A stretch of DNA of 64,000 nucleotides, taken from positions 3,410,001 to 3,474,000 of the forward strand of contig NZ_CP095073.1 in assembly GCF_022919095.1 (NCBI RefSeq), written 5' to 3'. Shown one piece after another: positions 1 to 64,000 of this stretch (the stretch's first letter is position 1; every line of letters begins with the position of its first letter). Under the pieces are notes generated by a model. That model was not told where the DNA came from and ran no database searches. It saw nothing but the letters and a program-made list of their open reading frames with translations. The translations under genes were made by a program, and so were the position numbers. This DNA comes from Halobacillus salinarum. Lineage in GTDB: Bacteria; Bacillota; Bacilli; Bacillales; Halobacillaceae.

Positions 1-1076
1 GCGAACGTAACTTGATTGCCTCCAAACCCTCTAAATTCACCGGAAACCCCATTGTTCGTATAGACTGATTTTCCTTTTATATCTATGTTGGGAATGATGT
101 AAGGTCCTGAAGCATGTTCAACAGCAAAGTCCAGTATCGCCGGCCCGAGAGTTGCATAAGCACCTGTATCAGCAAGGATCCGCACTTGATGAGCTTGCAG
201 CACCCCTTGCTCATCAGCTCCGGTTTTCATCATAATTTTCATCGGATGTCTTTTTAACCCGGAAATCATGGATTCTTTTCTCGTTTGATGAATTTTAACT
301 GGACGACCACTCTTCAAAGCAAGAAGAGCTCCGTAAGGCTGGATATTTAATTCATCCTTCCCGCCGAACGAGCCGCCCATTGGACTGGATACTACGCGAA
401 TGCTCTCTTCCTTGATTGCTAATATCCTCGATAGTTGAAAACGGTCCTTATACCCATGCTGTGTACCTACATAGGCCGTTATCCCTCCCCCAGGTTCTGG
501 AACAATGACTCCGCCTTCTGTTTCCATATAGGTATGCATCTGCCTTGGAACAAGGTAAGCTTCCTCTACCACTGCTTTGCAATTCTCAAAACCATCACCC
601 ATGTTTCCCTGCTGGCAGCCAGCTTCGTGAAGGATGTTTCCATTGTCATGGATGGGCATCGTCTCCTCATGCAGGGCAGTTTCCATCTCATCAATAACAG
701 GCAGCTCTTCATAGTGAACTTGGATCCTTTGTAATGCCTGTTCAGCAATCTCAAGGGAGTCCGCAGCTACAGCAGCTACGGCATCACCGATAAAACGTAC
801 ACGCGTTTCACAAAGCACGGGTTGATCCGGGGTAATAATGCCAAACCCATTAAGTTCTGGAATATCTTTATGAGTAATAACAGCCCTTACACCCGCCATT
901 TCTTCTGCTGTTGATGTATCAATGTTAAGAATATTGGCGTGAGGATAAGCGCTTCTTAATATCTTTCCATACAGCATAGAATCAAATGAAAGGTCACTTA
1001 AATAACGCAGATCCCCGGTGACTTTTCCTTGTCCATCCGGTCTTACCCGCTGACGATATTGAGAAATCTGCTGCAT
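1..1076 (-). CDS. pucD: Xanthine dehydrogenase, molybdenum-binding subunit (5' part; runs off window)
   Basis: This is the N-terminal roughly 358 residues of the large catalytic subunit that oxidises hypoxanthine and xanthine to urate at a molybdenum-pterin site. The reading frame is open from the ATG at 1076 to the window edge. It contains the family hallmark GGSFGGKDE and a typical start, MQQISQYRQRVRPDGQGKV. The start is supported by AGAAAGGAGT just upstream, lying in the 3' end of pucC, with only 3 bases between the genes. Order pucA-pucB-pucC-pucD matches the B. subtilis puc operon; the 2Fe-2S subunit pucE would be expected beyond position 1. The C-terminal half is not in view. Confidence 0.93.
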   Translation of the reverse strand, partial: MQQISQYRQRVRPDGQGKVTGDLRYLSDLSFDSMLYGKILRSAYPHANILNIDTSTAEEMAGVRAVITHKDIPELNGFGIITPDQPVLCETRVRFIGDAVAAVAADSLEIAEQALQRIQVHYEELPVIDEMETALHEETMPIHDNGNILHEAGCQQGNMGDGFENCKAVVEEAYLVPRQMHTYMETEGGVIVPEPGGGITAYVGTQHGYKDRFQLSRILAIKEESIRVVSSPMGGSFGGKDELNIQPYGALLALKSGRPVKIHQTRKESMISGLKRHPMKIMMKTGADEQGVLQAHQVRILADTGAYATLGPAILDFAVEHASGPYIIPNIDIKGKSVYTNNGVSGEFRGFGGNQVTF

Positions 1077-1079
1077 TTG

Positions 1080-1988
1080 TTAACTCCTTTCTATCTGAGC
1101 TATCCATTCTTCCAGCTCCGATACGATGAGGTTAGCTGCGACCTGCGTACAGTATTCACCCGATGTAAAAGGCGTTGGGGCTGGACGATAAGTACGAATG
1201 ATCTCTTTTTCAAGCAGCAAAAGCCTCTTGTCGTCAAGTTGTTTGCCTAGAAGCAAGCTTTCACACGTTTCAAGCCGGTGCGGCAAGTACTTCCCTCCTC
1301 CGATGGCGAAGCGGGCCGAAGTGACCTTATGATTGGAATCGATTCTAATACTGCCGGCCACCGTCACTAGAGATGGAATGAAACCTTCCCTGCGCCCAAC
1401 CTTTTTATAAAAATGGAGGATTTCTCCTTCTGCAGAAGGAATCGGAAGGAAAAACGCCGTAATTAATTCATCCCTTCGTTTAGGAATCGACACAAAATCA
1501 TGTAAAGACTCTACGTGCATTTCCTTTCCATCAAACCAGGAAATATGTGCATTTATTACGAGCAGTGCCGGAATAAGATCTCCAATCCCATAAGCTACAT
1601 TCCCACCGATAGCAGCCTGATTTCTCACAGCTGGAGAAGCAACCTGATCGATAGCTGTAGAAAGAACCTGCCAACTCTTCCTTATGGAAGGATGTTTCTG
1701 GCATGCCTTCAGGCTGGTCAGTGCCCCGATAATAAGATTCCCAGTGGATTTATCTATCCCTTTCATCCCCTCAATAGAAGCTAGACTTATGAACTGACCC
1801 GGCAGCGCAATCCCCTTTTCTCTCATAAGCTGAAGAACAGTACCCCCAGCAATATAAGCCGCATGTTCACCAAATTTTCTTTTTAACCTCCATGCTTCTT
1901 CTACACTTCCGGGATGCCAGACCTTTGTGTACAACTGATTAGGATTGCTTAATTGAGTTGATAAGCCGGACCTAACTCCGTTATCCAT
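1080..1988 (-). CDS. pucC: Xanthine dehydrogenase, FAD-binding subunit
   Basis: This 302-residue protein is the flavin subunit that passes electrons from the Mo/Fe-S subunits to NAD+. The FAD-binding motif AGGT lies near residues 47-50 and a second motif, AAIGGNVAYG, in the middle; the C-terminal CO-dehydrogenase flavoprotein-type domain follows. Length fits the family (about 280-300 residues). The ATG at 1988 has GGAGGATGAGTATCA in front of it and overlaps the end of pucB by 40 bases, so translation is probably coupled. It belongs to the puc operon with pucA, pucB and pucD. Confidence 0.93.
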   Translation of the reverse strand: MDNGVRSGLSTQLSNPNQLYTKVWHPGSVEEAWRLKRKFGEHAAYIAGGTVLQLMREKGIALPGQFISLASIEGMKGIDKSTGNLIIGALTSLKACQKHPSIRKSWQVLSTAIDQVASPAVRNQAAIGGNVAYGIGDLIPALLVINAHISWFDGKEMHVESLHDFVSIPKRRDELITAFFLPIPSAEGEILHFYKKVGRREGFIPSLVTVAGSIRIDSNHKVTSARFAIGGGKYLPHRLETCESLLLGKQLDDKRLLLLEKEIIRTYRPAPTPFTSGEYCTQVAANLIVSELEEWIAQIERS

Positions 1989-2599
1989 TGATACTCATCC
2001 TCCGTATCGATATCAAAGAACATCCACCATTGATCATATTCAATCTTCCTCCCTTGAGCAGCAAGCTTTTTGTTAAGGAGGCATTTAGCCCCTTTGTCTC
2101 CGCATAGAGTAAACAAGTCTTGAAACAATGTATAATCGATCAATAAAGGCGGCTGAATGACTCCATGGAAAGCAGAAGCTACGAAATGAAAAGGAGGGTC
2201 TTCTTCTCTCCCTTCTCGATAGTTCTTTAATAACTCATTAATCATAGCGGGAGTGACAAAGGGTTGATCGGCCAACAGGATAACAATTTGTGTGGCCTTA
2301 AAGAATTGAGCTCTTCTGATACCTTCCTGGAGTGAATAGGCCTGGCCATCACACGCTCTCGGGCATACTACGTGTGTCCATTTTGAACGGTAAGGTTCAC
2401 AAAGGAATGCAGGCTCCATCCAATTGAGGGAATCCCCTTCTTGAGTAATCACGTAAATATGATCGAGTTCCGAAAATAAAGCCTTCGAAAAGGAATGGCT
2501 GCCAATAGTCGTTCGTTCCAGGACAAGACTCAGCTTATTACGTCCCATACGTTTGCTCTTTCCAGCAGCCAGAAAAATACCGACCTTATCCCGATTCAT
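1949..2599 (-). CDS. pucB: Molybdenum cofactor cytidylyltransferase/MocA-type maturation protein
   Basis: This 216-residue nucleotidyltransferase carries the N-terminal NTP-binding signature LAAGKSKRMGRNK (about residues 10-22) of the MobA/MocA family, and ADQPF in the middle. In B. subtilis, PucB is needed to make active xanthine dehydrogenase, presumably by converting the molybdopterin cofactor to its cytosine dinucleotide form. It overlaps pucA by 14 bases, with AAGGTGG upstream of the ATG, and sits immediately before pucC. Function is by family and context; the nucleotide used is not proven by the sequence. Confidence 0.88.
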   Translation of the reverse strand: MNRDKVGIFLAAGKSKRMGRNKLSLVLERTTIGSHSFSKALFSELDHIYVITQEGDSLNWMEPAFLCEPYRSKWTHVVCPRACDGQAYSLQEGIRRAQFFKATQIVILLADQPFVTPAMINELLKNYREGREEDPPFHFVASAFHGVIQPPLLIDYTLFQDLFTLCGDKGAKCLLNKKLAAQGRKIEYDQWWMFFDIDTEDEYQWITELGPAYQLN

Positions 2600-3590
2600 G
2601 AAGCACCACCTTAGATTTTTTAGACACTTGAATCAATTGAGCAATAATGCTGATGGCAATCTCATCTGCTCCTTCAGCGTCGATCGATAAACCGGCTGGA
2701 GTCGTGATTAAAGGCGGAAGGACATCCGTTCCTAACAGCCGTTTCGTTCTTTGTTTAGATCCTAATACTGCTAAATATTTCAATTCTTTCCCTATTAAAT
2801 AAGAGAGCAGTTCTTTATCTTTTTGAAAACTATGGGTCAACAGAACAACAAAATCATTGGGAGAAAATTGAATTTTGTTTACTAAGTCTGTTGGAAAACC
2901 TACAATTCTCTCATCAGCATCAGGAAAATGCTCTTTCGTGCATAAGGCTGGACGCCAGTCTGCTACTATAACTGAAAAACCTGTTTTGGACGCCATGTCT
3001 ACTAATGGAATGGCATCTTTGCCTGCCCCCAGAACGATCAGCCTCTCCTTAGGCTGAAAACAGTGAAAGTAAACTTCTTTTTCTCCTTCTTTTGTTTTAC
3101 CGAATTTTTGTGAGGTCATTTCTAAACTTTTCCCGGAAAAGTAGTCGTTATCTCCGAAATACTCCTCGCCTGCTCTGTAAAGGGTTTTCACTTCGCTGTT
3201 GCCGATAGGCAGTTTTTTATACATCGTGACTTTCTTCCCTTGCTCAAGCAGTACCTTTAATTTAGTTAACTGACTACTTAACACATCAGTAATAGGTTCG
3301 AGCAATACTTGAATCAAGCCATTACAGCCTGATCCTTCTCCCCACATCAAATCACGATAGCCTCTCATGTCATAAACAATAATTTCAGCATCTTTTGACT
3401 CATTCCGTTTGATTCGTTCGGCTACATCTTCCTCCAGACATCCCGCACTAATCATACCTACCTGACTTCCATTTTGTTTAAAAAGCATCATCGCTCCTTC
3501 TTTTTTATAAGCAGATCCTTCAACGTGGACGATAGTAGCTAATACATCACCAGTTTCTGCTTCTGGAAAGATTTGATGAATATCATCCAT
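2586..3590 (-). CDS. pucA: XdhC/CoxI-type xanthine dehydrogenase maturation factor
   Basis: This 334-residue protein has an N-terminal XdhC/CoxI domain (VEGSAYKKEGAMM; SAGCLEEDV near residues 49-57) and a C-terminal Rossmann-like XdhC domain (VLGAGKDAIPL near residue 190). XdhC proteins bind and protect the sulfurated molybdenum cofactor and insert it into xanthine dehydrogenase. It is the first gene of the puc operon here, with GGGAGAAACAACT before the ATG. No separate promoter was identified with confidence in the AT-rich 226 bases upstream. Confidence 0.9.
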   Translation of the reverse strand: MDDIHQIFPEAETGDVLATIVHVEGSAYKKEGAMMLFKQNGSQVGMISAGCLEEDVAERIKRNESKDAEIIVYDMRGYRDLMWGEGSGCNGLIQVLLEPITDVLSSQLTKLKVLLEQGKKVTMYKKLPIGNSEVKTLYRAGEEYFGDNDYFSGKSLEMTSQKFGKTKEGEKEVYFHCFQPKERLIVLGAGKDAIPLVDMASKTGFSVIVADWRPALCTKEHFPDADERIVGFPTDLVNKIQFSPNDFVVLLTHSFQKDKELLSYLIGKELKYLAVLGSKQRTKRLLGTDVLPPLITTPAGLSIDAEGADEIAISIIAQLIQVSKKSKVVLHESG

Positions 3591-3816
3591 AGTTGTTTCT
3601 CCCTTTCATATTTTTAATATTCTAAAAATTAAAGCGAAATTTTTTTATATGAATCTCCTCTGTACAGATGTTATATTAATTAACACAACATGTAATGTCT
3701 ACTCAGCTTATATAGATCATAAAATGTATGGAGGAATTTGTCATTGTGTAAATTGAATAATTCCTGCCGCTGCTTTTAGACGGAGTAACTAAACATTCTA
3801 AAAGGAGGTTGATTCC

Positions 3817-4206
3817 ATGAGCTATCAAGTCTTCGTTTACGGTACTCTTCTAAACGGCGAATCCAACCATCACATCGCTGTTCCACATTTATTAAAAAGC
3901 GAACCAGGTACCATTCATGGATGTTTATATAATGTCGGCCGATACCCAGCCGTCGTCTTAAACGATAAAAACAAAATTACGGGCGAATGGTTCACAATTA
4001 CAGAAGAAGGTCTGCGGCAATTCGATACCCTCGAAGGTCATGAACCAGGCAGCACCAATAACCACTATGACCGCGTTTGGATTGCAGATGCAAATAACGA
4101 TCAAGAAGGTTATGTTTATACGTTCACAGAGGAACAAGCAGCAGCACTTGAAGAAATTCCATCCGGAAACTGGATTAATTTCCGCAGGAAGAAACACTTA
4201 CGTTAG
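3817..4206 (+). CDS. Gamma-glutamylcyclotransferase-like protein (AIG2/YtfP-type)
   Basis: This 129-residue protein has the family start, QVFVYGTLLNG, whose YGTL loop binds the gamma-glutamyl group, and an acidic residue in the middle (EGHEPG region). Members cleave gamma-glutamyl-amines to 5-oxoproline, but the substrate cannot be read from sequence. A strong AAAGGAGGTTGATTCC precedes the ATG. The stop codon overlaps the end of the convergent amidohydrolase gene by 9 bases, so the two transcripts are antisense at their 3' ends. Confidence 0.8.
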   Translation: MSYQVFVYGTLLNGESNHHIAVPHLLKSEPGTIHGCLYNVGRYPAVVLNDKNKITGEWFTITEEGLRQFDTLEGHEPGSTNNHYDRVWIADANNDQEGYVYTFTEEQAAALEEIPSGNWINFRRKKHLR

Positions 4207-5531
4207 AACTGGCGATCGCTTGACTAGACGCTTAATCGAATTATCCGCTTCATTTAATACAAGTTCTTTGTCTATCGTTTTTAGTTTCCCTTGATCCATA
4301 ACTACTTTTCCATTAATCATGGTCATGTCCACGTCTGCCCGGGTAGCGGAGTAAACAATTCTCGAGATGGGATCTACATTAAAACTTGGATACGTATGAA
4401 ATTGACGCAGATTCAATATCGCTAAATCTGCCTTTTTCCCAATTTCAAGGCTGCCTATTTCATGTTGACGGCCAATCGCCCGGGCACCACCTATGGTTGC
4501 CATCCTGAATACAGTTTTCGCGTCCATGGCTGCAGGTCCATGAAAGGGTTTTTGAATAAGAGCAGCCAGTCTCATCTCGTTAAACATATCTAAATTATTG
4601 TTACAAGGAGCGCCATCCGCCCCTAAACTCAATGAAATCTCCCGATTGACTAAATCCTGAGTATCAGCAATTCCGGAAGCAAGCTTTAAATTTGAACCAG
4701 GACAATGACTGACATGCACACCTTTTTCCTTGATGATTTTCTTTTCCATTTCATCCAGCCAAACACAATGAGCTAAAATCAACCGTTCATTAGCAAGACC
4801 AAGAGAATCAAGGTACACCACATTCCTCATTCCTGTCTCCGCCTCTACCATTTGAATTTCCCCTTGATTTTCAGAAGCGTGCGTATGGACATAAACATTG
4901 TAAAACTTGGACAATCTCGCTACTTCTCTAAGAAGCTCCTCGGTACAAGAAATCGCAAACCTCGGTGAGAATGCGTATTGGATCCGCCCGCCATCATGCA
5001 TATGCCACTTTTTCAGCAAATCAACGCTTTCCTGAAGAGATTTCTCAGTACTTTCCTGGAGATTACTCGGAACTCCGCCACCTTTATCCATCATCACCTT
5101 TCCCGAAAGGGCACGAATTCCACTTTTTGATATCGCCTGAAAGGCAGCATCCGTATGGTGCACCGTCTCCATATCCACCACTGTTGTCGTTCCACTTTCA
5201 ATCATTTCCCCAAGACCAAGCATGGCCGAATAATAAATCGACTCTTCATCGTGTGCAGCTTCAAGCGGCCAGATCCGCTTTTCCAACCATTCCATCAATT
5301 CCAAGTCATCCCCCTGCCGCGAAAAAGCGTCTGACACAGATGAATATGCGTCTGAACGAACCCCGGAATTACAGTTCGCCCCTCGGCATCAATGACCTCA
5401 TCGACCTCGTCATTAAGATTCTGACCCATTTTAATAATGAATTCATCCTGGATCAGAACATCTCCTTTTATCACCTCTTCACGCTCATTCATTGTAATGA
5501 TTTCAGCATTCTTAATTAGCATCCGACTCAT
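4198..5531 (-). pseudogene. Purine-type amidohydrolase (8-oxoguanine/guanine deaminase-like), single-base frameshift
   Basis: Read in two frames, this is a 444-residue metal-dependent amidohydrolase of the AtzA/TrzA group. The N-terminal part (5295-5531) ends with the metal-binding THIHL (H62, H64). The rest (from about 5316 downwards) carries HTHASENQGE, LAHCVWLD and GADGAPCNNN. One extra G in the five-G run at 5310-5314 would join them seamlessly as QTLFRGRGDDLEL, so this may be a sequencing error and the gene intact. The neighbourhood (xanthine dehydrogenase, NCS1 permease) and the purine-type riboswitch in its leader favour deamination of guanine or 8-oxoguanine. The exact substrate is inference. 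Confidence 0.85.
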
Positions 5532-5580
5532 GTAAAGACCCCCCGATTAAATTTTCAGATGATAGAAACAGATGAAATGG

Positions 5581-5640
5581 ACAAAACAAAAACCCGGCCG
5601 CAAAACGCACAGCCCCGCGACCATACGTTTCGTAGCCAGG
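5581..5640 (-). terminator. Riboswitch expression platform: terminator that uses the aptamer's 3' strand
   Basis: On the minus strand CCTGGCTACGAAACG (5640-5626) can pair with CGTTTTGCGGCCGGG (5607-5593) in 14 of 15 positions, counting three G-U pairs. It is followed by TTTTTGTTTTGT. The upstream arm is the 3' strand of aptamer helices P3 and P1, so terminator and ligand-bound aptamer exclude each other: ligand should turn the gene ON. A shorter hairpin (GGTCGC/GCGGCC) inside the same stretch lies three bases before the T-run and would be a weaker terminator. Confidence 0.75.
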
Positions 5641-5694
5641 AATTTACGGTTCCTTGTAGAGACCCTCAAACCAGATTATTGAGAATATACGAAA
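5628..5694 (-). promoter_or_regulatory. Purine (guanine-family) riboswitch aptamer, variant core
   Basis: The minus strand folds into the purine three-way junction. P1 is TTTCGTA/TACGAAA, P2 is CTCAA/TTGAG with a loop ending in TGG, and P3 is AGGAA/TTCCT with loop CCGTAAA. The two loops keep the GG/CC residues that pair in known aptamers. In xpt numbering the ligand-contacting U22, U47, U51 and C74 are kept, so the ligand should be guanine-like. Positions 24 (U), 48 (C), 54 (A) and 73 (G) differ from the usual A, U, C and A. The aptamer lies about 100 bases before the amidohydrolase start. Confidence 0.85.
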
Positions 5695-5714
5695 CTTGCA
5701 TATGAATTTCTTCT

Positions 5715-5743
5715 ATATTACGACTTCCACCCTTTTCATTCAA
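5715..5743 (-). promoter_or_regulatory. Candidate sigma-A promoter for the riboswitch-controlled gene
   Basis: On the minus strand TTGAAT (5743-5738) and TAATAT (5720-5715) are separated by 17 bases. Transcription would start close to 5708, just before the aptamer begins at 5694. Confidence 0.55.
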
Positions 5744-5928
5744 TATATATGTAAGAAAACCTAACACAAATAAATAATCGATATCCTTACCTCCTGCATT
5801 TTTTCGAAAATTTTGTCTTATTTATCTAAATATCCAGCAAAAATATGTCTAAAATATCTAATGACCTCCTTTCCAGGTTCCTATACAATGTTAGAAAAGT
5901 TGACATAAGTCATGTAGGAGGAATGTAA

Positions 5929-7383
5929 ATGGGATTGCAAAATCCAACTGCTAAAGAAGATCCACGTCCGGAAAATGAACTCTCCGTCTTCACTAATCGT
6001 TTAAAGATGCCGCACATTTACGTGATTTTATTTTTGTTTAGTATGGTGGCAGCCATTACGACTTATTTCGTTCCAGCAGGTACGTACGACAGAATAAGTG
6101 GACCTGAAGGAAGGACGACCATTGATCCTAGTTCATTTCATACAGTAACCCCAAGCCCAACTTCTCCCACGGATTTCATGCTCGCATTTCCTAAAGGGCT
6201 GGTTAGTGCAGGAAGTGTGGTATTCTTCACATTTATCATTGGTGGAATGTTTATGGTATTAAGAAGAACCGGCATTATAGAAATTGCCGTTGATACGTTA
6301 ACGAGAACCTTCACAGAAAAAAGTCTTGCCATTATCCCTGTGCTGATGATCGTTTTTTCATTGATTTGCAGTTTAATAGGAACACAGGAGCTCAGCCTCG
6401 TTTATGTACCTGTCATTCTGCCTCTGGTGATCGCGCTGGGCTATGACTCGATCATCGCTGCAGCCATAGCTCTTTGCGCCACAACGGCCGGGTTTACTGC
6501 AGGTTTTTTAAACCCCATTAACACAGGATTAGGACAGAAGCTGGCCGGACTCTCTCTTTACAGCGGATTAGGTCTCCGCCTGGCCGCTTTTATGATCATG
6601 GTAGTTATCGGTATCTTGTATGTGCTCCGATATGCAAGGAGAATTAAACGTGACCCTGAACAAAGTCTTGTTTATGAGGACGATTATGAAAAACGCAAGC
6701 TTTACAAAACCGTACAAAGTACGAATCGCTATCAAGCCACCCTCAGGCAGAAGCTAGCTTCCATAACCGCTCTGCTATTCTTCGGTATCCTTGTCTACGG
6801 AGTGCTGAAGCACAGCTGGTTCATGATGGAAATGTCAGGGTTGTTTATCATCATGGGTATCGTTGTAGGTCTGGTAGCAGGACTCTCTACAAGTGAAATA
6901 TGTGAAGGATTCAATGATGGCTTTAAAAGTGTTTTACTAGGGGCATTTATTGTAGGGGTGGCTCGAGCAGTAGCCGTCATTATGGAAGACGCTCATATCA
7001 TGGATTCGATCGTCTTCGGACTCGGTCAACTTGTCGGCCATTTTCCTTCTATATTCAGCGCCATTGGAATGTTTATTGTGCAATTACTATTCAACTTTCT
7101 TGTCCCTTCAGGAAGCGGACAAGCCTTAGTGACAATTCCTATAATGGCTCCGCTGGCAGACCTTATAGGGGTTACGAAGCAGACAGCCATACTTGCCTAT
7201 CAATTCGGAGATGGTTTAGGCAACATCTTGTTTCCTACTTCCGGTTATTTTATGGCCACTCTTGCCTTAGCTGGAGTGAAGTGGCAGAAGTGGGTTAAGT
7301 TTTACCTTCCCCTTTTTGGATTGTGGACAGGTACGAGCCTTATCTTTTTAATCATTGCACAAATTATTCAATGGAATGGCTGA
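5929..7383 (+). CDS. YfcC/DcuC-family membrane carrier
   Basis: This 484-residue polytopic membrane protein has about 11-12 hydrophobic segments. It begins with the family pattern KMPHIYVILFLFSMVAAITTYFVPAGTYDR (split here: PHIYVIL, then VPAGTYDR) and has the repeated re-entrant-like motifs GTQELSLVYVPVILPL and PSGSGQALVTIPIMAPLADL. YfcC relatives are usually predicted carriers for basic amino acids, short-chain acids or C4-dicarboxylates. Here it sits beside purine genes and just before an NCS1 permease, so a purine breakdown product is possible but unproven. GTAGGAGGAATGTAA precedes the ATG. Confidence 0.82.
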   Translation: MGLQNPTAKEDPRPENELSVFTNRLKMPHIYVILFLFSMVAAITTYFVPAGTYDRISGPEGRTTIDPSSFHTVTPSPTSPTDFMLAFPKGLVSAGSVVFFTFIIGGMFMVLRRTGIIEIAVDTLTRTFTEKSLAIIPVLMIVFSLICSLIGTQELSLVYVPVILPLVIALGYDSIIAAAIALCATTAGFTAGFLNPINTGLGQKLAGLSLYSGLGLRLAAFMIMVVIGILYVLRYARRIKRDPEQSLVYEDDYEKRKLYKTVQSTNRYQATLRQKLASITALLFFGILVYGVLKHSWFMMEMSGLFIIMGIVVGLVAGLSTSEICEGFNDGFKSVLLGAFIVGVARAVAVIMEDAHIMDSIVFGLGQLVGHFPSIFSAIGMFIVQLLFNFLVPSGSGQALVTIPIMAPLADLIGVTKQTAILAYQFGDGLGNILFPTSGYFMATLALAGVKWQKWVKFYLPLFGLWTGTSLIFLIIAQIIQWNG

Positions 7384-7414
7384 GCTGCTGAGTAATCAAT
7401 AAAAGGAGGAAATT

Positions 7415-8797
7415 ATGACTAGTCATTATAGCTTGCTGCCGATTACTAAAGAAAAAAACCGTATTTTAGGTCCAAAAGCTTACATTGCGATGTGGTGGGG
7501 AGACGCCATCATGGTCGGTTCGTTTATGTTAGGATCCAGTATGATTCCCCCATTCGGAGAACTAAATTTGTATCAGGCATTTGCAGCATTGATTTTGGCA
7601 AACCTATTAGCCGCTCTTTTGTTTGCTTTAAACGGTAGAGTCGGATGGAAGCATGGGATACCGATGGTGGTACAGCTTCGTTCTTCGTTTGGACCCGCCG
7701 GAGCAAAAGTTCCTTCACTTCTTCGGGCAGTTCCTGCATTATTTTGGTATGGCGTCCAAACGTGGTTAGGTGCACAAGCCTTGAATCATATCTTTCTCGA
7801 TATCACAGGGTTCGGTAATGTTTGGATCTGGTTTTTTAGCTTTCAGGCACTGCAGATTTATTTATCTGCCAAAGGAATCAAATCTATTAAATGGATCGAG
7901 ATTGTCGGGGCGATTATTATCATGCTTGGTGTCATCTACATGATTTTCCTATTCCTCTCAACCTTTGGGTTCCAAGTGGAAAAAACTGCTGACATACAAG
8001 GAACATGGGGCATTCCGTTCTGGCTTGCGATGACCGTGTTACTCGGACAGTTTTCAGCGCTCTTCTTAAATGTGTCTGATTACACGCGTTATGTCCCTAA
8101 AAAAATATCAGGTAAAACCTTCATCGGCTCCCATATTATCGGGATTGTACCGCCAATGATCCTGCTCCCCCTCGTCGGGGTTTTAGGAGCAGCGGCCGTT
8201 GGGATATGGAACCCCGTTGATATTATTTCCGAGTACATATCAAATTTCATGGCAAGTCTGATTATCTTACTCGTCATTGCATTAGCCCAAATTACAACTA
8301 ATCTTGTCGCTAACATTACACCTACCGTATTTGTAGCCATGGATCTTTTCAACATATCCTGGGAGAAAGCCTGTGTGATCATCGGTCTCCTCGGAGTCTT
8401 CACTTGTCCGTGGTGGATCATGAGTGCTTCTTACTTTACTGTCTTTATTTCCATCGTTTCCGCATTCTTAGGACCAGTGTTCGCAGTTATGGTCATCGAT
8501 TATTACTTTATCCATAAAGGTCATTACAATGTGGAGAAATTATATGAGACAGCTCATTTATTTTCCTCTTTCAAAGGGTGGAATCCTGCAGCGATCATTG
8601 CCATTACTGCAGGTACAGCGTTTTCTTTCATCAATGTTGATTTATCCTGGTTTTTAGGGCTTCTCCCAGCTGGTATAGTTTATTTATTACTCATGAAATT
8701 CTGGATAGGAAAAAAAGAAAAGTATGTAGAAGATTCTATAACCTCCACATCAGCTCAAACCGTCATGAGGGAGAAAAAAGAAATCCAGGCAAATTAA
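7415..8797 (+). CDS. NCS1-family nucleobase/allantoin-type permease
   Basis: This 460-residue, 12-segment membrane protein is a nucleobase:cation symporter-1 family member. Its N-terminus, NRILGPKAYIAMWWGDAIMVG, is split here by the 20-residue limit: NRILGPKAYIAMWW, then GDAIMVGSFMLG. LRSSFGPAGAKVPSLLRA and VSDYTRYVPKK are also family-like. It resembles PucI/CodB transporters. It follows the YfcC gene by 31 bases in the same direction with AAAGGAGGAAATT before the ATG, so they form an operon. With the puc genes and amidohydrolase this is probably the uptake arm of purine or purine-derivative use; substrate is inferred. Confidence 0.85.
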   Translation: MTSHYSLLPITKEKNRILGPKAYIAMWWGDAIMVGSFMLGSSMIPPFGELNLYQAFAALILANLLAALLFALNGRVGWKHGIPMVVQLRSSFGPAGAKVPSLLRAVPALFWYGVQTWLGAQALNHIFLDITGFGNVWIWFFSFQALQIYLSAKGIKSIKWIEIVGAIIIMLGVIYMIFLFLSTFGFQVEKTADIQGTWGIPFWLAMTVLLGQFSALFLNVSDYTRYVPKKISGKTFIGSHIIGIVPPMILLPLVGVLGAAAVGIWNPVDIISEYISNFMASLIILLVIALAQITTNLVANITPTVFVAMDLFNISWEKACVIIGLLGVFTCPWWIMSASYFTVFISIVSAFLGPVFAVMVIDYYFIHKGHYNVEKLYETAHLFSSFKGWNPAAIIAITAGTAFSFINVDLSWFLGLLPAGIVYLLLMKFWIGKKEKYVEDSITSTSAQTVMREKKEIQAN

Positions 8798-8813
8798 GTC
8801 CCCATCAATAAAT

Positions 8814-8838
8814 GTCCCAGCTTTAAGCTGGGGCATTT
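8814..8838 (+). terminator. Rho-independent terminator after the NCS1 permease
   Basis: A GTCCCAGC/GCTGGGGC hairpin is followed by ATTTCATTATTT, 17 bases after the stop codon. Confidence 0.7.
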
Positions 8839-8951
8839 CATTATTTCAGAACGCATCCAAAATAGTTTTTCTACACCTTTAGGCAAACACCTTCCCTCCT
8901 TTTTCATTCATTTCATACAATACAATATACTGATTAAAGGTGGTGAAAATT

Positions 8952-9038
8952 GTGGGCTACGGATACGGCGGCGGTTTTGCGCTAATCGTTGTATTGTTTA
9001 TTTTGTTAGTAATTATTGGAGCTGCTTGTTTTTATTAA
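8952..9038 (+). CDS. YjcZ-family sporulation peptide
   Basis: A 28-residue peptide starting with GTG reads MGYGYGGGFALIVVLFILL and then VIIGAACFY. The Gly/Tyr-rich head and single hydrophobic segment are the hallmark of YjcZ-type small proteins found in spores of Bacillaceae. AAAGGTGGTGAAAATT lies upstream. The gene is monocistronic and supports a spore-forming host. Its role is unknown. Confidence 0.8.
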   Translation: MGYGYGGGFALIVVLFILLVIIGAACFY

Positions 9039-9204
9039 TAAGCAAGTCTCTGACAGTTTATTGTCAGGGCAAGCTGCCCTGGCAAGACTATATGTATCCT
9101 CTCTGTCTGATTAACCTGAATTTTAGTTCGATGGTTGGTTTCACATCGTAAAAAGTGAGGATATAATGAAGAAGTGAAATTTTTCTTACGGATACATATT
9201 TATC

Positions 9205-9230
9205 AAAATACGTCTTAGGCGTATTTTTTT
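9205..9230 (+). terminator. Terminator-like hairpin upstream of the nuclease gene
   Basis: AAAATACG pairs with CGTATTTT and runs into a T-tract. It ends 32 bases before the nuclease start, so it ends transcription from the left or attenuates the nuclease gene. Confidence 0.6.
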
Positions 9231-9261
9231 GTGTCTGCCAATTTTAAATGAGGTGAAGGCT

Positions 9262-10119
9262 TTGTCTGGATTTACGATACTCATTCTTCTGATCATCCTT
9301 ATCGGATTTAATAAATGGATACCTGGAAAACACGCTTCATTACTGGTCAGTTCGTCCTTTGTGCTGGTAATGCTGTTCCTTACTAGCTGCGCACCTTCTT
9401 CTTTATCTTCAGGTAATTCAGGACATGAAGAAACCACCCAAACCAACGAGGAAGAAAAAGTTACAGCTACTGTCACAAAAGTGGTTGATGGCGATACAAT
9501 TGATATCAGCTTAAACGGCAAAGAAGAAACGGTCCGTATGCTGCTCGTAGACACGCCTGAAACGGTCCATCCTAATAAACCTGTGCAAAAATTCGGACCT
9601 GAAGCAAGTGCTTTTGCGAAAGAAACACTATCAGGGAAGGATATTCAACTTGAATACGATGGCCCGAAGCGGGACAAGTATGGGCGGTTGCTTGGGTATG
9701 TATGGGTAGATGGCCATATGTTTAATCAAATGTTATTGGAAAAAGGCCTGGCTCGTTACGCTTACGTGTACGATCCGCCCTATACCCACGCGAAAGAGTA
9801 TATAAAAGCCCAAAATCGTGCCAAAAAAGAGAAAAAAGGCATCTGGAGTGTACAAGGCTATGTCCAAGACAGCGGTTTTCAAGATAAGGAAGCCCCTGCA
9901 AAGGAGCAGTCCAGTGAAAATACAAAGGACACGGAAGAAGGAAAAAAATCCTCTTCACCCTCTGTGCGTTATAATCCCAATGGCCCGGACCGGGATTGCA
10001 GCGATTTTTCCTCACAAGAAGAAGCGCAAGCCTTTTATGAAGCAGCAGGCGGACCAAAATCTGACCCTCACCGGTTAGATGGCAGAGATCACGATGGAGT
10101 CGTTTGCGAAGGGCTTTAA
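9262..10119 (+). CDS. Secreted/membrane-anchored thermonuclease with C-terminal Excalibur domain
   Basis: This 285-residue protein has two hydrophobic N-terminal segments; the second ends in LFLTSC and may be a lipobox. A staphylococcal nuclease fold follows, with VVDGDTIDI, the catalytic R and E of VRMLLVDTPE, and DKYGRLLGYVW carrying the second arginine. A Ser/Glu/Lys linker leads to an Excalibur calcium-binding motif (DRDCSDFSSQEEAQ, and DGRDHDGVVCE at the end). It should degrade extracellular DNA or RNA in a calcium-dependent way. I chose the TTG at 9262 because GAGGTGAAGG lies just before it; an upstream TTG at 9229 has no such site. Confidence 0.87.
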   Translation: MSGFTILILLIILIGFNKWIPGKHASLLVSSSFVLVMLFLTSCAPSSLSSGNSGHEETTQTNEEEKVTATVTKVVDGDTIDISLNGKEETVRMLLVDTPETVHPNKPVQKFGPEASAFAKETLSGKDIQLEYDGPKRDKYGRLLGYVWVDGHMFNQMLLEKGLARYAYVYDPPYTHAKEYIKAQNRAKKEKKGIWSVQGYVQDSGFQDKEAPAKEQSSENTKDTEEGKKSSSPSVRYNPNGPDRDCSDFSSQEEAQAFYEAAGGPKSDPHRLDGRDHDGVVCEGL

Positions 10120-10131
10120 GCTTCTTGCACT

Positions 10132-10160
10132 AAAAAGCGCGTTTTACCACGCGCTTTTTT
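10132..10160. terminator. Bidirectional terminator between convergent genes
   Basis: AAAAAGCGCG and CGCGCTTTTTT flank an eight-base loop, so the hairpin has a T-run in both directions. It overlaps the stop codon of the amine oxidase. Confidence 0.85.
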
Positions 10161-11634
10161 AATCTCGTTCATTGACTTCATATGCAGCACGAACTCCTGA
10201 CTCAATCGCACCTTCCACCCAGCCATGAAAGGCAGAAGTATGCTCGCCAGCGAAATGAATGCGTCCTTCAGGTAAATAAAGCTCCCAGGAAAAATCAGTG
10301 GACTGATTAGGAGAAAATAAGGTAAAACACCCCGCAGAAAATTGGTTTTGACTCCAGCTGTAAGAAGCTCCTCGGTTGAATTCCTCATAGACTCGGTTTC
10401 CATAAATCTTCGATAATCCAAACAGGGCCTCTCTTATTCTTTCTTCTTCCGGAAGGCTGTTCCACAACATGGCGTTCTGGCCCCAGCTGTAGCTTCCAAG
10501 CATGACACTAGGTCCTTGTGCTCCTATATTATGACTCGGACTGTACGTATATCTCAGTGGGAGATCTGTAATAATATTGCCTATTTTCATTTCTTCCCAA
10601 AACCTCGAATTGAACTCCAATCCAATTTTAATAGAGGATACATAGGTGAGTTCCCTGATGGCCTTCCACTTACGAAAGGAAACGGAATCGATTGGGTAAA
10701 TGTCTACAAATTGAAGGACTGAGTAAGGAATCGTACTAATTACATAGTCTGCTTCCAAGCTGTGGTATTGATTGGTCCTCCGGTCTCTAAAAGTCACCGT
10801 AACCCCATTTTCCTGCTGCACAATTTGATGAACCTTCTGATAGTAATAAAGATTTGACTGCAGCTCCGGAACAAAAGCCAGTGGCAGCTGATCATTCCCC
10901 CCTGTGATCTCATAAAATTTCAAGTCTTCATTAAAAACGGTACGAACAATATCTAATAATATATCTACAAACGATAAATTAGGGAATCCTTCAATCCCGA
11001 GCACCACTTTTACAAGCCGAATCGCATTTGGTGAGAGGGAAGTGCCCAGGGGATTAAATCTTAAAAAGTCATCAAAAGAATAACTATTAAATTTCTTCCG
11101 CAACCTTTCCTGCTCCTTAGGATCCGCATCCTGATAGAGGTCAAGAAAAGGTTGGACAGCAGACCTCAACAACTGAACGGCCGTCCTCCCTTGTTCTTCT
11201 TCCGGAAGAGGGATGTTAAATACATTGGGATTTTCATTATAATATTCAACTGTCGTCTGCACTCCATTGACTAAGTAAAGGTCATTTTTATTTCTAAATT
11301 CATTCGTCGGCAAATGAAATTTCTTTACGTATTCGGCGACTAGATCATGCGTCTCAGGAAAACGCATCGCACCTACATCTAAATACAACCCTTCTGAAAA
11401 CGGTTTACGCAGGGTATATACTCTTCCCCCGATCCGGTCGTTACCTTCAAGGATGGTCACCGAATGACCGGCATCTTTTAACAAAGAAGCTGAAACCAAC
11501 CCCGCCATCCCCCCGCCAATGATGATCACTCGTTTAGGATCCGGTGTTTTCTTCAGACCATTTCGTACAATACGAAGCATGTCATTTGGGTATGTCAGAT
11601 CGCCATACGTATAAAAATCCTCTCGATTATCCAA
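10159..11634 (-). CDS. Flavin monoamine oxidase / L-amino-acid oxidase family protein
   Basis: This 491-residue flavoenzyme has the dinucleotide-binding motif IIIGGGMAGLVSASLL (about residues 37-52) and the adjoining GNDRIGGRVYT. The C-terminal FAD motif is GRIHFAGEHTSAFHGWVEGA, typical of the amine oxidase family. It would oxidatively deaminate amines or L-amino acids, releasing ammonia and hydrogen peroxide. It has no signal peptide. It is monocistronic and convergent with the nuclease gene. The substrate cannot be read from the sequence. Confidence 0.87.
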   Translation of the reverse strand: MDNREDFYTYGDLTYPNDMLRIVRNGLKKTPDPKRVIIIGGGMAGLVSASLLKDAGHSVTILEGNDRIGGRVYTLRKPFSEGLYLDVGAMRFPETHDLVAEYVKKFHLPTNEFRNKNDLYLVNGVQTTVEYYNENPNVFNIPLPEEEQGRTAVQLLRSAVQPFLDLYQDADPKEQERLRKKFNSYSFDDFLRFNPLGTSLSPNAIRLVKVVLGIEGFPNLSFVDILLDIVRTVFNEDLKFYEITGGNDQLPLAFVPELQSNLYYYQKVHQIVQQENGVTVTFRDRRTNQYHSLEADYVISTIPYSVLQFVDIYPIDSVSFRKWKAIRELTYVSSIKIGLEFNSRFWEEMKIGNIITDLPLRYTYSPSHNIGAQGPSVMLGSYSWGQNAMLWNSLPEEERIREALFGLSKIYGNRVYEEFNRGASYSWSQNQFSAGCFTLFSPNQSTDFSWELYLPEGRIHFAGEHTSAFHGWVEGAIESGVRAAYEVNERD

Positions 11635-11759
11635 CTTTTCCCCTCCTGTCTATTGGAAATATATGAGATAATTAGAAGAGTTAGACTGACTCATCCATAC
11701 AATACATGTGTAAATAATTAAAAGTCAGTCACGGATACAAGTTGAATGGAGGCTTAAGA

Positions 11760-12299
11760 TTGGAAGATCATTTCGGTCAGCAGAATAAACGGATCACCCA
11801 TGAGCTCCTGTTGGATCTTCTCTCAGGAACAGCATTATTAACTCAATGGATCATCGTCTTCCTATACTGGAACAAGGTGCCGGATAAAGTTCCCATGCAT
11901 TTCAATACGGCCGGAGCCCCGGACGGTTACGGGACCAAATACACGTTATTTCTACTGCCGGTGATTTCTATTTTACTTTTTTTAGGATTCAAGGCCTTCC
12001 GCTTCATTAAATTTGACCGCTACCACGGGAACCACCCAAAAGAAATAAGTCTCAAGCTCTATGCCCTTTTTCGCTCTTATCTGTCGTTAACAGCAGCCCA
12101 GACCTTGTTATTTTTTCTCCTCTTACTCTATTTGTCTATAAAAATCGCTGCTGGGGACTTGAATACGCTTCCTAATTCAGTGATTGTTGTTTACTTTGGT
12201 CTCATACTCCTTACTCTTATCATTTATGGAATAGTTGAATGGAGGATGAAAAAAGCGTTTTATAAAGCTAACCCCCGTATGAAAAAAGAATTCTTCTAG
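11760..12299 (+). CDS. DUF1648-type membrane protein
   Basis: About 179 residues with four hydrophobic segments. The first is followed by KVPDKVPMHFNTAGAPDGYG, the signature of DUF1648 proteins, whose members include the SdpI immunity/signalling family. It is shorter than SdpI and lacks its regulator neighbour. I prefer the TTG at 11760 because GGAGG lies seven bases before it. An in-frame TTG at 11742 has no ribosome site. Function unknown. Confidence 0.75.
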   Translation: MEDHFGQQNKRITHELLLDLLSGTALLTQWIIVFLYWNKVPDKVPMHFNTAGAPDGYGTKYTLFLLPVISILLFLGFKAFRFIKFDRYHGNHPKEISLKLYALFRSYLSLTAAQTLLFFLLLLYLSIKIAAGDLNTLPNSVIVVYFGLILLTLIIYGIVEWRMKKAFYKANPRMKKEFF

Positions 12300-12319
12300 A
12301 TTGGATGAGTAACATGCAT

Positions 12320-12353
12320 AAAAAAACTGCCGAAGATCTTTTCGACAGTTTTT
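12320..12353 (+). terminator. Rho-independent terminator
   Basis: An AAAAAACTG...CAGTTTTT hairpin with an inner CGAA/TTCG pairing lies 20 bases after the DUF1648 gene. It can work in both directions. Confidence 0.8.
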
Positions 12354-12492
12354 AAGGGTTCTATGTCTTGTGGAATATGGGTGTGAATTGTTCCTACGAT
12401 CACATTGGTTTTCAACCATTTGAAAGACTTAGTGTTCTAAGCAGATTCAGACTGTGAGCCTATTTTCGAGCAGAGATTTCACACAAAGAATT

Positions 12493-12987
12493 TTACGAAA
12501 CAGAAGGAGTAGGAGTCGGCTCCGCATAGCCTTCTTCGTATTTTGCTTCTATTTCTTTACGAATGGTTTTTATTGATTTTCCGTTTTCAAATTGGTTAAT
12601 AGCTTCTACTGCTGTTTCAAGACAAACCCCACACTTCGTTGCGTGGTCGTCCCAGACAATCTTCTCTCCCGATGGATCAGAATAGACGAAGCAGTCGTAA
12701 TTGCTTTTATGTCCGACTGATTCTCCACAACCACAGAAACAAGGCATTTTTTCAACGACTTCTTTATGAGATGCAACCGCTTTGTAGATCCTGCCTAAAT
12801 CTTCCGACTGATTTGTTAAAAAATCAGGGAGCACCTTCACAGACTTCGTTTCCTCACGAATGTCCCCGGTAGCTGAGTCGGAATATTCTTTGGCGGCTTC
12901 CTCTTTGGGACTGCAGCCATTTAACAGCATAATTCCTGTGCCGACAAAACCAATAAGTAATAGGAAAACTCGTAAATATTTATTCAT
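12493..12987 (-). CDS. PCYCGC-motif lipoprotein
   Basis: This 164-residue protein has an N-terminal lipoprotein signal ending in LLNGC and a conserved Cys-rich core, MPCFCGCGESVGHKSNYDCF, then KCGVCLETA. This matches the PCYCGC-motif family of Bacillales (here with F for Y), which is exported and of unknown function. The Cys/His pattern could bind a metal or cofactor. It is monocistronic. The Pro/Thr-rich tail is probably disordered. Confidence 0.82.
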   Translation of the reverse strand: MNKYLRVFLLLIGFVGTGIMLLNGCSPKEEAAKEYSDSATGDIREETKSVKVLPDFLTNQSEDLGRIYKAVASHKEVVEKMPCFCGCGESVGHKSNYDCFVYSDPSGEKIVWDDHATKCGVCLETAVEAINQFENGKSIKTIRKEIEAKYEEGYAEPTPTPSVS

Positions 12988-13018
12988 CTCTACTTAACAC
13001 CTCAGTTAATTTTAGTAA

Positions 13019-13307
13019 ATAGTTACTTAAATTATAGCACGGACTCATTTCCCAACAGAATGAAATCATGACAAAATATTGAAAGGTGTTTCTACTCTTT
13101 TTACATTATTTTATCTCCGCTATTCAAGGCTGTAACAACTCTCAACGATTTATTTTCCGGGAAATATAGGCAGTCTTTTTTTGAATTCTGTTTTTTATTG
13201 AGAATTTTATCTGTATAAAAAAGGAATTCCATCCGATATGTAGAAATTAATAGAATAAGGCATCTGCTTAAGAGAATCAGTCAAAATAAGGAAGGTGGAG
13301 GAATAAG
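13019..13307. other. Intergenic region, no gene seen
   Basis: AT-rich, no convincing frame. The right end holds the promoter region and the GGAAGGTGGAGGAATAAG ribosome site of the gene at 13308. Confidence 0.5.
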
Positions 13308-13796
13308 ATGTTTAAAAATCTTATGTTTAGGTTGATTCCACATAAAGAACAGCATGTTAGTGAAAAAAGGCTTATACGGGCAATTAAGCGTTTAAAGATT
13401 GAGAACTATCATTTTAATTGGGATCGCAGCAGTTGCTTTATTGAATTTGGCTACAAAGAAAAGACCTACAGACTTGAACACTCCGTTGAAAAAGCTAAAG
13501 AAAAGGGCATCATTTTAAGGAATGGGTTAGATTGTATTAATGAGTTAACTCAAACCCTGGAGGATCTCTGCAAGATTATCGACCGCGGTACATATAAATT
13601 TGAATCTTGGATTTCCGACATGAAGCAATCACCATCCAGCAAGGACCCTGCAGAATTCCAGGAAGAATTTCATATAAGATATAAATCCACAGGAACACCA
13701 AACACGGCTGAATACAAGAGAAGTGATGAATTCTTTCCGTTCACGCCCGAATCTTCTCTCAAAGACTTTGAAGAAAAAGAAACGCAGCGTAAATAA
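13308..13796 (+). CDS. Conserved hypothetical cytosolic protein
   Basis: A 162-residue protein with a basic N-terminal half (LIRAIKRLKIENYHFNWD) and an acidic C-terminal half. It has no membrane segment, signal peptide or recognised motif. A strong ribosome site and a following terminator indicate a real monocistronic gene. I do not recognise the family. Confidence 0.65.
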   Translation: MFKNLMFRLIPHKEQHVSEKRLIRAIKRLKIENYHFNWDRSSCFIEFGYKEKTYRLEHSVEKAKEKGIILRNGLDCINELTQTLEDLCKIIDRGTYKFESWISDMKQSPSSKDPAEFQEEFHIRYKSTGTPNTAEYKRSDEFFPFTPESSLKDFEEKETQRK

Positions 13797-13806
13797 TGGA
13801 CATCAG

Positions 13807-13847
13807 GCTCGCAGCAAAAAGTAATTTACTTTTTGCTGCGAGCTTTT
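13807..13847 (+). terminator. Strong terminator
   Basis: A long stem pairs GCTCGCAGCAAAAAGTAA with TTACTTTTTGCTGCGAGC and is followed by TTTTC. Confidence 0.85.
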
Positions 13848-13881
13848 CGTTGGAGGGAAGTATTTATTTTTGCTGTGGTTA

Positions 13882-13917
13882 TTTAAATCGTGTACAATTA
13901 AATCGTTCACAACTAAA
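13882..13917. promoter_or_regulatory. Candidate OhrR operator
   Basis: TTTAAATCGTGTACAATTAA, then ATCGTTCACAACTAAAT. The central TACAATTAAAT and its flanking half-repeats resemble, from memory, the B. subtilis ohrA operator built of TACAATTAAATTGTA units. It lies about 30 bases before the peroxidase gene, whose operon encodes an OhrR homologue. Confidence 0.6.
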
Positions 13918-13943
13918 TAAAACCGTAAAGGGGAGAAAGAAGG

Positions 13944-14423
13944 ATGACAACTGTTTATGACTTTACAGTGAAAAAGCCTGATGGCGGAGAACAAACGCTT
14001 CATGATTATCAAGGGAAGGCATTGCTCATTGTGAACACGGCCAGTAAGTGCGGCTTCACCCCTCAATTCGAAGGCCTACAGGAGCTTTATAAAAAGCATC
14101 AGGAAGAAGGTTTAGAGATTCTCGGCTTCCCATGTGATCAGTTTAATAACCAGGAGTTTGATAACATTGAAGAAACGACGGAGTTTTGCAAAGTGAATTA
14201 CGGCGTAACATTTCCGATGTTTGCAAAAATTGATGTCAACGGGGATCAGGAGGATCCTTTATTTACTTATTTAAAAGATGAGAAAAAAGGGGTTCTTTCT
14301 AAAAAAATCAAATGGAATTTTACAAAGTTCCTCGTTAATAAAGACGGGCAAGTCGTGAAGCGTTATGCCCCGACGACAAAACCTGAAGAAATCGAAAAAG
14401 ATCTCGCTGAATACTTACAATAA
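13944..14423 (+). CDS. Glutathione peroxidase-family (thiol) peroxidase
   Basis: This 159-residue protein is full length for the family. The peroxidatic cysteine is C36 in NTASKCGFTPQ, and the partner residues are in LGFPCDQFNNQE and KIKWNFTKFLV. In Bacillaceae such enzymes (BsaA/GpxA type) reduce organic peroxides with thioredoxin or bacillithiol rather than glutathione. It is co-transcribed with the OhrR-like regulator six bases downstream, behind an OhrR-like operator, so it is probably induced by organic peroxides. Confidence 0.9.
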   Translation: MTTVYDFTVKKPDGGEQTLHDYQGKALLIVNTASKCGFTPQFEGLQELYKKHQEEGLEILGFPCDQFNNQEFDNIEETTEFCKVNYGVTFPMFAKIDVNGDQEDPLFTYLKDEKKGVLSKKIKWNFTKFLVNKDGQVVKRYAPTTKPEEIEKDLAEYLQ

Positions 14424-14429
14424 AAAAGG

Positions 14430-14879
14430 ATGAACCGTTTGAAGGATTTCTTAACTTTAGACAAACAGCTTTGCTTTGCTATTTATGAAACAGGAAGCCA
14501 ATTTCACAAACTGTACACAAAAGCCTTGCAATCTTTCGGTCTTACGTATCCTCAGTATCTTGTCCTGCTTGCGCTTTGGGAGAAGGACCACATGACCTTT
14601 AAAGAACTAGGCGAAAAGCTGAGCCTTGGATCAGGAACGTTAACGCCGATGATTAAACGAATGGAATCAAAAGGCTGGATAGCTAAAGAGCGCTCGAAGT
14701 CAGATGAACGAAGCGTTTGTGTGGCTCTTGAATCAAAAGCAATCGACCAAAAAGAAGCAATCACGGAAAAAGTGAGGCTGGAAATCGAATCCTGCCAAAT
14801 TAAACAGGAAGAATATGAGCAGCTGTTGGAACAGCTTCACAGTCTGACAAACAAGTTAAAAACGCGCGAATCCGTTTAG
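14430..14879 (+). CDS. ohrR: OhrR-type MarR-family peroxide sensor
   Basis: This 149-residue winged-helix repressor closely follows the OhrR pattern. LDKQLCFAIYE places the single sensing cysteine at C15, as in B. subtilis OhrR, and TYPQYLVLLALWE, LGSGTLTPMIKRME and RSKSDERSVCVAL form the DNA-binding region. Oxidation of C15 by organic hydroperoxides should release DNA. It follows the peroxidase gene directly and probably represses this operon including itself. An extra Cys occurs in the wing (SVCVAL) and another near the C-terminus. Confidence 0.87.
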   Translation: MNRLKDFLTLDKQLCFAIYETGSQFHKLYTKALQSFGLTYPQYLVLLALWEKDHMTFKELGEKLSLGSGTLTPMIKRMESKGWIAKERSKSDERSVCVALESKAIDQKEAITEKVRLEIESCQIKQEEYEQLLEQLHSLTNKLKTRESV

Positions 14880-14884
14880 TGAAA

Positions 14885-14920
14885 TAAAAAAAGCATGTCC
14901 TCTCTGGGACATGCTTTTTA
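14885..14920. terminator. Bidirectional terminator
   Basis: AAAAAAAGCATGTCC pairs with GGACATGCTTTTTA. It serves ohrR and the convergent aldo/keto reductase. Confidence 0.85.
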
Positions 14921-14925
14921 CTCGG

Positions 14926-15768
14926 TTAAAACTCTTCATAGGTGGCTGGGTCCTGATCATTCAGTCTGCCGTCAGGACGTGTCAATTCAGCGATTCTTCC
15001 CATTTCCGTTTCACTTAATGAAAAGTCAAAAATTGAAATGTTCTCAGCCTGCCTCTCTGGAGATGCCGATTTAGGAATGGCGATCGACCCAAGCTGATAG
15101 TGCCAGCGCAGCACGATTTGAGAAACCGTTTTGTTATGGTCTCTCGCCATTTTTTCAAGCGTTTCATTGTTTAGGATATCCTTCGCCCGTGCTAATGGGC
15201 TCCATGATTCGGTTTGGATGTGATGCTCTTCATCAAAGCTCCGCTGCTCCTCCTGATTAAAAAACGGATGAAGTTCAATTTGATTTATGCTTGGTTTTGT
15301 TCCTGTTTCTTTTTCAAGAACCTCCAAGTGTTCAGGAAGGAAGTTACACACCCCTATCGAACGAATCAGTCCCCACTTTTTCGCATCAAGCAGAGCCTGC
15401 CACGCTTCCACATAGTTGCCCTGTTTAGGATTCGGCCAATGGATTAAATAAAGGTCGTAGTAATCAAGCTTGGCCCGGTACAACGATTCCTGAATGGCCG
15501 GCACCGCCTTATCATACTCCTGGTACCGCCCCGGCAATTTCGAAGTGATGATCAATTGGTCTCTCGGAATGGAGCTGCGGCGGACCGCTTCTCCGACCGT
15601 CCCTTCATTTTCGTAATTATAGGCGGTATCAATCAATCGGTAACCTGTATCGATTGCGCTTGTAATCGCATTAACTCCGGCATTTCCATTCAAATTGTAT
15701 GTACCAAATCCAATGGCAGGAAGCCTCATGCCATCGTTTAAGGTGACCTCTGGTATTTCCCTCTTCAC
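14926..15768 (-). CDS. Aldo/keto reductase
   Basis: This 280-residue NADPH-dependent reductase has the family pattern. D47 and Y52 are in LIDTAYNYENEG, K77 in IITSKLPG, and the histidine in YLIHWPNP. The cofactor motif IPKSASPERQAENI is near the C-terminus. It is of the YvgN/YtbE type, which reduces methylglyoxal and other aldehydes. It diverges from the Lrp-type regulator, with about 145 bases between the starts. The physiological substrate is not evident. Confidence 0.9.
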   Translation of the reverse strand: MKREIPEVTLNDGMRLPAIGFGTYNLNGNAGVNAITSAIDTGYRLIDTAYNYENEGTVGEAVRRSSIPRDQLIITSKLPGRYQEYDKAVPAIQESLYRAKLDYYDLYLIHWPNPKQGNYVEAWQALLDAKKWGLIRSIGVCNFLPEHLEVLEKETGTKPSINQIELHPFFNQEEQRSFDEEHHIQTESWSPLARAKDILNNETLEKMARDHNKTVSQIVLRWHYQLGSIAIPKSASPERQAENISIFDFSLSETEMGRIAELTRPDGRLNDQDPATYEEF

Positions 15769-15913
15769 GATCTACCACTCCTTTTCAGTATTTAAAAACT
15801 ACAATACCACCAACCAAACTTTTCAAATCATGGAAATGAACAAAATAAGTTTTAGTTTGTCTGATAATATTGTTAGAATAGAACACATCTATACTGACGA
15901 AGAGGGTGTTAAC

Positions 15914-16411
15914 ATGAATGAAGTTGAAATTGAACTGCTGAAAATCATTGAGAAAAATGCCAATTTAGAAGTAGAAAAAATTGCTAAACTCATGAACAAA
16001 GAAGTTGACGAAATCAGGGAGCTTATCCAGAGATTAGAGAAAGAAAAAGCGATTCTCGGGTATTCCACCCTGATCGACTGGGCAAAAGTGATGCAGTTTG
16101 AAGAGGTTACCGCAATGGTCGATGTGAAAGTCACTCCTGCACGCGGTGTAGGCTTCGACAAAGTAGCTGAACGAATCTATCGTTTCCCAGAAGTGAAGGC
16201 TGTATATTTAATGTCGGGAGCTTATGATCTGTCCGTATCTGTCCAAGGCAGCACGATGATGGAAATTGGGAATTTCATCTCCGAAAAGCTGTCCGCTCTC
16301 GACTCCGTCTTATCAACAACCACTCATTTCATTTTGAAAAAATACAAGCATGACGGCATCATTTTACAGGATGATGACGATGATGATAAGAGAATCGTGG
16401 TATCACCATGA
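15914..16411 (+). CDS. Lrp/AsnC-family transcriptional regulator
   Basis: A 165-residue Lrp-type regulator with an N-terminal helix-turn-helix (IEKNANLEVEKIAKLMNKEV...) and a C-terminal ligand-binding RAM domain (VDVKVTPARGVGFDKVAERI). It ends in an unusual Asp-rich tail with five consecutive Asp. The ATG at 15914 is preceded by GAAGAGGGTGTTAAC; the frame stays open further upstream without a better start. It overlaps the next gene in ATGA. The pair matches B. subtilis yugG-yugH (alaR-alaT), so it probably controls that aminotransferase. Confidence 0.87.
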   Translation: MNEVEIELLKIIEKNANLEVEKIAKLMNKEVDEIRELIQRLEKEKAILGYSTLIDWAKVMQFEEVTAMVDVKVTPARGVGFDKVAERIYRFPEVKAVYLMSGAYDLSVSVQGSTMMEIGNFISEKLSALDSVLSTTTHFILKKYKHDGIILQDDDDDDKRIVVSP

Positions 16412-17580
16412 CAATGAGCCCGACCTCTTACATAGCGAAACAAGTAGCCGACTTAAAGCCATCAGGAATCCGGCGCTTTTTTGATTTAGCCGCTCAGATG
16501 GAAGACGTCATTTCCCTCGGAGTGGGCGAACCGGATTTTGTCACTCCGTGGAATTTTATTGAACACAGCTTTCATTCTTTAGAACAAGGCTACACGTCTT
16601 ATACAGAAAATGCCGGAATGATTGAATTACGCCAGGAAATCAGTCAGTTTCTGAAACAGAACTATCACGTAACGTATAATCCCGAAGACCAGGTTATCGT
16701 CACCGTCGGCGCAAGTCAGGCGATTGATCTCGCTCTGAGAGCGATCGTGAATCCAGGTGATGAAGTGATCGTTGTAGAACCAAGCTTTGTCGCTTATACA
16801 CCAACTGTCACGCTTGCCGGCGGGACTCCTGTTACGATCCAAACTCGAGCAGAGGATGACTTTAAGCTTCAGCCAGAACAATTAGAGGAAGCCATAACAC
16901 CAAACACGAAAGCCATCATCCTTTGCAACCCGAATAACCCAACAGGAACTTACTTGAACAAGAAAGAGTTGGAGCCGCTTGCTGCGGTTATTGAAAAACA
17001 CGATTTACTCGTGCTATCTGATGAAATCTATGCCAAGCTTACGTATGACGACGATTATACAAGCTTTGCTGCGCTAAAATCGATGCAGGAACGGACGATA
17101 TTAATCAGCGGGTTCTCAAAAGCCTTCGCTATGACGGGCTGGCGTCTGGGGTATGCTGCAGGTCCTGCTGAAATTATTGCCGCCATGGTAAAAATCCACC
17201 AGTACACGATGATGTGTGCTCCTACAATGGCCCAGCATGCAGCACTGGAAGCCTTGAAAAATGGCAGACAGAGCGTCCAGGACATGATGGAAAGCTATAA
17301 GCAACGAAGGAACTTTATTGTCAGCAGTTTAAATGAAATCGGTTTGAGCTGCCCAAACCCAGGAGGAGCATTCTATACCTTCCCTTCCATTCAGGCAACC
17401 GGCTTGACGTCCGGTGAATTTGCCGAGCAGCTGCTGGAAGAAGAGCAGGTAGCGGTCGTACCTGGAGACGTGTTTGGAGAAAACGGCGAGGGCTACATCC
17501 GCTGTTCTTATGCTACTTCCCTTCATCAATTGGATGAAGCGATGGAACGGATGGAACGGTTTGTGAGAAAAAAAATGTAA
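16408..17580 (+). CDS. Class I/II pyridoxal-phosphate aminotransferase (AlaT/PatA type)
   Basis: This 390-residue fold-type I aminotransferase has the catalytic lysine in ISGFSKAFAMTGWRLGYA. CNPNNPTGTYL and LSDEIYAKLTYD are the cofactor-binding loops, and a C-terminal arginine lies in GYIRCSYATS. The translational overlap with the Lrp regulator matches the B. subtilis alanine transaminase locus, which suggests alanine or related amino-acid metabolism. Specificity cannot be settled from sequence alone. Confidence 0.88.
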   Translation: MTMSPTSYIAKQVADLKPSGIRRFFDLAAQMEDVISLGVGEPDFVTPWNFIEHSFHSLEQGYTSYTENAGMIELRQEISQFLKQNYHVTYNPEDQVIVTVGASQAIDLALRAIVNPGDEVIVVEPSFVAYTPTVTLAGGTPVTIQTRAEDDFKLQPEQLEEAITPNTKAIILCNPNNPTGTYLNKKELEPLAAVIEKHDLLVLSDEIYAKLTYDDDYTSFAALKSMQERTILISGFSKAFAMTGWRLGYAAGPAEIIAAMVKIHQYTMMCAPTMAQHAALEALKNGRQSVQDMMESYKQRRNFIVSSLNEIGLSCPNPGGAFYTFPSIQATGLTSGEFAEQLLEEEQVAVVPGDVFGENGEGYIRCSYATSLHQLDEAMERMERFVRKKM

Positions 17581-17608
17581 GTAAAGAGATCAGCCATTGC
17601 TAATAACA

Positions 17609-17647
17609 GACATCCGCACTCGATTAAGAGCAGCGGATGTCTTTTAT
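17609..17647 (+). terminator. Terminator after the aminotransferase
   Basis: GACATCCGC pairs with GCGGATGTC and is followed by TTTTATTATTT. It can also serve the convergent glycosyltransferase. Confidence 0.8.
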
Positions 17648-17663
17648 TATTTCCCACCAATGG

Positions 17664-19202
17664 TTACGCTGTATGTTTTCCTCGTAACGTCCAGATTTTG
17701 TACAGCATTAATAGAGAAGTGTAGATCGTTAAAATCGTAAGAATGCGCCATCCAAATGTAAGATAAGGTTCGAGTGCCTGCTGGACCAAGCTATCTGTAA
17801 GGATAGTTCGGTATTTGATACAGGCATATGTCATCGCAGCCCCTGCCAAAAAGGTTAAAAGCAGTCCCTGACCAAGCTTACTATGAGTATTTCCCCTCTC
17901 AGCATTGTATTGCACTGCCCACCCATCCTTCTTATCTGTAGAAAGTTTGTTCAGCCATACCTGTCCGAACGTAATTAAATTCGCCCAAAGATAAAGCTCT
18001 GGAGAAATTAAACAGGCGGCAAGCAAGACATCAATCTTTCTGTGCATCGGCGTTTTTGCTGCCATAATCATATTTAAGAAACTTGCAATTCCCACTGGAA
18101 TTAACCACAACCACGACCAAGTAAACTGATCCGTGGCAAGAGCCGTCCCTAATAAAACCACAAATAACACACGAATCATTAAATTTAGCAGCGTTCTAAA
18201 TTGAGACCTCCACAATTTCCATTTATGCTTTGACTGAACCCCAATATCGGAATTGGTCAGTAATTCTACGGTTCCTCCCTGCCATTTATTTCGCTGCTGT
18301 CTAAACGTATGATACGTCCGCATCGAATCAACAAAGCAGCGGGCAGACGGACTGATTAAGGTTTTCCACCTTTTCTGGAGCTGCCAGGTGAGGAGCATAT
18401 CCTCTACATCACTATCGTCCTGCCACGGGCCGTCGAGTCGGTTTTCATCGACGACATCCTGTAAGGCTTCCGGTCTAAACAAGGTTGCCTGCCCGCCGAG
18501 AACGTACGTACTACCTCCTCGATACTGCAAATCAAGCAGCCAGCCGGCCATGTCCTGCTTTTGCTGATGGGTCCACCAGCGCGCAGCCGGTCCGCCATAC
18601 TCCCCAGAAGATAGCTTTTCCTCATAATGAACATCGTCTTTAAAAATGAAGCTCTTCTTCTTTGGCATTCTCATCGTATATTTGGCCATCACACCGCCGA
18701 TATTTCTCGCACTCATCAAACCTTCCCAAAGAGCAAGCAGAGCCCCGGGTGCCAATCGGCTGTCAGCATCCATTCCCAGGATCGCCTTAACGGATTCCTT
18801 ATAATATTCCTGGTATTCCGTCAGCTTTTTATTATAAATATCGAGCAGGTCTCCATATATGCTTTTCCAGGCAGCGTTCAGTGCTCCGACCTTTCGCTGC
18901 TTATTGTTTTCCGTTCTTAATACCCTGAGGTTCAAGCCAAATTCCTTTCCTGCCTCTAGCGCTTTTTGTTCGGTAGCATCCGAACAATGATCAGCAATGA
19001 CGAGGACATCCAGTTCTACACCAGCAGGCACCTTTTGGTCCTTCACTCCTGCTAAACAATCCTCTATGGACTTCTCTTCATTATGAGCAGGGATAAATAT
19101 TACGATTCTAGGTCTCATATATGTGTTTTTGATACGCTGAAGACTTTTTGATTGGTAAGGACTTGCTTCTTGTGTATTTGGCAGAACTAATTGATTATTC
19201 AT
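17664..19202 (-). CDS. Membrane-bound family 2 glycosyltransferase
   Basis: This 512-residue protein has a GT-A domain. IVIFIPAHNEEKSIEDCL is the nucleotide-sugar binding start, GMDADSRL the DxD-like motif, DDSDVEDMLL the acidic catalytic motif, and QRNKWQGG the Q(Q/R)xxRW-like acceptor motif. At least four hydrophobic segments follow, as in processive polysaccharide synthases such as hyaluronan or poly-GlcNAc synthase relatives. GAGGTGAAG precedes the ATG. It is monocistronic, and the polymer made is unknown. Confidence 0.87.
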   Translation of the reverse strand: MNNQLVLPNTQEASPYQSKSLQRIKNTYMRPRIVIFIPAHNEEKSIEDCLAGVKDQKVPAGVELDVLVIADHCSDATEQKALEAGKEFGLNLRVLRTENNKQRKVGALNAAWKSIYGDLLDIYNKKLTEYQEYYKESVKAILGMDADSRLAPGALLALWEGLMSARNIGGVMAKYTMRMPKKKSFIFKDDVHYEEKLSSGEYGGPAARWWTHQQKQDMAGWLLDLQYRGGSTYVLGGQATLFRPEALQDVVDENRLDGPWQDDSDVEDMLLTWQLQKRWKTLISPSARCFVDSMRTYHTFRQQRNKWQGGTVELLTNSDIGVQSKHKWKLWRSQFRTLLNLMIRVLFVVLLGTALATDQFTWSWLWLIPVGIASFLNMIMAAKTPMHRKIDVLLAACLISPELYLWANLITFGQVWLNKLSTDKKDGWAVQYNAERGNTHSKLGQGLLLTFLAGAAMTYACIKYRTILTDSLVQQALEPYLTFGWRILTILTIYTSLLMLYKIWTLRGKHTA

Positions 19203-19502
19203 TCTTCACCTCGGAAAATAGGATAGTAACAACGATGTAACTATTTTATTTTCCTGGTGAGTCTTTAGAACGAATGGAGTCCGTTCTTTTTTTTCTTTAA
19301 GAAGAGCATTTTTTACAAATAGATGTATGCTCCGATCTTTATTTTGTTTTCTATAATTACGTATGGTTATGAACCATCCATTTTACACTATTTAAAATCC
19401 ATTTTTTCCCTGACTATTATATACAACTTTTTAATTTCATAGTAAAATTATTAATAATGGAAAAAATACCCAAAACACCAAAACATTAAGGAGGAATAAA
19501 TT
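19203..19502. other. Intergenic region with no gene seen
   Basis: AT-rich leader shared by the divergent glycosyltransferase and coiled-coil genes. No RNA element was recognised. Confidence 0.4.
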
Positions 19503-20195
19503 ATGGATTTCTTAGCTTATGTCGGTGCTATTGTATTTTTTATTGCAGTGATCTATCTTATTCTTCATTTTGCAAAGAAAAGAAAAGGCAAGGATACAAA
19601 GCTATCATTAAAGTTTATTATTCCAGTAATAGTTTTGAGCCTTATTCTGGTGGGCGTTGGAACGCAATATGGATTAGCTGAAGAATTATCCGCTCAAAAA
19701 GATCAAAATAAAGAACTGATTGACAAAAATCAAACTCTTAGTGAAGAAACAAATGCGCTAAAACAACAATTGGACGATCTTACAGCAACTAAGAACGAAC
19801 TGGACAAGACACTTCAAAAAACCAAAGACCAGCTCGCTGAGAAGAATGATAAAGCTGCCAATTATGACAAGGATACTGGCGAGCTTAAGGATAAGGTAAG
19901 CAATCTGGAAGGAAAAAATAAAAAGCTGAGCAGTAGCATTAATGAGCTGGAGGGTACTATTAAAAAGCTTAAGGATGATAAGAGCTCTTTGCAGGCAAAA
20001 GTCGATGACTTAAACTCTACAGTCACAGCATCGACTTCTAGTTCTTCTGATCATACTACCTCTTCAAATTCCAGTAATACGTATTTTGAAAACTGTACAG
20101 CTGCCCGTAATGCTGGAGCTGCACCAGTCCGTAAAGGAGATCCTGGCTATGGTCCACACCTTGACCGGGATGGGGATGGAATTGGTTGTGAATAA
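19503..20195 (+). CDS. Membrane-anchored coiled-coil protein with C-terminal Excalibur domain
   Basis: A 230-residue protein. Two hydrophobic segments (about residues 5-22 and 37-53) are followed by a long heptad-rich coiled coil (about 58-165, many E/K/L/N repeats), then a Ser/Thr linker. The Excalibur calcium-binding motif begins YFENCTAARNAGAAPV and ends LDRDGDGIGCE. The coil and calcium motif should lie outside the membrane. AAGGAGGAATAAATT precedes the ATG. It is the second Excalibur protein in 10 kb. Role unknown; cell-surface attachment is plausible. Confidence 0.8.
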   Translation: MDFLAYVGAIVFFIAVIYLILHFAKKRKGKDTKLSLKFIIPVIVLSLILVGVGTQYGLAEELSAQKDQNKELIDKNQTLSEETNALKQQLDDLTATKNELDKTLQKTKDQLAEKNDKAANYDKDTGELKDKVSNLEGKNKKLSSSINELEGTIKKLKDDKSSLQAKVDDLNSTVTASTSSSSDHTTSSNSSNTYFENCTAARNAGAAPVRKGDPGYGPHLDRDGDGIGCE

Positions 20196-20257
20196 AGAAA
20201 CCTTAGTAATCTTTTCATTCTAATAACATAAGCAGTTAAGTACGCGAACTGATCAGC

Positions 20258-20291
20258 AAAAAAACTGCTCTCTATTTGAGAGCAGTTTTTT
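20258..20291 (+). terminator. Terminator
   Basis: AAAAAACTGCTCTC pairs with GAGAGCAGTTTTTT around a five-base loop. Confidence 0.87.
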
Positions 20292-20448
20292 CATGGAGAG
20301 CATTTTCGTCTTTTCCTTCTAAAAGGCAGTGGATAAATGATAATATGGCTTAATAAAAAGACTCTCACATGGAACAAAAGCTTGATCGAATCTTTAATCG
20401 ACACTCAGAACATAAGAAAAACCCTTGCGGTTGCAAAGGTTTTGTCAA

Positions 20449-20695
20449 GTGGCACAATAGCGGGCCTCGATATCCGCTCCCCTACACTGCCAGTTGGGAA
20501 AGGAAAGTAAACTACCCTTTAATTTCTTAAAGTGCCCTTAAACCTTGCTATATAAAGATTTAAAATGATTTTTATCAAAACGTAATCTCCGGGAGTCACC
20601 TATAAATATTGTTTGATTAAAATATGACCAAATTGTATGCAGTATTGTTTGTCATAACTCACTACTTATATTTAATAAATTTAGCAGTCATTTAA
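20449..20695. repeat. att-like repeat copy 1: decayed tRNA-Ala 3' end plus conserved flank
   Basis: The left 45 bases are a degraded copy of the tRNA-Ala(GGC) 3' end seen intact at 26820 and end in the shared CTACACTGCCAGTT. The right roughly 200 bases match copies at 26862 and 33590: CTTTAATTTCTTAAAGTG, CTTGCTATATAAAG, AAATATGACCAAATTGT and GTCATAACTCACTAC. I read it as an old integration junction. The rest of 20196-20931 has no gene. Confidence 0.65.
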
Positions 20696-20931
20696 AGGAT
20701 AATATGGAAATACCTCTAAAGAAGATACTGTATTACTACAAATTATTACTTTGATTTGTAAATTGGTAGTAACAATTCACCCAAAAAAATCAGTAAGATA
20801 CATATTACTGAGGAATTCATCTGAACTCATCTCGTCTACCTTACCGTCATTTTTCTATTATCCCTTCGAATTTTCGTAAAGTATTCCATTATGTCATAAA
20901 TAATGTGACTTTCCGTTTTATTAGTTAAGAA

Positions 20932-21555
20932 TTAAAACGTTAGTTTGTTTTCTGTACCTGCGAGTAGCCTTTGTATATTTTTCCTATGCTTGAAAATAAC
21001 CATAACCGCCATTAGGAAGGCAAATAGATTAAAATATACAGAATGCCCAAAAACAGGGATGGTCGAAATAGCAACAATTCCCAAGGTAGCACATATTGTA
21101 CCTAAAGAAACATAACGTGTTAAAACTACTATTATTACAAAGACCACTAGCCCTAAAAGAGCTATAAACCAGTCAGCCATAAACAGTACTGACACTGCAG
21201 TAAGAGCTCCCTTGCCTCCTTTTAACCTAAAATATATCGGCCAGTTATGCCCTATCACTGCTCCTGCACCTGCCGTTAAAAGACATAAGGAATCTTTAGC
21301 CTCTCCAGAATAAAAGGTTACGTCAAGGAATAGTCCAACATAACAAGCAATTATCCCTTTTAATATATCTCCTAAGAGAACAAAAGTTGCAGCAGATCTC
21401 CCAAGTACTCTCAACGTATTAGTAAGCCCGGCACTTTGACTTCCATGGCTTCTTATGTCTTTACCATATATTTTCCCTACAATTACCGCTGTATTAAGGC
21501 TGCCTATTAGGTAGCCCAAAGCTAACGCCGCAATAAGCCTTAAAATATCATTCAT
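20932..21555 (-). CDS. plsY: Glycerol-3-phosphate acyltransferase PlsY (accessory paralogue)
   Basis: This 207-residue, five-segment membrane protein has the PlsY loop motifs GSQSAGLTNTLRVLG and GHNWPIYFRLKGGKG. PlsY transfers an acyl group from acyl-phosphate to glycerol-3-phosphate in phospholipid synthesis. The first motif reads SAGLTN rather than the commoner NxGATN. Its location between att-like repeats next to copper genes suggests a second copy rather than the housekeeping gene; this needs the rest of the genome. Confidence 0.85.
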   Translation of the reverse strand: MNDILRLIAALALGYLIGSLNTAVIVGKIYGKDIRSHGSQSAGLTNTLRVLGRSAATFVLLGDILKGIIACYVGLFLDVTFYSGEAKDSLCLLTAGAGAVIGHNWPIYFRLKGGKGALTAVSVLFMADWFIALLGLVVFVIIVVLTRYVSLGTICATLGIVAISTIPVFGHSVYFNLFAFLMAVMVIFKHRKNIQRLLAGTENKLTF

Positions 21556-22100
21556 TACTCTTCTCCCTTGTAATGCATTATGTAATCATTAACGATTATA
21601 ATTTTAACATGATTTGCTAGTTATATATTATTTGATATTACCCCAATACATTTTAACTGAGTCTTTCACAAACCTGCTCTACCTATTAGTAAAAGAGACA
21701 AATCCAATTGTTTAAGATTTTCCCTTCCCTATTTATGGAATGAGGATAATTTAATGATGATAAAAATTAAGCAAGCCATAAGGATCTCGCTTGGTCCAAG
21801 GATAAACTTAGTTTATTGATAATAAATGATTACTACGAGTATTTTTCCATGCCAAATATAAATATAATAGTTCAGCAAGACTTTTTTAGATAATTTTCAG
21901 TTAAACAAGTTACTACAACCGTTGATCTTCAAAATCATAAAGAGCCCCTGTAAATCCACCTTCATCTGATTTTCCAAAGCGTACATTCTTCATTGTAGTC
22001 CTCTAGAGCTGATTTAAATAAGAGCACAGTGACACCCATAATTATCATGTAAACATCATACATTGGAAAAGAGACGATAATAAAACAGAGGAGAATAGGA
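21556..22100. other. Intergenic region, mostly featureless
   Basis: AT-rich. One 26-codon minus-strand frame (MKNVRFGKSDEGGFTGALYD, then FEDQRL, ending about 21922) could be a remnant, but it has no convincing ribosome site. No RNA gene seen. Confidence 0.35.
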
Positions 22101-22418
22101 ATGAGTTATTTTCAAGTGTTCATTGTTTTTTCCTTATTATTAAAGGTGATTTTCTCCCTTGTATTGTCAAGAAGATACCAGGCATCTCTGCATCACTCCC
22201 AGCGAATGGTCATCTCGATGGTTTTCGGGACAAGTATTGGACTTGTAATTGGAGTCACTCTTGGATCGATTTTTCAAGGTGATTTATTCTATTCTACGTT
22301 GTTAGGCTTATCAACAGGGGCTTTTATAGGAGGGATTTGCACCTGTAAGTTAGGGTTAATTTACTGTATTGAAGGGATCTCAGCTGGATTAATGAGTGGG
22401 ATGATGGGGCTATGCTAG
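22101..22418 (+). CDS. Small membrane protein next to copper ATPase
   Basis: A 105-residue protein with three or four hydrophobic segments, rich in glycine (MVFGTSIGLVIGVTLGSI). GAGGAGAATAGG precedes the ATG. It overlaps the following gene by seven bases, so the two are coupled. I do not recognise the family. The position, convergent with copB, suggests but does not prove a metal-related role. Confidence 0.6.
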   Translation: MSYFQVFIVFSLLLKVIFSLVLSRRYQASLHHSQRMVISMVFGTSIGLVIGVTLGSIFQGDLFYSTLLGLSTGAFIGGICTCKLGLIYCIEGISAGLMSGMMGLC

Positions 22419-22657
22419 GTGAGATGACCATTATTTCTGAATCTATCACCCTAATAAAGCTTTTTATAACATTAGATGTTTGTTCCCTGATCTTGTTCCC
22501 ATTATTAGCATGTACTACTTATTCTGACCAATCCATACCATCGAAAAAATGGTTCCTCAAACCATTCCTTGTTTTCCTTCTTTTGAGCAGCTTTTTATTG
22601 GTTGGCAACTGGTTAATAGATGTGCCAAAAATTGATCATATTCCAGAACATCATTGA
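22412..22657 (+). CDS. Small membrane protein, second gene of pair
   Basis: An 81-residue protein with two hydrophobic segments, and IDHIPEHH at the C-terminus could bind a metal. Its ATG lies inside the end of the preceding gene. Family not recognised. Confidence 0.55.
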   Translation: MLGEMTIISESITLIKLFITLDVCSLILFPLLACTTYSDQSIPSKKWFLKPFLVFLLLSSFLLVGNWLIDVPKIDHIPEHH

Positions 22658-22661
22658 TCAT

Positions 22662-22697
22662 AAACCCGAGGCAAAGAAAATTCCTTGCCTCGGGTTT
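22662..22697. terminator. Bidirectional terminator
   Basis: AAACCCGAGGCAA pairs with TTGCCTCGGGTTT between two convergent units. Confidence 0.85.
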
Positions 22698-22699
22698 AA

Positions 22700-24742
22700 T
22701 TAGTCTGCCCTTAACAATTTCGCATTAATGGCAACAACGACCGTACTTAAACTCATTAAAACGGCTCCCACCGCAGGGCTAAGTACAATACCAATAGGAG
22801 CTAATACCCCGGCTGCTAAAGGAATTGCAAATATGTTATAACCTGCTGCCCACCACAGATTCTGTACCATTTTCTTATACGTGTTTTTAGATAACCTTAC
22901 AATGGAAACAATGTCTTTGGGGTTACTTTTTACAAGTACGATATCTGCCGTTTCTACAGCCACATCCGTGCCACTTCCAATAGCTATGCCTACATCTGCT
23001 GTCGCTAAAGCTGGAGCATCATTAATTCCATCTCCAGTCATGGCAACTTTTCTCCCCTGGGATTGGACTTCTTTCACTTTATCAGATTTATGATCAGGTA
23101 AAACTTCGGCATAGACTTCCTCAATATCCAGTTGTTTGGCGACCCAGTTCGCTACTTTTTGGTTATCCCCGGTGAGCATAACAGAATGAATATTATTTGA
23201 TTTCAGTTCTTCTATCGCTTCTTTTGCTGAATCTCGGACCATATCTGCTAGAGCAATCATTCCTATAAATTGATCCTCTAACAAAACAAAGACCACTGTT
23301 TTGCCTTCTTTCGATAGTTCATTGAAGGAATCCGTATCATATGAAATCCCTTCATTCTTCATATAACCCGGGCTCATGACTTTTACTTCTCTCCCGTCAA
23401 CAGAGCCTCTTAATCCTTTGCCTGTAATGGATTCAAAATCCTCTACTTTACCAAGGGATATCTCTTGTTCACGAGCTTTTTCTAGAATACCTCTAGCCAA
23501 AGGATGTTCGGAATTTTGCTCGACGCTTGCTGCCCAATACACTACATCATTTTCCTCATGTTCATTTGAAATAATATTCGTGACACCAAATTCACCTTTA
23601 GTCAACGTACCTGTCTTATCAAATATGACGGCGTCGATGTTTCTTGCATTTTCGAATTGAGTCCGATTTCTTATTAACAACCCTTGCTTAGCTGACAGCG
23701 AAGTCGAAACCGCTACTACAAGCGGTGCTGCAAGACCTAAAGCATGTGGACAAGTGATTACCATAACAGTTACCATACGTTCTAATGCTACATCAAAAGA
23801 GTACCCTATAGCGATCCAAACAATAAATGTTACTATCCCTGCGCCCAGAGCTAAATAAAATAGCCACTTGGCAGCCCGGTTAGCGAAATCCTGAGCTCGG
23901 GATTTTGAATTCTGAGCTTCTTGTACTAACTCAATGACTTGGGATAAATACGTATCATTCCCTGTTTTCTTCACTTGAATCGTAAGGCTGCCTTCTTTGT
24001 TTATTGATCCACCGATAACCTCATCTTCCGTCCCCTTCTCCACAGGTACAGATTCTCCCGTAAGCATCGATTCATCAATAGCTGATTTCCCATCTGTAAT
24101 TTTCCCATCCACCGGGATTTTTTCTCCTGGTTTTACGAGAACAAGGTCATCTGAATGAAGTTCATTTAAGGGAACGTCCTCCGTTTCCCCATTCTCTTCT
24201 AATCGGTGAGCTTCATTAGGCATTAGTTTCACTAATTCCTGTAAAGCATTTGAAGCTCCCATTACAGACTTCATTTCAATCCAATGACCCAGCAGCATGA
24301 TATCGATTAATGTTGCAAGCTCCCAAAAGAAATTTCTACCTGACCATCCGAAAACCACAAGAGAACTATACACATATGCCACAACAATCGCTAACCCTAT
24401 CAGAGTCATCATACCAGGGTTCTTTTGTTTTAATTCATCTATAGCTCCCGAAATAAAAGGCCAGCCTCCATAGAAAAATACAAAAGTTGCTAATGCAAAT
24501 AAAACATATTGATCATAGGGAAATACAAAATCCAGACCAATAAAATTCTGGATCATAGGAGACAGGATTAATATAGGTACAGTTACGATTAAAGAAATAT
24601 AAAACCTTTTCTTAAAATCTTCAACCATCGCTCCATGATCGTGACCCTCATGTCCATGGTGTTCGTGACTTTCATGATCATGTTCCTTATCACCATGCTC
24701 ATGATGTTTTTCATGCTTATTATTATGGTGTTCTTGTGTCAC
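22700..24742 (-). CDS. copB: CopB-type copper-transporting P-type ATPase
   Basis: A 680-residue heavy-metal ATPase. The first roughly 40 residues are a His/Glu/Asp-rich metal-binding tail. Then come MLTGESVPVEKG (actuator), TCPHALGLAAP with CPH in place of CPC (about residues 331-333), the phosphorylation motif DKTGTLT (D near 375), and TGDGINDAPALA. CPH plus the His-rich N-terminus marks the P1B-3/CopB group, which exports copper. I chose the GTG at 24742 because TTGGAGGGGC lies seven bases before it. The longer frame from 24775 would run close to the operator. Confidence 0.92.
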   Translation of the reverse strand: MTQEHHNNKHEKHHEHGDKEHDHESHEHHGHEGHDHGAMVEDFKKRFYISLIVTVPILILSPMIQNFIGLDFVFPYDQYVLFALATFVFFYGGWPFISGAIDELKQKNPGMMTLIGLAIVVAYVYSSLVVFGWSGRNFFWELATLIDIMLLGHWIEMKSVMGASNALQELVKLMPNEAHRLEENGETEDVPLNELHSDDLVLVKPGEKIPVDGKITDGKSAIDESMLTGESVPVEKGTEDEVIGGSINKEGSLTIQVKKTGNDTYLSQVIELVQEAQNSKSRAQDFANRAAKWLFYLALGAGIVTFIVWIAIGYSFDVALERMVTVMVITCPHALGLAAPLVVAVSTSLSAKQGLLIRNRTQFENARNIDAVIFDKTGTLTKGEFGVTNIISNEHEENDVVYWAASVEQNSEHPLARGILEKAREQEISLGKVEDFESITGKGLRGSVDGREVKVMSPGYMKNEGISYDTDSFNELSKEGKTVVFVLLEDQFIGMIALADMVRDSAKEAIEELKSNNIHSVMLTGDNQKVANWVAKQLDIEEVYAEVLPDHKSDKVKEVQSQGRKVAMTGDGINDAPALATADVGIAIGSGTDVAVETADIVLVKSNPKDIVSIVRLSKNTYKKMVQNLWWAAGYNIFAIPLAAGVLAPIGIVLSPAVGAVLMSLSTVVVAINAKLLRAD

Positions 24743-24782
24743 TGCAGCCCCTCCAATCCTTTTCAATGAGTACATTCTACTT

Positions 24783-24802
24783 TATACCTCATAGGGGTAT
24801 AA
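24783..24802. promoter_or_regulatory. CsoR-like copper operator upstream of copB
   Basis: TATACCTCATAGGGGTATAA is an inverted repeat of the TACC...GGGGTA type bound by CsoR copper repressors. It ends 41 bases before the GTG start. No csoR gene is in the window, so the regulator would act from elsewhere. Confidence 0.65.
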
Positions 24803-24822
24803 TTAAACGTCATTACTACAAG

Positions 24823-24854
24823 AACTAATACTAGCACAAGTGCTAGTATTAGTT
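24823..24854. repeat. Perfect 15-bp inverted repeat
   Basis: AACTAATACTAGCAC, two bases, then its exact complement. It lies just upstream of the copper operator. It has no T-run typical of a terminator, so an operator or cruciform is possible. Confidence 0.6.
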
Positions 24855-25173
24855 ATTTCTCTATTAGTAAAGAATCTATGCAATACTTTTCTATGCTTCT
24901 GCACATTGAAATAAGCCTCGACAGATGTTTGACAATGATCATAGTCGTACTTTTTACATTCATTTCTTCAAGCTTCACAAATTTCAGCACAAACACTTGC
25001 TAGTTCTGGTCCGATTACCTAGCACCAATTCATGAAGTCTTAAAATCAATGTATCCTTAATTACTCTCTTTTAAAGCGTCTTCCCACTAAATAGTATCGT
25101 CTTACAATAGGTAATGACTTAATTTTTTATGTTTTCAACCAATTTTGTGAGAACCTATAGAAATTGAACGAAT

Positions 25174-25218
25174 TGATTAAGGAGTCCACTTTTAATATAA
25201 AAGTGGACTCCTTAATCA
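25174..25218. repeat. Perfect 20-bp inverted repeat with 5-base loop
   Basis: TGATTAAGGAGTCCACTTTT and its exact complement flank AATAT. It lies 55 bases beyond the lysE stop codon. It lacks a U-tract but could stabilise the mRNA end, or it is a small mobile-element relic. The rest of 24855-25272 holds no gene. Confidence 0.65.
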
Positions 25219-25272
25219 TTGTGTAGGGAACCATTTTGAGGACAATTCTTAGAAACCTACTCCAGTCTTTTT

Positions 25273-25905
25273 TTATAAAAGTTGATTTACGAATTGAATA
25301 AAGAAATAAACACTGTAACCCAGAACGGCCAGCCCACTTATTAAAAGGATAATTTGTCTTTTCTTTTTATTTAACCACCTTTCCCCAAGATGTAAAAGTA
25401 CAGCTAATAAAACAAACCATAGTAAAGCCCCTGCTAAAATAGACACCGGGTAAACCAACGAGATATTATCTTCATCATTTACGATTGGTATAAGCAGGCC
25501 CATCCACCACATGACAGTAAAAGGGTTAAAGGTAGTGATAACTGTCCCTATCCAAAACGCTCTTAAATAATGCCGTGCCGGGTTCATGATCTCGCTCATC
25601 CGTTTTTCTTTTACTCCTTGTACCGTACTAATTTCTTTGAAGATTCCCCACGCAACATAAAAGAGGACGATACTCCCAAAAAGCCAAAGATAAGTTACAA
25701 GAATAGATTCTGTACTAATAAACGGCATGAGCCAAAGTAAAATAGCTGATAAAACAATTGCATCTCCTGTCACGGCGCCTAGACCGACTACAAGAGAGGA
25801 AGTCAGCCCATACTTCGTACCATGTTTTATTTCTTCCCCATTACTTGGGCAAGTGGGGGATGAGACAAAACCAATAACCAGGCCACTAAACAATAGCTGA
25901 AACAT
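25273..25905 (-). CDS. LysE-family exporter
   Basis: A 210-residue protein with five or six hydrophobic segments. The LysE/RhtB pattern is present: an N-terminal SSPTCPSNGEEIKHGTKYG region and NPFTVMWWMGLL in the middle. Such proteins export amino acids or, in some branches, heavy metals. The N-terminal Cys and the adjacent ArsR-family regulator, with which it shares an operator sequence, hint at a metal or toxic-compound substrate, but this is inference. AAAGGAGGGTTGTAG precedes the ATG. Confidence 0.8.
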   Translation of the reverse strand: MFQLLFSGLVIGFVSSPTCPSNGEEIKHGTKYGLTSSLVVGLGAVTGDAIVLSAILLWLMPFISTESILVTYLWLFGSIVLFYVAWGIFKEISTVQGVKEKRMSEIMNPARHYLRAFWIGTVITTFNPFTVMWWMGLLIPIVNDEDNISLVYPVSILAGALLWFVLLAVLLHLGERWLNKKKRQIILLISGLAVLGYSVYFFIQFVNQLL

Positions 25906-25927
25906 CTACAACCCTCCTTTTATAATT

Positions 25928-25949
25928 CTATATTTCGAAAATTATCGAA
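25928..25949 (-). promoter_or_regulatory. Predicted ArsR-family operator upstream of the LysE-family gene
   Basis: On the minus strand it reads TTCGA, six bases, then TCGAAATATAG. The same arrangement overlaps the start of the arsR-type gene at 26281-26302. It lies 23 bases upstream of the LysE start. Confidence 0.65.
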
Positions 25950-25964
25950 TTGTTTACGAAAAAA

Positions 25965-26294
25965 TTATTCCCTCCCTTTAGATGTTTGAAAAAACGCGAC
26001 TAAACGGTCAATAGTTTTTTCTTCAACCCAACACTCAATGTTTTTACCTTGACGGTCCATGCGTATTAATCCAGTACGCCTCAGTTCTTTAAGGTGATGG
26101 GAAACCGTGGATGGAGCAATATTTAACCTTTCTCCTAATTGCCCCACCGTTAACCGCATTTCTTTCTCTGTGCTCAATTCACCTTGATGACAGTATTCAG
26201 CTAAATAAAGAAAAATGTTTAACCGGTGAACATTAGAAAGTGCTTTAAACATTTCACTAAATTGATTAAGGTTTTTATTATTATATTTCGACAT
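25965..26294 (-). CDS. ArsR-family repressor
   Basis: A winged-helix repressor of about 109 residues with FKALSNVHRLNIFLYL and GERLNIAPSTVSHHLKELRRTGLI (the recognition region, with STVSHHL). The frame is open to a TTG at 26330, but that codon coincides with a perfect promoter -35 box. I therefore place the start at the ATG at 26294, which lies at the predicted transcription start and would be leaderless. It sits 60 bases upstream of the LysE-family gene with a shared operator. The inducer is unknown, and no obvious metal-binding cysteine cluster is seen. Confidence 0.82.
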   Translation of the reverse strand: MSKYNNKNLNQFSEMFKALSNVHRLNIFLYLAEYCHQGELSTEKEMRLTVGQLGERLNIAPSTVSHHLKELRRTGLIRMDRQGKNIECWVEEKTIDRLVAFFQTSKGRE

Positions 26295-26330
26295 GTTTCG
26301 AATTATAAAAGAAAGATTAGCCTTTGTCAA
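26281..26330 (-). promoter_or_regulatory. Sigma-A promoter and operator of the arsR-type gene
   Basis: On the minus strand TTGACA (26330-26325), 17 bases, TATAAT (26307-26302), then at once the operator TTCGA-N6-TCGAAATATAA. Both hexamers match the consensus perfectly. Confidence 0.8.
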
Positions 26331-26469
26331 ACTTACGTTATAAGTATAAACGACTTCTAAAGGAGTTCAGAAATTTATCAATTTTTTTGATTGTAATCGT
26401 TGGCTTTCTGAATAAGCTACAGCCATATGCTTAATATATCAAAATAAAATAATCCAAGGGGGAGATGTT

Positions 26470-26661
26470 GTGAATAACGCTATTCCATTTACAGATGTAT
26501 CTATCAAGAACTTTTTTGATAGATATAAAACGAAGTTTAAGGCCACAGCTGATCCAGGAGTTAAGCAAAAAAAATCAACGCTGCAGGGACAATGGGTGAA
26601 TAATAAAGACCAAAATGATGAACATCAAGTAGCTCTGATATTGGAACGTGACATTAATTAG
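26470..26661 (+). CDS. Small hypothetical protein
   Basis: A 63-residue, basic, soluble protein starting with GTG after GGGGGAGATGTT. No motif recognised. It is the last gene before att-like copy 2. Confidence 0.5.
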   Translation: MNNAIPFTDVSIKNFFDRYKTKFKATADPGVKQKKSTLQGQWVNNKDQNDEHQVALILERDIN

Positions 26662-26723
26662 AGTTATATATTTATCGATAGCTAAGTAGGAAACAAAGTC
26701 ACAAAATCTACAGAATGTAAGCA

Positions 26724-26766
26724 TAAAAAATAGACTCCCCATTCTGACACGAATGTGAGTCTATTT
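26724..26766 (+). terminator. Terminator belonging to a duplicated segment
   Basis: AAAAAATAGACTC pairs with GAGTCTATTTTT. The hairpin and roughly 20 following bases recur almost unchanged at 58620-58680. Confidence 0.75.
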
Positions 26767-26819
26767 TTCCATCTAGACTGCGCCTTAATGCAGCTTTCAG
26801 GGGCTCTTATTCCGAGTAG

Positions 26820-27095
26820 TGGAGCATAGCGGGCTCGAACCGCTGACCTCTACACTGCCAGTTTGGAAAGTCAAATATCCTTTAATCTCTTAAAGTGTCC
26901 TTAAACCTTGTTATATAAAGGTTTATAAAGGTTTTTCAGGTTAAGCAATAGCCGCTAATTACCTATAAAAATCTTTAATGCATGACCAAAATATGACCAA
27001 ATTATCAGCAGTAGTGTTTGCCATAACTCACTACAAATATTACAAAAGAATTTAGCTGTCATAGTCGTCATACCTGTCATTTATCTATTAGAGGG
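26820..27095. repeat. att-like repeat copy 2: intact tRNA-Ala(GGC) 3' end plus conserved flank
   Basis: On the minus strand 26861-26820 is the tRNA-Ala 3' part from the anticodon loop CTGGCAG (anticodon GGC), through the T-arm AGCGGTTCGAGCCCGCT, to the acceptor strand ATGCTCC and A73. The acceptor sequence fits the G3-U70 pair of alanine tRNAs. The 5' half is missing. The right flank matches copies 1 and 3. This is the expected form of a displaced attachment site with the inserted element on the right. Confidence 0.75.
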
Positions 27096-27178
27096 TATAG
27101 ATCTTCTCCTGCTTCAAATCCAGTACTTGTAAAGAAAAACACTAAACCAAAAATAATAAGAATTGAGATCTTCAACAT
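27077..27178 (-). CDS. Possible 33-residue membrane peptide
   Basis: MLKISILIIFGLVFFFTSTG, then FEAGEDLYPLIDK. It has one hydrophobic segment or signal sequence and GTAGGTGAT before the ATG. It overlaps the end of the att-like repeat. Too short to classify. Confidence 0.35.
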   Translation of the reverse strand: MLKISILIIFGLVFFFTSTGFEAGEDLYPLIDK

Positions 27179-27471
27179 ATCACCTACAATTATTTAAAAA
27201 TATTCTCTATATTATTCTAGTTAACTTTATCAAACTATGGTGTGAAGTAAATTCACAAAATTACATTAACCACATAACAACAAATAGATCCAAAGACTGA
27301 GTAAAAATAACTTAAAATTTATTTAGAACTCCTAGCCCACTTTACTACAAGGAATGTGGTCACAAGAATTGCTTAATAGTAGGCTCTGGTGTGACTGGCT
27401 CATGAAACACCCCATTTATGCACTTATTATTCACTGATTTGCATATTCAGAAGAAGGCTCTTTACGGTGTT

Positions 27472-27570
27472 ATGGAGCTGGAAACTGTTATGTATTCAGT
27501 GTTTTTTGTAGGTGCTTGTGTGTACGCTTTGGAGGTTGCTGAGGAGTTGGCTGGTGAGTTTACTGGGTAG
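27472..27570 (+). CDS. Possible 32-residue membrane peptide
   Basis: MELETVMYSVFFVGACVYAL, then EVAEELAGEFTG. The frame is in a G/T-rich strand unlike its surroundings. GAAGAAGG lies about 20 bases upstream, farther than ideal. Weakly supported. Confidence 0.25.
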   Translation: MELETVMYSVFFVGACVYALEVAEELAGEFTG

Positions 27571-27574
27571 GTTC

Positions 27575-27685
27575 ATGGAAGGTAGTGAGGTGGGTCTCTG
27601 GAGGTTGTTAGGGGTGATTAATGGGAGAATGATAGTCCATTTCTGGGGAAGCTGGGGAGGTGACTGTGGAGGTGGCAGGGTCTAA
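27575..27685 (+). CDS. Possible 36-residue Gly/Trp-rich peptide
   Basis: An open frame that continues the G-rich strand directly after the previous small frame and ends WGSWGGDCGGGRV. No clear ribosome site. It may simply reflect the base composition. Confidence 0.2.
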   Translation: MEGSEVGLWRLLGVINGRMIVHFWGSWGGDCGGGRV

Positions 27686-27863
27686 AAATTTATTCAACTT
27701 ATTAGCCACCTCAAGAGCCACTCCCCTCTTTATTCCCGTAACAATTTCACCTAACCAGCACACTTAGAGGTCCCAGCTCAAAGCTATTAGACTAGAATAA
27801 TTTCTAGTAAAATGCTAATAATAGTGGTAAGCATTAAATTCCAATACATGGAGGATTGATTGA

Positions 27864-28543
27864 ATGGCAAGAAGTCAAATTCTAAAGGACTTAGTGAGTG
27901 GGGAAAATAAGCTTGAGAGCGTACTTATGAGGTTAAAGGTTATTCTCTCTGATCTTGAAAATGAGGAAATTAATTATTGGATTAACAGTGAACTTCAAGG
28001 ATACAAATATTCATTTATGGTTCCACAGTACAGAATATTAGAAGGAATTGTAACAGGATAGTACACTTTTCTTTCTAGGAAAACTGGAGAAAAAATTCCA
28101 TACAATAACGAAATATTAACTGTCGAACATTTAGGCCCTGATTTTAAAAAGGATTTACTCGAATTAAAATTAAAAGATGGTTTTCCAGCAATAGATAGAA
28201 GCTTAAAAAGTAAAGATCCACTACATAAACCACTTCCAGTTGAACTTTATGACCGTTTACCAAGCACACAAGAGATAATAGTTACGAAAGCAAACGTCGA
28301 ATACGATAAAAATAAACTTCAAGCGGTAGTGTCTCAGATAAACAATAAATTAATCGAAATAATATTAAAGCTGGAAAAGGAATTTGATAACTTAGATGAA
28401 TTAGACATATCAACCCTAGCGTACCTTCAGAAGTTACTCAAGATATTCAGAATTACATCATTAATGTTATCTATGATAACTCTATTTCAATTGGAGATAA
28501 AAACAAAATTGAAGATAGCGAGATAGGTCATGATAGACAATGA
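27864..28543 (+). pseudogene. AbiTii-domain protein, interrupted
   Basis: The N-terminus, LVSGENKLESVLMRLKVIL and NEEINYWINSELQGY, matches the AbiTii domain named after an abortive-infection factor. An in-frame TAG at 28059-28061 follows ILEGIVTG, after which the frame stays open. Near 28420 a one-base loss (AAA to AA would explain it) moves the C-terminus to another frame, reading NPSVPSEVTQDIQNYIINVI, then YDNSISIGDKNKIEDSEIG. It ends in ATGA overlapping the next gene. GGAGG precedes the ATG. It is probably non-functional as sequenced. AbiTii's mechanism is unknown. Confidence 0.65.
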
Positions 28544-28737
28544 GCATTAAAATTGGAGATAAGAACAAAATAAAAAACTCTAATATTGGTCATAACCATA
28601 CCAGCCCATCTCAGAAGGAGAACTTTGCTTCAAAGCACCCGATAATCACTGGTGCTCTAACCTCTTTAGTTATTGGATTCATACTTTTGTTCTCGTTCTG
28701 GGGTAAACTTGTGAGCTGGCTTGAAGGATTATTTTAG
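28540..28737 (+). CDS. Small membrane protein sharing an IGDKNKI motif with the AbiTii gene
   Basis: A 65-residue protein starting MSIKIGDKNKIKNSNIGHN, with one hydrophobic segment near residues 41-60 and a short tail. Its first residues repeat the IGDKNKI...IGH pattern found at the C-terminus of the preceding AbiTii frame. It overlaps that frame by four bases (ATGA), so the two were translated together. A membrane tether or effector for the AbiTii protein is a reasonable guess only. Confidence 0.6.
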   Translation: MSIKIGDKNKIKNSNIGHNHTSPSQKENFASKHPIITGALTSLVIGFILLFSFWGKLVSWLEGLF

Positions 28738-28819
28738 AAATTATCTCATCTTTCTAGAAGGGAATTTCTTACACAATGGAGAATAATATCTTATTCTGAA
28801 TTGGAAAGAGGTTACCAGT

Positions 28820-29050
28820 ATGAGCAATGAAAAACAAAGTATCTTGAAAACCTACGAAGATGAAATCATGGAAATTGAAAACAAGCTTACTCAACTTGAA
28901 AATTACCGTTTTATGGAGCAAACGAGGGCTTCATATGATGGAGCACTCTCAACAAACATTCAGAAGCTAAGGGGAATGATTAAGGATTTACTTAAGAAAA
29001 TTGATAAGGATTTACCTTCTGATTCTGACAAGGTAGCTGATCTATTCTGA
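28820..29050 (+). CDS. Small helical hypothetical protein
   Basis: A 76-residue acidic, mostly helical protein with coiled-coil heptads (MEIENKLTQLENYRF). AAAGAGGTTACCAGT precedes the ATG. No family recognised. Confidence 0.55.
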   Translation: MSNEKQSILKTYEDEIMEIENKLTQLENYRFMEQTRASYDGALSTNIQKLRGMIKDLLKKIDKDLPSDSDKVADLF

Positions 29051-29066
29051 TTTAGTGACACCAAAG

Positions 29067-29108
29067 CTCCTCCTCAATACGATTACTAAGTAAAGGAGGA
29101 GATTTTTT
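29067..29108 (+). promoter_or_regulatory. Terminator-like hairpin that buries the next gene's ribosome site
   Basis: CTCCTCC (29067-29073) pairs with GGAGGAG (29095-29101), which is the Shine-Dalgarno of the next gene. A run of six T (29103-29108) leads straight into its ATG at 29109. When folded, it should stop transcription or block translation. Confidence 0.6.
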
Positions 29109-29324
29109 ATGTTCATTTATGCCAGGAACAAATTAGACGGTAGCACTTGGAGGTCCAAATCAATTCATACTGAGCTCTTACTGAACGAGGAAACTTACAG
29201 TAACAAAACCCTGCCAGCTTCTGAGGTTAAATTTACGAATGAACCAATTGATAATGACTTTGAAGAACTCTGCCAGCGCTTGTCTGGTGAGGTGTTTACT
29301 TACAAACCCCCACTTCAGTCATAA
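29109..29324 (+). CDS. Small hypothetical protein behind a sequestering hairpin
   Basis: A 71-residue protein (MFIYARNKLDGSTWRSKSIH...). No motif recognised. Its ribosome site is the 3' arm of a terminator-like hairpin. Its end overlaps the end of the convergent membrane operon by six bases. Confidence 0.5.
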   Translation: MFIYARNKLDGSTWRSKSIHTELLLNEETYSNKTLPASEVKFTNEPIDNDFEELCQRLSGEVFTYKPPLQS

Positions 29325-30007
29325 ACCATAGTTTTCTCTTTCTCTTATTGCTTTTGTTGTCGCTTCAAGAAGTTTGAGAGTTTCTGTAACTTGTTTCAAG
29401 GCATGATTTTTAAAAGAATTATCTTCTAAATTTTCAATACCTTTAACCTCAAGTTCCCTTTCAGCCAAAGCATAATCTATTATTAGATGGGTTGTTCTTA
29501 AATGCGCTTTAATTTCATTTATTTCTCTCAAGGTGTTAGGTAATAATTTGTCTGTATTCACCCCTTCCAAGAAGGTTGAATATTGATTGTATTCATCTAT
29601 TAATTCTTTAATTTGAGGAACAAAAAGCTCATTAATAAATTTGCTGTTTCCTACTGCTTCTTTATTCAAAAGTTGCTTAAGTTCATCTCTCATTAATTCC
29701 AGTAAACCCTCAAGGTGATGTAGTTTTGGGAGTGCTTTAAGCAATTCCTTAGTTTCGCTTTCTAACTCAGTTTGTTCCTTGGTTTTATCTTGGTGGTTTA
29801 ACGTCAGCAACACTCCTCCAAGAGTCAGTAGCCCCCACAAATACCACCAAGATAACTACCATAGAAACTTATCCAGTCGCTCTCTTGTCCATAAACTTTA
29901 AACCAGCTAAAACTCATGAGCCAATTCACAAAGATAGGTAGGAAGAGAATCATAAAAAGAAAAATGATTCCAAGTAAGACATAGATTTTCCTACTCAGGT
30001 TTTTCAT
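29319..30007 (-). pseudogene. Two-segment membrane protein with coiled-coil tail, single-base frameshift (gene 3 of membrane operon)
   Basis: Joined across a five-G run (C run at 29832-29836), this is a 229-residue protein. Hydrophobic segments lie near residues 10-30 and 55-75, around SFYGSYLGGICGG and LLTLGGVLLTLNHQ. A long charged helical cytosolic part follows. The SFYGSYLGG...G-hydrophobic pattern recurs in proteins annotated as putative phage abortive-infection proteins, which is weak evidence. One missing G would explain the break, so it may be intact. Its ATG overlaps the previous gene in ATGA. Confidence 0.65.
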
Positions 30008-30771
30008 TCGTTTTTCTCCTCACATAAGCTTGGAAATAAATGCTCAATTTCATTTATTAACCTACTAGCTCTCTTGGAGTATCTACAATTGAAAGCAAAC
30101 GCTCTACTCTTCTCAAGGATAATTAAATTTTTATCATTCGTCATATCTATTAGAATTTTATTTATTTGGTCTTTGGAAAAACTAAACATTTTTTCACCTT
30201 GTTTAAGGGTAAATCCATTAGAATAATTTCCATCTATTTTTACTTTTTTAAGGAAATTAAGTTTTTCTCTTCTGTCACAAAAACCACCATAACTCCAGCC
30301 AATTACTTCATGAGTTTTCTTATCAATTACTTCCCCAACACAACCTTCAAACATCATATCTTCAAGAATGTCAGTAATAAATTCCTCATCATACCTAAAT
30401 CCCCACCTGTTTTTATCAAAGACTTCGCCAGTCATTCTAATCCATTCTGTAATACCTTTAGTAGTAGGATAAATGCTTTCTGTAATTAATTCTCCATCTG
30501 GGTTATCAATTGTGTGAATACTGTGAGAAACATCTTTTTCCCTCGGTCCATTCCTACTTTTTAAGAATGATGAAATATTATCCTTAATAGCTCCCCTTGA
30601 AACATGATAATAACGAAAGCGATAAACCAATAAAGCTACTCCAAAACCAGAAGCACCAATAACTATGCCACCAAGGACCTTACCAACTAACCAGACTAAT
30701 CCACCTAATAGCCACGATAGCACTTGTAGTATTTCTTCTAACCACATTAATAAAAATGAGAAAGGTTCCAT
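30004..30771 (-). CDS. Membrane-anchored protein of unknown function (gene 2 of membrane operon)
   Basis: A 255-residue protein with an amphipathic or hydrophobic N-terminus (about residues 4-50, Gly-rich GGLVWLVGKVLGGIVIGASG), then a soluble domain of about 200 residues with no motif I recognise. Its stop overlaps the next start by four bases and its start shares one base with the previous stop (TAATG), so all three genes are translated together. GAGGAGAGCGTTA is the ribosome site. Confidence 0.6.
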   Translation of the reverse strand: MEPFSFLLMWLEEILQVLSWLLGGLVWLVGKVLGGIVIGASGFGVALLVYRFRYYHVSRGAIKDNISSFLKSRNGPREKDVSHSIHTIDNPDGELITESIYPTTKGITEWIRMTGEVFDKNRWGFRYDEEFITDILEDMMFEGCVGEVIDKKTHEVIGWSYGGFCDRREKLNFLKKVKIDGNYSNGFTLKQGEKMFSFSKDQINKILIDMTNDKNLIILEKSRAFAFNCRYSKRASRLINEIEHLFPSLCEEKNE

Positions 30772-31412
30772 TAACGCTCTCCTCTTATCTTAGAAATTTC
30801 AGTCCTTAAACGAGCCAATTCATTAGTAATATCACCAAGTCCAGCTTCCCTAGTTCCCTCTATCTTTGCAAAGTCATAGAGTGAAATAAGGTACTCATCT
30901 TTGTACTCTAGCTTTTCAGAGTCTAAATAAGTGATCTTCACAGGACTCTCTAGGCTTGATCTATCTAAAGTTTCTCTTTCTCTTGTATCTTCACCTTCTT
31001 TTAATATTTCTGGTCTTAACCCTACATATGACTCAAATTTTTGATCGGGAGCTATTACTTTTATTGATTTTTCTACATTTCTTATGCTTCTATCATTCTT
31101 CTTTTTGAAAAAAATCGTGTGTCCTTCTAGCTGAGTGTAGGTGCTAAACAATGGCTCTAACGTTAAATAGACATCAAAAGCTGGCCTAGTTCCAATGTTT
31201 TCAATAGTAAAGTAAAGACCATAAGCAACTTCTCGTATGTAAACAAATACTTCTGGTCTGTAAGATTGTGCTCTTGTTAAACGTGCTTCCTCAGTCATTT
31301 CTCGTGTTTCAGTAACCATTTTTTTATTTTCACGCAAGGTTAAAAAATAGATTACTAAAAAGCTAACATTCAAAGCACCACTAACAATAATACTTATCCA
31401 TGCTGTACTCAA
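30771..31412 (-). CDS. Membrane-anchored protein with beta-sandwich-like domain (gene 1 of membrane operon)
   Basis: A 213-residue protein starting with TTG after AAGGAGTGGTTAA. One N-terminal hydrophobic segment (about 6-25) and a short helix lead to a beta-rich region (VAYGLYFTIENIGTRPAFDVYLTLEP; split: YFTIENIGTRPAFDV) like CARDB/Ig-type folds. A C-terminal helix follows. First of the coupled three-gene operon. Function unknown; the set sits inside an integrase-bearing element, where accessory defence genes are common. Confidence 0.6.
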   Translation of the reverse strand: MSTAWISIIVSGALNVSFLVIYFLTLRENKKMVTETREMTEEARLTRAQSYRPEVFVYIREVAYGLYFTIENIGTRPAFDVYLTLEPLFSTYTQLEGHTIFFKKKNDRSIRNVEKSIKVIAPDQKFESYVGLRPEILKEGEDTRERETLDRSSLESPVKITYLDSEKLEYKDEYLISLYDFAKIEGTREAGLGDITNELARLRTEISKIRGER

Positions 31413-31472
31413 TTAACCACTCCTTATGACAATTTTCACTCTTAAATTGTACCACTAATAAGGAATTATTTA

Positions 31473-32217
31473 CTAATTAATTTCCAGCCAATTAAACATA
31501 TTCTCCCTTACTCTTTTCCTTTGCTCCACTGCAAACACACCTTGGAGAGCTCCCCAGAAGTACGCTCCAAAGCCCTTCTTAACACGCTTCATTTTGTATG
31601 CCATTACAGAGGACTTAAACGCTCTGATAGCTGGCTCAATGATCTCCATAACCTCAGGAGCCATCCTCTTAGAAACAGCTTGTACTTTTCCCCACAATGA
31701 GAAAGCTTCCTCAGCCTTCACAAATGGTTTTACTGCTTGGATAAACTCTTGAGGAACAAACTCAGTTAAATATGAGAAGTCTAATTCTTCCTGTTGTCGT
31801 ATGTATTTAAGATCTTTATTAAATGCTTTTAAATTAAATGTTTCTCTGCGTTTCAATCCCTTATGAGAGCGCTCTGGAGCTGACTCTGTGGCTTCTTCCC
31901 GATAGGTCAACTCGATAGGTTAAAGAACTTCCAAAGCCACCAGAAACAGCTCTAATGGTCCTTATTCTTTGGATAATTCCTAACTCTATTAATCGTTTTA
32001 ATGCTCTCTGAATAGACTTGTAGCTTACCTCTAGTAAGTCAGCCATGGTTTGAACCTTGAACCAGCTCACCCCTACAACCTTACAAGAATGACCTGCAAG
32101 CAACCTTAATAGACCCCTGTCTAATTCTGCTAGATCAAGGACCTCTAAAGCTTTACTAATGTAGCTATCCATTTCAGAGACGCTCTCAAAACTTGAATAA
32201 CGTCTTAGTTCCTTCAT
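31473..32217 (-). pseudogene. Helix-turn-helix plasmid/element-type protein split by a short duplication
   Basis: The N-terminal frame (from ATG 32217, after GGAGGAATATTA) carries a winged-helix, VQTMADLLEVSYKSIQRALK. The C-terminal frame (31473-31910) continues with MTYREEATESAPERSHKG. Near 31900 ACCTATCG occurs twice, separated by AGTTG. Removing the 13 bases restores one continuous 243-residue protein, with GSSLTYREEATESAPE at the join. Related HTH proteins are common on Bacillus plasmids and integrative elements. It is either a pseudogene or now two overlapping proteins. Confidence 0.65.
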
Positions 32218-32305
32218 TAATATTCCTCCAGAGTGTGGAGGTTGCTCTGGCTTCACCCTCTTGGTAAAATACAAAAGAGAGGACTTCCAGAGTCCTCCAG
32301 TAGTG

Positions 32306-32347
32306 AGAGCTATCCCTTCCAGTCGCCAAACTCAGAGGGGTAGCTCT
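32306..32347. repeat. Imperfect 11-bp inverted repeat
   Basis: AGAGCTATCCC pairs with GGGGTAGCTCT, followed on the plus strand by TTTATTG. It lies between the HTH gene and the SinI-like gene. It may be a terminator or a recombination-related structure. Confidence 0.4.
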
Positions 32348-32357
32348 TTTATTGTGT

Positions 32358-32504
32358 TCAATAATCTAGTAATTCATCATCTTCAAAGTTTCTAATACTT
32401 CCACCCTTATTCTCATTAAGAAACTCACTAATTTCTTTCTTGCTCAAGCCAAGCTCCTTAGCGTATTCAATCAACTCCTGCCAGTCCATTTCAGATAAGT
32501 TCAT
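32358..32504 (-). CDS. SinI-domain small protein downstream of the integrase
   Basis: A 48-residue protein, MNLSEMDWQELIEYAKELG, then LSKKEISEFLNEN. The helix pair WQELIEYAKELGLSKKEI is the dimerisation motif of SinI-type anti-repressors, which bind SinR-like repressors. It overlaps the integrase stop codon by four bases (ATGA), so integrase and SinI-like protein are made together. It may act on an element-encoded or host SinR/SlrR-type repressor. Confidence 0.65.
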   Translation of the reverse strand: MNLSEMDWQELIEYAKELGLSKKEISEFLNENKGGSIRNFEDDELLDY

Positions 32505-33415
32505 ATGTTCAACCCCTTCAAAGCATTGAATTTGTCGTAATCCTCAGCCACCTCATTACCCCACCAATGGAGATACTTTTCAGTAGTCTTTACGCTGGTA
32601 TGTCTAAGCACCTTAGACAGCGTCGAAATGTCTCCTCCATTCTGAATCCATTTCTTTGCAAAATAGTGTCTGCATGAATGAGCTGAACAGCGTGTTTGCG
32701 GAAACTCCATAATCTCTGCTAGTCTCTTAAACCAACACTTAAGACCATTAACAGAAAACTGCTTATTTTGCTGAGTAACGAATACATAGGGAGATAATTC
32801 GCCAAATTTGTTCAAGCAATATTCTTTCCAGAAGCTCAGCTCCCTTACCAATGCTTCTGAGAGTGGAACAGTTTGCTCCTTTCTGTTCTTGCCAAACACC
32901 TTTAAGTTACGCTCAACAAGGTCTATGTCTGACCACTTCAATGAGGTAAGCTCAGAAGCCCTCAAGCCAGTACCAATAAGTGTGAGAAAAATAGTGTGGT
33001 TTCTTATTGCATAAAGAGTGTCCTCTCTCCTTTTGATTCTTCTGAGATAGGACAAAATCTCTTTAACTTCACTGTCTGTGTAGGTATTAATACGAATATC
33101 CTCTTTAACCTTCTTAATGGAGTCAGCTGGGTTGCTTTCCATAAGGTCCTCACTCACAAGGAAATTAAAGAAGGCTTTCAGCTGTCTATGTTTCGTATTA
33201 AGTGAGGTGGGGTTATTGTTCCTTTCATTCTTGCAATAGGAGAGAAAACTCTTTACCGTCCTAGTGTTAATATCTTGGATTCTCTCCAGATCATTCTCTT
33301 GAGCCCAGCTCATGAATGTATCAAATAACATTTCATAAGCCTTGATAGTCGTTTTAGACAAGTTCTGATAATCACGCTCGATAATAAACTCCTTCATGGC
33401 ATATCTGATAAGCAC
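32501..33415 (-). CDS. Tyrosine recombinase/integrase
   Basis: A 304-residue site-specific recombinase with an N-terminal SAM-like core-binding domain (about 1-95) and a catalytic domain. R152 is in GTGLRASEL, K176 in FGKNRKEQ, H246 and R249 in HSCRHYF, H272 in LRHTS and nucleophile Y281 in TEKYLHW. All catalytic residues are present. It starts with GTG, 160 bases from att-like copy 3, whose homologue at 26820 carries a tRNA-Ala 3' end. It is therefore the likely integrase of the 26.8-33.6 kb element. Confidence 0.9.
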   Translation of the reverse strand: MLIRYAMKEFIIERDYQNLSKTTIKAYEMLFDTFMSWAQENDLERIQDINTRTVKSFLSYCKNERNNNPTSLNTKHRQLKAFFNFLVSEDLMESNPADSIKKVKEDIRINTYTDSEVKEILSYLRRIKRREDTLYAIRNHTIFLTLIGTGLRASELTSLKWSDIDLVERNLKVFGKNRKEQTVPLSEALVRELSFWKEYCLNKFGELSPYVFVTQQNKQFSVNGLKCWFKRLAEIMEFPQTRCSAHSCRHYFAKKWIQNGGDISTLSKVLRHTSVKTTEKYLHWWGNEVAEDYDKFNALKGLNI

Positions 33416-33420
33416 AAAAA

Positions 33421-33464
33421 AGCCACCTTTCTAATGAGTTTGCTTACTCAAAAGAAAAGTGGCT
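33421..33464 (-). promoter_or_regulatory. Terminator-like hairpin containing the integrase ribosome site
   Basis: On the minus strand AGCCACTTTTCT pairs with AGAAAGGTGGCT (one mismatch), with a further TGAGT/ACTCA inside. Six T then lead into the GTG start. The 3' arm holds the AAGGTGG ribosome site. Folding should stop read-through from outside the element and hide the start. Confidence 0.65.
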
Positions 33465-33569
33465 ATTATGTAAAGTCGTGGGGTGAAAACTCGTGGAGTC
33501 TGTACCCGACCATTTATCACTTTTTGGTTCAAATAGTTGGCATTACTAGCTTTCTGAGAACTGACCAGC

Positions 33570-33815
33570 TTCCTTCTCTGCCAGTTTGGTAAGTAAACTT
33601 TCCTTTAATTTCTTAAAGTGTCCTTACACCTTGCTATATAAAGGTTTACAATGTTTTTTCTTCATATGTAATAACCGGTAATTACCTATAAATATCTATA
33701 TTGTATGACCAAAATATGACCAAATTGTCAGCAGCAGTGTTTGCCATAACTCTCTATTTATAATACAAAAGAATTTAGTCGTCATAGCTGTCATAGCTGT
33801 CATTTATCAATATGG
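33570..33815. repeat. att-like repeat copy 3
   Basis: It starts at CTCTGCCAGTTTGG, with little tRNA sequence left. The flank matches copies 1 and 2: CTTTAATTTCTTAAAGTGTC, CTTGCTATATAAAGG, ATGACCAAAATATGACC and GTGTTTGCCATAACTC. It ends with short GTCATAGCT tandem repeats that may be integrase arm sites. Confidence 0.65.
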
Positions 33816-34677
33816 ATTTTTTATCTTAAAAGAGAAACCGGTCCTTTCCAATTAGATCGTATCATGTAACTTGATGAAAAGAACTAAGGGATCCTACCTC
33901 GATTAACGAGAATTGATTTCAATATATCTTTGTATAACCTTTTAGCGACAGCCCAGTAATTTAATAATATCAACAGTTTTGAATGAATCTTCTTTTAAGC
34001 AATCGTTAAATCTTAATTAGCAGAAATTACACTATATCTATTTTGTTTTCCCATCCATGAACTAAGATCACCTCACTTCAATCTCTTTGAAGAAACCCGG
34101 CTACTTTCTCGAAGATTATAGTCATCAGGGTTCCAATAATAATCATCCCAGTTTTAATTAATAAAATAGTACTTAAAACTCCCGGTTCTATGTGAGATTT
34201 GTTTTTGTTTGGTTTCCATTTTATAGAAATGGATAAGTATTGTAGAATGATAATATATTAGACAGGATATGGATATATACGGAAAAGATAAAAGTAGCTT
34301 TTATTATCAACGGGATACTTGCACTCCTTATTTCAAACTTTACGCCAACGGTGCCTTGGCAGAAAATTAAAGTGACCAAAGTATCTACTTAATTTTACTT
34401 ATATGGAGTTTAGTAATGGGGTTATTGACTTCAAAAGCAAGTCACCTGGGATGTTTCTGGTTGATTCTATTTTTATTACATGGGTTTCAATCCCATCGGG
34501 TTACAGTGAAGATTGAATTTAGCTACGTAATAATACAGTTTAAGAAGTAGTCCTATTTTTTGGAAGGTTTTTTATGGAAATAATTTGTTCTATGAGTTTT
34601 AGACAACATTAACATTCTAATTTACATCGGCAACACTAGTAATATTATAAAAACGATCAAGAAAGGGATGGGGATAA
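33816..34677. other. Gene-poor region with decayed frames
   Basis: No intact gene. Two stretches still read like membrane-protein remnants: minus strand about 34240-34090 (GVLSTILLIKTGMIIIGTLM) and plus strand about 34395-34510 (LLTSKASHLGCFWLILFLLH). Neither has a start or ribosome site. Confidence 0.4.
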
Positions 34678-34947
34678 ATGGAAGGACTTTTAATTCTACT
34701 CATAGGGCTTATAGTTGGTACGATAATAGCTTTATTACTACTTTTAATTATCCCTAAGAGAAAAAAGAATAGAATCATAACAGGGATTATTATTACTATA
34801 GTTTCTCCTGTTATCCTTATCCTATCTTTTTTAGGTTTGGGAGGCGGAATTGGAGGAGGAGTCTTTGCAGGACTTTTCGGATTCTGTATGTTTTTTGCAG
34901 GTATCGTAACTGTAATAATTGGATTTTTCACAAAAAACAGGATATAG
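34678..34947 (+). CDS. Small Gly-rich membrane protein
   Basis: An 89-residue protein with three hydrophobic segments separated by PKRKKNR and a Gly-rich stretch, GLGGGIGGGVFAG. AAAGGGATGGGGATAA precedes the ATG. No family recognised. Confidence 0.6.
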   Translation: MEGLLILLIGLIVGTIIALLLLLIIPKRKKNRIITGIIITIVSPVILILSFLGLGGGIGGGVFAGLFGFCMFFAGIVTVIIGFFTKNRI

Positions 34948-35177
34948 CTACAATAGGCACGGGGGATTTTATCATCACACCACACCTGGAAACCCACAAA
35001 ATTAATAGCACTACAGAAATTTAACTTATATATATTTCCAATTGTTTCAAAAAAAGATCACTAAAACCATTTTTTAAACCTAAGGCAGTATTCCCTAAGC
35101 GTCTATTCTTGTGAATAATCGCTTTAGTTGTTTACGATTAGATATTGAGATTTTTCGAACCTGAGTGTAATTAATAA

Positions 35178-35624
35178 TTAATTTAACGTCTTCCTCATAA
35201 CAATTCTATTCTCATTCATTTCGTAATTCTTCTTTATGTAAAAACGCTCAGCAAGTCCATCATTTGAAGTAAGCAAATAAATGCTTGAAACCTTATCCTC
35301 ACTTAGCTGTTCTTCTAGAAATTCTAAAAGCATAGAGCCCAATCCTTTTCCTTGTATATCATTTTTAATACACAATTCAGCAATATAAAATACAATCTCT
35401 TGTGGTTTGCGCTTCTTGTTTCCACCAATGAACCCAACTAGTTCACTACCTTGATATAACGTTAATCCTAAAAACTTAGGAGTGTTATACATATCTGTAA
35501 GCCTTTCCCGTGCAATATCGTACGACCATTCTTCATTCCAGGGCTTGGAGTTAAAAACTTTAATGTACAAATCAATACAATCTTCAATTTCGTGCCTTGA
35601 AAGCGACCTTATCACATTATTCAT
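35178..35624 (-). CDS. GNAT-family N-acetyltransferase
   Basis: A 148-residue acetyltransferase with the acetyl-CoA motif A (IKNDIQGKGLGSMLLEFLEE) and a preceding beta strand, IAELCI. It most resembles generic GNAT enzymes. I start at the ATG at 35624, with AAGGAGAG in front; the frame is open further upstream without a better site. Substrate unknown. Confidence 0.82.
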   Translation of the reverse strand: MNNVIRSLSRHEIEDCIDLYIKVFNSKPWNEEWSYDIARERLTDMYNTPKFLGLTLYQGSELVGFIGGNKKRKPQEIVFYIAELCIKNDIQGKGLGSMLLEFLEEQLSEDKVSSIYLLTSNDGLAERFYIKKNYEMNENRIVMRKTLN

Positions 35625-35761
35625 ATTTGTTTTCTCTCCTTCACTTAAACTAATTTCATTCCTCAAGGAAAGCCCCTGTTTATGTAAAATTCGATATCGA
35701 GATTTCGCATTTAAAATCTCAAAGGATAATAGTGTTAATAATCCTCTCATTTGTAGTTCAA

Positions 35762-36427
35762 TCATTTATATATATCCACAAAAACAACAGTATCGTCTGC
35801 GGAATTGACGACCAAGATAATTTCTTTGGAAAAGGAGGAAAAAGCTCTAATCGCGATTGAATTTTTTAATTCTTCTTCTAGTATCCATCCAGAGGTTCTT
35901 AAGGAAAATGGCTCACCACTTTTTAGAAAAGAACTATCAATGAAGTCCATGACCCTATCAAAGTTTTGAAGGGTAACAGGTTGTATGTATTCACAATGAA
36001 CTTTATAATATTTAAGATTTAATCCATGTTTCGGAATCTTATATAGCTTATTGGTTCGATAAATATCATTTATTATGCTGTCTGGTGATTGTTCATCTAG
36101 TGCTTTATTTAATAGTTCTTGTGAATGAGTCTTTAGAAATTTAAGGTTGATTGTTGTAATATTATCATTCGTTTTTATCAATTGTACTTTGTGAAAATGT
36201 GGCGCGATTTCATTTAAGATTACATTCAACGAAAACTTTGTAGGAGTAGGTAGGGCTATAAGGAAGTTAATATTAAATATAATACCTGATGAAGCAATGA
36301 ATAAAAAAACATCCGAAATTTCATAGATATCCTTAGTCTCGCTTAATCTTTCTATCTTTATATCACTATGAATATCCTTACTTTTATTCATAACAGGTTC
36401 CTCGATTTCTGTCAGCCATTGGAACAT
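35762..36427 (-). CDS. Hypothetical protein
   Basis: A 221-residue soluble protein with no motif I recognise. It is read toward the GNAT gene with 137 bases between. The start at 36427 is preceded by TGAGGTGAGTAATGT; a later ATG (residue 13) is possible. Confidence 0.55.
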   Translation of the reverse strand: MFQWLTEIEEPVMNKSKDIHSDIKIERLSETKDIYEISDVFLFIASSGIIFNINFLIALPTPTKFSLNVILNEIAPHFHKVQLIKTNDNITTINLKFLKTHSQELLNKALDEQSPDSIINDIYRTNKLYKIPKHGLNLKYYKVHCEYIQPVTLQNFDRVMDFIDSSFLKSGEPFSLRTSGWILEEELKNSIAIRAFSSFSKEIILVVNSADDTVVFVDIYK

Positions 36428-36812
36428 ACATTACTCACCTCAGAGGTTGAATTTTTTAAAAATGAAACATTAGCTAACTTTAATAATGGGGCGAGGGGCA
36501 TGATAACACCTGAGTTTTGGTACTTAGTGTAGCAAGTAGATAGAAAAACGTAAACAAGACCACCATGTTCAAAGTGAACAAGAAGGACTCTGCCAGTTTT
36601 TCATATCAAATTAAGGGATAAAAATAATGACACTTTCTATGAACCCATATTCACGCGAGAAAATTGAAGTCGTTGGGGACATTGTTTACGGAAACAGGAG
36701 TGGATCTTCACCTTACTACTCGAACCTTTAACAAAGCATTATTCTTTTTAATAATCTCCCCCGTGAAGAATCGAAATCAAAATAATACTTTGTCTTTATC
36801 CCTGATGTAAAA
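36428..36812. other. Intergenic region, no gene accepted
   Basis: It contains a 30-codon frame starting at about 36637 (MNPYSREKIEVVGDIVYGNR...) without a good ribosome site. Otherwise nothing is seen. Confidence 0.35.
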
Positions 36813-37082
36813 TTACCCACCAAAGGAAAAACCGAGTAAGAAGAGAAGAAATATTAAAAGGAATATTATACCAATGATAAGTGTAATAACAGGTACTACT
36901 TTCTTTTCCATTTCTTTATTTAAGCTTTTTATCCCAAGTATGATGCCAACTATGCTTGTAAATGGAGTGAATTTAATGAATTGAACCATAGCTCCGAAAA
37001 AGTTAACAGACATCATTCGTTTCAGAATTGCACCCATTTCTTGAATAAACAATAAGTAGCTGGCTGATTGAAGAAACCTCAA
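36813..37082 (-). CDS. Small membrane protein, possibly a truncated gene
   Basis: An 89-residue protein with a DUF4190-like arrangement (TSIVGIILGIKSLNKE, then one hydrophobic segment and GFSFGG). No clear ribosome site is seen at the TTG start, and the N-terminus looks unrelated to the rest, so it may be the remnant of a longer gene. Confidence 0.4.
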   Translation of the reverse strand: MRFLQSASYLLFIQEMGAILKRMMSVNFFGAMVQFIKFTPFTSIVGIILGIKSLNKEMEKKVVPVITLIIGIIFLLIFLLFLLGFSFGG

Positions 37083-37094
37083 TCTACATCCATC

Positions 37095-37529
37095 TTATAA
37101 TCTCTTTTTAAAACAAATAATTCGATTTGCTTCACTAAATCCCAATTTAAGATGCATTGCTAAGCTTTCTTCATTTTCTAATTCACAGTCACTTGCAAAC
37201 TCATGACAACCTTTTTTCTTTGCCCAATTCTCACAAGCACTAACTAATTTTTTAGCATAGCCTTGTGTACGAAAGGCTTCTTTTATGTAAAGTCCTTCTA
37301 AATATCCTACCGGACTTGAACTTGTCCCTTCCACATAATCGTATCGCAGTTGGCATTGTGCAAACCCAATTGCTTCACTGCTATGATAAGCTAAAATCGC
37401 CGTTGCATCAGGCTGAGCAATAAGGTGCATTATTTCTTGTATAAATTCCTCTAAAGTGTGATCTGGCCAAAGCAGTAAAGCAAGGTGAGCAGCTTCTTTT
37501 ACTTCTGATATTGTCGCCTCTTTTAGCAT
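37095..37529 (-). CDS. Aminoglycoside 6'-N-acetyltransferase-like GNAT enzyme
   Basis: A 144-residue GNAT protein. The run RYDYVEGTSSSPVGYLEGLY, then AFRTQGYAKKLV and FASDCELENEESLAMHLKLG, follows the pattern of the small AAC(6')-I enzymes, including the conserved SPVGYLEG region and EL(E)N segment. It may acetylate aminoglycosides, but chromosomal relatives often act on other amines. GGAGGTTCTAT precedes the ATG. Confidence 0.75.
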   Translation of the reverse strand: MLKEATISEVKEAAHLALLLWPDHTLEEFIQEIMHLIAQPDATAILAYHSSEAIGFAQCQLRYDYVEGTSSSPVGYLEGLYIKEAFRTQGYAKKLVSACENWAKKKGCHEFASDCELENEESLAMHLKLGFSEANRIICFKKRL

Positions 37530-37650
37530 ATAGAACCTCCAAATTAATTCTGCACATTACTTAAATAATCGATTTACGATTACTCTATTTGATCTCTAAC
37601 TTAATTATCATGAAATGGTTTCGGTCTTACTTCTATATTTCAAGATAAGA

Positions 37651-37923
37651 TTACCTGAATAACAAATAGCAACCACCTAAGAATACAATGATTAAGAGGC
37701 TTATAAAAATACTTTTAATAATGCGTTTTTCTTTGGTCTTAGGAATGAGTTTCCTCTCAATATATCTCCAAAACCCGCCGGTAAAAAGTAGACTCGCTAG
37801 CGCAAGAGTTTGACCCATAGAGTCACCTATCATTATCAACCTAAGTCCAGTGAGAATAAAGAACAAAACACCTATATAACCTATCGTCAAATAAAAATGC
37901 ATCTGTTTCTTTTCTTCGGACAA
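37651..37923 (-). CDS. Small membrane protein
   Basis: A 90-residue protein with three hydrophobic segments and a basic loop (RKLIPKTKEKRIIK). No family recognised. Confidence 0.5.
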   Translation of the reverse strand: MSEEKKQMHFYLTIGYIGVLFFILTGLRLIMIGDSMGQTLALASLLFTGGFWRYIERKLIPKTKEKRIIKSIFISLLIIVFLGGCYLLFR

Positions 37924-38131
37924 AATAGTGCACTCCTTCGCTATTTAACATTATAGAAAGAATGTAGGTTCCTATTATTTGTTACGGTGATTCCAATTAT
38001 TTCAAAATTATATCAATTACTCAACTATAGCTAGAAAACGTTCAGAAATAATATCACAAAATCAAATCTTCAACTAACTGCCCGCTAGCAAAAAAGCGAT
38101 TGTTCATATTGAACAATCGCCTCCCTTTAGC

Positions 38132-38156
38132 GGAAGACTTGATTCCGAGATATCTT
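38132..38156 (+). repeat. Hairpin repeat R1
   Basis: The GAAGACTTGATTCCGAGAT core is preceded by ATCGCCTCCC. It folds as GGAAGA/TCTTCC outside CTTG/CGAG, and is the reference copy for the family. It follows a GCGATTGTTCA/TGAACAATCGC hairpin at 38096-38120. No gene lies in 37924-38336. Confidence 0.75.
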
Positions 38157-38263
38157 CCCCATCAACCATATTTTAAAAGGACATCTTCAATCAGTTTAGT
38201 GCCCTCGTTAGAACAAGATTCTACACTAGTCGAATATAGTTATTTATTTTTATGATTTTTGAT

Positions 38264-38314
38264 ATTCCTTATATAAATAGCTCCCTCTTATAGGGAGCTA
38301 TTTATATAAGGAAT
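38264..38314. terminator. Perfect 23-bp inverted repeat downstream of the CGNR gene
   Basis: ATTCCTTATATAAATAGCTC plus CCT, a five-base loop, and the exact complement. It lies 23 bases beyond the CGNR stop. No U-run, so mRNA stabilisation or weak termination. Confidence 0.55.
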
Positions 38315-38336
38315 TTTCTCTAAAACCTTTCCCAGT

Positions 38337-38936
38337 TTAATTTTTATTCTTTTTAGCCCTATAGTGTCTTTTTGCTTTTTCTCTATTCCCACACACATCC
38401 ATAGTGCACCACTGCTTACTCTTATTTTTTGTATTATCTATAAAAAGCCAATTACAGGCATCACTACTACACTGCTTAACTTTTTTTATGTGATTGCTTT
38501 CAAGGAGGTTTTTAAACGAATGAACTACAGGGTATAGTAAAGACTCTAAATCTCTATTAGTCGAATATCCCTCTACTATATCACCAGATTTATCTATTCT
38601 AATTTCCAATGAACTATTTGCTCTCTTAAGCCAATTATTAAATATAGTAACGTCTTGTTCATTAACCTCTCTTGCATTGATTAAAGCTGTAACAATGTTA
38701 TACATTGAAAACCGTAATTGAATTATATCTTCAAAAAAACTCTCATCACTATTATTTAGATCAGCAGAAAAGTTGTTTCCTATATTCAAGTGACTTGCCC
38801 AATCAATGAAATCGCTAACATTAAATAACCATTCTTCAACGATTTCTCCATTTTTATAGTTTGCAGTATTAATGAAATCTAAGCCTAGATTACCACCACT
38901 TACGATTCTAATATTACCTGCATTACTTACAGCCAC
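38337..38936 (-). CDS. ABATE/CGNR zinc-finger regulator
   Basis: A 199-residue protein with an N-terminal ABATE domain (GGNLGLDFINTANY) and a C-terminal CGNR zinc finger. VKQCSSDACNWLFIDNTK and WCTMDVCGNREKAKRHY supply the four cysteines and the CGNR sequence. Such proteins are predicted stress-related transcription regulators. It diverges from an MFS gene, with a 15-bp palindrome between the starts, so it probably regulates that pump. Confidence 0.85.
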   Translation of the reverse strand: MAVSNAGNIRIVSGGNLGLDFINTANYKNGEIVEEWLFNVSDFIDWASHLNIGNNFSADLNNSDESFFEDIIQLRFSMYNIVTALINAREVNEQDVTIFNNWLKRANSSLEIRIDKSGDIVEGYSTNRDLESLLYPVVHSFKNLLESNHIKKVKQCSSDACNWLFIDNTKNKSKQWCTMDVCGNREKAKRHYRAKKNKN

Positions 38937-38976
38937 AAAATCCCCCCAATTCTAACTTGCTAATTACATTTTAAAA

Positions 38977-38991
38977 GGTTATACTATAACC
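38977..38991. promoter_or_regulatory. Palindromic operator between CGNR regulator and MFS gene
   Basis: GGTTATACTATAACC is a perfect 7-1-7 palindrome in the 83-base divergent region. GGTTATA recurs just before the MFS start. Confidence 0.55.
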
Positions 38992-39019
38992 GTCAAAAAT
39001 ATATTTAGGAGGTTATAAT

Positions 39020-40179
39020 TTGAGAGAGGTAAAAATACTTGAAAATAGTCTTCCTCCTATCTCTATAATAGGAATGATGACTTTAGCTGTAGGGTACGGA
39101 TGGGCTAGGTATGGGTACGGATTATTGCTTCCTGAATTCAAATCAACTTTTAACCTAGAGGTTGGTACTCTGGGGTTATATCTAGTTTATCTTATGCTGC
39201 GTACTTAATCGGTGCCATACTTGTAATGTTTCTTGTCTCAAAGTTTGGTCCTAAACCATTTATACTTTCAGGAATCTTCCTTGGTTCAGTTGGATTATTA
39301 ACTGCTTCTATAACCAATAATCGCTTAATTTTCTCGTTAGCATGTATTATAGCCGGAATGAGTCCTGGTCTTTCCTGGTCACCTTTTTCAGATAGTGTAA
39401 GTCGTCATGTAAGAATATCTTTACAAAAACGCTCGTTAGCAATTATAAGTACTGGAGCATCATTGGGTTTGGGGGCGATAGCTCTCTTATACATTTTACT
39501 TGACGGAAGTTGGCAAACTACTTGGATTATTGGATCCATAGTAGGGTTTTTATTAATGATATGGGCTAAATATTATATCCCTGCCGACCATATTATAAAA
39601 AATTCCCATAGTGTAAATCATAAACTTGGGTTATTGAAACTTATTAATAGTAACACTATCTCATTATTTATGGCATGTATTCTATTCGGCATCACTCAGG
39701 CAACCTATTGGACGTACGCCGCAGATTTTGTTCAACAGCTTTTTAGTTTTAATAACTCTAATGCGATATTCTATTTAATTACCGGTACTGGTGGCCTTGC
39801 TGGTCTATTCGCTGGTGACTTAATAAGGTTATTTGGATTTAAGAGATCACTGTCCATTACAATTTTAGTTTATGGCTTCAGCATCTTCGTTTTATTTTAC
39901 TCGCATTCTTGGATATTCATTTGCATCTCAGGGTTCTTATTTGGGGTGACATTTATGCTTTATGGAGCATACTTGCCTATTTGGAGTTCAGAGGTCTTTA
40001 AACACTATCCTGCTAAAGGGTTTAGCTCAAGTATTCTTGTTATGACAGTTGGAACAATAATTGGACCAGCATTTTTGGGAAGCACGATAAACTTTATTGG
40101 TTACAAGTGGATATTCTTAATTTCATCTATACTGGCGTTAGTGAAATTGTTTTTTATTCCTAAGACCATTGAAAATTAA
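39020..40179 (+). pseudogene. YbfB/YjiJ-like MFS transporter, single-base frameshift
   Basis: When joined, a 386-residue transporter with about 12 hydrophobic segments. The N-terminal segment, AVGYGWARYGYGLLLPEF, is typical of the YbfB/YjiJ group. The frame breaks at a four-G run (39172-39175). One more G gives VGTLGVISSLSYAAYLIGA and continues into MFLVSKFGPKPF. It starts with TTG after AGGAGGTTATAAT. It is probably intact in life if the base is a sequencing error. Divergent from the CGNR regulator. Substrate unknown. Confidence 0.75.
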
Positions 40180-40251
40180 AAACGCAAGCCAAATAACTAC
40201 GCCCAACACGAATTAAACTCTGAAAAAGTTTAGTTTTACTATTAACCAAAG

Positions 40252-40282
40252 AAGGACTTCCAATTTTACGGAAGTCCTTTTC
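40252..40282 (+). terminator. Terminator after the MFS gene
   Basis: AAGGACTTCC pairs with GGAAGTCCTT and is followed by TTCG. Confidence 0.7.
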
Positions 40283-40320
40283 GAATTTACTGACTTATTA
40301 AACTAAAGCCCCCCGTTTCT

Positions 40321-40345
40321 GGAACACTCGACTCCGAGATATCTT
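40321..40345 (+). repeat. Hairpin repeat R2
   Basis: GGAACACTCGACTCCGAGAT copy. The inner stem is CTCG/CGAG, a compensatory form of CTTG/CGAG. Confidence 0.65.
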
Positions 40346-40375
40346 AATGTATATAAAAACCAAATTTTGCTGCGC

Positions 40376-40666
40376 TTACGATTTATCTACTCGATTACTT
40401 AAAATAATTTGAGTAATAGCAAATATAAATATGCAGGCAAGATATACGCCAACATTTAGAACTTCTGCAAGTAAACCAAATAATATAGTAATTAGTCCCA
40501 CTATTATTAAGAATATACCATTTAACTTTCCGAATTTTTCTTTATTCTTTACACTACCCTCTGTGTAACCCGCTATTAAACCATACTTCTTTTTCTTCCA
40601 AACAAGGAACCCCGAAATGATCATGCTTAAACCTATCAATGTAAAAATAATTATTCTAGCAAGCAT
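40376..40666 (-). CDS. DUF3784-type membrane protein
   Basis: A 96-residue protein with three hydrophobic segments. The conserved middle, KKKKYGLIAGYTEGSVKNKE, is the DUF3784 signature. I start at the ATG at 40666 after TGAGGATAACA; an upstream ATG at 40705 lacks a ribosome site. Function unknown. Confidence 0.75.
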   Translation of the reverse strand: MLARIIIFTLIGLSMIISGFLVWKKKKYGLIAGYTEGSVKNKEKFGKLNGIFLIIVGLITILFGLLAEVLNVGVYLACIFIFAITQIILSNRVDKS

Positions 40667-40875
40667 TGTTATCCTCATTTCATTGTTAATGAATTTTCTA
40701 CACATAATATTGGAACCAAGAACCTACCCTAGTATTGTATAATCGCCCCAGATACGCACTCCTACACAAATAATCATGTACCCTAATAAAACTATTTCTT
40801 CCTTTCCTCCTCAAATTCTTTTTAGATTTAGAAAATAAAAGTGGCTTCCTCTAATTGGAGAATTGCCCCGAATAC

Positions 40876-40900
40876 AGGAAGACTTGATTCTGAGATATCT
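40876..40900 (+). repeat. Hairpin repeat R3
   Basis: A GGAAGACTTGATTCTGAGAT copy preceded by ATTGCCCCGAATAC. Confidence 0.7.
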
Positions 40901-40945
40901 CTGATTAAATCTTTAAATAACCCACCCTTTGCTAGAATAATAAGG

Positions 40946-41086
40946 CTATTTTTTATAACACGTTTTACAGTAAACTGTCTCTGAATATTTACTTAATACT
41001 TTATCTAAAACTCCAACAGGCATTTTTTTCTCATCTGGAAGTGTAATTTGGACAAAGATTTCATCTCCTGATCCTCCTTTAGGGTC
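40946..41086 (-). pseudogene. C-terminal fragment of an unknown protein
   Basis: A 46-codon frame without a start (DPKGGSGDEIFVQITLPDEK, then KMPVGVLDKVLSKYSETVYC...) ends in a CxxC pair, CKTCYKK. It reads like a real protein tail whose front has been lost between repeats R3 and R4. Confidence 0.4.
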
Positions 41087-41225
41087 TTATGTGTAGATAC
41101 GTTTATTGACTGGTGAGAGTTTCACATTTGTTAAACTAACGTGCCCATCAGAAAAGAAGCTAAAATTTCACAGGTGCCATATGTAAAAGAGCGAGTATTC
41201 TATTGAGTAATCGCCCCATATAGTT

Positions 41226-41249
41226 GAAGACTTGATTTCGAGACATCTT
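41226..41249 (+). repeat. Hairpin repeat R4
   Basis: A GAAGACTTGATTTCGAGACA copy preceded by AATCGCCCCATATAG. Confidence 0.7.
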
Positions 41250-41294
41250 GTAGCAAATATTAAAATATCCCACACGTTTGCTTAATAAGCGCGA

Positions 41295-41798
41295 TTAAGA
41301 ATTGCAGATAATCAACCTATATAATTTAGCAATTTTCCCTTCGTGCTTATCACCTTTTCCTACCTCAAATTCTTCAACAAATTTAAAGCCGTTATTTTTC
41401 AATATTCTTTCAGAACCAATGTTTTTAGCAAGACAGCAAGTATCAAACTTTTCTAATCCTAATTCATTTACTCCGAATCCAATTGCTTTCTGTGCCGCTG
41501 TTGTTCCAACCCCTTTATTCCAAAAGGGTATTGCCACCCAATAATCAAGTGCTCCCGTTCTATCATTATCTTTTCTGACGGAAATACTCCCTGCAAATTC
41601 TCCATTACATAAAATAGCAAAAGGGTAATGTCTTCCTTTTTTATATTCTTCTATAACAAATTCATACCACTCTTTTGCTCCATCTTTTGGATATGGATGA
41701 GGTATATTTGTGGGATCAGCTACTTCTTTTTTAGATATGTACTCTTGAACAAACGGTAAATCCTTTTCTTCAATAAGCCTTAATCTTACTTCATCCAC
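41295..41798 (-). CDS. RimJ/RimL-type GNAT N-acetyltransferase
   Basis: A 167-residue acetyltransferase. ALDYWVAIPFWNKGVGTTAA is the acetyl-CoA-binding strand-loop-helix, followed by CCLAKNIGSERILKNNGF, typical of RimJ/RimL proteins that acetylate protein N-termini or small molecules. AAGGAGGAGGATTTAAG precedes the ATG. Substrate unknown. Confidence 0.85.
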   Translation of the reverse strand: MDEVRLRLIEEKDLPFVQEYISKKEVADPTNIPHPYPKDGAKEWYEFVIEEYKKGRHYPFAILCNGEFAGSISVRKDNDRTGALDYWVAIPFWNKGVGTTAAQKAIGFGVNELGLEKFDTCCLAKNIGSERILKNNGFKFVEEFEVGKGDKHEGKIAKLYRLIICNS

Positions 41799-41924
41799 TT
41801 AAATCCTCCTCCTTAAAACTTTAATTATCCTTAAACAATTTGTTATTAAATAATACTGCTCAGTTAGTTCAATATTTTCGTCTGAAATGGGAACCAACCA
41901 TTATTTAAGATTAGCCCCTTATCC

Positions 41925-41949
41925 GGAAGACTCGATTTCGAGATAAATT
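41925..41949 (+). repeat. Hairpin repeat R5
   Basis: A GGAAGACTCGATTTCGAGAT copy preceded by TTAGCCCCTTATCC. The inner stem is CTCG/CGAG. The rest of 41799-42119 has no gene. Confidence 0.7.
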
Positions 41950-42119
41950 CAAATATGATTGGATTTCTACCTACATCGAAATAGTGAGATACCTCTATTT
42001 TCCTCTTCAATTCCAATACGTATATTTCCTCCTACAGTCAAATATATCTGGAACTTTCATAGATTATATCCAAGTTTTATATGTTAAGGTCTATCATAGT
42101 TCAAAAAAATGAAAAATAT

Positions 42120-42147
42120 TGAAACTTTTCAAAGGGCTGCTCCCTCA
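42120..42147 (+). promoter_or_regulatory. Candidate ECF-type autoregulated promoter
   Basis: TGAAAC (42120-42125) and CCCTCA (from 42142) are separated by 16 bases, resembling the TGAAAC-N16-CGTC promoters of Bacillus ECF sigma factors. The -10 element is only a partial match. Confidence 0.4.
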
Positions 42148-42171
42148 TATAAATAAGGAGGTGACACATTG

Positions 42172-42702
42172 GTGCACAAAAAGATAGTAAAAAAAGCTAT
42201 CAAAGGTAATGCAGATGCCTTTGAATCATTAATTAAAGAACAAAGAGAAAAACTTTATAAAACGGCTTGGCTCTATGTCAGAAATAAAGAGGACGCCCTC
42301 GACATAGTACAGGAATCTGTTACCAAAGCCTTTGTGTCTTTAGCTCAGTTAAAGAAGCCTGAGTTGTTTAACGCCTGGCTGATGAAGATTTTAATACATA
42401 CGGCTTATGATGTCCTTCAAAAGAAAAAGAAGGTTGTTCTTACGGATGACTTCTCTAACTTTCAAGGGAAAGAATCCATAGAGGTAGAAGAAAAAATTGA
42501 CTTAATTTCAGCGATTACTACCCTTGATTACCATTACAGAACGGTTATTATCCTATTTTATTTTCATGACCAGTCCATTCAAAGCATTTCTGAAATCATG
42601 GATAAACCAGAAGGAACCATTAAAACGTACCTTCATCGTGCCAAAGGTGAACTAAAAAAGGTGTTAGGGGGAGTGAATATCGATGAAAAAAGATTGGTTT
42701 GA
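42172..42702 (+). CDS. ECF RNA polymerase sigma factor
   Basis: A 176-residue sigma-70 family protein. Region 2 is DAFESLIKEQREKLYKTAWL and DALDIVQESVTKAF. Region 4 is the C-terminal helix-turn-helix SIQSISEIMDKPEGTIKTYL followed by HRAKGELK. It is SigM/SigV/SigW-like. I choose the GTG at 42172, eight bases after AAGGAGGTGA; a TTG three bases earlier is also possible. It overlaps the DUF4179 gene by 20 bases, which probably encodes its membrane-bound anti-sigma factor. Confidence 0.9.
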   Translation: MHKKIVKKAIKGNADAFESLIKEQREKLYKTAWLYVRNKEDALDIVQESVTKAFVSLAQLKKPELFNAWLMKILIHTAYDVLQKKKKVVLTDDFSNFQGKESIEVEEKIDLISAITTLDYHYRTVIILFYFHDQSIQSISEIMDKPEGTIKTYLHRAKGELKKVLGGVNIDEKRLV

Positions 42703-44089
42703 TGAACGTTGGAATTCAATCGAAGTCCCTGAAGAAGAGTTAGACAAGGTCATTACAAACGGCATTCAAGCAGGTAAAAAAGAAACTCCCAATAAAAAGC
42801 ATTGGAAGTTACCTGCCATGGTCTCATCGGCTGCTGCTTCGCTGGTCCTTGTCTCTGGATTAGTTTTTTCACCCATAACCGAAGTCCTTGCGAAAGTCCC
42901 TTTATTAAAAATTGTTTATGATGAAATTTCCTTTCCTGTCGGGAGTGAATTATTCAGTAAACAGTTAGTCACAGAACTTAATGAAACAGCCACAAGTAAC
43001 GGTGTAGACGTAACCATAACCAGTGCTTATTATGACAACACCCTACTTGGTATTACGTTTAAAGTAACATCCGACCAGCTTTCAATAGAGGCTATGGACA
43101 GAAAAAACAGTCCACAAGCTGGTTATAGTTATTATTTATTTGATGGAGATGAACAAAATCAATGGGGTGGTTCCATGAGTCAATTAAAAGAAACAGAGGA
43201 AGGGTTTGTCGGATCCATGGAGTTTCAGCAACGCAAATCCATAGGCGAGGACTTTACTCTGCCGATCACCTTTACTTCCATCCTAGGTAAGAAAGGAACA
43301 TGGAAATTCGACATCCCCATTGAACAAAGAACTCCAGAAAAAATAAAAATAGACGAACATGCTACCACAACCAAAGGAGACTATTCCTTTAGTCTTAATT
43401 CCATAACCAAAGGAGAAGCTACGACCATTCTTAATTACACAACCACCCGGCCACCAATCGGAGAAGATGACCGCTTTAGTCTTGACGTGGTGGATGCCCA
43501 GGGAAACCAATTGGAAAAAAGGAGCATCGGTAAAACATTAGATGTAAATGAAACCAAGGGATCTATAAAAGTGAAGGAGCAATCTCTTTTAACAAGTACA
43601 CTTAACGAGAAAGATGACTATATTGTGATTCATCCTAAAGTAAGCAGAGATGAATTTGATACGATACAACCTTTCCAGAAGACTACCTTTGAAATCCAGA
43701 GCAAGCGATTTGGATACAAAATAGTGGTAGAAAATGTTCAAATGAACCATCGACAGTTAACAATTGATTATTACCTTAAAAATGTGAACCAAGAAAAATT
43801 AAAGAAAGATAACTTTCTTAATTTCGCCAACCAAATTAAGCTTATCCGGTCTGAAGACGTAATTGCAGAAGGAGATGGTCAAGCTCAGTATGAAGCTTTA
43901 AAAGACGACTCACTTATCTACGGTAATAATGGAAAAATTATTAATCAAGGTGAATTGCATTTACAGTCAACATTTAAACTTGAATCAAATTTCGATCTCA
44001 AGGAATATTCGCTTATGGTTCCCTTTGGAATTTTCAGTTCGAACGCTCCAATAGAATTGGATCCTATTAAAGTTGATATTTCTTCTTGA
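42683..44089 (+). CDS. DUF4179 membrane protein, likely anti-sigma factor/sensor
   Basis: A 468-residue protein with a short cytosolic N-terminus (about 1-45, WNSIEVPEEELDKVITNGI) and one membrane segment (about 46-66, SSAAASLVLVSGLVFSP). The large extracellular part contains a DUF4179 domain (about 85-180) and further beta-rich sequence. Proteins of this design follow ECF sigma genes in Bacillales and are thought to hold the sigma factor at the membrane. The overlap with the sigma gene supports this. The signal sensed is unknown. Confidence 0.83.
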   Translation: MKKDWFDERWNSIEVPEEELDKVITNGIQAGKKETPNKKHWKLPAMVSSAAASLVLVSGLVFSPITEVLAKVPLLKIVYDEISFPVGSELFSKQLVTELNETATSNGVDVTITSAYYDNTLLGITFKVTSDQLSIEAMDRKNSPQAGYSYYLFDGDEQNQWGGSMSQLKETEEGFVGSMEFQQRKSIGEDFTLPITFTSILGKKGTWKFDIPIEQRTPEKIKIDEHATTTKGDYSFSLNSITKGEATTILNYTTTRPPIGEDDRFSLDVVDAQGNQLEKRSIGKTLDVNETKGSIKVKEQSLLTSTLNEKDDYIVIHPKVSRDEFDTIQPFQKTTFEIQSKRFGYKIVVENVQMNHRQLTIDYYLKNVNQEKLKKDNFLNFANQIKLIRSEDVIAEGDGQAQYEALKDDSLIYGNNGKIINQGELHLQSTFKLESNFDLKEYSLMVPFGIFSSNAPIELDPIKVDISS

Positions 44090-44103
44090 TAAATGTTCCA
44101 TTC

Positions 44104-44149
44104 AAAAAAGCAGCGCAACTTCTGAATTCAGGAGTTGCGCTGCTTTTTT
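44104..44149 (+). terminator. Strong terminator of the sigma operon
   Basis: AAAAAAGCAGCGCAACT pairs with AGTTGCGCTGCTTTTTT. Confidence 0.88.
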
Positions 44150-44184
44150 GAAATAAGATGTTATTTTAGAAAAGCCCAAGATAC

Positions 44185-44209
44185 GGGAAGACTTGATTTC
44201 AAGATAATT
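44185..44209 (+). repeat. Hairpin repeat R6
   Basis: A GGAAGACTTGATTTCAAGAT copy preceded by AAAGCCCAAGATACG. The inner stem is CTTG/CAAG. No gene is seen in 44210-44742. Confidence 0.7.
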
Positions 44210-44742
44210 CACCATTAATTCCAATTCTTAAACTACTTTTACCGACGCTATTAAAAAATTATTGAAGTAACTAAAAATGGTGAACCGAATATGCCAATCA
44301 CCATTCCTAATCTCCTGTCTCCTCTATCACCTTTATCTTTTGAAGATACATTTGATTCAGATTTTCTAATAAAAGTTTTCATAAGGAAAGCAGAAATTAA
44401 CGCTGCCCCAAAACCGATGCCGTACAATATGTAGTGTAATTACAGTAAGTGAAAATGCAGGACAGCTGCTTTTAACATCAGAGCTTTAAAGTTATGTGAA
44501 TGAACGTAAGTTTACGGTTCACTTGTGGTTACTGCCATAAGAGTCTACCACTTCTATAATGTTTTATTACCAGCGATTGCCACCAGGTTTACCACTTATC
44601 GTCAATGCATTTACCAATGATAATCGTTAGGAAAATACAGATTTACAAAGCTCAAGGAATTAGGCTTTTGATTTTTCCATATACGCTATCACTTAACTGA
44701 AAATGTTAAGTCACTCTGTTCGCTCATTCATTGTCTAACGAT

Positions 44743-45158
44743 TTACAAACTTCGTTCACCTAGGTGTTCTGAGAATCGTAATAGATAACCCTCGGGGTCT
44801 TGGACTAAAAATTGATGAACCCCAACTTCCTCACCCCTTTACTATACCATTTTTCTTCTGAATCCATGAAAAGAGGTCATTTTCTCTGCGTTAAATGGTC
44901 GATGATAGCATCGGTCGAATCAACCGTAATTTGGATATTAATACCCCTACCATAAGGATAATCTAGTTCTCCTGTTATCCAGTTTCTAGATACCCCTATC
45001 TGTTCAAGCATAGTGTGGTCATTTCCAGCTGTTACATAAGCGAATCCTTCTTCCCTACGTTCATACAGTATTAAAAAGTCACATAAATCACACCAGAAAT
45101 TCAGACTGGTTTCTATATCTGTTATAAGTAATTATGGTACAAGTGCTAGTTCAATCAT
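44743..45158 (-). pseudogene. Decayed VOC/bleomycin-resistance-like protein
   Basis: Translation matches the intact VOC protein at 52294-52722 over its length: LLITDIETSLNFWCDLC, YERREEGFAYVTAG, SRNWITGELDYPYGRGINI, FLVQDPEGYLLRFSEHLG. It has a TAA after MIELALVP, a TGA replacing a tryptophan codon before PLFMDSEEKWY, and a frameshift near 44840. It is a true pseudogene and a diverged duplicate. Confidence 0.85.
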
Positions 45159-45214
45159 AATGAATAAATCCCTTTTCATAATTCCCAAACGGGTACGTAC
45201 TATAGCCCGATTGC

Positions 45215-45232
45215 GGAAGACTGGTACTTTTA
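45215..45232 (+). repeat. Truncated hairpin repeat R7
   Basis: GCCCGATTGCGGAAGACTGG: the left half of the repeat, then unrelated sequence. The 45233-45566 stretch up to the epoxide hydrolase has no accepted gene. Confidence 0.5.
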
Positions 45233-45566
45233 TAATTTGTCAAAATTGTATAACATTTTGTTTTTCAATAACTATGTTTTTTTGTCTTTAATCATTCCGT
45301 ATAAAGTGGTTAACAATTTGCCATTCAGTGGTACACTTTTTGTCATTCAAACTATATTGACCAATATTGACCAATGGGTTTGCCATATAATCTGATAAAC
45401 ACAAGTTTCTAGTCCTTCACTACTTTTTTACGGGTCACTCTTATTATAGTTTGTCGGGTGAGCTTAGAGTAAGGAGAAACGCCAAGTCGGACGCAATTCA
45501 GGGCTTAGCGTACATTTTCGTTAAAATGTTGGCAGTACCCCCTATCTCCTCAGAACAACGTCATAA

Positions 45567-46774
45567 TCAACTACCGCTAGCGGCCAGTACTGCCGCGAGA
45601 CCTTCTTGTAGATCCTTAACGAAATACTCGGGAACCTCCAGTGATGGGAAATGTCCCCCTTTTTCAGGCGACCTCCACCTGACGATCTGTCGGTATCGCT
45701 CCTGTGCCCAAGTGCGCGGACACTTCTCGATGTCGCGGGGATACATAGTGATTGATGAGGGGACATCGACCCGAAGTTCGGGGTCGAGCGAGTTGACACC
45801 GCCGTGGCTTTCATAGTAAATGCGCGCCGACGATGCGCCGGTCCGCGTCAGCCAATACAGGGTGACGTCGTCAAGAACGCGGTCTCTTGAAATCGTCTCG
45901 AACGGGCTGTCTTCGGTATCTGTCCACTCAGCGAACTTGTCAAGGATCCACGCGAGAAGCCCCGCCGGTGAGTCGACGAGCGAGTAGCCGATGGTCTGCG
46001 GTCGGGTTGCCTGCTGCTTAGCGTACGCCGCGCGTTGGCTCCAGAATTCACTGGTTTCCTCGGCCCATTTGCGCTCGGTCGCCGTCAGCCCATCCGTTGT
46101 CAACCCGGGTGGTGCCTGCGCCAACGTTGTGTGGATGCCGAGAACGTGTGCCGGGAACCTGCCTCCGAGGACCGTGGTGATTACACCACCCCAGTCGCCT
46201 CCGTGGGCTACAAACTTGCTGTAGCCGAGCCTCCCATCAGTTCCACCCATGCAGCCGCGATCTTTTCAGTTCCCCACCCGGTGGTGGCCGGCTTGTCGCT
46301 GTAACCAAAACCTGGAAGCGACGGGACTACGACGTGAAAAGCTGGTGCGTCTGCGTTTTTCGGATCTGCCAGTTCGTCTATTACATGGGTAAACTCAGCA
46401 ATGCTGCCTGGCCAGCCGTGCGTCAAGATTAGAGGAGTGGCATCTGCGCGGGCGGATCGTCGATGCAGGAAGTGGATTCCCAGATCATCAATGGTCGTGC
46501 GGAACTGGCCGATCTGGTTGAGGCGCGTTTCAAATGAACGCCACTTGTACCCGGTGCGCCAGTAGTTCACGACGTCCATGAGTTCAGCAAGAGGAACGCC
46601 CTGTTCCCATCGATAAGGGTCTGGCGCGGTGCGGTAAACCGTCTCAGCTTCCGGCAATCGTGTTGCGGCCAGTCGCACGCGCAGGTACTCGAGGTCCTTG
46701 TCGGTTGCGTGGGCTTCGAATGGTTGAACGTCGCGGTCATTCTCAGCATGATAATTAGAAAAAATGTATGTCAT
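45567..46774 (-). pseudogene. Epoxide hydrolase (EHN plus alpha/beta hydrolase), single-base frameshift, GC-rich
   Basis: Joined across a three-base G run (C run 46233-46235), this is a 402-residue enzyme. An N-terminal EHN domain (PFEAHATDKDLEYLRVRLAA) is followed by an alpha/beta hydrolase core with LTHGWPGSIAEF (oxyanion region), the nucleophile Asp in VAHGGDWGGVI, and a C-terminal GGHFPSLEVPE with the catalytic His. Adding one G gives VELMGRLGYSKFVAHGG, as in relatives. Its base composition and codon choice are much more GC-rich than the surroundings, which points to transfer from a high-GC donor. CGGAGGTAAAATCAAG precedes the ATG. Confidence 0.85.
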
Positions 46775-47215
46775 CTTGATTTTACCTCCGTTTATATAAT
46801 TTAAGGCTAGTTAGAAAAGTTGTGTTATTGTCAGTGGCAAATTGTTAATCCGTTCCTGCAATCCTCTGGTCATGTTGCAGGAAGCCGTAGACTTGGCCGG
46901 CCAAAGCCAACACCTTCACGATCGAACACTTCCCAGAGATATTCGAGATCCGTGACAAACCTGAAAAATACACCGAATCAGCGATCCCTCTCAATATACC
47001 TACATTCAATGTCAGTAGTCGAAAATTCTTCATTGAACAAAGAACAGAAAAGGGAGATGCTCGACTCTCTATAAACGCACTCGATCCATCAATTCTTTCC
47101 TTACACATACTTGATGACCTGGGGTCATCTCACTAAACAAGAAAATCGTACGTTAAGAAATACATTGCATAAAAATGTCAAAAATCTATTCTAAATCATC
47201 CATGTAGGATCACGG
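46775..47215. other. Region between two foreign genes, no gene accepted
   Basis: Both strands have frames of up to 87 codons, but none has a recognised motif or ribosome site. A plus-strand reading (FTIEHFPEIFEIRDKPEKYT...) looks protein-like and may be a remnant. Confidence 0.35.
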
Positions 47216-47738
47216 TCAGACGATCACGCGGTAGAGAAGATGAAAAACTCCGCTTAGGAAGCGGCGCTCAACGAGCAGATCGAGCCATATGTGAAGGTTT
47301 TACGACAATGCACGCTTACCCCCACCCTAGACGACGTGATTAACAAGCAGATGACATTCATCGATCAGTCCCTCGCTCATCGCCTGCGCAGCAAGCTCGG
47401 AGCCCCCACTCGTAATGTTGGCTTCTGAAGATTCTTTAGTCCTGGTGCTTGGAGACGACTGAAGTGTCTATTGGATATACGATCTTCTCAGCAGCTCTCC
47501 AAATCTGCGCGAATTCCCGTATTTCCATCAGTTAATCGCCTTTTTTGACGCTCGCCGTCTCCCAGTACAACATCGATTCGTACATTCGACGTTCGTATAG
47601 GTAGGTGCCAATCGGCCACTGGAAATCAGTCCAAAACGAAAACACCTCGTTATCGGAGATCTACCACTCGATATTGCCGTGCTCACCTTCCATGTAACCG
47701 TCCAATGATAGGTTAATAGGGTAGATAAGTTTAACCAT
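47216..47738 (-). pseudogene. Decayed dihydrofolate reductase-family (RibD C-terminal) protein
   Basis: Reading through several stops gives a typical member of the DHFR/RibD-like family. It runs MVKLIYPINLSLDGYMEGEH, VFSFWTDFQWPIGTYLYERR, IWRAAEKIVYPIDTS, TSGGSELAAQAMSEGLIDEC, GGGKRALS and VERRFLSGVFHLLYRV. Stops occur after NIEW, KKGD, KHQD, NHVV and ALS. It is GC-rich in its C-terminal half, like the adjacent epoxide hydrolase, and probably arrived with it. Confidence 0.8.
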
Positions 47739-47794
47739 TTCAATAACGCCCTCCAATTTTGAGAGGTTGGCAAGTGACTTTATTAATTTATGCA

Positions 47795-47854
47795 GACCCC
47801 CGCGGGAGAAGGGAGGAGGCAAGACCCCGCAAGGCTTACTTGAGGAGGCTTGCC
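47795..47854. repeat. GC-rich dispersed repeat
   Basis: It includes GACCCCCGCGGGAGAAGG and AAGACCCCGC, then TGAGGAGGCTTGCC. From memory, such GACCCCGC...GAGGAGGCTT repeats occur in many copies in Bacillus and Halobacillus genomes; the copy number here is not visible. Confidence 0.5.
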
Positions 47855-47948
47855 AGTTCCCCCTCAAGAAAGCTAATCCTTCCCCAACGACCCTTCACTC
47901 TCACAAACCCCTCGAAATCGAGTCCTACGCAATACTGCCCGTTAGTGC

Positions 47949-48602
47949 TTATGCCCATAACAATTTTTTTATCCAATGGTCCCCTTTCAAAAAATACTTT
48001 AATCTAAGATGCTGTCTTTTTTCATCTGCTTGCCAAAATTCAACCTCATTAGCCCTAACTATGTAAAGGGCCCAAGAATCAGAAACTTCCAAAGGATTAT
48101 TTTCCAAATTAGACAGTTGATCTGACAAAGCCTCCTCAAAGTCACTTTGTTTTACTAAGATTGAGCTTTGTTTACCAATTAAAGAAATAGCACGCGCTAC
48201 CTTTCCACGGTTCAAAAAGTCTTTAACGTTTGTTTCTTTATCCATCTTTATTGCATTACCACGTATTCTAATTTGTCGACCAATTAATGACCAATAAAAG
48301 TTCAAGGAAACATTAGAGGTAGTCATTAATTGTTTACCTTTTTCACTATTAGTACTAGTAGAAAAATACCACCCTTCTTCATCAACATCTTTAAGTATAA
48401 GTACTCTCGAATCAGGATTGCCATCTTTATCTACTGTAGAAAGAGTCATTGCATGAGGTTCATGAATATCATGATCATATGCAACTTGAAACCAATTTAA
48501 GAATAATTCGTAGGGAGAATCAGGAGTCTCTTGGACTTCAAATGTTGGGAAAGGACCTAAGAGTGTTTTACTGTTTTGAATTTTGTTCCTGACGTGATTC
48601 AT
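47949..48602 (-). CDS. Pyridoxamine 5'-phosphate oxidase-family flavoprotein (PdxH/PhzG-like)
   Basis: A 217-residue FMN protein. EPHAMTLSTVDKDGNPDSRV, LKDVDEEGWYFSTSTNSEKG and FYWSLIGRQIRIRGNA follow the PdxH pattern, and the C-terminal part includes VEFWQADEKRQHLRL. It is closer to PhzG-like relatives than to housekeeping PdxH. I prefer the ATG at 48602, with AAGGAGTTG upstream. A longer start at 48626 would include that ribosome site in the protein. Confidence 0.82.
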   Translation of the reverse strand: MNHVRNKIQNSKTLLGPFPTFEVQETPDSPYELFLNWFQVAYDHDIHEPHAMTLSTVDKDGNPDSRVLILKDVDEEGWYFSTSTNSEKGKQLMTTSNVSLNFYWSLIGRQIRIRGNAIKMDKETNVKDFLNRGKVARAISLIGKQSSILVKQSDFEEALSDQLSNLENNPLEVSDSWALYIVRANEVEFWQADEKRQHLRLKYFLKGDHWIKKLLWA

Positions 48603-48761
48603 AGTATAGAACAACTCCTTATGCATTATTATATTAGAGAGACGATTCCTTAGTCTTATAATCTGACCGTTTATTGAAGACTTCTTACCAAGAATTAGTT
48701 AGATTCTATGCTAACGAACCCGTTATTTTCACTATTTACGACCTTTATTACATGTGTTATT

Positions 48762-48842
48762 TTACCTCTTGTTTCTAAAATCACCACCGACTACCCCACT
48801 GATGATAGCTATAGCTACTGCTATCCAAATCCAAAAACTCAA
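48762..48842 (-). CDS. Small membrane peptide
   Basis: MSFWIWIAVAIAIISGVVGG, then DFRNKR: 26 residues, one membrane segment and a basic tail, starting with TTG after ATGGAGGTTGGTAA. Similar small single-span proteins are common in Bacillaceae. Otherwise 48627-49218 holds no gene. Confidence 0.55.
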   Translation of the reverse strand: MSFWIWIAVAIAIISGVVGGDFRNKR

Positions 48843-49218
48843 ATTACCAACCTCCATTAATACGATAAGTTAACTATAATAGATTAATTTCTATTTAAGA
48901 TTTCTATTTATTAACTCGAAGCCGCGACTTCCTCCTTCCAGGGCAATGCATCAGAGGACAAATAAACATAAGAGATAGCCGATTAATGAGTTTTCACCCC
49001 TTCAAACGGGTTTTTTTGTGCGCAAAACTTCAGATTAATCGAAACATCCCTATGTAATTATAGAAGGAAAGGCTCCAATTGTTGAAAAAAGACATTTAAT
49101 AAGAAAAATTTACTATATTGGATTAAATCTCATCTATGATCTCAGGCTATCCACTTCTTGGAGATTCCAGTTTTTAGACATAATATTATTGGAATAACAT
49201 CTGAAAGAAAATTCCTAC

Positions 49219-49772
49219 TTACCGAAGTGCACCCAATGCTCTACTCCAGTTGATTACCTGACCCATCATGGCATGGAGCGTTTTTTCTTGATAGGAAGCA
49301 GGTTTAAACTTACTGAAATTCTCAAAATCGGTAAAGAGAGAAAGCCGGACCTGAGCACGTACGTCAGCAACCTGAATCTCAGCCATCATCATTCGAAGAT
49401 TTTCAACGGCAGTCGTAGCACCAGCAGCCCCGTATCCGACAAAACCAGCTGCTTTATTATTCCATTCCTTATACAAGTAATCGATCGCATTCATAAGAGC
49501 AGGTGAAGTTGCGTGATTATATTCAGGTGTTACGAAAATAAAACCATCAAACGTATCTATTTTTTCCGACCACGCCTTAGTATGTTCCTTTGTGTACTCC
49601 CTGATGCTGCGCCCTTTGGTTCATCAAGCAGTGGCAGATGATAATCTGCAATATCTACGATTTCAAAAGTAGCATCGTTACGATGACTCGCAATTTCATA
49701 TACCCACTGGGCGACGGCCATACCATTCCGACCTGGCCGTGTACTTCCAAGAATAATTGCTATTTTACTCAT
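49219..49772 (-). pseudogene. NADPH-dependent FMN reductase, single-base frameshift
   Basis: Joined across a G run (C run 49599-49601), this is a 184-residue flavodoxin-fold reductase. IAIILGSTRPGRNGMAVAQW is the phosphate loop, FVTPEYNHATSPALMNAIDY the second FMN motif (in the unjoined middle) and GFVGYGAAGATTAVENLRMM the third. One added G restores AASGEYTKEHTKAW. It probably reduces FMN, azo dyes or quinones. It may be intact if the base is a sequencing error. Confidence 0.82.
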
Positions 49773-49991
49773 TTTTAAATACCTCCAATAAAAATTTTGC
49801 TTTATTATGCGAAACCATTTTGATATTCAATATTTGTCAACAGTGTTCGTCTACGTCTTGAGTCATACCCTGCCTTGTTTCTCTAAAAGGACATAACTTT
49901 TGCTGGTTTGTCTTCACTTCACATCGGCTAATGTCCCCCGTATTTACTCCCATATAGACTACTTCACTTAGAGCCCTCTATGACAACTATT

Positions 49992-51397
49992 TTACTCTGA
50001 TGATAACTGCTCAACCTCAGGATGTTGCTGTACATTAGAATAATGTTTATCCTTTTTGCTAAATTGAGAATGGTAAAGCAATAACACGACAATCAATAAA
50101 CCTGCTAATACGATATAAATATTACTGAAAACGAACGCTTCGGAATGTGTGTTCAATGGGTTTACTGTAAAACTCGCACCCATGTCTACAACTTTGCCGT
50201 AAACAGCTCCTGAAACAGAACCAGCCATAAAATTCAACATTTGAAAGAAGCCCATACCAACACCGGTTTCTCGCTTCGCTAATGTTCTAGATATAGAATT
50301 GGCCAATGCCACAAGCACAAACGCTTGCCCTAGGTCTCCTAGTACTAAAATGACAGCTATATTAATAGGCCCTAATCCAGCAAAAGTGGACAACAAAATA
50401 AAACTGATAAGCAGAAATGTGCACGCCATGAAAAAAAGAATGGGATTTCCTCTACGATCTGCCAGTTGACCACCTTTTCTACTCAATAATGCGGTTATAA
50501 CAGCTCCTGGTATCATGACAACACCAATCCACTCAGCGGATAAATGGTTGACACTTGATAACAACAAAGGACTTAAAAATGGGAGCGAAAAGCCACTTGC
50601 ACTAGCTAAGAAAGTAATCAGCAACCCCAGTGAGTAACGTTTATTACTAAACAGACCAGGTTTAACAAAAGGTTCTGCGGTACGGTTGATTCTTAAAAGG
50701 AAGAAGAAGAGTAAGGTCATTGTTCCAAGCAAAAGCAGCCATCCGCCTTCTGTAACGGACAAGAGTAAAAGTGCCACAGATCCCCCAAAAGCACCCCGCC
50801 AATCCAGTCAATACTTCCGCTGTTTCTTTCCTCATCATGTAAATACTTCCTATAGAGTGGGAGTAGAAAAAGCGTAAATAGAGGCAAGCAGAATAACCAC
50901 CGCCAATCCGCCACACTCGTAATAAAAGCAGGAACAATAGGTCCAAGAACCCTTCCTAGAGCCAAGCCAGCAGCAACCATCCCTAATGCCCACCCCCGCC
51001 TTTCCTGCGGAAAATAGCGAACAGGTATAATCATAGCTGCAGCTGGAATAACAGCAGCTCCAATTGCCTGCACAACCCTTCCAAATAGGACCATCCAATA
51101 AGCTTGAGCTACTAAACCAACCAGTGAACCCATTGCAAACAAACTCAGGCCGAATGTTAGTAAATTTTTTAGTTTATAGATATCAGACAGCTTTCCATAA
51201 ATAACTGTTCCGATTCCATAAATCAGCATATAGACCGATGATACCCAGCTAACCTGTGCATACGAAAGGTTTAAATCCGATGCTATCTCAGGAAGCACGA
51301 TATTAAACATCGTGGCGCTCATAACAGAGATAACAAGTGTCAATACGAGTATGCGCATCAACTTTTCATTTGTTTGGTCCTTAGCATCATGCGGCAT
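49992..51397 (-). pseudogene. 14-segment MFS drug-efflux transporter (Tet(L)-like), single-base frameshift
   Basis: Joined across a five-G run (C run 50782-50786), this is a 468-residue DHA2-type exporter. SVMSATMFNIVLPEIASDLN is the first helix, GKLSDIYKLK the loop 2-3 motif A, and GMVAAGLALGRVLGPIVPAF a motif C-like stretch. Adding one G gives IGGVLLGGSVALLLLSV. The layout resembles Tet(L)/Tet(K) tetracycline pumps. The TetR-family gene upstream shares an operator sequence with it, so it is an inducible efflux pair. Substrate not determinable. Confidence 0.8.
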
Positions 51398-51434
51398 TTC
51401 TCATACCTCCTTAATAACAACACCCAAAAAGACC

Positions 51435-51451
51435 GTCACTACTGACTGACA
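51435..51451. promoter_or_regulatory. TetR-type operator upstream of the efflux gene
   Basis: GTCACTACTGACTGACA; 16 of 17 bases match the complement of the site upstream of the tetR-type gene at 52086-52102. Confidence 0.65.
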
Positions 51452-51470
51452 TTAATTCTTTTAAAAATGA

Positions 51471-52061
51471 CTAGGGGGTTAAACCCCTAGCAAATACGGA
51501 TACACTATTCTCTATCAAGCTTTCAATGGCAATAGAATCTAATATTGGATCTTCATTCATTCTTCCAATTGCTATCCCATAATTCATATAAAGAAAAGCT
51601 ACAGCCTGTTTTTCAATATCTGTTTCTATGATCTTACCGTTGTTATACATCTCTTTGAAATATTCGGTTAGGAATTCTTTTAACTGTTGAGGATGCTTGT
51701 GTGTCTCTTCCTGAAAACCTGGAAGGTTATCGCGTTCTCTTGAACTAATTTGGACCAACTTTCGATTCTCATACATAATACGATGATAGTTCTGACAAAT
51801 CATAATCAAGTCTATATGAAGATCCCATACGAGCTCCTTACTAAAAAGTTCTCTCATTTCGACTCCATAGTGATAGCGGTGAAAAGCCGCCTCTAATAAA
51901 TTTTGCTTACTTTTAAAATGTCTAAAAAGCGTTTTCTCGCTAAACCCAGCTTTTTTGGCGATTTCTTCAGTTGACACACCATTGTACCCTCTTTCAGCTA
52001 TAAGGTCTATGGCTGCTATCATAATCTTCTCAGAAGTATCCTGTTTTTTATTTACTTTCAT
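51471..52061 (-). CDS. TetR/AcrR-family repressor
   Basis: A 196-residue regulator. The N-terminal helix-turn-helix is AAIDLIAERGYNGVSTEEIA, then KKAGFSEKTLFRHFKSKQNL. A helical ligand-binding domain follows. I start at the ATG at 52061, nine bases after GAGGTT; an ATG six bases earlier is too close to it. It lies just upstream of the MFS pump and shares its operator, so it probably represses both. Confidence 0.88.
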   Translation of the reverse strand: MKVNKKQDTSEKIMIAAIDLIAERGYNGVSTEEIAKKAGFSEKTLFRHFKSKQNLLEAAFHRYHYGVEMRELFSKELVWDLHIDLIMICQNYHRIMYENRKLVQISSRERDNLPGFQEETHKHPQQLKEFLTEYFKEMYNNGKIIETDIEKQAVAFLYMNYGIAIGRMNEDPILDSIAIESLIENSVSVFARGLTP

Positions 52062-52085
52062 TTGCATAACCTCAATTATAAAAAA

Positions 52086-52107
52086 TGTCAGTCATTAGTG
52101 ACTAACA
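52086..52107. promoter_or_regulatory. TetR-type operator upstream of the repressor gene
   Basis: TGTCAGTCATTAGTGACTAA, then CA. The core AGTCA-TTAG-TGACT is an inverted repeat, and the site recurs before the efflux gene. Confidence 0.65.
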
Positions 52108-52293
52108 CAAATGTAAAACATTGCTTTCTCATTGTCAAGGGGGATCTGCAATTTTGAAAATGATTTAAAAACCTTGTATATGGAATGTTAAACAACGTTA
52201 TTACAACTCTTAGAATCAGATCTTCCAGATAACTGTCCCCATTCGTAGAAGATTGAAATGGGGATTAAATCAATTTCGATTTGTAAGATAGAT

Positions 52294-52722
52294 TCACCTC
52301 TTACGTTCACCAAGATGTTCTGAAAATCGCAAGAGATAGCCATCAGGGTCTTGGACTAGAAATTGAAGGACACCAACTTCTCCATCTCCCCTACGATACC
52401 ATTTCTCTTCTGGATCCATGAAAAGCGGCCACCCATTTTGTCTCAATCGCTGGATTATTAAATCGATGGAATTTACCATTATTTGAAAATTGACGCCTCT
52501 ACCATAGGGATGATCCATTTTTTCAGTTGTCCAATTTCTTGAGAGACCTTTCTGTTCAAGCATTACGTGAGAGCTTCCGGATTTTATATAAGCAAAGCCT
52601 TCTTCTCTCCGTTCGTAACGTATTGAATATCCACATAAATCACACCAAAAATCCAAACTTGTTTCTATATCGGTAATGAGTAATTCTGGAACAAGATCCG
52701 GAGCTACATTAATATTATTCAA
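52294..52722 (-). CDS. VOC-family (bleomycin-resistance/glyoxalase-like) protein
   Basis: A 142-residue VOC-fold protein: PELLITDIETSLDFWCDLCG at the N-terminus and FLVQDPDGYLLRFSEHLGER at the C-terminus are the paired beta-alpha-beta motifs. It may bind a drug or a small metabolite. It starts with TTG after TTAGGAGG. A decayed relative lies at 44743-45158. Confidence 0.85.
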   Translation of the reverse strand: MNNINVAPDLVPELLITDIETSLDFWCDLCGYSIRYERREEGFAYIKSGSSHVMLEQKGLSRNWTTEKMDHPYGRGVNFQIMVNSIDLIIQRLRQNGWPLFMDPEEKWYRRGDGEVGVLQFLVQDPDGYLLRFSEHLGERKR

Positions 52723-52900
52723 ATTTAAAAACCTCCTAATATATTTCTGAAGTTGTTATAATCCAGCATCTCAAAATAATTGAAAGCAAAAATAATAGCA
52801 ACAGTAAAAATCACCGATGTTCATTTCGTTATTATTTGATTAGAAATTTATCTTATTATGCCAATTATTCTGTACTAACCCTGTATTTCATAGATTCTTC

Positions 52901-53593
52901 CTACTTGTCCATATGTACTTGAAAATGCTTATTAAATCCTTTTTTTCCTTTATCCGTGATTTTCACCGCACGAGTGGATGGTATTCTTGCAATCCAACCT
53001 AAATCAAAAAGTCGTGTCATAAGTCCTTGACCTAAGGCTCCTGCTAAATGATGATGCCGTTCACTCCAATCTAAGCACGCTCGTGAAAATGAACGACGTT
53101 TTTTTCTTAATTTAGCTACATCAAGGCCGAAATCCGTTAAGAATTTTTCTCCTTTTTGTGTTACAACAAATAGATCATTATCCTTTTCCAACAAATCATT
53201 TTTTACCATTGAATCGGTAAGATCTACCCCTAAACGGCCTGCCAAATGATCATAGCATGTTCTTGCCTGGTAAAGAGCCTTTGCTTCAGTAGATTGCTTG
53301 AATGAACGCACTTCAGATGGTCGTGAAATAGAAAGAAAGGATTCCAATATAATTGCTACTTCTTGATTAGACAGTTGATAATAACGATAGCGACCATGTT
53401 TTTCGAATATTACAAGATTGCCCTCCACCAATTTTGCAAGATGAAAGCTAGCAGTCTGGGGTTTAACTGAAGCCATATATGCCAATTCACTTGCCGTATG
53501 AAATCGTCCATCCATTAGACTAGTTAAAATCGTTGCACGTGATGGCTCCCCAAGAAGAGAAGCTATCTCAGCCACATTTGGATTTACAGCCAT
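52901..53593 (-). CDS. ArsR-type winged-helix regulator with long C-terminal domain
   Basis: A 230-residue protein. The N-terminal winged helix (EIASLLGEPSRATILTSLMD; ASVKPQTASFHLAKL) is typical of ArsR regulators. The C-terminal half carries a second region (SFSRACLDWSERHHHLAGAL) with a Cys/His cluster that might bind a metal or cofactor. It diverges from the phosphonomutase-like gene, with 120 bases between, and probably regulates it. Confidence 0.83.
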   Translation of the reverse strand: MAVNPNVAEIASLLGEPSRATILTSLMDGRFHTASELAYMASVKPQTASFHLAKLVEGNLVIFEKHGRYRYYQLSNQEVAIILESFLSISRPSEVRSFKQSTEAKALYQARTCYDHLAGRLGVDLTDSMVKNDLLEKDNDLFVVTQKGEKFLTDFGLDVAKLRKKRRSFSRACLDWSERHHHLAGALGQGLMTRLFDLGWIARIPSTRAVKITDKGKKGFNKHFQVHMDK

Positions 53594-53713
53594 CTGAATT
53601 CATCTCCTATTTGTATTTCATATTTCGATCATAGTTGAACTATCCTTCACTTACAATGGATATAAGGAACAAAGATACATCAAAATCTAGCACCTTGAAA
53701 GGAGCCTTTCACT

Positions 53714-54553
53714 ATGAGAAACAAAGATCGAGCTTTAAAGGTAGAAAACTTTCACCAACTTCATCGACAGTCATCAACATTCGTCCTTCCAAATGCATGG
53801 GACGCCGTAAGCGCAAAGATGTTCGAAGAAAGTGGTTTTACGGCGATTGGAACAACAAGTGCTGGAATTGCAGCTGCATTGGGATTTAAGGATGGAGAAA
53901 ATATCCCACTTCAAAAAATGATCGACGTCATTTCATCTATAGTCGATTCTGTCAATATCCCTGTCAGTGCAGATATTGAATCAGGGTATGGCGGAAACGT
54001 TAAGGAGGTCGTGGAAACAGCGAGAAAAATAATAGAGTCTGGAGCCGTCGGTATAAATATCGAAGACGGTACAGGAAACCCTGATCGTCCACTATGCGAT
54101 CTTTCCTTACAAATGGAAAAGATAGCAGCTATTAAAAGGCTTTCAGATTCCAAAGAGGATGGCACATTGTTTATTAATGCACGTACGGATACGTACTGGC
54201 TCAACATTGGAGATCCTTCAACACGATTAGCAGAGACTATTAAACGTGCCAAGTGGTTTGAGGAATCAGGAGCAGATTGTATATTTATTCCTGGTTTATT
54301 TGATCGAGAAATCATTCAAAACCTCAGGAAAGAAATTTCATGTCCCATTAATTTATTGGCTGGATCCGAAATACCCTCTTTACCCGAGTTATCCAATATT
54401 GGGATTGAAAGACTCAGTTGTGGGTCAGGACCATTTAGGGCAACCGTAACCTTGTTAAAAACGATTAGTGACGAGATCATGAACCAGCAAACCTTTCATC
54501 GTATGACGGATGGTGTTCTGTCTTATGAAAAAGTCTCCAAAATAATACAATAA
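53714..54553 (+). CDS. Isocitrate lyase/PEP phosphonomutase-family protein
   Basis: A 279-residue TIM-barrel enzyme. VLPNAWDAVSAKMFEESGF is the start typical of carboxyvinyl-carboxyphosphonate phosphorylmutase-like proteins. VSADIESGYG carries a metal-binding Asp, GINIEDGTG the acidic motif, and FINARTDTYW the Arg/Asp loop. Members cleave C-C or P-C bonds of oxalacetate-like compounds. No phosphonate genes are nearby, so the substrate is open. AAAGGAGCCTTTCACT precedes the ATG. Confidence 0.85.
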   Translation: MRNKDRALKVENFHQLHRQSSTFVLPNAWDAVSAKMFEESGFTAIGTTSAGIAAALGFKDGENIPLQKMIDVISSIVDSVNIPVSADIESGYGGNVKEVVETARKIIESGAVGINIEDGTGNPDRPLCDLSLQMEKIAAIKRLSDSKEDGTLFINARTDTYWLNIGDPSTRLAETIKRAKWFEESGADCIFIPGLFDREIIQNLRKEISCPINLLAGSEIPSLPELSNIGIERLSCGSGPFRATVTLLKTISDEIMNQQTFHRMTDGVLSYEKVSKIIQ

Positions 54554-54590
54554 ATATAATTTTCTGACATAAACTTCCAAAAAATACCAT

Positions 54591-54623
54591 AGGAAAAGCC
54601 ACCTAAATTAAGTGGCTTTTCCT
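54591..54623. terminator. Bidirectional terminator
   Basis: AGGAAAAGCCAC pairs with GTGGCTTTTCCT. Confidence 0.8.
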
Positions 54624-54673
54624 ATATTGCCAATAGTACACTTACTAAACATTCGGTATACTATTCCGCAAGT

Positions 54674-55012
54674 CTACTGGTCATTGTCATTAAAGCTCCC
54701 ATCCTCTTTCTGTAGATCATGTAGGTAATCGTCTAAACGATCGAATCTATCCTCCCAGATGTAGCGAAAGGAGTTAAGCCAAGTGTCAAGTTCTTGGAAA
54801 GGTTCACCTTTCAGTTTGTAGATTCTACGGTTGGAAATTGCATCTACCTCTACAAGTCCTGCATTCATTAACACACGCAGATGCTTGGATGTTTGTGGTT
54901 GATTGAGTTCAAGATTCTCGGCAATTTCCCCCACGGAAAGAGGGCCCTTTTTCAACAGTTCTACTATGTGTAAACGGTTCGGTTCAGATAACGTCTTAAA
55001 TGTCTTATTCAT
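54674..55012 (-). CDS. ArsR-family regulator partnered with an AHSA1 protein
   Basis: A 112-residue winged-helix protein. FKTLSEPNRLHIVELLKKG and ELNQPQTSKHLRVLMNAGLV form the DNA-binding domain, and the C-terminal WEDRFDRLDDYL is typical of the ArsR group paired with SRPBCC/AHSA1 proteins. No metal-site cysteines. I start at the ATG at 55012 after AGAAGAGACGACC; an ATG 18 bases earlier is possible. It is downstream of and co-directional with the AHSA1 gene. Confidence 0.83.
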   Translation of the reverse strand: MNKTFKTLSEPNRLHIVELLKKGPLSVGEIAENLELNQPQTSKHLRVLMNAGLVEVDAISNRRIYKLKGEPFQELDTWLNSFRYIWEDRFDRLDDYLHDLQKEDGSFNDNDQ

Positions 55013-55053
55013 GGTCGTCTCTTCTTTCATATCTGATTTAAGTGATACATTGT

Positions 55054-55560
55054 TTACCGCACGACTTTTAAGTGCTCCTCCAAATTATTTATTGTTTGTT
55101 TTAGCCCTTCCATCATGCCCATATCCATTGTCGCTTTAAGATCTAGAACTGACGGCAATTGTATATTGACTGTAAGTTTGGTTTTTCCATTGTTTTCAAC
55201 GAATGTTACCGTAGCAAGATGTTCAGGCAGAGGGCTTTCTACTGGATTAGCTTTTTCATCTGATAAGGTGCTAGTATAGACAATCTTCTCAGGTTCGATG
55301 ATTTCCTTATATACACTTCTAGACCAGTGTCTCTCACCTTCTGGAGATTCAAAACAGTAGTGCCATATCCCGCCTGGTTGAAGATCAATTGTGCATACAG
55401 GCATCGTAAACCCAGCAGGTGCCCACCATTGAGATACATGTTCAGGATCCGTGAAGGCCTTAAAAACGAGATCTCGTGGTGCATCAAATACACGTTCCAG
55501 AGTAAAATCTTTCTCCCCAACATTTGTGATGATGTTTCCTGATTCATGATTTTTTGCCAT
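55054..55560 (-). CDS. SRPBCC/AHSA1 (activator of Hsp90 homologue-like) protein
   Basis: A 168-residue START-like fold protein. DFTLERVFDAPRDLVFKAFT, EHVSQWWAPAGFTMPVCTID and a C-terminal helix, GMMEGLKQTINNLEEHL, match the AHSA1 family. Members form a hydrophobic cavity; substrates are mostly unknown. I start at the ATG at 55560 behind AAGGAGAGATTTATT. The longer frame from 55623 has no ribosome site. It forms an operon with the ArsR-type gene. Confidence 0.85.
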   Translation of the reverse strand: MAKNHESGNIITNVGEKDFTLERVFDAPRDLVFKAFTDPEHVSQWWAPAGFTMPVCTIDLQPGGIWHYCFESPEGERHWSRSVYKEIIEPEKIVYTSTLSDEKANPVESPLPEHLATVTFVENNGKTKLTVNIQLPSVLDLKATMDMGMMEGLKQTINNLEEHLKVVR

Positions 55561-55623
55561 AATAAATCTCTCCTTATGGATATTTGACACGTAACCTACA
55601 ACCTTTTGGTGAGGGTGTGTCAT

Positions 55624-56091
55624 CTTATGTTCAAATATACACCATAAGGAATATTCCTGTAAAGGAATATTTAATAATCAAATATTCTAAAACATTGACT
55701 ACTTTTCCATTAAGAACTAAATAGGAAAAGGACGCCTCCTATCTATTTAATAATGGCGCCCTATAATTGAATACCTATAAAACTAATGAAGCTTTTTTAA
55801 AAGCTTCATTTCCCCGCCCAAGTCCTTTGAATTTTACTTAGGGATACAATTGCTTTATATGAAATGCATCATCCAAAGCTATACTCTATAGTTCAAGTAC
55901 TGATGAGCTTTTTCTCCTGGTATCAGTCTATATATATCTTGTTCTGATTTTGCTATTACCTTTTAAATCCACGATGAACATATAAGTATTCTTGATTTGT
56001 ATCCTTCCAATTTTGAACCGTCTCAGATGCATTAGTGATGAATTAACAATATTTTTATTTATTACAGAATTTTTCGAAAGGATTTTTAGAA
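55624..56091. other. Intergenic region with a small hairpin
   Basis: A short inverted repeat AATGAAGCTTTT/AAAAGCTTCATT lies at 55785-55810. Otherwise AT-rich with no gene seen. Confidence 0.45.
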
Positions 56092-56688
56092 ATGAAGTAC
56101 AGTTCATTAATCACACAAATAATTAACGGCTTACTTATCGTGCTATCGTTTTTGTGGACTTTTATCTTTATTCAACACTCTGGATCCTTGACCTGGAAGG
56201 GAATTAAGCTAGTAACTCAGAGTAATTGGTTAGGTGTTTTTTCAACTTGGACTGGTTTAGTTGCTTTTACACTTTTTGTACTCAAGGCAAGGCAAAAGAA
56301 ACATTCACATCTATTCCAATCCCGCCCTACCAAGAGGATTTTTCAATATGTGTACTTCCATCATATTTTATTTGGCGTAACGACTTTTTTTACGGCACTT
56401 GCTCATGGCATCTACTTCCTCCTACACTTCAATGACGATATTTGGAAAGTAGCATCAGGGTGGATAGGTCTTGCATGTTTAGCTGCGCTGGTATTAGTAG
56501 GTATTAGAATGATAAAGAAAGAAAAAAAGCGAAAAGTTCTTCAAATTCATCGTTGGTTAGGGATTTTGTTTACATTTAGTGTGTTTTTGCATGCAGGAGG
56601 CTGGCAAGTAACCTTTTTACTTTTCATTACTATGGTGTTCATCGGGATAATCATCATTAAAAAAGTTAAAACATATCTTTTAAGGTAA
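56092..56688 (+). CDS. Six-segment membrane protein, ferric-reductase-like (possible haem b)
   Basis: A 198-residue protein with about six membrane segments. Histidines sit within helices 3 and 5 in a bis-His-like arrangement (YVYFHHILFGVTTFFTALAH and QIHRWLGILFTFSVFLHAGG). This spacing is typical of ferric reductase/cytochrome b-type membrane domains such as YedZ. No soluble flavin domain is present. The assignment is by pattern only. Confidence 0.6.
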   Translation: MKYSSLITQIINGLLIVLSFLWTFIFIQHSGSLTWKGIKLVTQSNWLGVFSTWTGLVAFTLFVLKARQKKHSHLFQSRPTKRIFQYVYFHHILFGVTTFFTALAHGIYFLLHFNDDIWKVASGWIGLACLAALVLVGIRMIKKEKKRKVLQIHRWLGILFTFSVFLHAGGWQVTFLLFITMVFIGIIIIKKVKTYLLR

Positions 56689-56915
56689 GTGCATTAAGAT
56701 TGGTTATATATTGTAGGTAAATAGTACAAATCACCTCTTATTCAATTAATAATGTAACATCGTTGATAATTAAGCGTGGGAAGTTGCTTGACCAGGTGGT
56801 ATCCATTTGCCTCTATCTGATCAAATAAAGAGAGATAATATTATTAAGAATTCGTAAGAAAGACCGGTTCTACTTGAAGATACCGGCTTTTAACTTCTAA
56901 TCTAATCTTATTCAC

Positions 56916-57293
56916 TCATGCTTCATCACCCGTTGGTACTACCCCAGCCCCTTCAATCATAAGGATAACTGTGCGTTCTGGCGCGCGTGTCTTGTGAATC
57001 ACATTTCTAGGTACTGTAAAGCCCTGATTAGGATAAAGATCCACTGAACGATCTTCTAGGTCAACAATGAAATGGCCGTCAATCACATAAAATAATTCAT
57101 CTTCCTGGTCATGTTTATGCCAATGAAACTCACCTTGCATAACACCCAGACGCACTACACAATCGTTAACTTGGCATAGCGTCTGATTATACCATTCATC
57201 CTTACATTCCTTAACTAGCGAATTGATATCAATCAATTCAAGAAAATCAAATTTTGTGTCGAGATTCATAGTATATGGATATTTATCACTCAT
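56916..57293 (-). CDS. Cupin-domain protein
   Basis: A 125-residue single cupin. FHWHKHDQEDELFYVIDGHF is motif 1 with the metal-binding His/Glu, and YPNQGFTVPRNVIHKTRA is motif 2 with the last His. AGGAGGTATTTCT precedes the ATG. It diverges from the XRE-cupin regulator. Enzyme activity unknown. Confidence 0.83.
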   Translation of the reverse strand: MSDKYPYTMNLDTKFDFLELIDINSLVKECKDEWYNQTLCQVNDCVVRLGVMQGEFHWHKHDQEDELFYVIDGHFIVDLEDRSVDLYPNQGFTVPRNVIHKTRAPERTVILMIEGAGVVPTGDEA

Positions 57294-57584
57294 AGAAATA
57301 CCTCCTGATATTATAAAATAAAGTTTGTTTCTAACTGTAATTACTTTTATCTAATAATCTTAAATAAAATTAAAAGACGTCTGTTCACCCATTTATTACC
57401 TATATATTTTTGTAATAGAATGGTGATCTAGATGCCGACCCTCCTTTCTCCGTTTACAATAATGTTTCAAATACAAGCATTAGTATAGGTCATATGTGTA
57501 ATGGATGAAAGAGTTATCTATCCATGTTTAATATGTCAGCAAAAAATTGCGAAAACAAACAATATATTAAAAAAGGAACTTGCT

Positions 57585-58145
57585 ATGAACAATATTTTTC
57601 TTGGACAAACAATCTTTACTTATCGTAAAAGAACCGGTATGACAATTAGAGAATTTTCTGATTATGCAGGGATCAGCACCTCACTTATAAGCCAAATTGA
57701 ACGGGGGAAAGGAAACCCTTCATTAAATGTACTAGAACTGATTGCAAGCGCATTAAATGTTCCACTTTTTACCCTCTTTGTTAATGAAATTAATACGGAC
57801 TCTCTGATTTCTAGGAAACATGATCGAAATAAGGTTTATCGTGAAGATAGTTCACATATTGTTTATGATGTTTTAACTCCTGATTTTATGAAGGCCCCCA
57901 TTGAACTCTTAATGATGGATTTAAATGCCAATTCGAGTACTACAAAGAGTCACTATTCGCATGAGGAAAAGGAAGAAATTGCTGTGGTTATGAATGGTCG
58001 AGTTTATGTTGAACTTGAAGGAGTAGAATATTTTTTGGATGAAGGTGATGTGGTAAGAATCCCTCCTAATATTAAACATCGGTTCTTAAACAAAAGTACC
58101 AAGGCTAGTCATGTTTTATTCGTATTAACTCCTGCTTTAGTTTGA
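57585..58145 (+). CDS. XRE-family regulator with C-terminal cupin domain
   Basis: A 186-residue protein. An N-terminal Cro/C1-type helix-turn-helix (MTIREFSDYAGISTSLISQI, then ERGKGNPSLNVLELIA) is joined to a cupin (SHYSHEEKEEIAVVMNGRVY; DEGDVVRIPPNIKHRF). This is the SutR/PuuR-like design in which the cupin binds a small ligand. I start at the ATG at 57585 after AAAAGGAACTTGCT. The frame extends to 57501 without a ribosome site. Probably regulates the divergent cupin gene. Confidence 0.85.
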   Translation: MNNIFLGQTIFTYRKRTGMTIREFSDYAGISTSLISQIERGKGNPSLNVLELIASALNVPLFTLFVNEINTDSLISRKHDRNKVYREDSSHIVYDVLTPDFMKAPIELLMMDLNANSSTTKSHYSHEEKEEIAVVMNGRVYVELEGVEYFLDEGDVVRIPPNIKHRFLNKSTKASHVLFVLTPALV

Positions 58146-58237
58146 ACAGATTTTATCCTAGTCTGTTACTCCTGTAAAAGTCACTTTACTTAAGTTAAAT
58201 AAAAACTAATCTCTTTTTTTCAAGTATTTTCTTCTTA

Positions 58238-58258
58238 TATCTCGAAACTGAGTCTTCC
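58238..58258 (-). repeat. Hairpin repeat R8 (inverted orientation)
   Basis: On the minus strand GGAAGACTCAGTTTCGAGAT. It faces R9 20 bases away. Confidence 0.6.
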
Positions 58259-58278
58259 ACAATCCTGCCCGTTTTGCT

Positions 58279-58299
58279 GAAGACTTGATTTCAAAATAA
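58279..58299 (+). repeat. Hairpin repeat R9
   Basis: GAAGACTTGATTTCAAAATA preceded by CTGCCCGTTTTGCT. Confidence 0.6.
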
Positions 58300-58616
58300 C
58301 CGCCTATTTCCAAATTAACACCGTTCATAAAAGTACACGTTTACGAAATGGTTCTCTTTAATTTTTTTGTTAGTTCTACTCGTTCGCTAATAATCAAAAT
58401 AACTTTATGAATGTTCACGAAAATTTATATACATTTACGAACTTTTTCGTATAGTGGGAACACCTACTCAGAATTAAGGTAAATGAGTGGGGCACAATTG
58501 GAGAATCGATGCTACGGGAACATGGGTATGAGTAGTTAAGAGGGCGTATAGGAATCGCTAATGGTGATGATCGGCTTTATTTCTTTGAGGTCATTGCTGG
58601 TTGTGGTGATTGTGTG

Positions 58617-58705
58617 CATAAAAAATAGACTCCCTATTCTGACATGAATGCGGGTGAGTCTATTTTTCAACTAGGCTGCAACTTATTTAGAGCTGCCATC
58701 GAAGG
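58617..58705 (+). repeat. Duplicate of the terminator segment at 26721
   Basis: AAAAAATAGACTCCCTATTC, then TGACATGAATG and GAGTCTATTTTTC, with ACTAGGCTGC following. It differs from the 26721 copy by a four-base insertion and a few substitutions. Confidence 0.7.
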
Positions 58706-58735
58706 GACCACAGCTGCGAGCTGTGGTCCCTTTTC
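58702..58735. terminator. Strong terminator
   Basis: GGGACCACAGCT pairs with AGCTGTGGTCCC and is followed by TTTTC. No gene is seen between 58146 and 58967 apart from the repeats. Confidence 0.75.
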
Positions 58736-58967
58736 TTATGTGTATCCTTTTTCTGTCTTTATCATACCAAATTTTCTAAAAGAGGTAAATCGCAAAAACT
58801 CTCCGTCTCTCATAATGTGAATTTATAAATCTAGAACCTTCTTTAGAAACCAATTTTCACGAATTTCTACAAATAACCTCAATTAAACATCTTTGCTTTT
58901 GAAATTGCAGTTTTTCTAAGTGAGTTAAAAGTATAATACAAAGAAATGATACCCAAATTAATTTGTT

Positions 58968-59669
58968 TTAATTATTGGTAAGGTAGCAATAGTTATCTAT
59001 TGCTTCCCTTGCTGGGATTAGCAATGGTTTATTAATTCTTTTTTTGTTTTTATACCTCCAGAGTACCCTGTACTCAAGCTGATAGGAGTATCTTTCATCT
59101 TTGATTAAATAAGGCTTCTTACAGATAAAATCTCTAGTCTTTTGATCAAATACCTGTTTTCTAGCGGTGATATATTCGCAAGCACCACAATCAAAAATTT
59201 CTATCCCTTCTTTTTCTAAGGATCTATTTAGTGAATTAATATAATAGGGAAAGTCATAAATAACCTGAGTAGACCCTCCAAATTCATTTTTTACTTTAGG
59301 ATCTGATGTTAAGCACACACAGTAAACAAAGTAGTTATTATCAATTAATTTTTGGTGAAAATTTCCTTGTTTGACTGTTATTGTGCTTGTTGAGTCATGA
59401 TCGATAAAACCATTCTCTTTCATAGTTCTTTCTAAATTTTTGTTTCTATTATCCTTTGAAGAGTCTGAAAAAGTATAGTCCTCAATATAGATATCACTAT
59501 TTAAGTGACCTTCCAGATCGTCTCCTATTTCTTTCCCCAGTTTTTTTTCTGAATAATTGTTTAAATGGTTAATAAAAATGCTTCCAGTTATATAAAGGTT
59601 GTTTAATCTGTGATAGGGCATAAATTTATATACTTTTTTTGGTAAGTCTTTTAAACTTATAAAATTCAT
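58968..59669 (-). CDS. DUF2971-like hypothetical protein
   Basis: A 233-residue soluble protein. KVYKFMPYHRLNNLYITGSI, FVYCVCLTSDPKVKNEFGGS and YQLEYRVLWRYKNKKRINKP are in the places where DUF2971 proteins have their conserved blocks. Those proteins are often found in accessory and defence-rich regions. I start at the ATG at 59669 with AAAGGAAAAAATA upstream. Function unknown. Confidence 0.6.
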   Translation of the reverse strand: MNFISLKDLPKKVYKFMPYHRLNNLYITGSIFINHLNNYSEKKLGKEIGDDLEGHLNSDIYIEDYTFSDSSKDNRNKNLERTMKENGFIDHDSTSTITVKQGNFHQKLIDNNYFVYCVCLTSDPKVKNEFGGSTQVIYDFPYYINSLNRSLEKEGIEIFDCGACEYITARKQVFDQKTRDFICKKPYLIKDERYSYQLEYRVLWRYKNKKRINKPLLIPAREAIDNYCYLTNN

Positions 59670-59882
59670 TATTTTTTCCTTTCCACACTTGTTTTCTTTA
59701 TGTATCTCCATTATACAAAAATCTACCAATTAATATGCAAGACTATTAATAAAATAATTGCCTTTGTGAATAAATTACTACGAAACTAATTCAAATACGA
59801 TAACCCACAACAGATGCAACAAAGCAAATGAATTTTCTAAGTTGCCCACAAAGTATAATACCACCTATTTAAAAATTAATTT

Positions 59883-59912
59883 AATCCGTGTATGGAGTTG
59901 CATACACGGATT
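59883..59912. terminator. 12-bp inverted repeat, likely terminator
   Basis: AATCCGTGTATG and its exact complement around a six-base loop, followed by GTATTTTA. Confidence 0.6.
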
Positions 59913-60003
59913 GTATTTTAGGAGCTAAAATATAGGATCTTTCTCTTTGATGTAAGCAAGGACAAGTGGCAAAGTTTATAAACAGGTTGAGCAATTTAGA
60001 ATC

Positions 60004-60816
60004 CTACTTAAGGATGTTCCTTGTAATAGCATATGATTTTGAATACTGAGAGACATAAAACTTCAGATTGGGCAATGTACCATCAAACTCTTCACTAATA
60101 ATTTTTTTAAAGTTTGTAACTCTTCGTCCTCTCTTGCCAGGATAAAATTTCAAGCTTCCTATAGTTCCGTCAACTATCGGAATCATAACGTTTATATTTA
60201 CTTCTGGGTTTTCTTGAGCAAATTGTATATACCCCTGTATCTTATGCCTAATCTCAGAGTATTTTTCATCGGCATCTGCTTGAATTAACAAAAGTTGAGT
60301 ATTTGTTTCTATAACCCAATCGGGGTCAATTAAATAACTTTTTCTTCTCTCAATGGAACTTGAAGAAATAAATCCAGGATAGTCTTTAAATTCCATTAAT
60401 ATCTGAATTACCAGTGATTGAGCGCATAAGTAACGATCTTGTATCCGAGGTGTCGGTATAGAAGTATGTATCTTTCCTGCCCATTCTTCTTCCAAATATC
60501 CATGCTTTATTAAAAATTTAACTCCACGTTTTGTGATAGTCACCCTGTTGTGCGGTCCGCCAAAATAGTAAACTAAATCACTATCTTTCTTGACATTATA
60601 TAAAGCAACTACACGTTTGTGAGCCCACTTATATAACCGATTTTTGAACCCACTATTACTAATATCGGTTAATGATTGCATATAATCCCTTAGCTGCAAT
60701 GAAGTTAAGTACCTGTGCTTTGTCAGAATAGTGAGCAATTCCATTTCATAATCGTCAAATTTCACTCCTTTGCCATTATTGCCCGTACTTAAAAAGTACT
60801 TTTTCTTTTCATACAT
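60004..60816 (-). CDS. Replication-relaxation (Replic_Relax) family protein
   Basis: A 270-residue protein. An N-terminal winged-helix (DDYEMELLTILTKHRYLTSL, then RLYKWAHKRVVALYNVKK) and a restriction-nuclease-like C-terminal part (LIDPDWVIETNTQLLLIQAD, the D...E...Q spacing) fit the replication-relaxation family. These proteins are found on plasmids and conjugative elements, where they take part in DNA processing or mobilisation. AAGGAGGAATTTTAA precedes the ATG. Its leader contains a long hairpin. Confidence 0.78.
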   Translation of the reverse strand: MYEKKKYFLSTGNNGKGVKFDDYEMELLTILTKHRYLTSLQLRDYMQSLTDISNSGFKNRLYKWAHKRVVALYNVKKDSDLVYYFGGPHNRVTITKRGVKFLIKHGYLEEEWAGKIHTSIPTPRIQDRYLCAQSLVIQILMEFKDYPGFISSSSIERRKSYLIDPDWVIETNTQLLLIQADADEKYSEIRHKIQGYIQFAQENPEVNINVMIPIVDGTIGSLKFYPGKRGRRVTNFKKIISEEFDGTLPNLKFYVSQYSKSYAITRNILK

Positions 60817-60840
60817 TTAAAATTCCTCCTTAAAATAAAT

Positions 60841-60893
60841 GAAGACCCCACAATGAAATAAAACCATTTGGTTTTACTTATTGCGGGGTCTTC
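60841..60893. terminator. Long hairpin in the leader of the replication-relaxation gene
   Basis: GAAGACCCC and GGGGTCTTC close a long stem with inner TAAAACCA/TGGTTTTA. It ends 24 bases before the gene's start on the minus strand. It could attenuate that gene or end plus-strand transcripts. Confidence 0.6.
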
Positions 60894-61498
60894 CCGTTTA
60901 TTTATGAAATTTGTGTATTACTAGAATACAAATTCACTATAACATAACGCATTCAAAATATCTATGTGTTTATTCAAAATAGATAATATTTTTTATATAA
61001 AAATAACCTATATCGAAAAAATCACCATGAAGTTTATATATATATTATATATAACATGCATATAACACATATATAACATACATATAACCTCAGATATAAA
61101 CATATAATCAGGGACTAATATATTTCTGCTTACTACTTTTTCAAAAAAGGCTACAGAGTGAAAAAATACCTTCTTCCCATATAGAGTGGGCTTACACAGT
61201 AAATACCGAACATTGAAAAAGGAAGTGAAATTGAATCGAATTTGTACATTATTATCATTTAAGTAAATGCTGGACAACTGGCTAGGGAAAAGTTCCCTAG
61301 CTTTTTCTTATGGCGTAATGTCTATATAGTTTACTGGTGAATCCGGAAAGTCCTAGATTGTGTTTTTAGTTAAGTCCCTTGGATGAACTAAGCAAAATCA
61401 ACTGGGTCATAGGTCTTGTTACTAAAGCAATCAAACTTATTGATAACAATTTGAAAATATATTATACTAAATAATATTATAAATATCGATGAGGTGAC
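60894..61498. other. AT-rich non-coding region of the mobile element
   Basis: It holds the iteron-like repeats at 61049-61108 and the promoter region of the gene at 61499. An 89-codon frame on the minus strand is an artefact of the AT repeats. Confidence 0.5.
61049..61108. repeat. Helically phased iteron-like repeats
   Basis: ATATAAC begins at 61049, 61060, 61071 and 61082, an exact 11-base period. Related ATATAAAC and ATATAAT follow at 61094 and 61102. Spacing near one DNA turn puts all copies on one face, as in replication iterons or partition sites. Confidence 0.6.
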
Positions 61499-62053
61499 AT
61501 GATGACTAAGTTAATTAAGAGAACTTGCCGAACTTCTTGTGCTCTATTCGATTCCATAACAGGAGAGTGTGGTGTCTATGAAAAAATAGACCCTGATCAT
61601 CCACGGACTGTGTATATCTGTCCGGATTACATTTATGATGAGCCCCAACCTTTTTTCGAAGAATCGGACGAAAAGGACTACGCATTATTAGAAAATGGTT
61701 ATTATACAGACTATTCCACATCTAATGATGAAGAGATGAGTCTAAACGAAAATAGCAACTACCCTATTTCACCTGATGTTCTATCCGGACGTAACGATGC
61801 CATTTGGTTTACTTCTTCCGATCAGACTTTTGGGTGCTGGATAATAACCAAATATAAATCTCGATTTTTCAAGGTAAATGACTCTCTTGCTCAATTAGAA
61901 TCAAATGTTTATCGTTCTCCCTATCCTCTGCACGCTCACAAGTCAAAAGGATTATTAGCTTCCCGAGTATGCTGGTATATCAATGAAGAAGGCTGGGGAC
62001 GGTATACTGTTTTATTTGATGGGGAAATTCTGCCCTATATCGATGACCATTAA
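61499..62053 (+). CDS. Hypothetical protein with N-terminal four-cysteine cluster
   Basis: A 184-residue acidic protein. RTCRTSCALFDSITGECGVY and YICPDYIYDE give four or five cysteines in the first 40 residues, which may bind zinc or an iron-sulfur cluster. The rest (NDAIWFTSSDQTFGCWIITK...) is not recognised. GAGGTGAC precedes two consecutive ATG codons. First gene of a plus-strand operon of mobile-element genes. Confidence 0.6.
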   Translation: MMTKLIKRTCRTSCALFDSITGECGVYEKIDPDHPRTVYICPDYIYDEPQPFFEESDEKDYALLENGYYTDYSTSNDEEMSLNENSNYPISPDVLSGRNDAIWFTSSDQTFGCWIITKYKSRFFKVNDSLAQLESNVYRSPYPLHAHKSKGLLASRVCWYINEEGWGRYTVLFDGEILPYIDDH

Positions 62054-62072
62054 TAAGTAAAGAAGGTATAAA

Positions 62073-62795
62073 ATGCAAAGGACTCAACTTCTAGAAACTC
62101 TCCAAATGCATAGAAACGAAATGACATCCGTTCGTCACTGGGATAATTATGCTCGAGAGAATGAGTTACCGAGCTCCTCTTCTCTCATTCGAACTTTTGG
62201 TACTTGGAAACGGTTAAAAGAACTCTTATCAATAAATGACACTTCCACCTATAATAAGGAAGAATTATTGCAAATTGCTAAAAATCATCTGCGCCACTTT
62301 ACTACCATTAAAGAATGGGATCGCTTTGCAAAAGAGAATTCGCTTCCGAAAGCAAAAGTTTATATATCTGTCTTTTCAAGCTGGACTCAAGTTAAAAAAG
62401 AGTTAAATGTCACTCCTTATCAGAGAAAGAAGAAATATTCTTTAAATCAAATTGAAGAGATTATTAAGGTCCATAAACAACACTTAACTTCAAAAGAGAA
62501 CTGGGATGCCTATGCCAAAGATCAGAAGCTTCCTTCTTATTTAACACTAATTCAATTTTATAAGTGGGAAGACATTAAAAGGCTAGCGAATCAACCTATA
62601 CGGTATAACTACAGAAAAGAAGACCTGATGAAAATAGCAAAGCAGAATAAATTTGAATTCACTACCATGAACAATTGGAACAGGTACGCAAAAAAATACA
62701 AACTTCCTTATGCCGCCACCTATGTAAGAAAATTTGGATCTTGGAGAAAAGCAAAACTTCAATGCATATATAGAAATCAAACAGAATCGAGGTGA
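62073..62795 (+). CDS. Protein of four homing-endonuclease-associated-like repeats
   Basis: A 240-residue basic protein built almost wholly of four repeats of about 55 residues (near 1-50, 64-112, 120-167, 176-225). Each follows the pattern W-(D/N)-x-(Y/F)-A-x5-LP-x6-F-x-x-W-x-x-(V/A/I)-K: for example HWDNYARENELPSSSSLIRT and NWNRYAKKYKLPYAATYVRK. This resembles the DNA-binding repeat associated with HNH and homing endonucleases, but no nuclease domain is present. Probably binds DNA. It lies 19 bases after the Cys-rich gene, in the same operon. Confidence 0.65.
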   Translation: MQRTQLLETLQMHRNEMTSVRHWDNYARENELPSSSSLIRTFGTWKRLKELLSINDTSTYNKEELLQIAKNHLRHFTTIKEWDRFAKENSLPKAKVYISVFSSWTQVKKELNVTPYQRKKKYSLNQIEEIIKVHKQHLTSKENWDAYAKDQKLPSYLTLIQFYKWEDIKRLANQPIRYNYRKEDLMKIAKQNKFEFTTMNNWNRYAKKYKLPYAATYVRKFGSWRKAKLQCIYRNQTESR

Positions 62796-62801
62796 GAAAC
62801 C

Positions 62802-62912
62802 ATGTTATCTTTACTCTCTGAAAAGAAACTTCAAATATTGGATAAGATCGTAGTTATTCTAGCGATTTTCGTTACAGCAATAAGCATAGGATATCTCGTA
62901 TTTAGCTCCTAA
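62802..62912 (+). CDS. Small membrane peptide in mobile-element operon
   Basis: A 36-residue peptide, MLSLLSEKKLQILDKIVVIL and then AIFVTAISIGYLVFSS, with one membrane segment. TCGAGGTGAGAAACC precedes the ATG, six bases after the repeat protein. Confidence 0.6.
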   Translation: MLSLLSEKKLQILDKIVVILAIFVTAISIGYLVFSS

Positions 62913-62963
62913 CAATTTTACCTGTTTAGCATCCTAAAAATAATACAAAAGGAAGGTGTGTTA

Positions 62964-64000
62964 CATGAATTCGTTGCTGCATTTAGCCGATTCTGCCCTA
63001 TCCTATTATAGGGGAAAACTTACTGGTTTCTGGGGCCTTGTAGGTATCTTAGGAGCATTACTAATTGCGTTTTCTTGGAAGGATGCAGTTTACCCCTCCC
63101 TAAAATTTGTTGGAATTGTAGATCTATTGGATAAATGGGGAGTTATCGCTCATGGTTCTCCAGAATTAACTGCATTTCGATTATTTATTTATGCTTTTGT
63201 ATTCTCTGTCACCTTTATGGTTATCGGAACGTTAATTGTATGTCTGTTTGTATATCTTACAGCTGCATCCCAAACAAGAGCAGGCAAAATATTTTTATAC
63301 GCTCTGTTTTACCTTTTATTTTCCCCACTCTTCACCTTATATGGCCTAATTAAGTTGGTCGAATGGGTCAAAGAAAAGAAATTTAAAAAGAATCATCCGG
63401 AGGAATATAAAGAGAAAAAAAGGTTAGAAAAAAACCAAGGGATTATAAATCTTTTGATATCCGGGGAGTGTGATGAAGGAGAAGATAATTTAATCACTCA
63501 CGAAGAAGCCTTCCAACGCTTAAATCGCTTACCTTCAATTCATGATCGTTCATACTTAATTGGAATTGGCTATGATAGAGAATGCTACCTTCTTCTTCCA
63601 AGGCCATTTGGAGTAAACATTTTAGGTACGTTAGATGAAATTCAAGTGGAACAAATTAATGTAGAGCAATACATCCCAAATCTTAATAGGTCAGATTATG
63701 GATTGCCAGTAATTGATGAACCAAACTTAATAGTTGTTTCTAAAGATAAAGAATTTTGGAAGAAAGATCGTTTTAGAAGTACACTAGATACAGTATTGGA
63801 TGATTTCGAATTTATTATAGACTGCTCTAAATTAAAGGATTTTCACACCTTTTTTAGCCGATTTTCTCAAAGTATGTCTAATCGACACTATGTACAATTA
63901 GTTCAAGATCATTACTTTAATGGAAAAAGAGAACTAATGGATAAATTTTCTCTTTCAGAATCTAAAGAACAGAGGGTTGGCATAGTTGAAGCTTTGAAAA
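62964..64000 (+). CDS. Membrane protein of the mobile element (3' end outside window)
   Basis: At least 345 residues. Three hydrophobic segments (about 18-35, 70-95, 105-130) are followed by a charged linker (EWVKEKKFKKNHPEEYKEKK) and a soluble domain with no recognised motif so far (IHDRSYLIGIGYDRECYLLL). AAAGGAAGGTGTGTTAC precedes the ATG. The frame is open to the window edge. The place in the operon suggests a conjugation or DNA-transfer role, but the family cannot be named. Confidence 0.6.

Follow-up and report, generated by a model that had tools for sequence, protein, structure and literature searches.

Guanine riboswitches usually act as OFF switches, and their textbook role lies in synthesis and uptake. 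A class of 8-oxoguanine riboswitches, found ahead of 8-oxoguanine deaminase genes, was reportedly described in PNAS in 2023. Guanine-II riboswitches mainly control phosphoribosyltransferases and are predicted to follow ON logic; passages of the same paper also mention the 8-oxoguanine class (Hamal Dhakal et al. 2022, PMC9295807). The riboswitch that concerns us here lies in a 64-kb stretch of Halobacillus salinarum DNA, referred to below as the window, where it precedes a purine deaminase gene. Our preferred reading, to which we assign a probability of about three in four, is that of a guanine-responsive transcriptional ON riboswitch that serves guanine catabolism by controlling a purine, most likely guanine, deaminase.

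The presence of a purine riboswitch in this leader is confirmed. The Rfam purine family RF00167 matches positions 5712-5613 (minus strand) with 69.1 bits against a gathering threshold of 37 and an E-value of 4e-10 over the whole window, within which it is the sole Rfam match to reach its gathering threshold; an ortholog-based covariance model (R1) scores the aptamer at 86.4 bits. Both models and the covariation place the guanine-type aptamer, from P1 to P1, at 5625-5697 on the minus strand, with the stems P1, P2 and P3 and the kissing sequences of L2 and L3. The three-way junction, the loop-loop contact and the guanine contacts U22, U47, U51 and C74 (xpt numbering) had been recognised in an earlier, sequence-only reading of this DNA, and the RF00167 alignment bears them out, all four contacts being kept. 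Among 16 orthologous aptamers, compensatory changes fall on 9 pairs of the stems (30 cells against 8 in shuffles), exceeding both shuffled and slid controls. The element is conserved: a survey of 397 genomes of the window's order located the deaminase in 73, and half of the 70 leaders examined (35/70) carry the aptamer at E <= 3.4e-8, the other half being without a riboswitch. In 33 confident aptamers from these orthologous leaders U47, U51 and C74 never vary, and 32 of them have U22.

Four core positions of the window aptamer (A24U, U48C, C54A and A73G) depart from the consensus, as the sequence-only reading had it, but two of the four are ordinary. Among 33 guanine riboswitches from the window's taxonomic family, which form the top-scoring part of the RF00167 matches and are biased to canonical cores, position 24 is A in 20 and U in 13, position 48 is C in 17 and U in 16, and positions 53-54 and 72-73 read CC and GA in every case (33/33). 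The window genome's own guanine riboswitch (L001) likewise combines U24 with C48. Positions 24 and 48 were thus rejected as the mark of a new pocket, both variants being common in the family. The possibility that the variant core would simply match ordinary guanine riboswitches is borne out at 24 and 48 and contradicted at 54 and 73, where the window has A54, G72 and G73 in place of the usual C54-G72 pair and A73.

The intrinsic terminator extends over 5583-5640 (minus strand), and its 5' arm is made up of the 3' end of P3, J3/1 and the 3' strand of P1. Here CCTGGCTACGAAACGTATGGTC (5640-5619) forms a stem with GGCTGTGCGTTTTGCGGCCGGG (5614-5593), and TTTTTGTTTT comes next; the U-rich tail lies at 5592-5583. 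The hairpin (5640-5593) has a predicted folding energy of -33 kcal/mol, with z = -5.8 relative to shuffled sequences; when the whole leader is folded, it displaces P1. A terminator that overlaps J3/1 and the 3' strand of P1 recurs at the same register in 30 of the 35 aptamer-bearing orthologous leaders, compared with 15% when the downstream sequence is shuffled, by a strict test which bulged stems such as those of flavoprotein leaders escape. These two results rule out a chance terminator. The closest ortholog, from the same taxonomic family, has a leader (L036) in which the aptamer is present and the overlapping terminator is not recognisable. Across the 30 leaders position 73 faces the terminator 3' arm as GC in 19, AU in 7 and GU in 4, and position 72 as GC in 14, AU in 9, GU in 6 and UG in 1, with zero breaks at either position, which provides direct comparative support for ON logic. 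Since J3/1 and the 3' strand of P1 are needed for the terminator as well, a bound ligand should keep it from forming and would raise expression. The terminator that had been drawn from the 3' strands of P3 and P1 therefore stands, and the predicted ON arrangement in front of a purine deaminase gene gains support from its conservation in the 30 leaders.

The same pairing of positions 72 and 73 supplies a reason for G73 other than ligand choice. The changes at 54 and 73 characterise a widespread subgroup and are probably due not to a new ligand but to the strand shared with the terminator and to a relaxed base in P3; the loss of C54 and the gain of G73 recur in leaders of NCS2 permeases, of a flavoprotein and of a phosphoribosyltransferase, and in those of xanthine-II. 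A purine aptamer whose preference had shifted towards xanthine, hypoxanthine or a modified guanine, in keeping with the deaminase's real substrate, would also account for a core that differs from ordinary guanine riboswitches at 54 and 73, given that J3/1 lies against the ligand and that enzymes of the PRK07228 clade, like the one encoded here, may naturally act on another purine. We regard this as unlikely, as the ligand-contacting bases are all of the guanine type, positions 72 and 73 vary in step with the terminator arm, and 9 of the 33 orthologous aptamers keep A73 ahead of the same deaminase gene. That the deaminase-associated ON aptamers, with their lost C54-G72 pair, mostly G73 and short P3, constitute a separate subclass preferring a ligand other than plain guanine, such as a modified guanine or xanthine that would be the true substrate of the PRK07228-type enzyme, seems to us quite improbable.

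Aptamers of this type occur in the window's order as well as in genomes that we call Paenibacillaceae-like, a label that rests on gene content, on genome size and on the riboswitch types recovered; in the latter, similar ON aptamers precede the same deaminase (L152-L155, L158). Elsewhere, flavoprotein leaders (L142-L147, L151, L157, L159, L161, L162, L226, L235, L238) carry the same kind of purine aptamer with an apparently overlapping terminator. The flavoprotein ('YDVIVVGAGPAGIF...') stands behind such aptamers in genomes from three or more further families of the taxonomic class and, judged from one protein (L144), is without an NCBIfam match at E 1e-20. Purine aptamers are also found ahead of a DMT-type transporter (L241-L243), two of them with a long P2 insertion.

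The sequence-only reading had entertained 8-oxoguanine as the ligand and, with it, an extension of that class to another family. An 8-oxoguanine riboswitch outside the Paenibacillaceae, turning on an 8-oxoguanine deaminase, would fit both the ON platform and the downstream amidohydrolase, a relative of 8-oxoguanine deaminases that has the HxHxxQ motif in common with PRK08203 proteins. The window aptamer was compared with leaders of genuine 8-oxoguanine deaminases. The PRK08203 gene is present in 21 of 247 genomes of the Paenibacillaceae-like family, with a purine aptamer upstream at three loci (L179, L181 and L189, from three genera), the last of which was found with model R1 only and is absent from the Rfam scan. 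In all three J2/3 is GGCUCUAC, one nucleotide short and missing U47, and A73 is kept, whereas the window has G73 and a full-length J2/3, GGUCUCUAC, with U47; it thus falls outside the 8-oxoguanine class as these three leaders define it. All 33 confident aptamers from the orthologous deaminase leaders are free of this J2/3 deletion (U47 in 33/33). The enzyme scores 261 bits against the 8-oxoguanine deaminase family NF006055/PRK08203, below the cut-off of 532, and two genomes carry PRK07228-type and PRK08203 enzymes as separate genes, their PRK08203 loci being without an R1 match. The alignment that had been proposed as a check hence gave a divided answer, agreement with RF00167 and a J2/3 mismatch with the three PRK08203 leaders found here. 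On this comparison 8-oxoguanine was rejected as the ligand; neither the proposed sensing nor the proposed extension of the class is supported, and we consider both very improbable.

The deaminase starts at ATG 5531 (minus strand) after the riboswitch leader, with a probable Shine-Dalgarno sequence (GGGGGG) at 5539-5544 on the same strand; a promoter scan of the leader found no convincing site. The N-terminal part of this TRZ/ATZ-type purine deaminase, a PRK07228 relative with the metal/catalytic motif HIHLCQ, occupies 5295-5531 (minus strand) and is ended early by a frameshift. The rest, about 370 residues with a PRK07228 match, follows in a different frame at 4198-5337 (minus strand); the GTG at 5337 is not its real start. 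The frame switches in a run of five G (5310-5314, minus strand) that lacks one base by comparison with the open ortholog frames, a break that the sequence-only reading had overlooked. The break is either an assembly error or a recent pseudogene. If the deaminase were a pseudogene here, the riboswitch would be a decaying element that no longer regulates a working enzyme, a view for which the break itself speaks, lying as it does in a single-contig genome. It appears doubtful, in that assemblies often err by one base in homopolymers, the aptamer and its terminator show no damage, and the orthologs (63-78% identical, most of about 450 codons) have open frames.

The enzyme belongs to NF005557/PRK07228 (624 bits, cut-off 522), a family named 5'-deoxyadenosine deaminase in NCBIfam. 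HxHLCQ is present in all 34 orthologs checked; its glutamine is also found in 8-oxoguanine deaminases (HxHxxQ), while MTA/SAH deaminases align a residue other than Q at this position. In guanine-type amidohydrolases the corresponding glutamine has a catalytic role (PMC13054789). This pattern makes the family name doubtful here, and the substrate is most likely guanine.

The genomic setting agrees with a role in purine breakdown. Downstream of the deaminase and on the same strand lie genes for an XdhC-family maturation factor (2586-3590; best NCBIfam matches to XdhC families, below cut-off), a PucB-like xanthine dehydrogenase accessory protein (1949-2599; TIGR03202, 168 bits, below the cut-off of 235), a PucC-like FAD subunit (1080-1988; TIGR03199, 232 bits, below the cut-off of 306) and a PucD-like molybdenum subunit that runs off the window (1-1076; TIGR03196, to which the partial protein scores 530 bits against a full-length cut-off of 784). 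Elsewhere in the genome no TIGR02967 guanine deaminase scored above cut-off, and a search for a GuaD of the cytidine-deaminase fold found none, the four PF00383 proteins reading as TadA, ComEB, RibD and Cdd. The gene behind the riboswitch is thus the sole candidate for a guanine deaminase that these searches turned up in the genome, which also has a xanthine dehydrogenase cluster. On the other side, a divergent YfcC-like transporter and an NCS1-family permease related to allantoin permeases (5929-8797, plus strand) fit a region of purine or nitrogen catabolism.

Taken as a guanine-responsive ON switch, the leader would work as follows. With no ligand bound, the 3' strand that runs through P3, J3/1 and P1 would pair with downstream sequence to form the terminator with its U tract, and transcription would stop. 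Guanine held by U22, U47, U51 and C74 would lock P1 and J3/1, block the terminator and allow the deaminase to be made, which in turn would channel guanine by way of xanthine into the xanthine dehydrogenase pathway encoded alongside. Sequence does not tell guanine from hypoxanthine or xanthine with certainty; guanine and xanthine had both been named as alternatives to 8-oxoguanine, and guanine, for which all four contacts are kept, now appears to be the best candidate. An ON-type guanine aptamer also stands ahead of a GMP reductase gene (L166; TIGR01306, 665 bits), and ON aptamers ahead of both GMP reductase and the deaminase are consistent with guanine-triggered disposal of guanine. The comparison establishes the aptamer with its preserved ligand contacts, its overlap with the terminator and the conservation of both; guanine as the ligand, a rise in expression on binding and guanine deamination by the enzyme are inferred. 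The riboswitch is real and conserved and looks functional.

In Bacillales-like bacteria, guanine riboswitches appear to be in wide use as ON switches of purine breakdown, the reverse of their OFF role. The length of J2/3 together with U47 offers a sequence criterion that could separate deaminase-associated ON switches from 8-oxoguanine switches, and the family name 5'-deoxyadenosine deaminase is suggested to be wrong, at least where the riboswitch precedes the gene. No report of a guanine ON switch ahead of a guanine deaminase was found in the literature outside subscription papers, which is weak evidence of novelty.

Among the known systems, guanine-I (RF00167) has the three-way junction, the loop-loop contact and U22, U47, U51 and C74 in common with the window, and A24U and U48C are common in guanine-I riboswitches of the same family; the window differs in being predicted ON rather than the usual OFF, in having lost the C54-G72 pair, in the change of A73 to G and in its short P3. 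The 8-oxoguanine riboswitch of Paenibacillaceae has the same scaffold, an ON terminator and a downstream deaminase gene, but its J2/3 lacks U47, its A73 is kept and its gene is PRK08203. Guanine-II resembles the window in its predicted ON logic, in U51 and C74 and in a G directly before C74. It was rejected for this leader, as J3/1 in a Paenibacillaceae example ahead of a phosphoribosyltransferase gene (L240) is CCAGGCUA, whereas the window's GGCUA is without that extension. Adenine ON riboswitches of the pbuE and add type also act by disrupting a terminator; they have U74, unlike the window with the guanine base C74, and were set aside on that account. One U74 adenine-type ON aptamer with an overlapping terminator precedes an adenine deaminase gene (L202, genome G467). 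Apparent xanthine-II aptamers (L231, L234, L236, L244), in settings that include allantoinase and a Rieske-type dioxygenase, carry U51G; the window keeps U51, which rules out this class. The window riboswitch comes nearest to guanine-I, combined with an ON platform, and matches none of the xanthine-II, guanine-II-like (L240) or adenine-type (L202) variants recovered from ten whole genomes.
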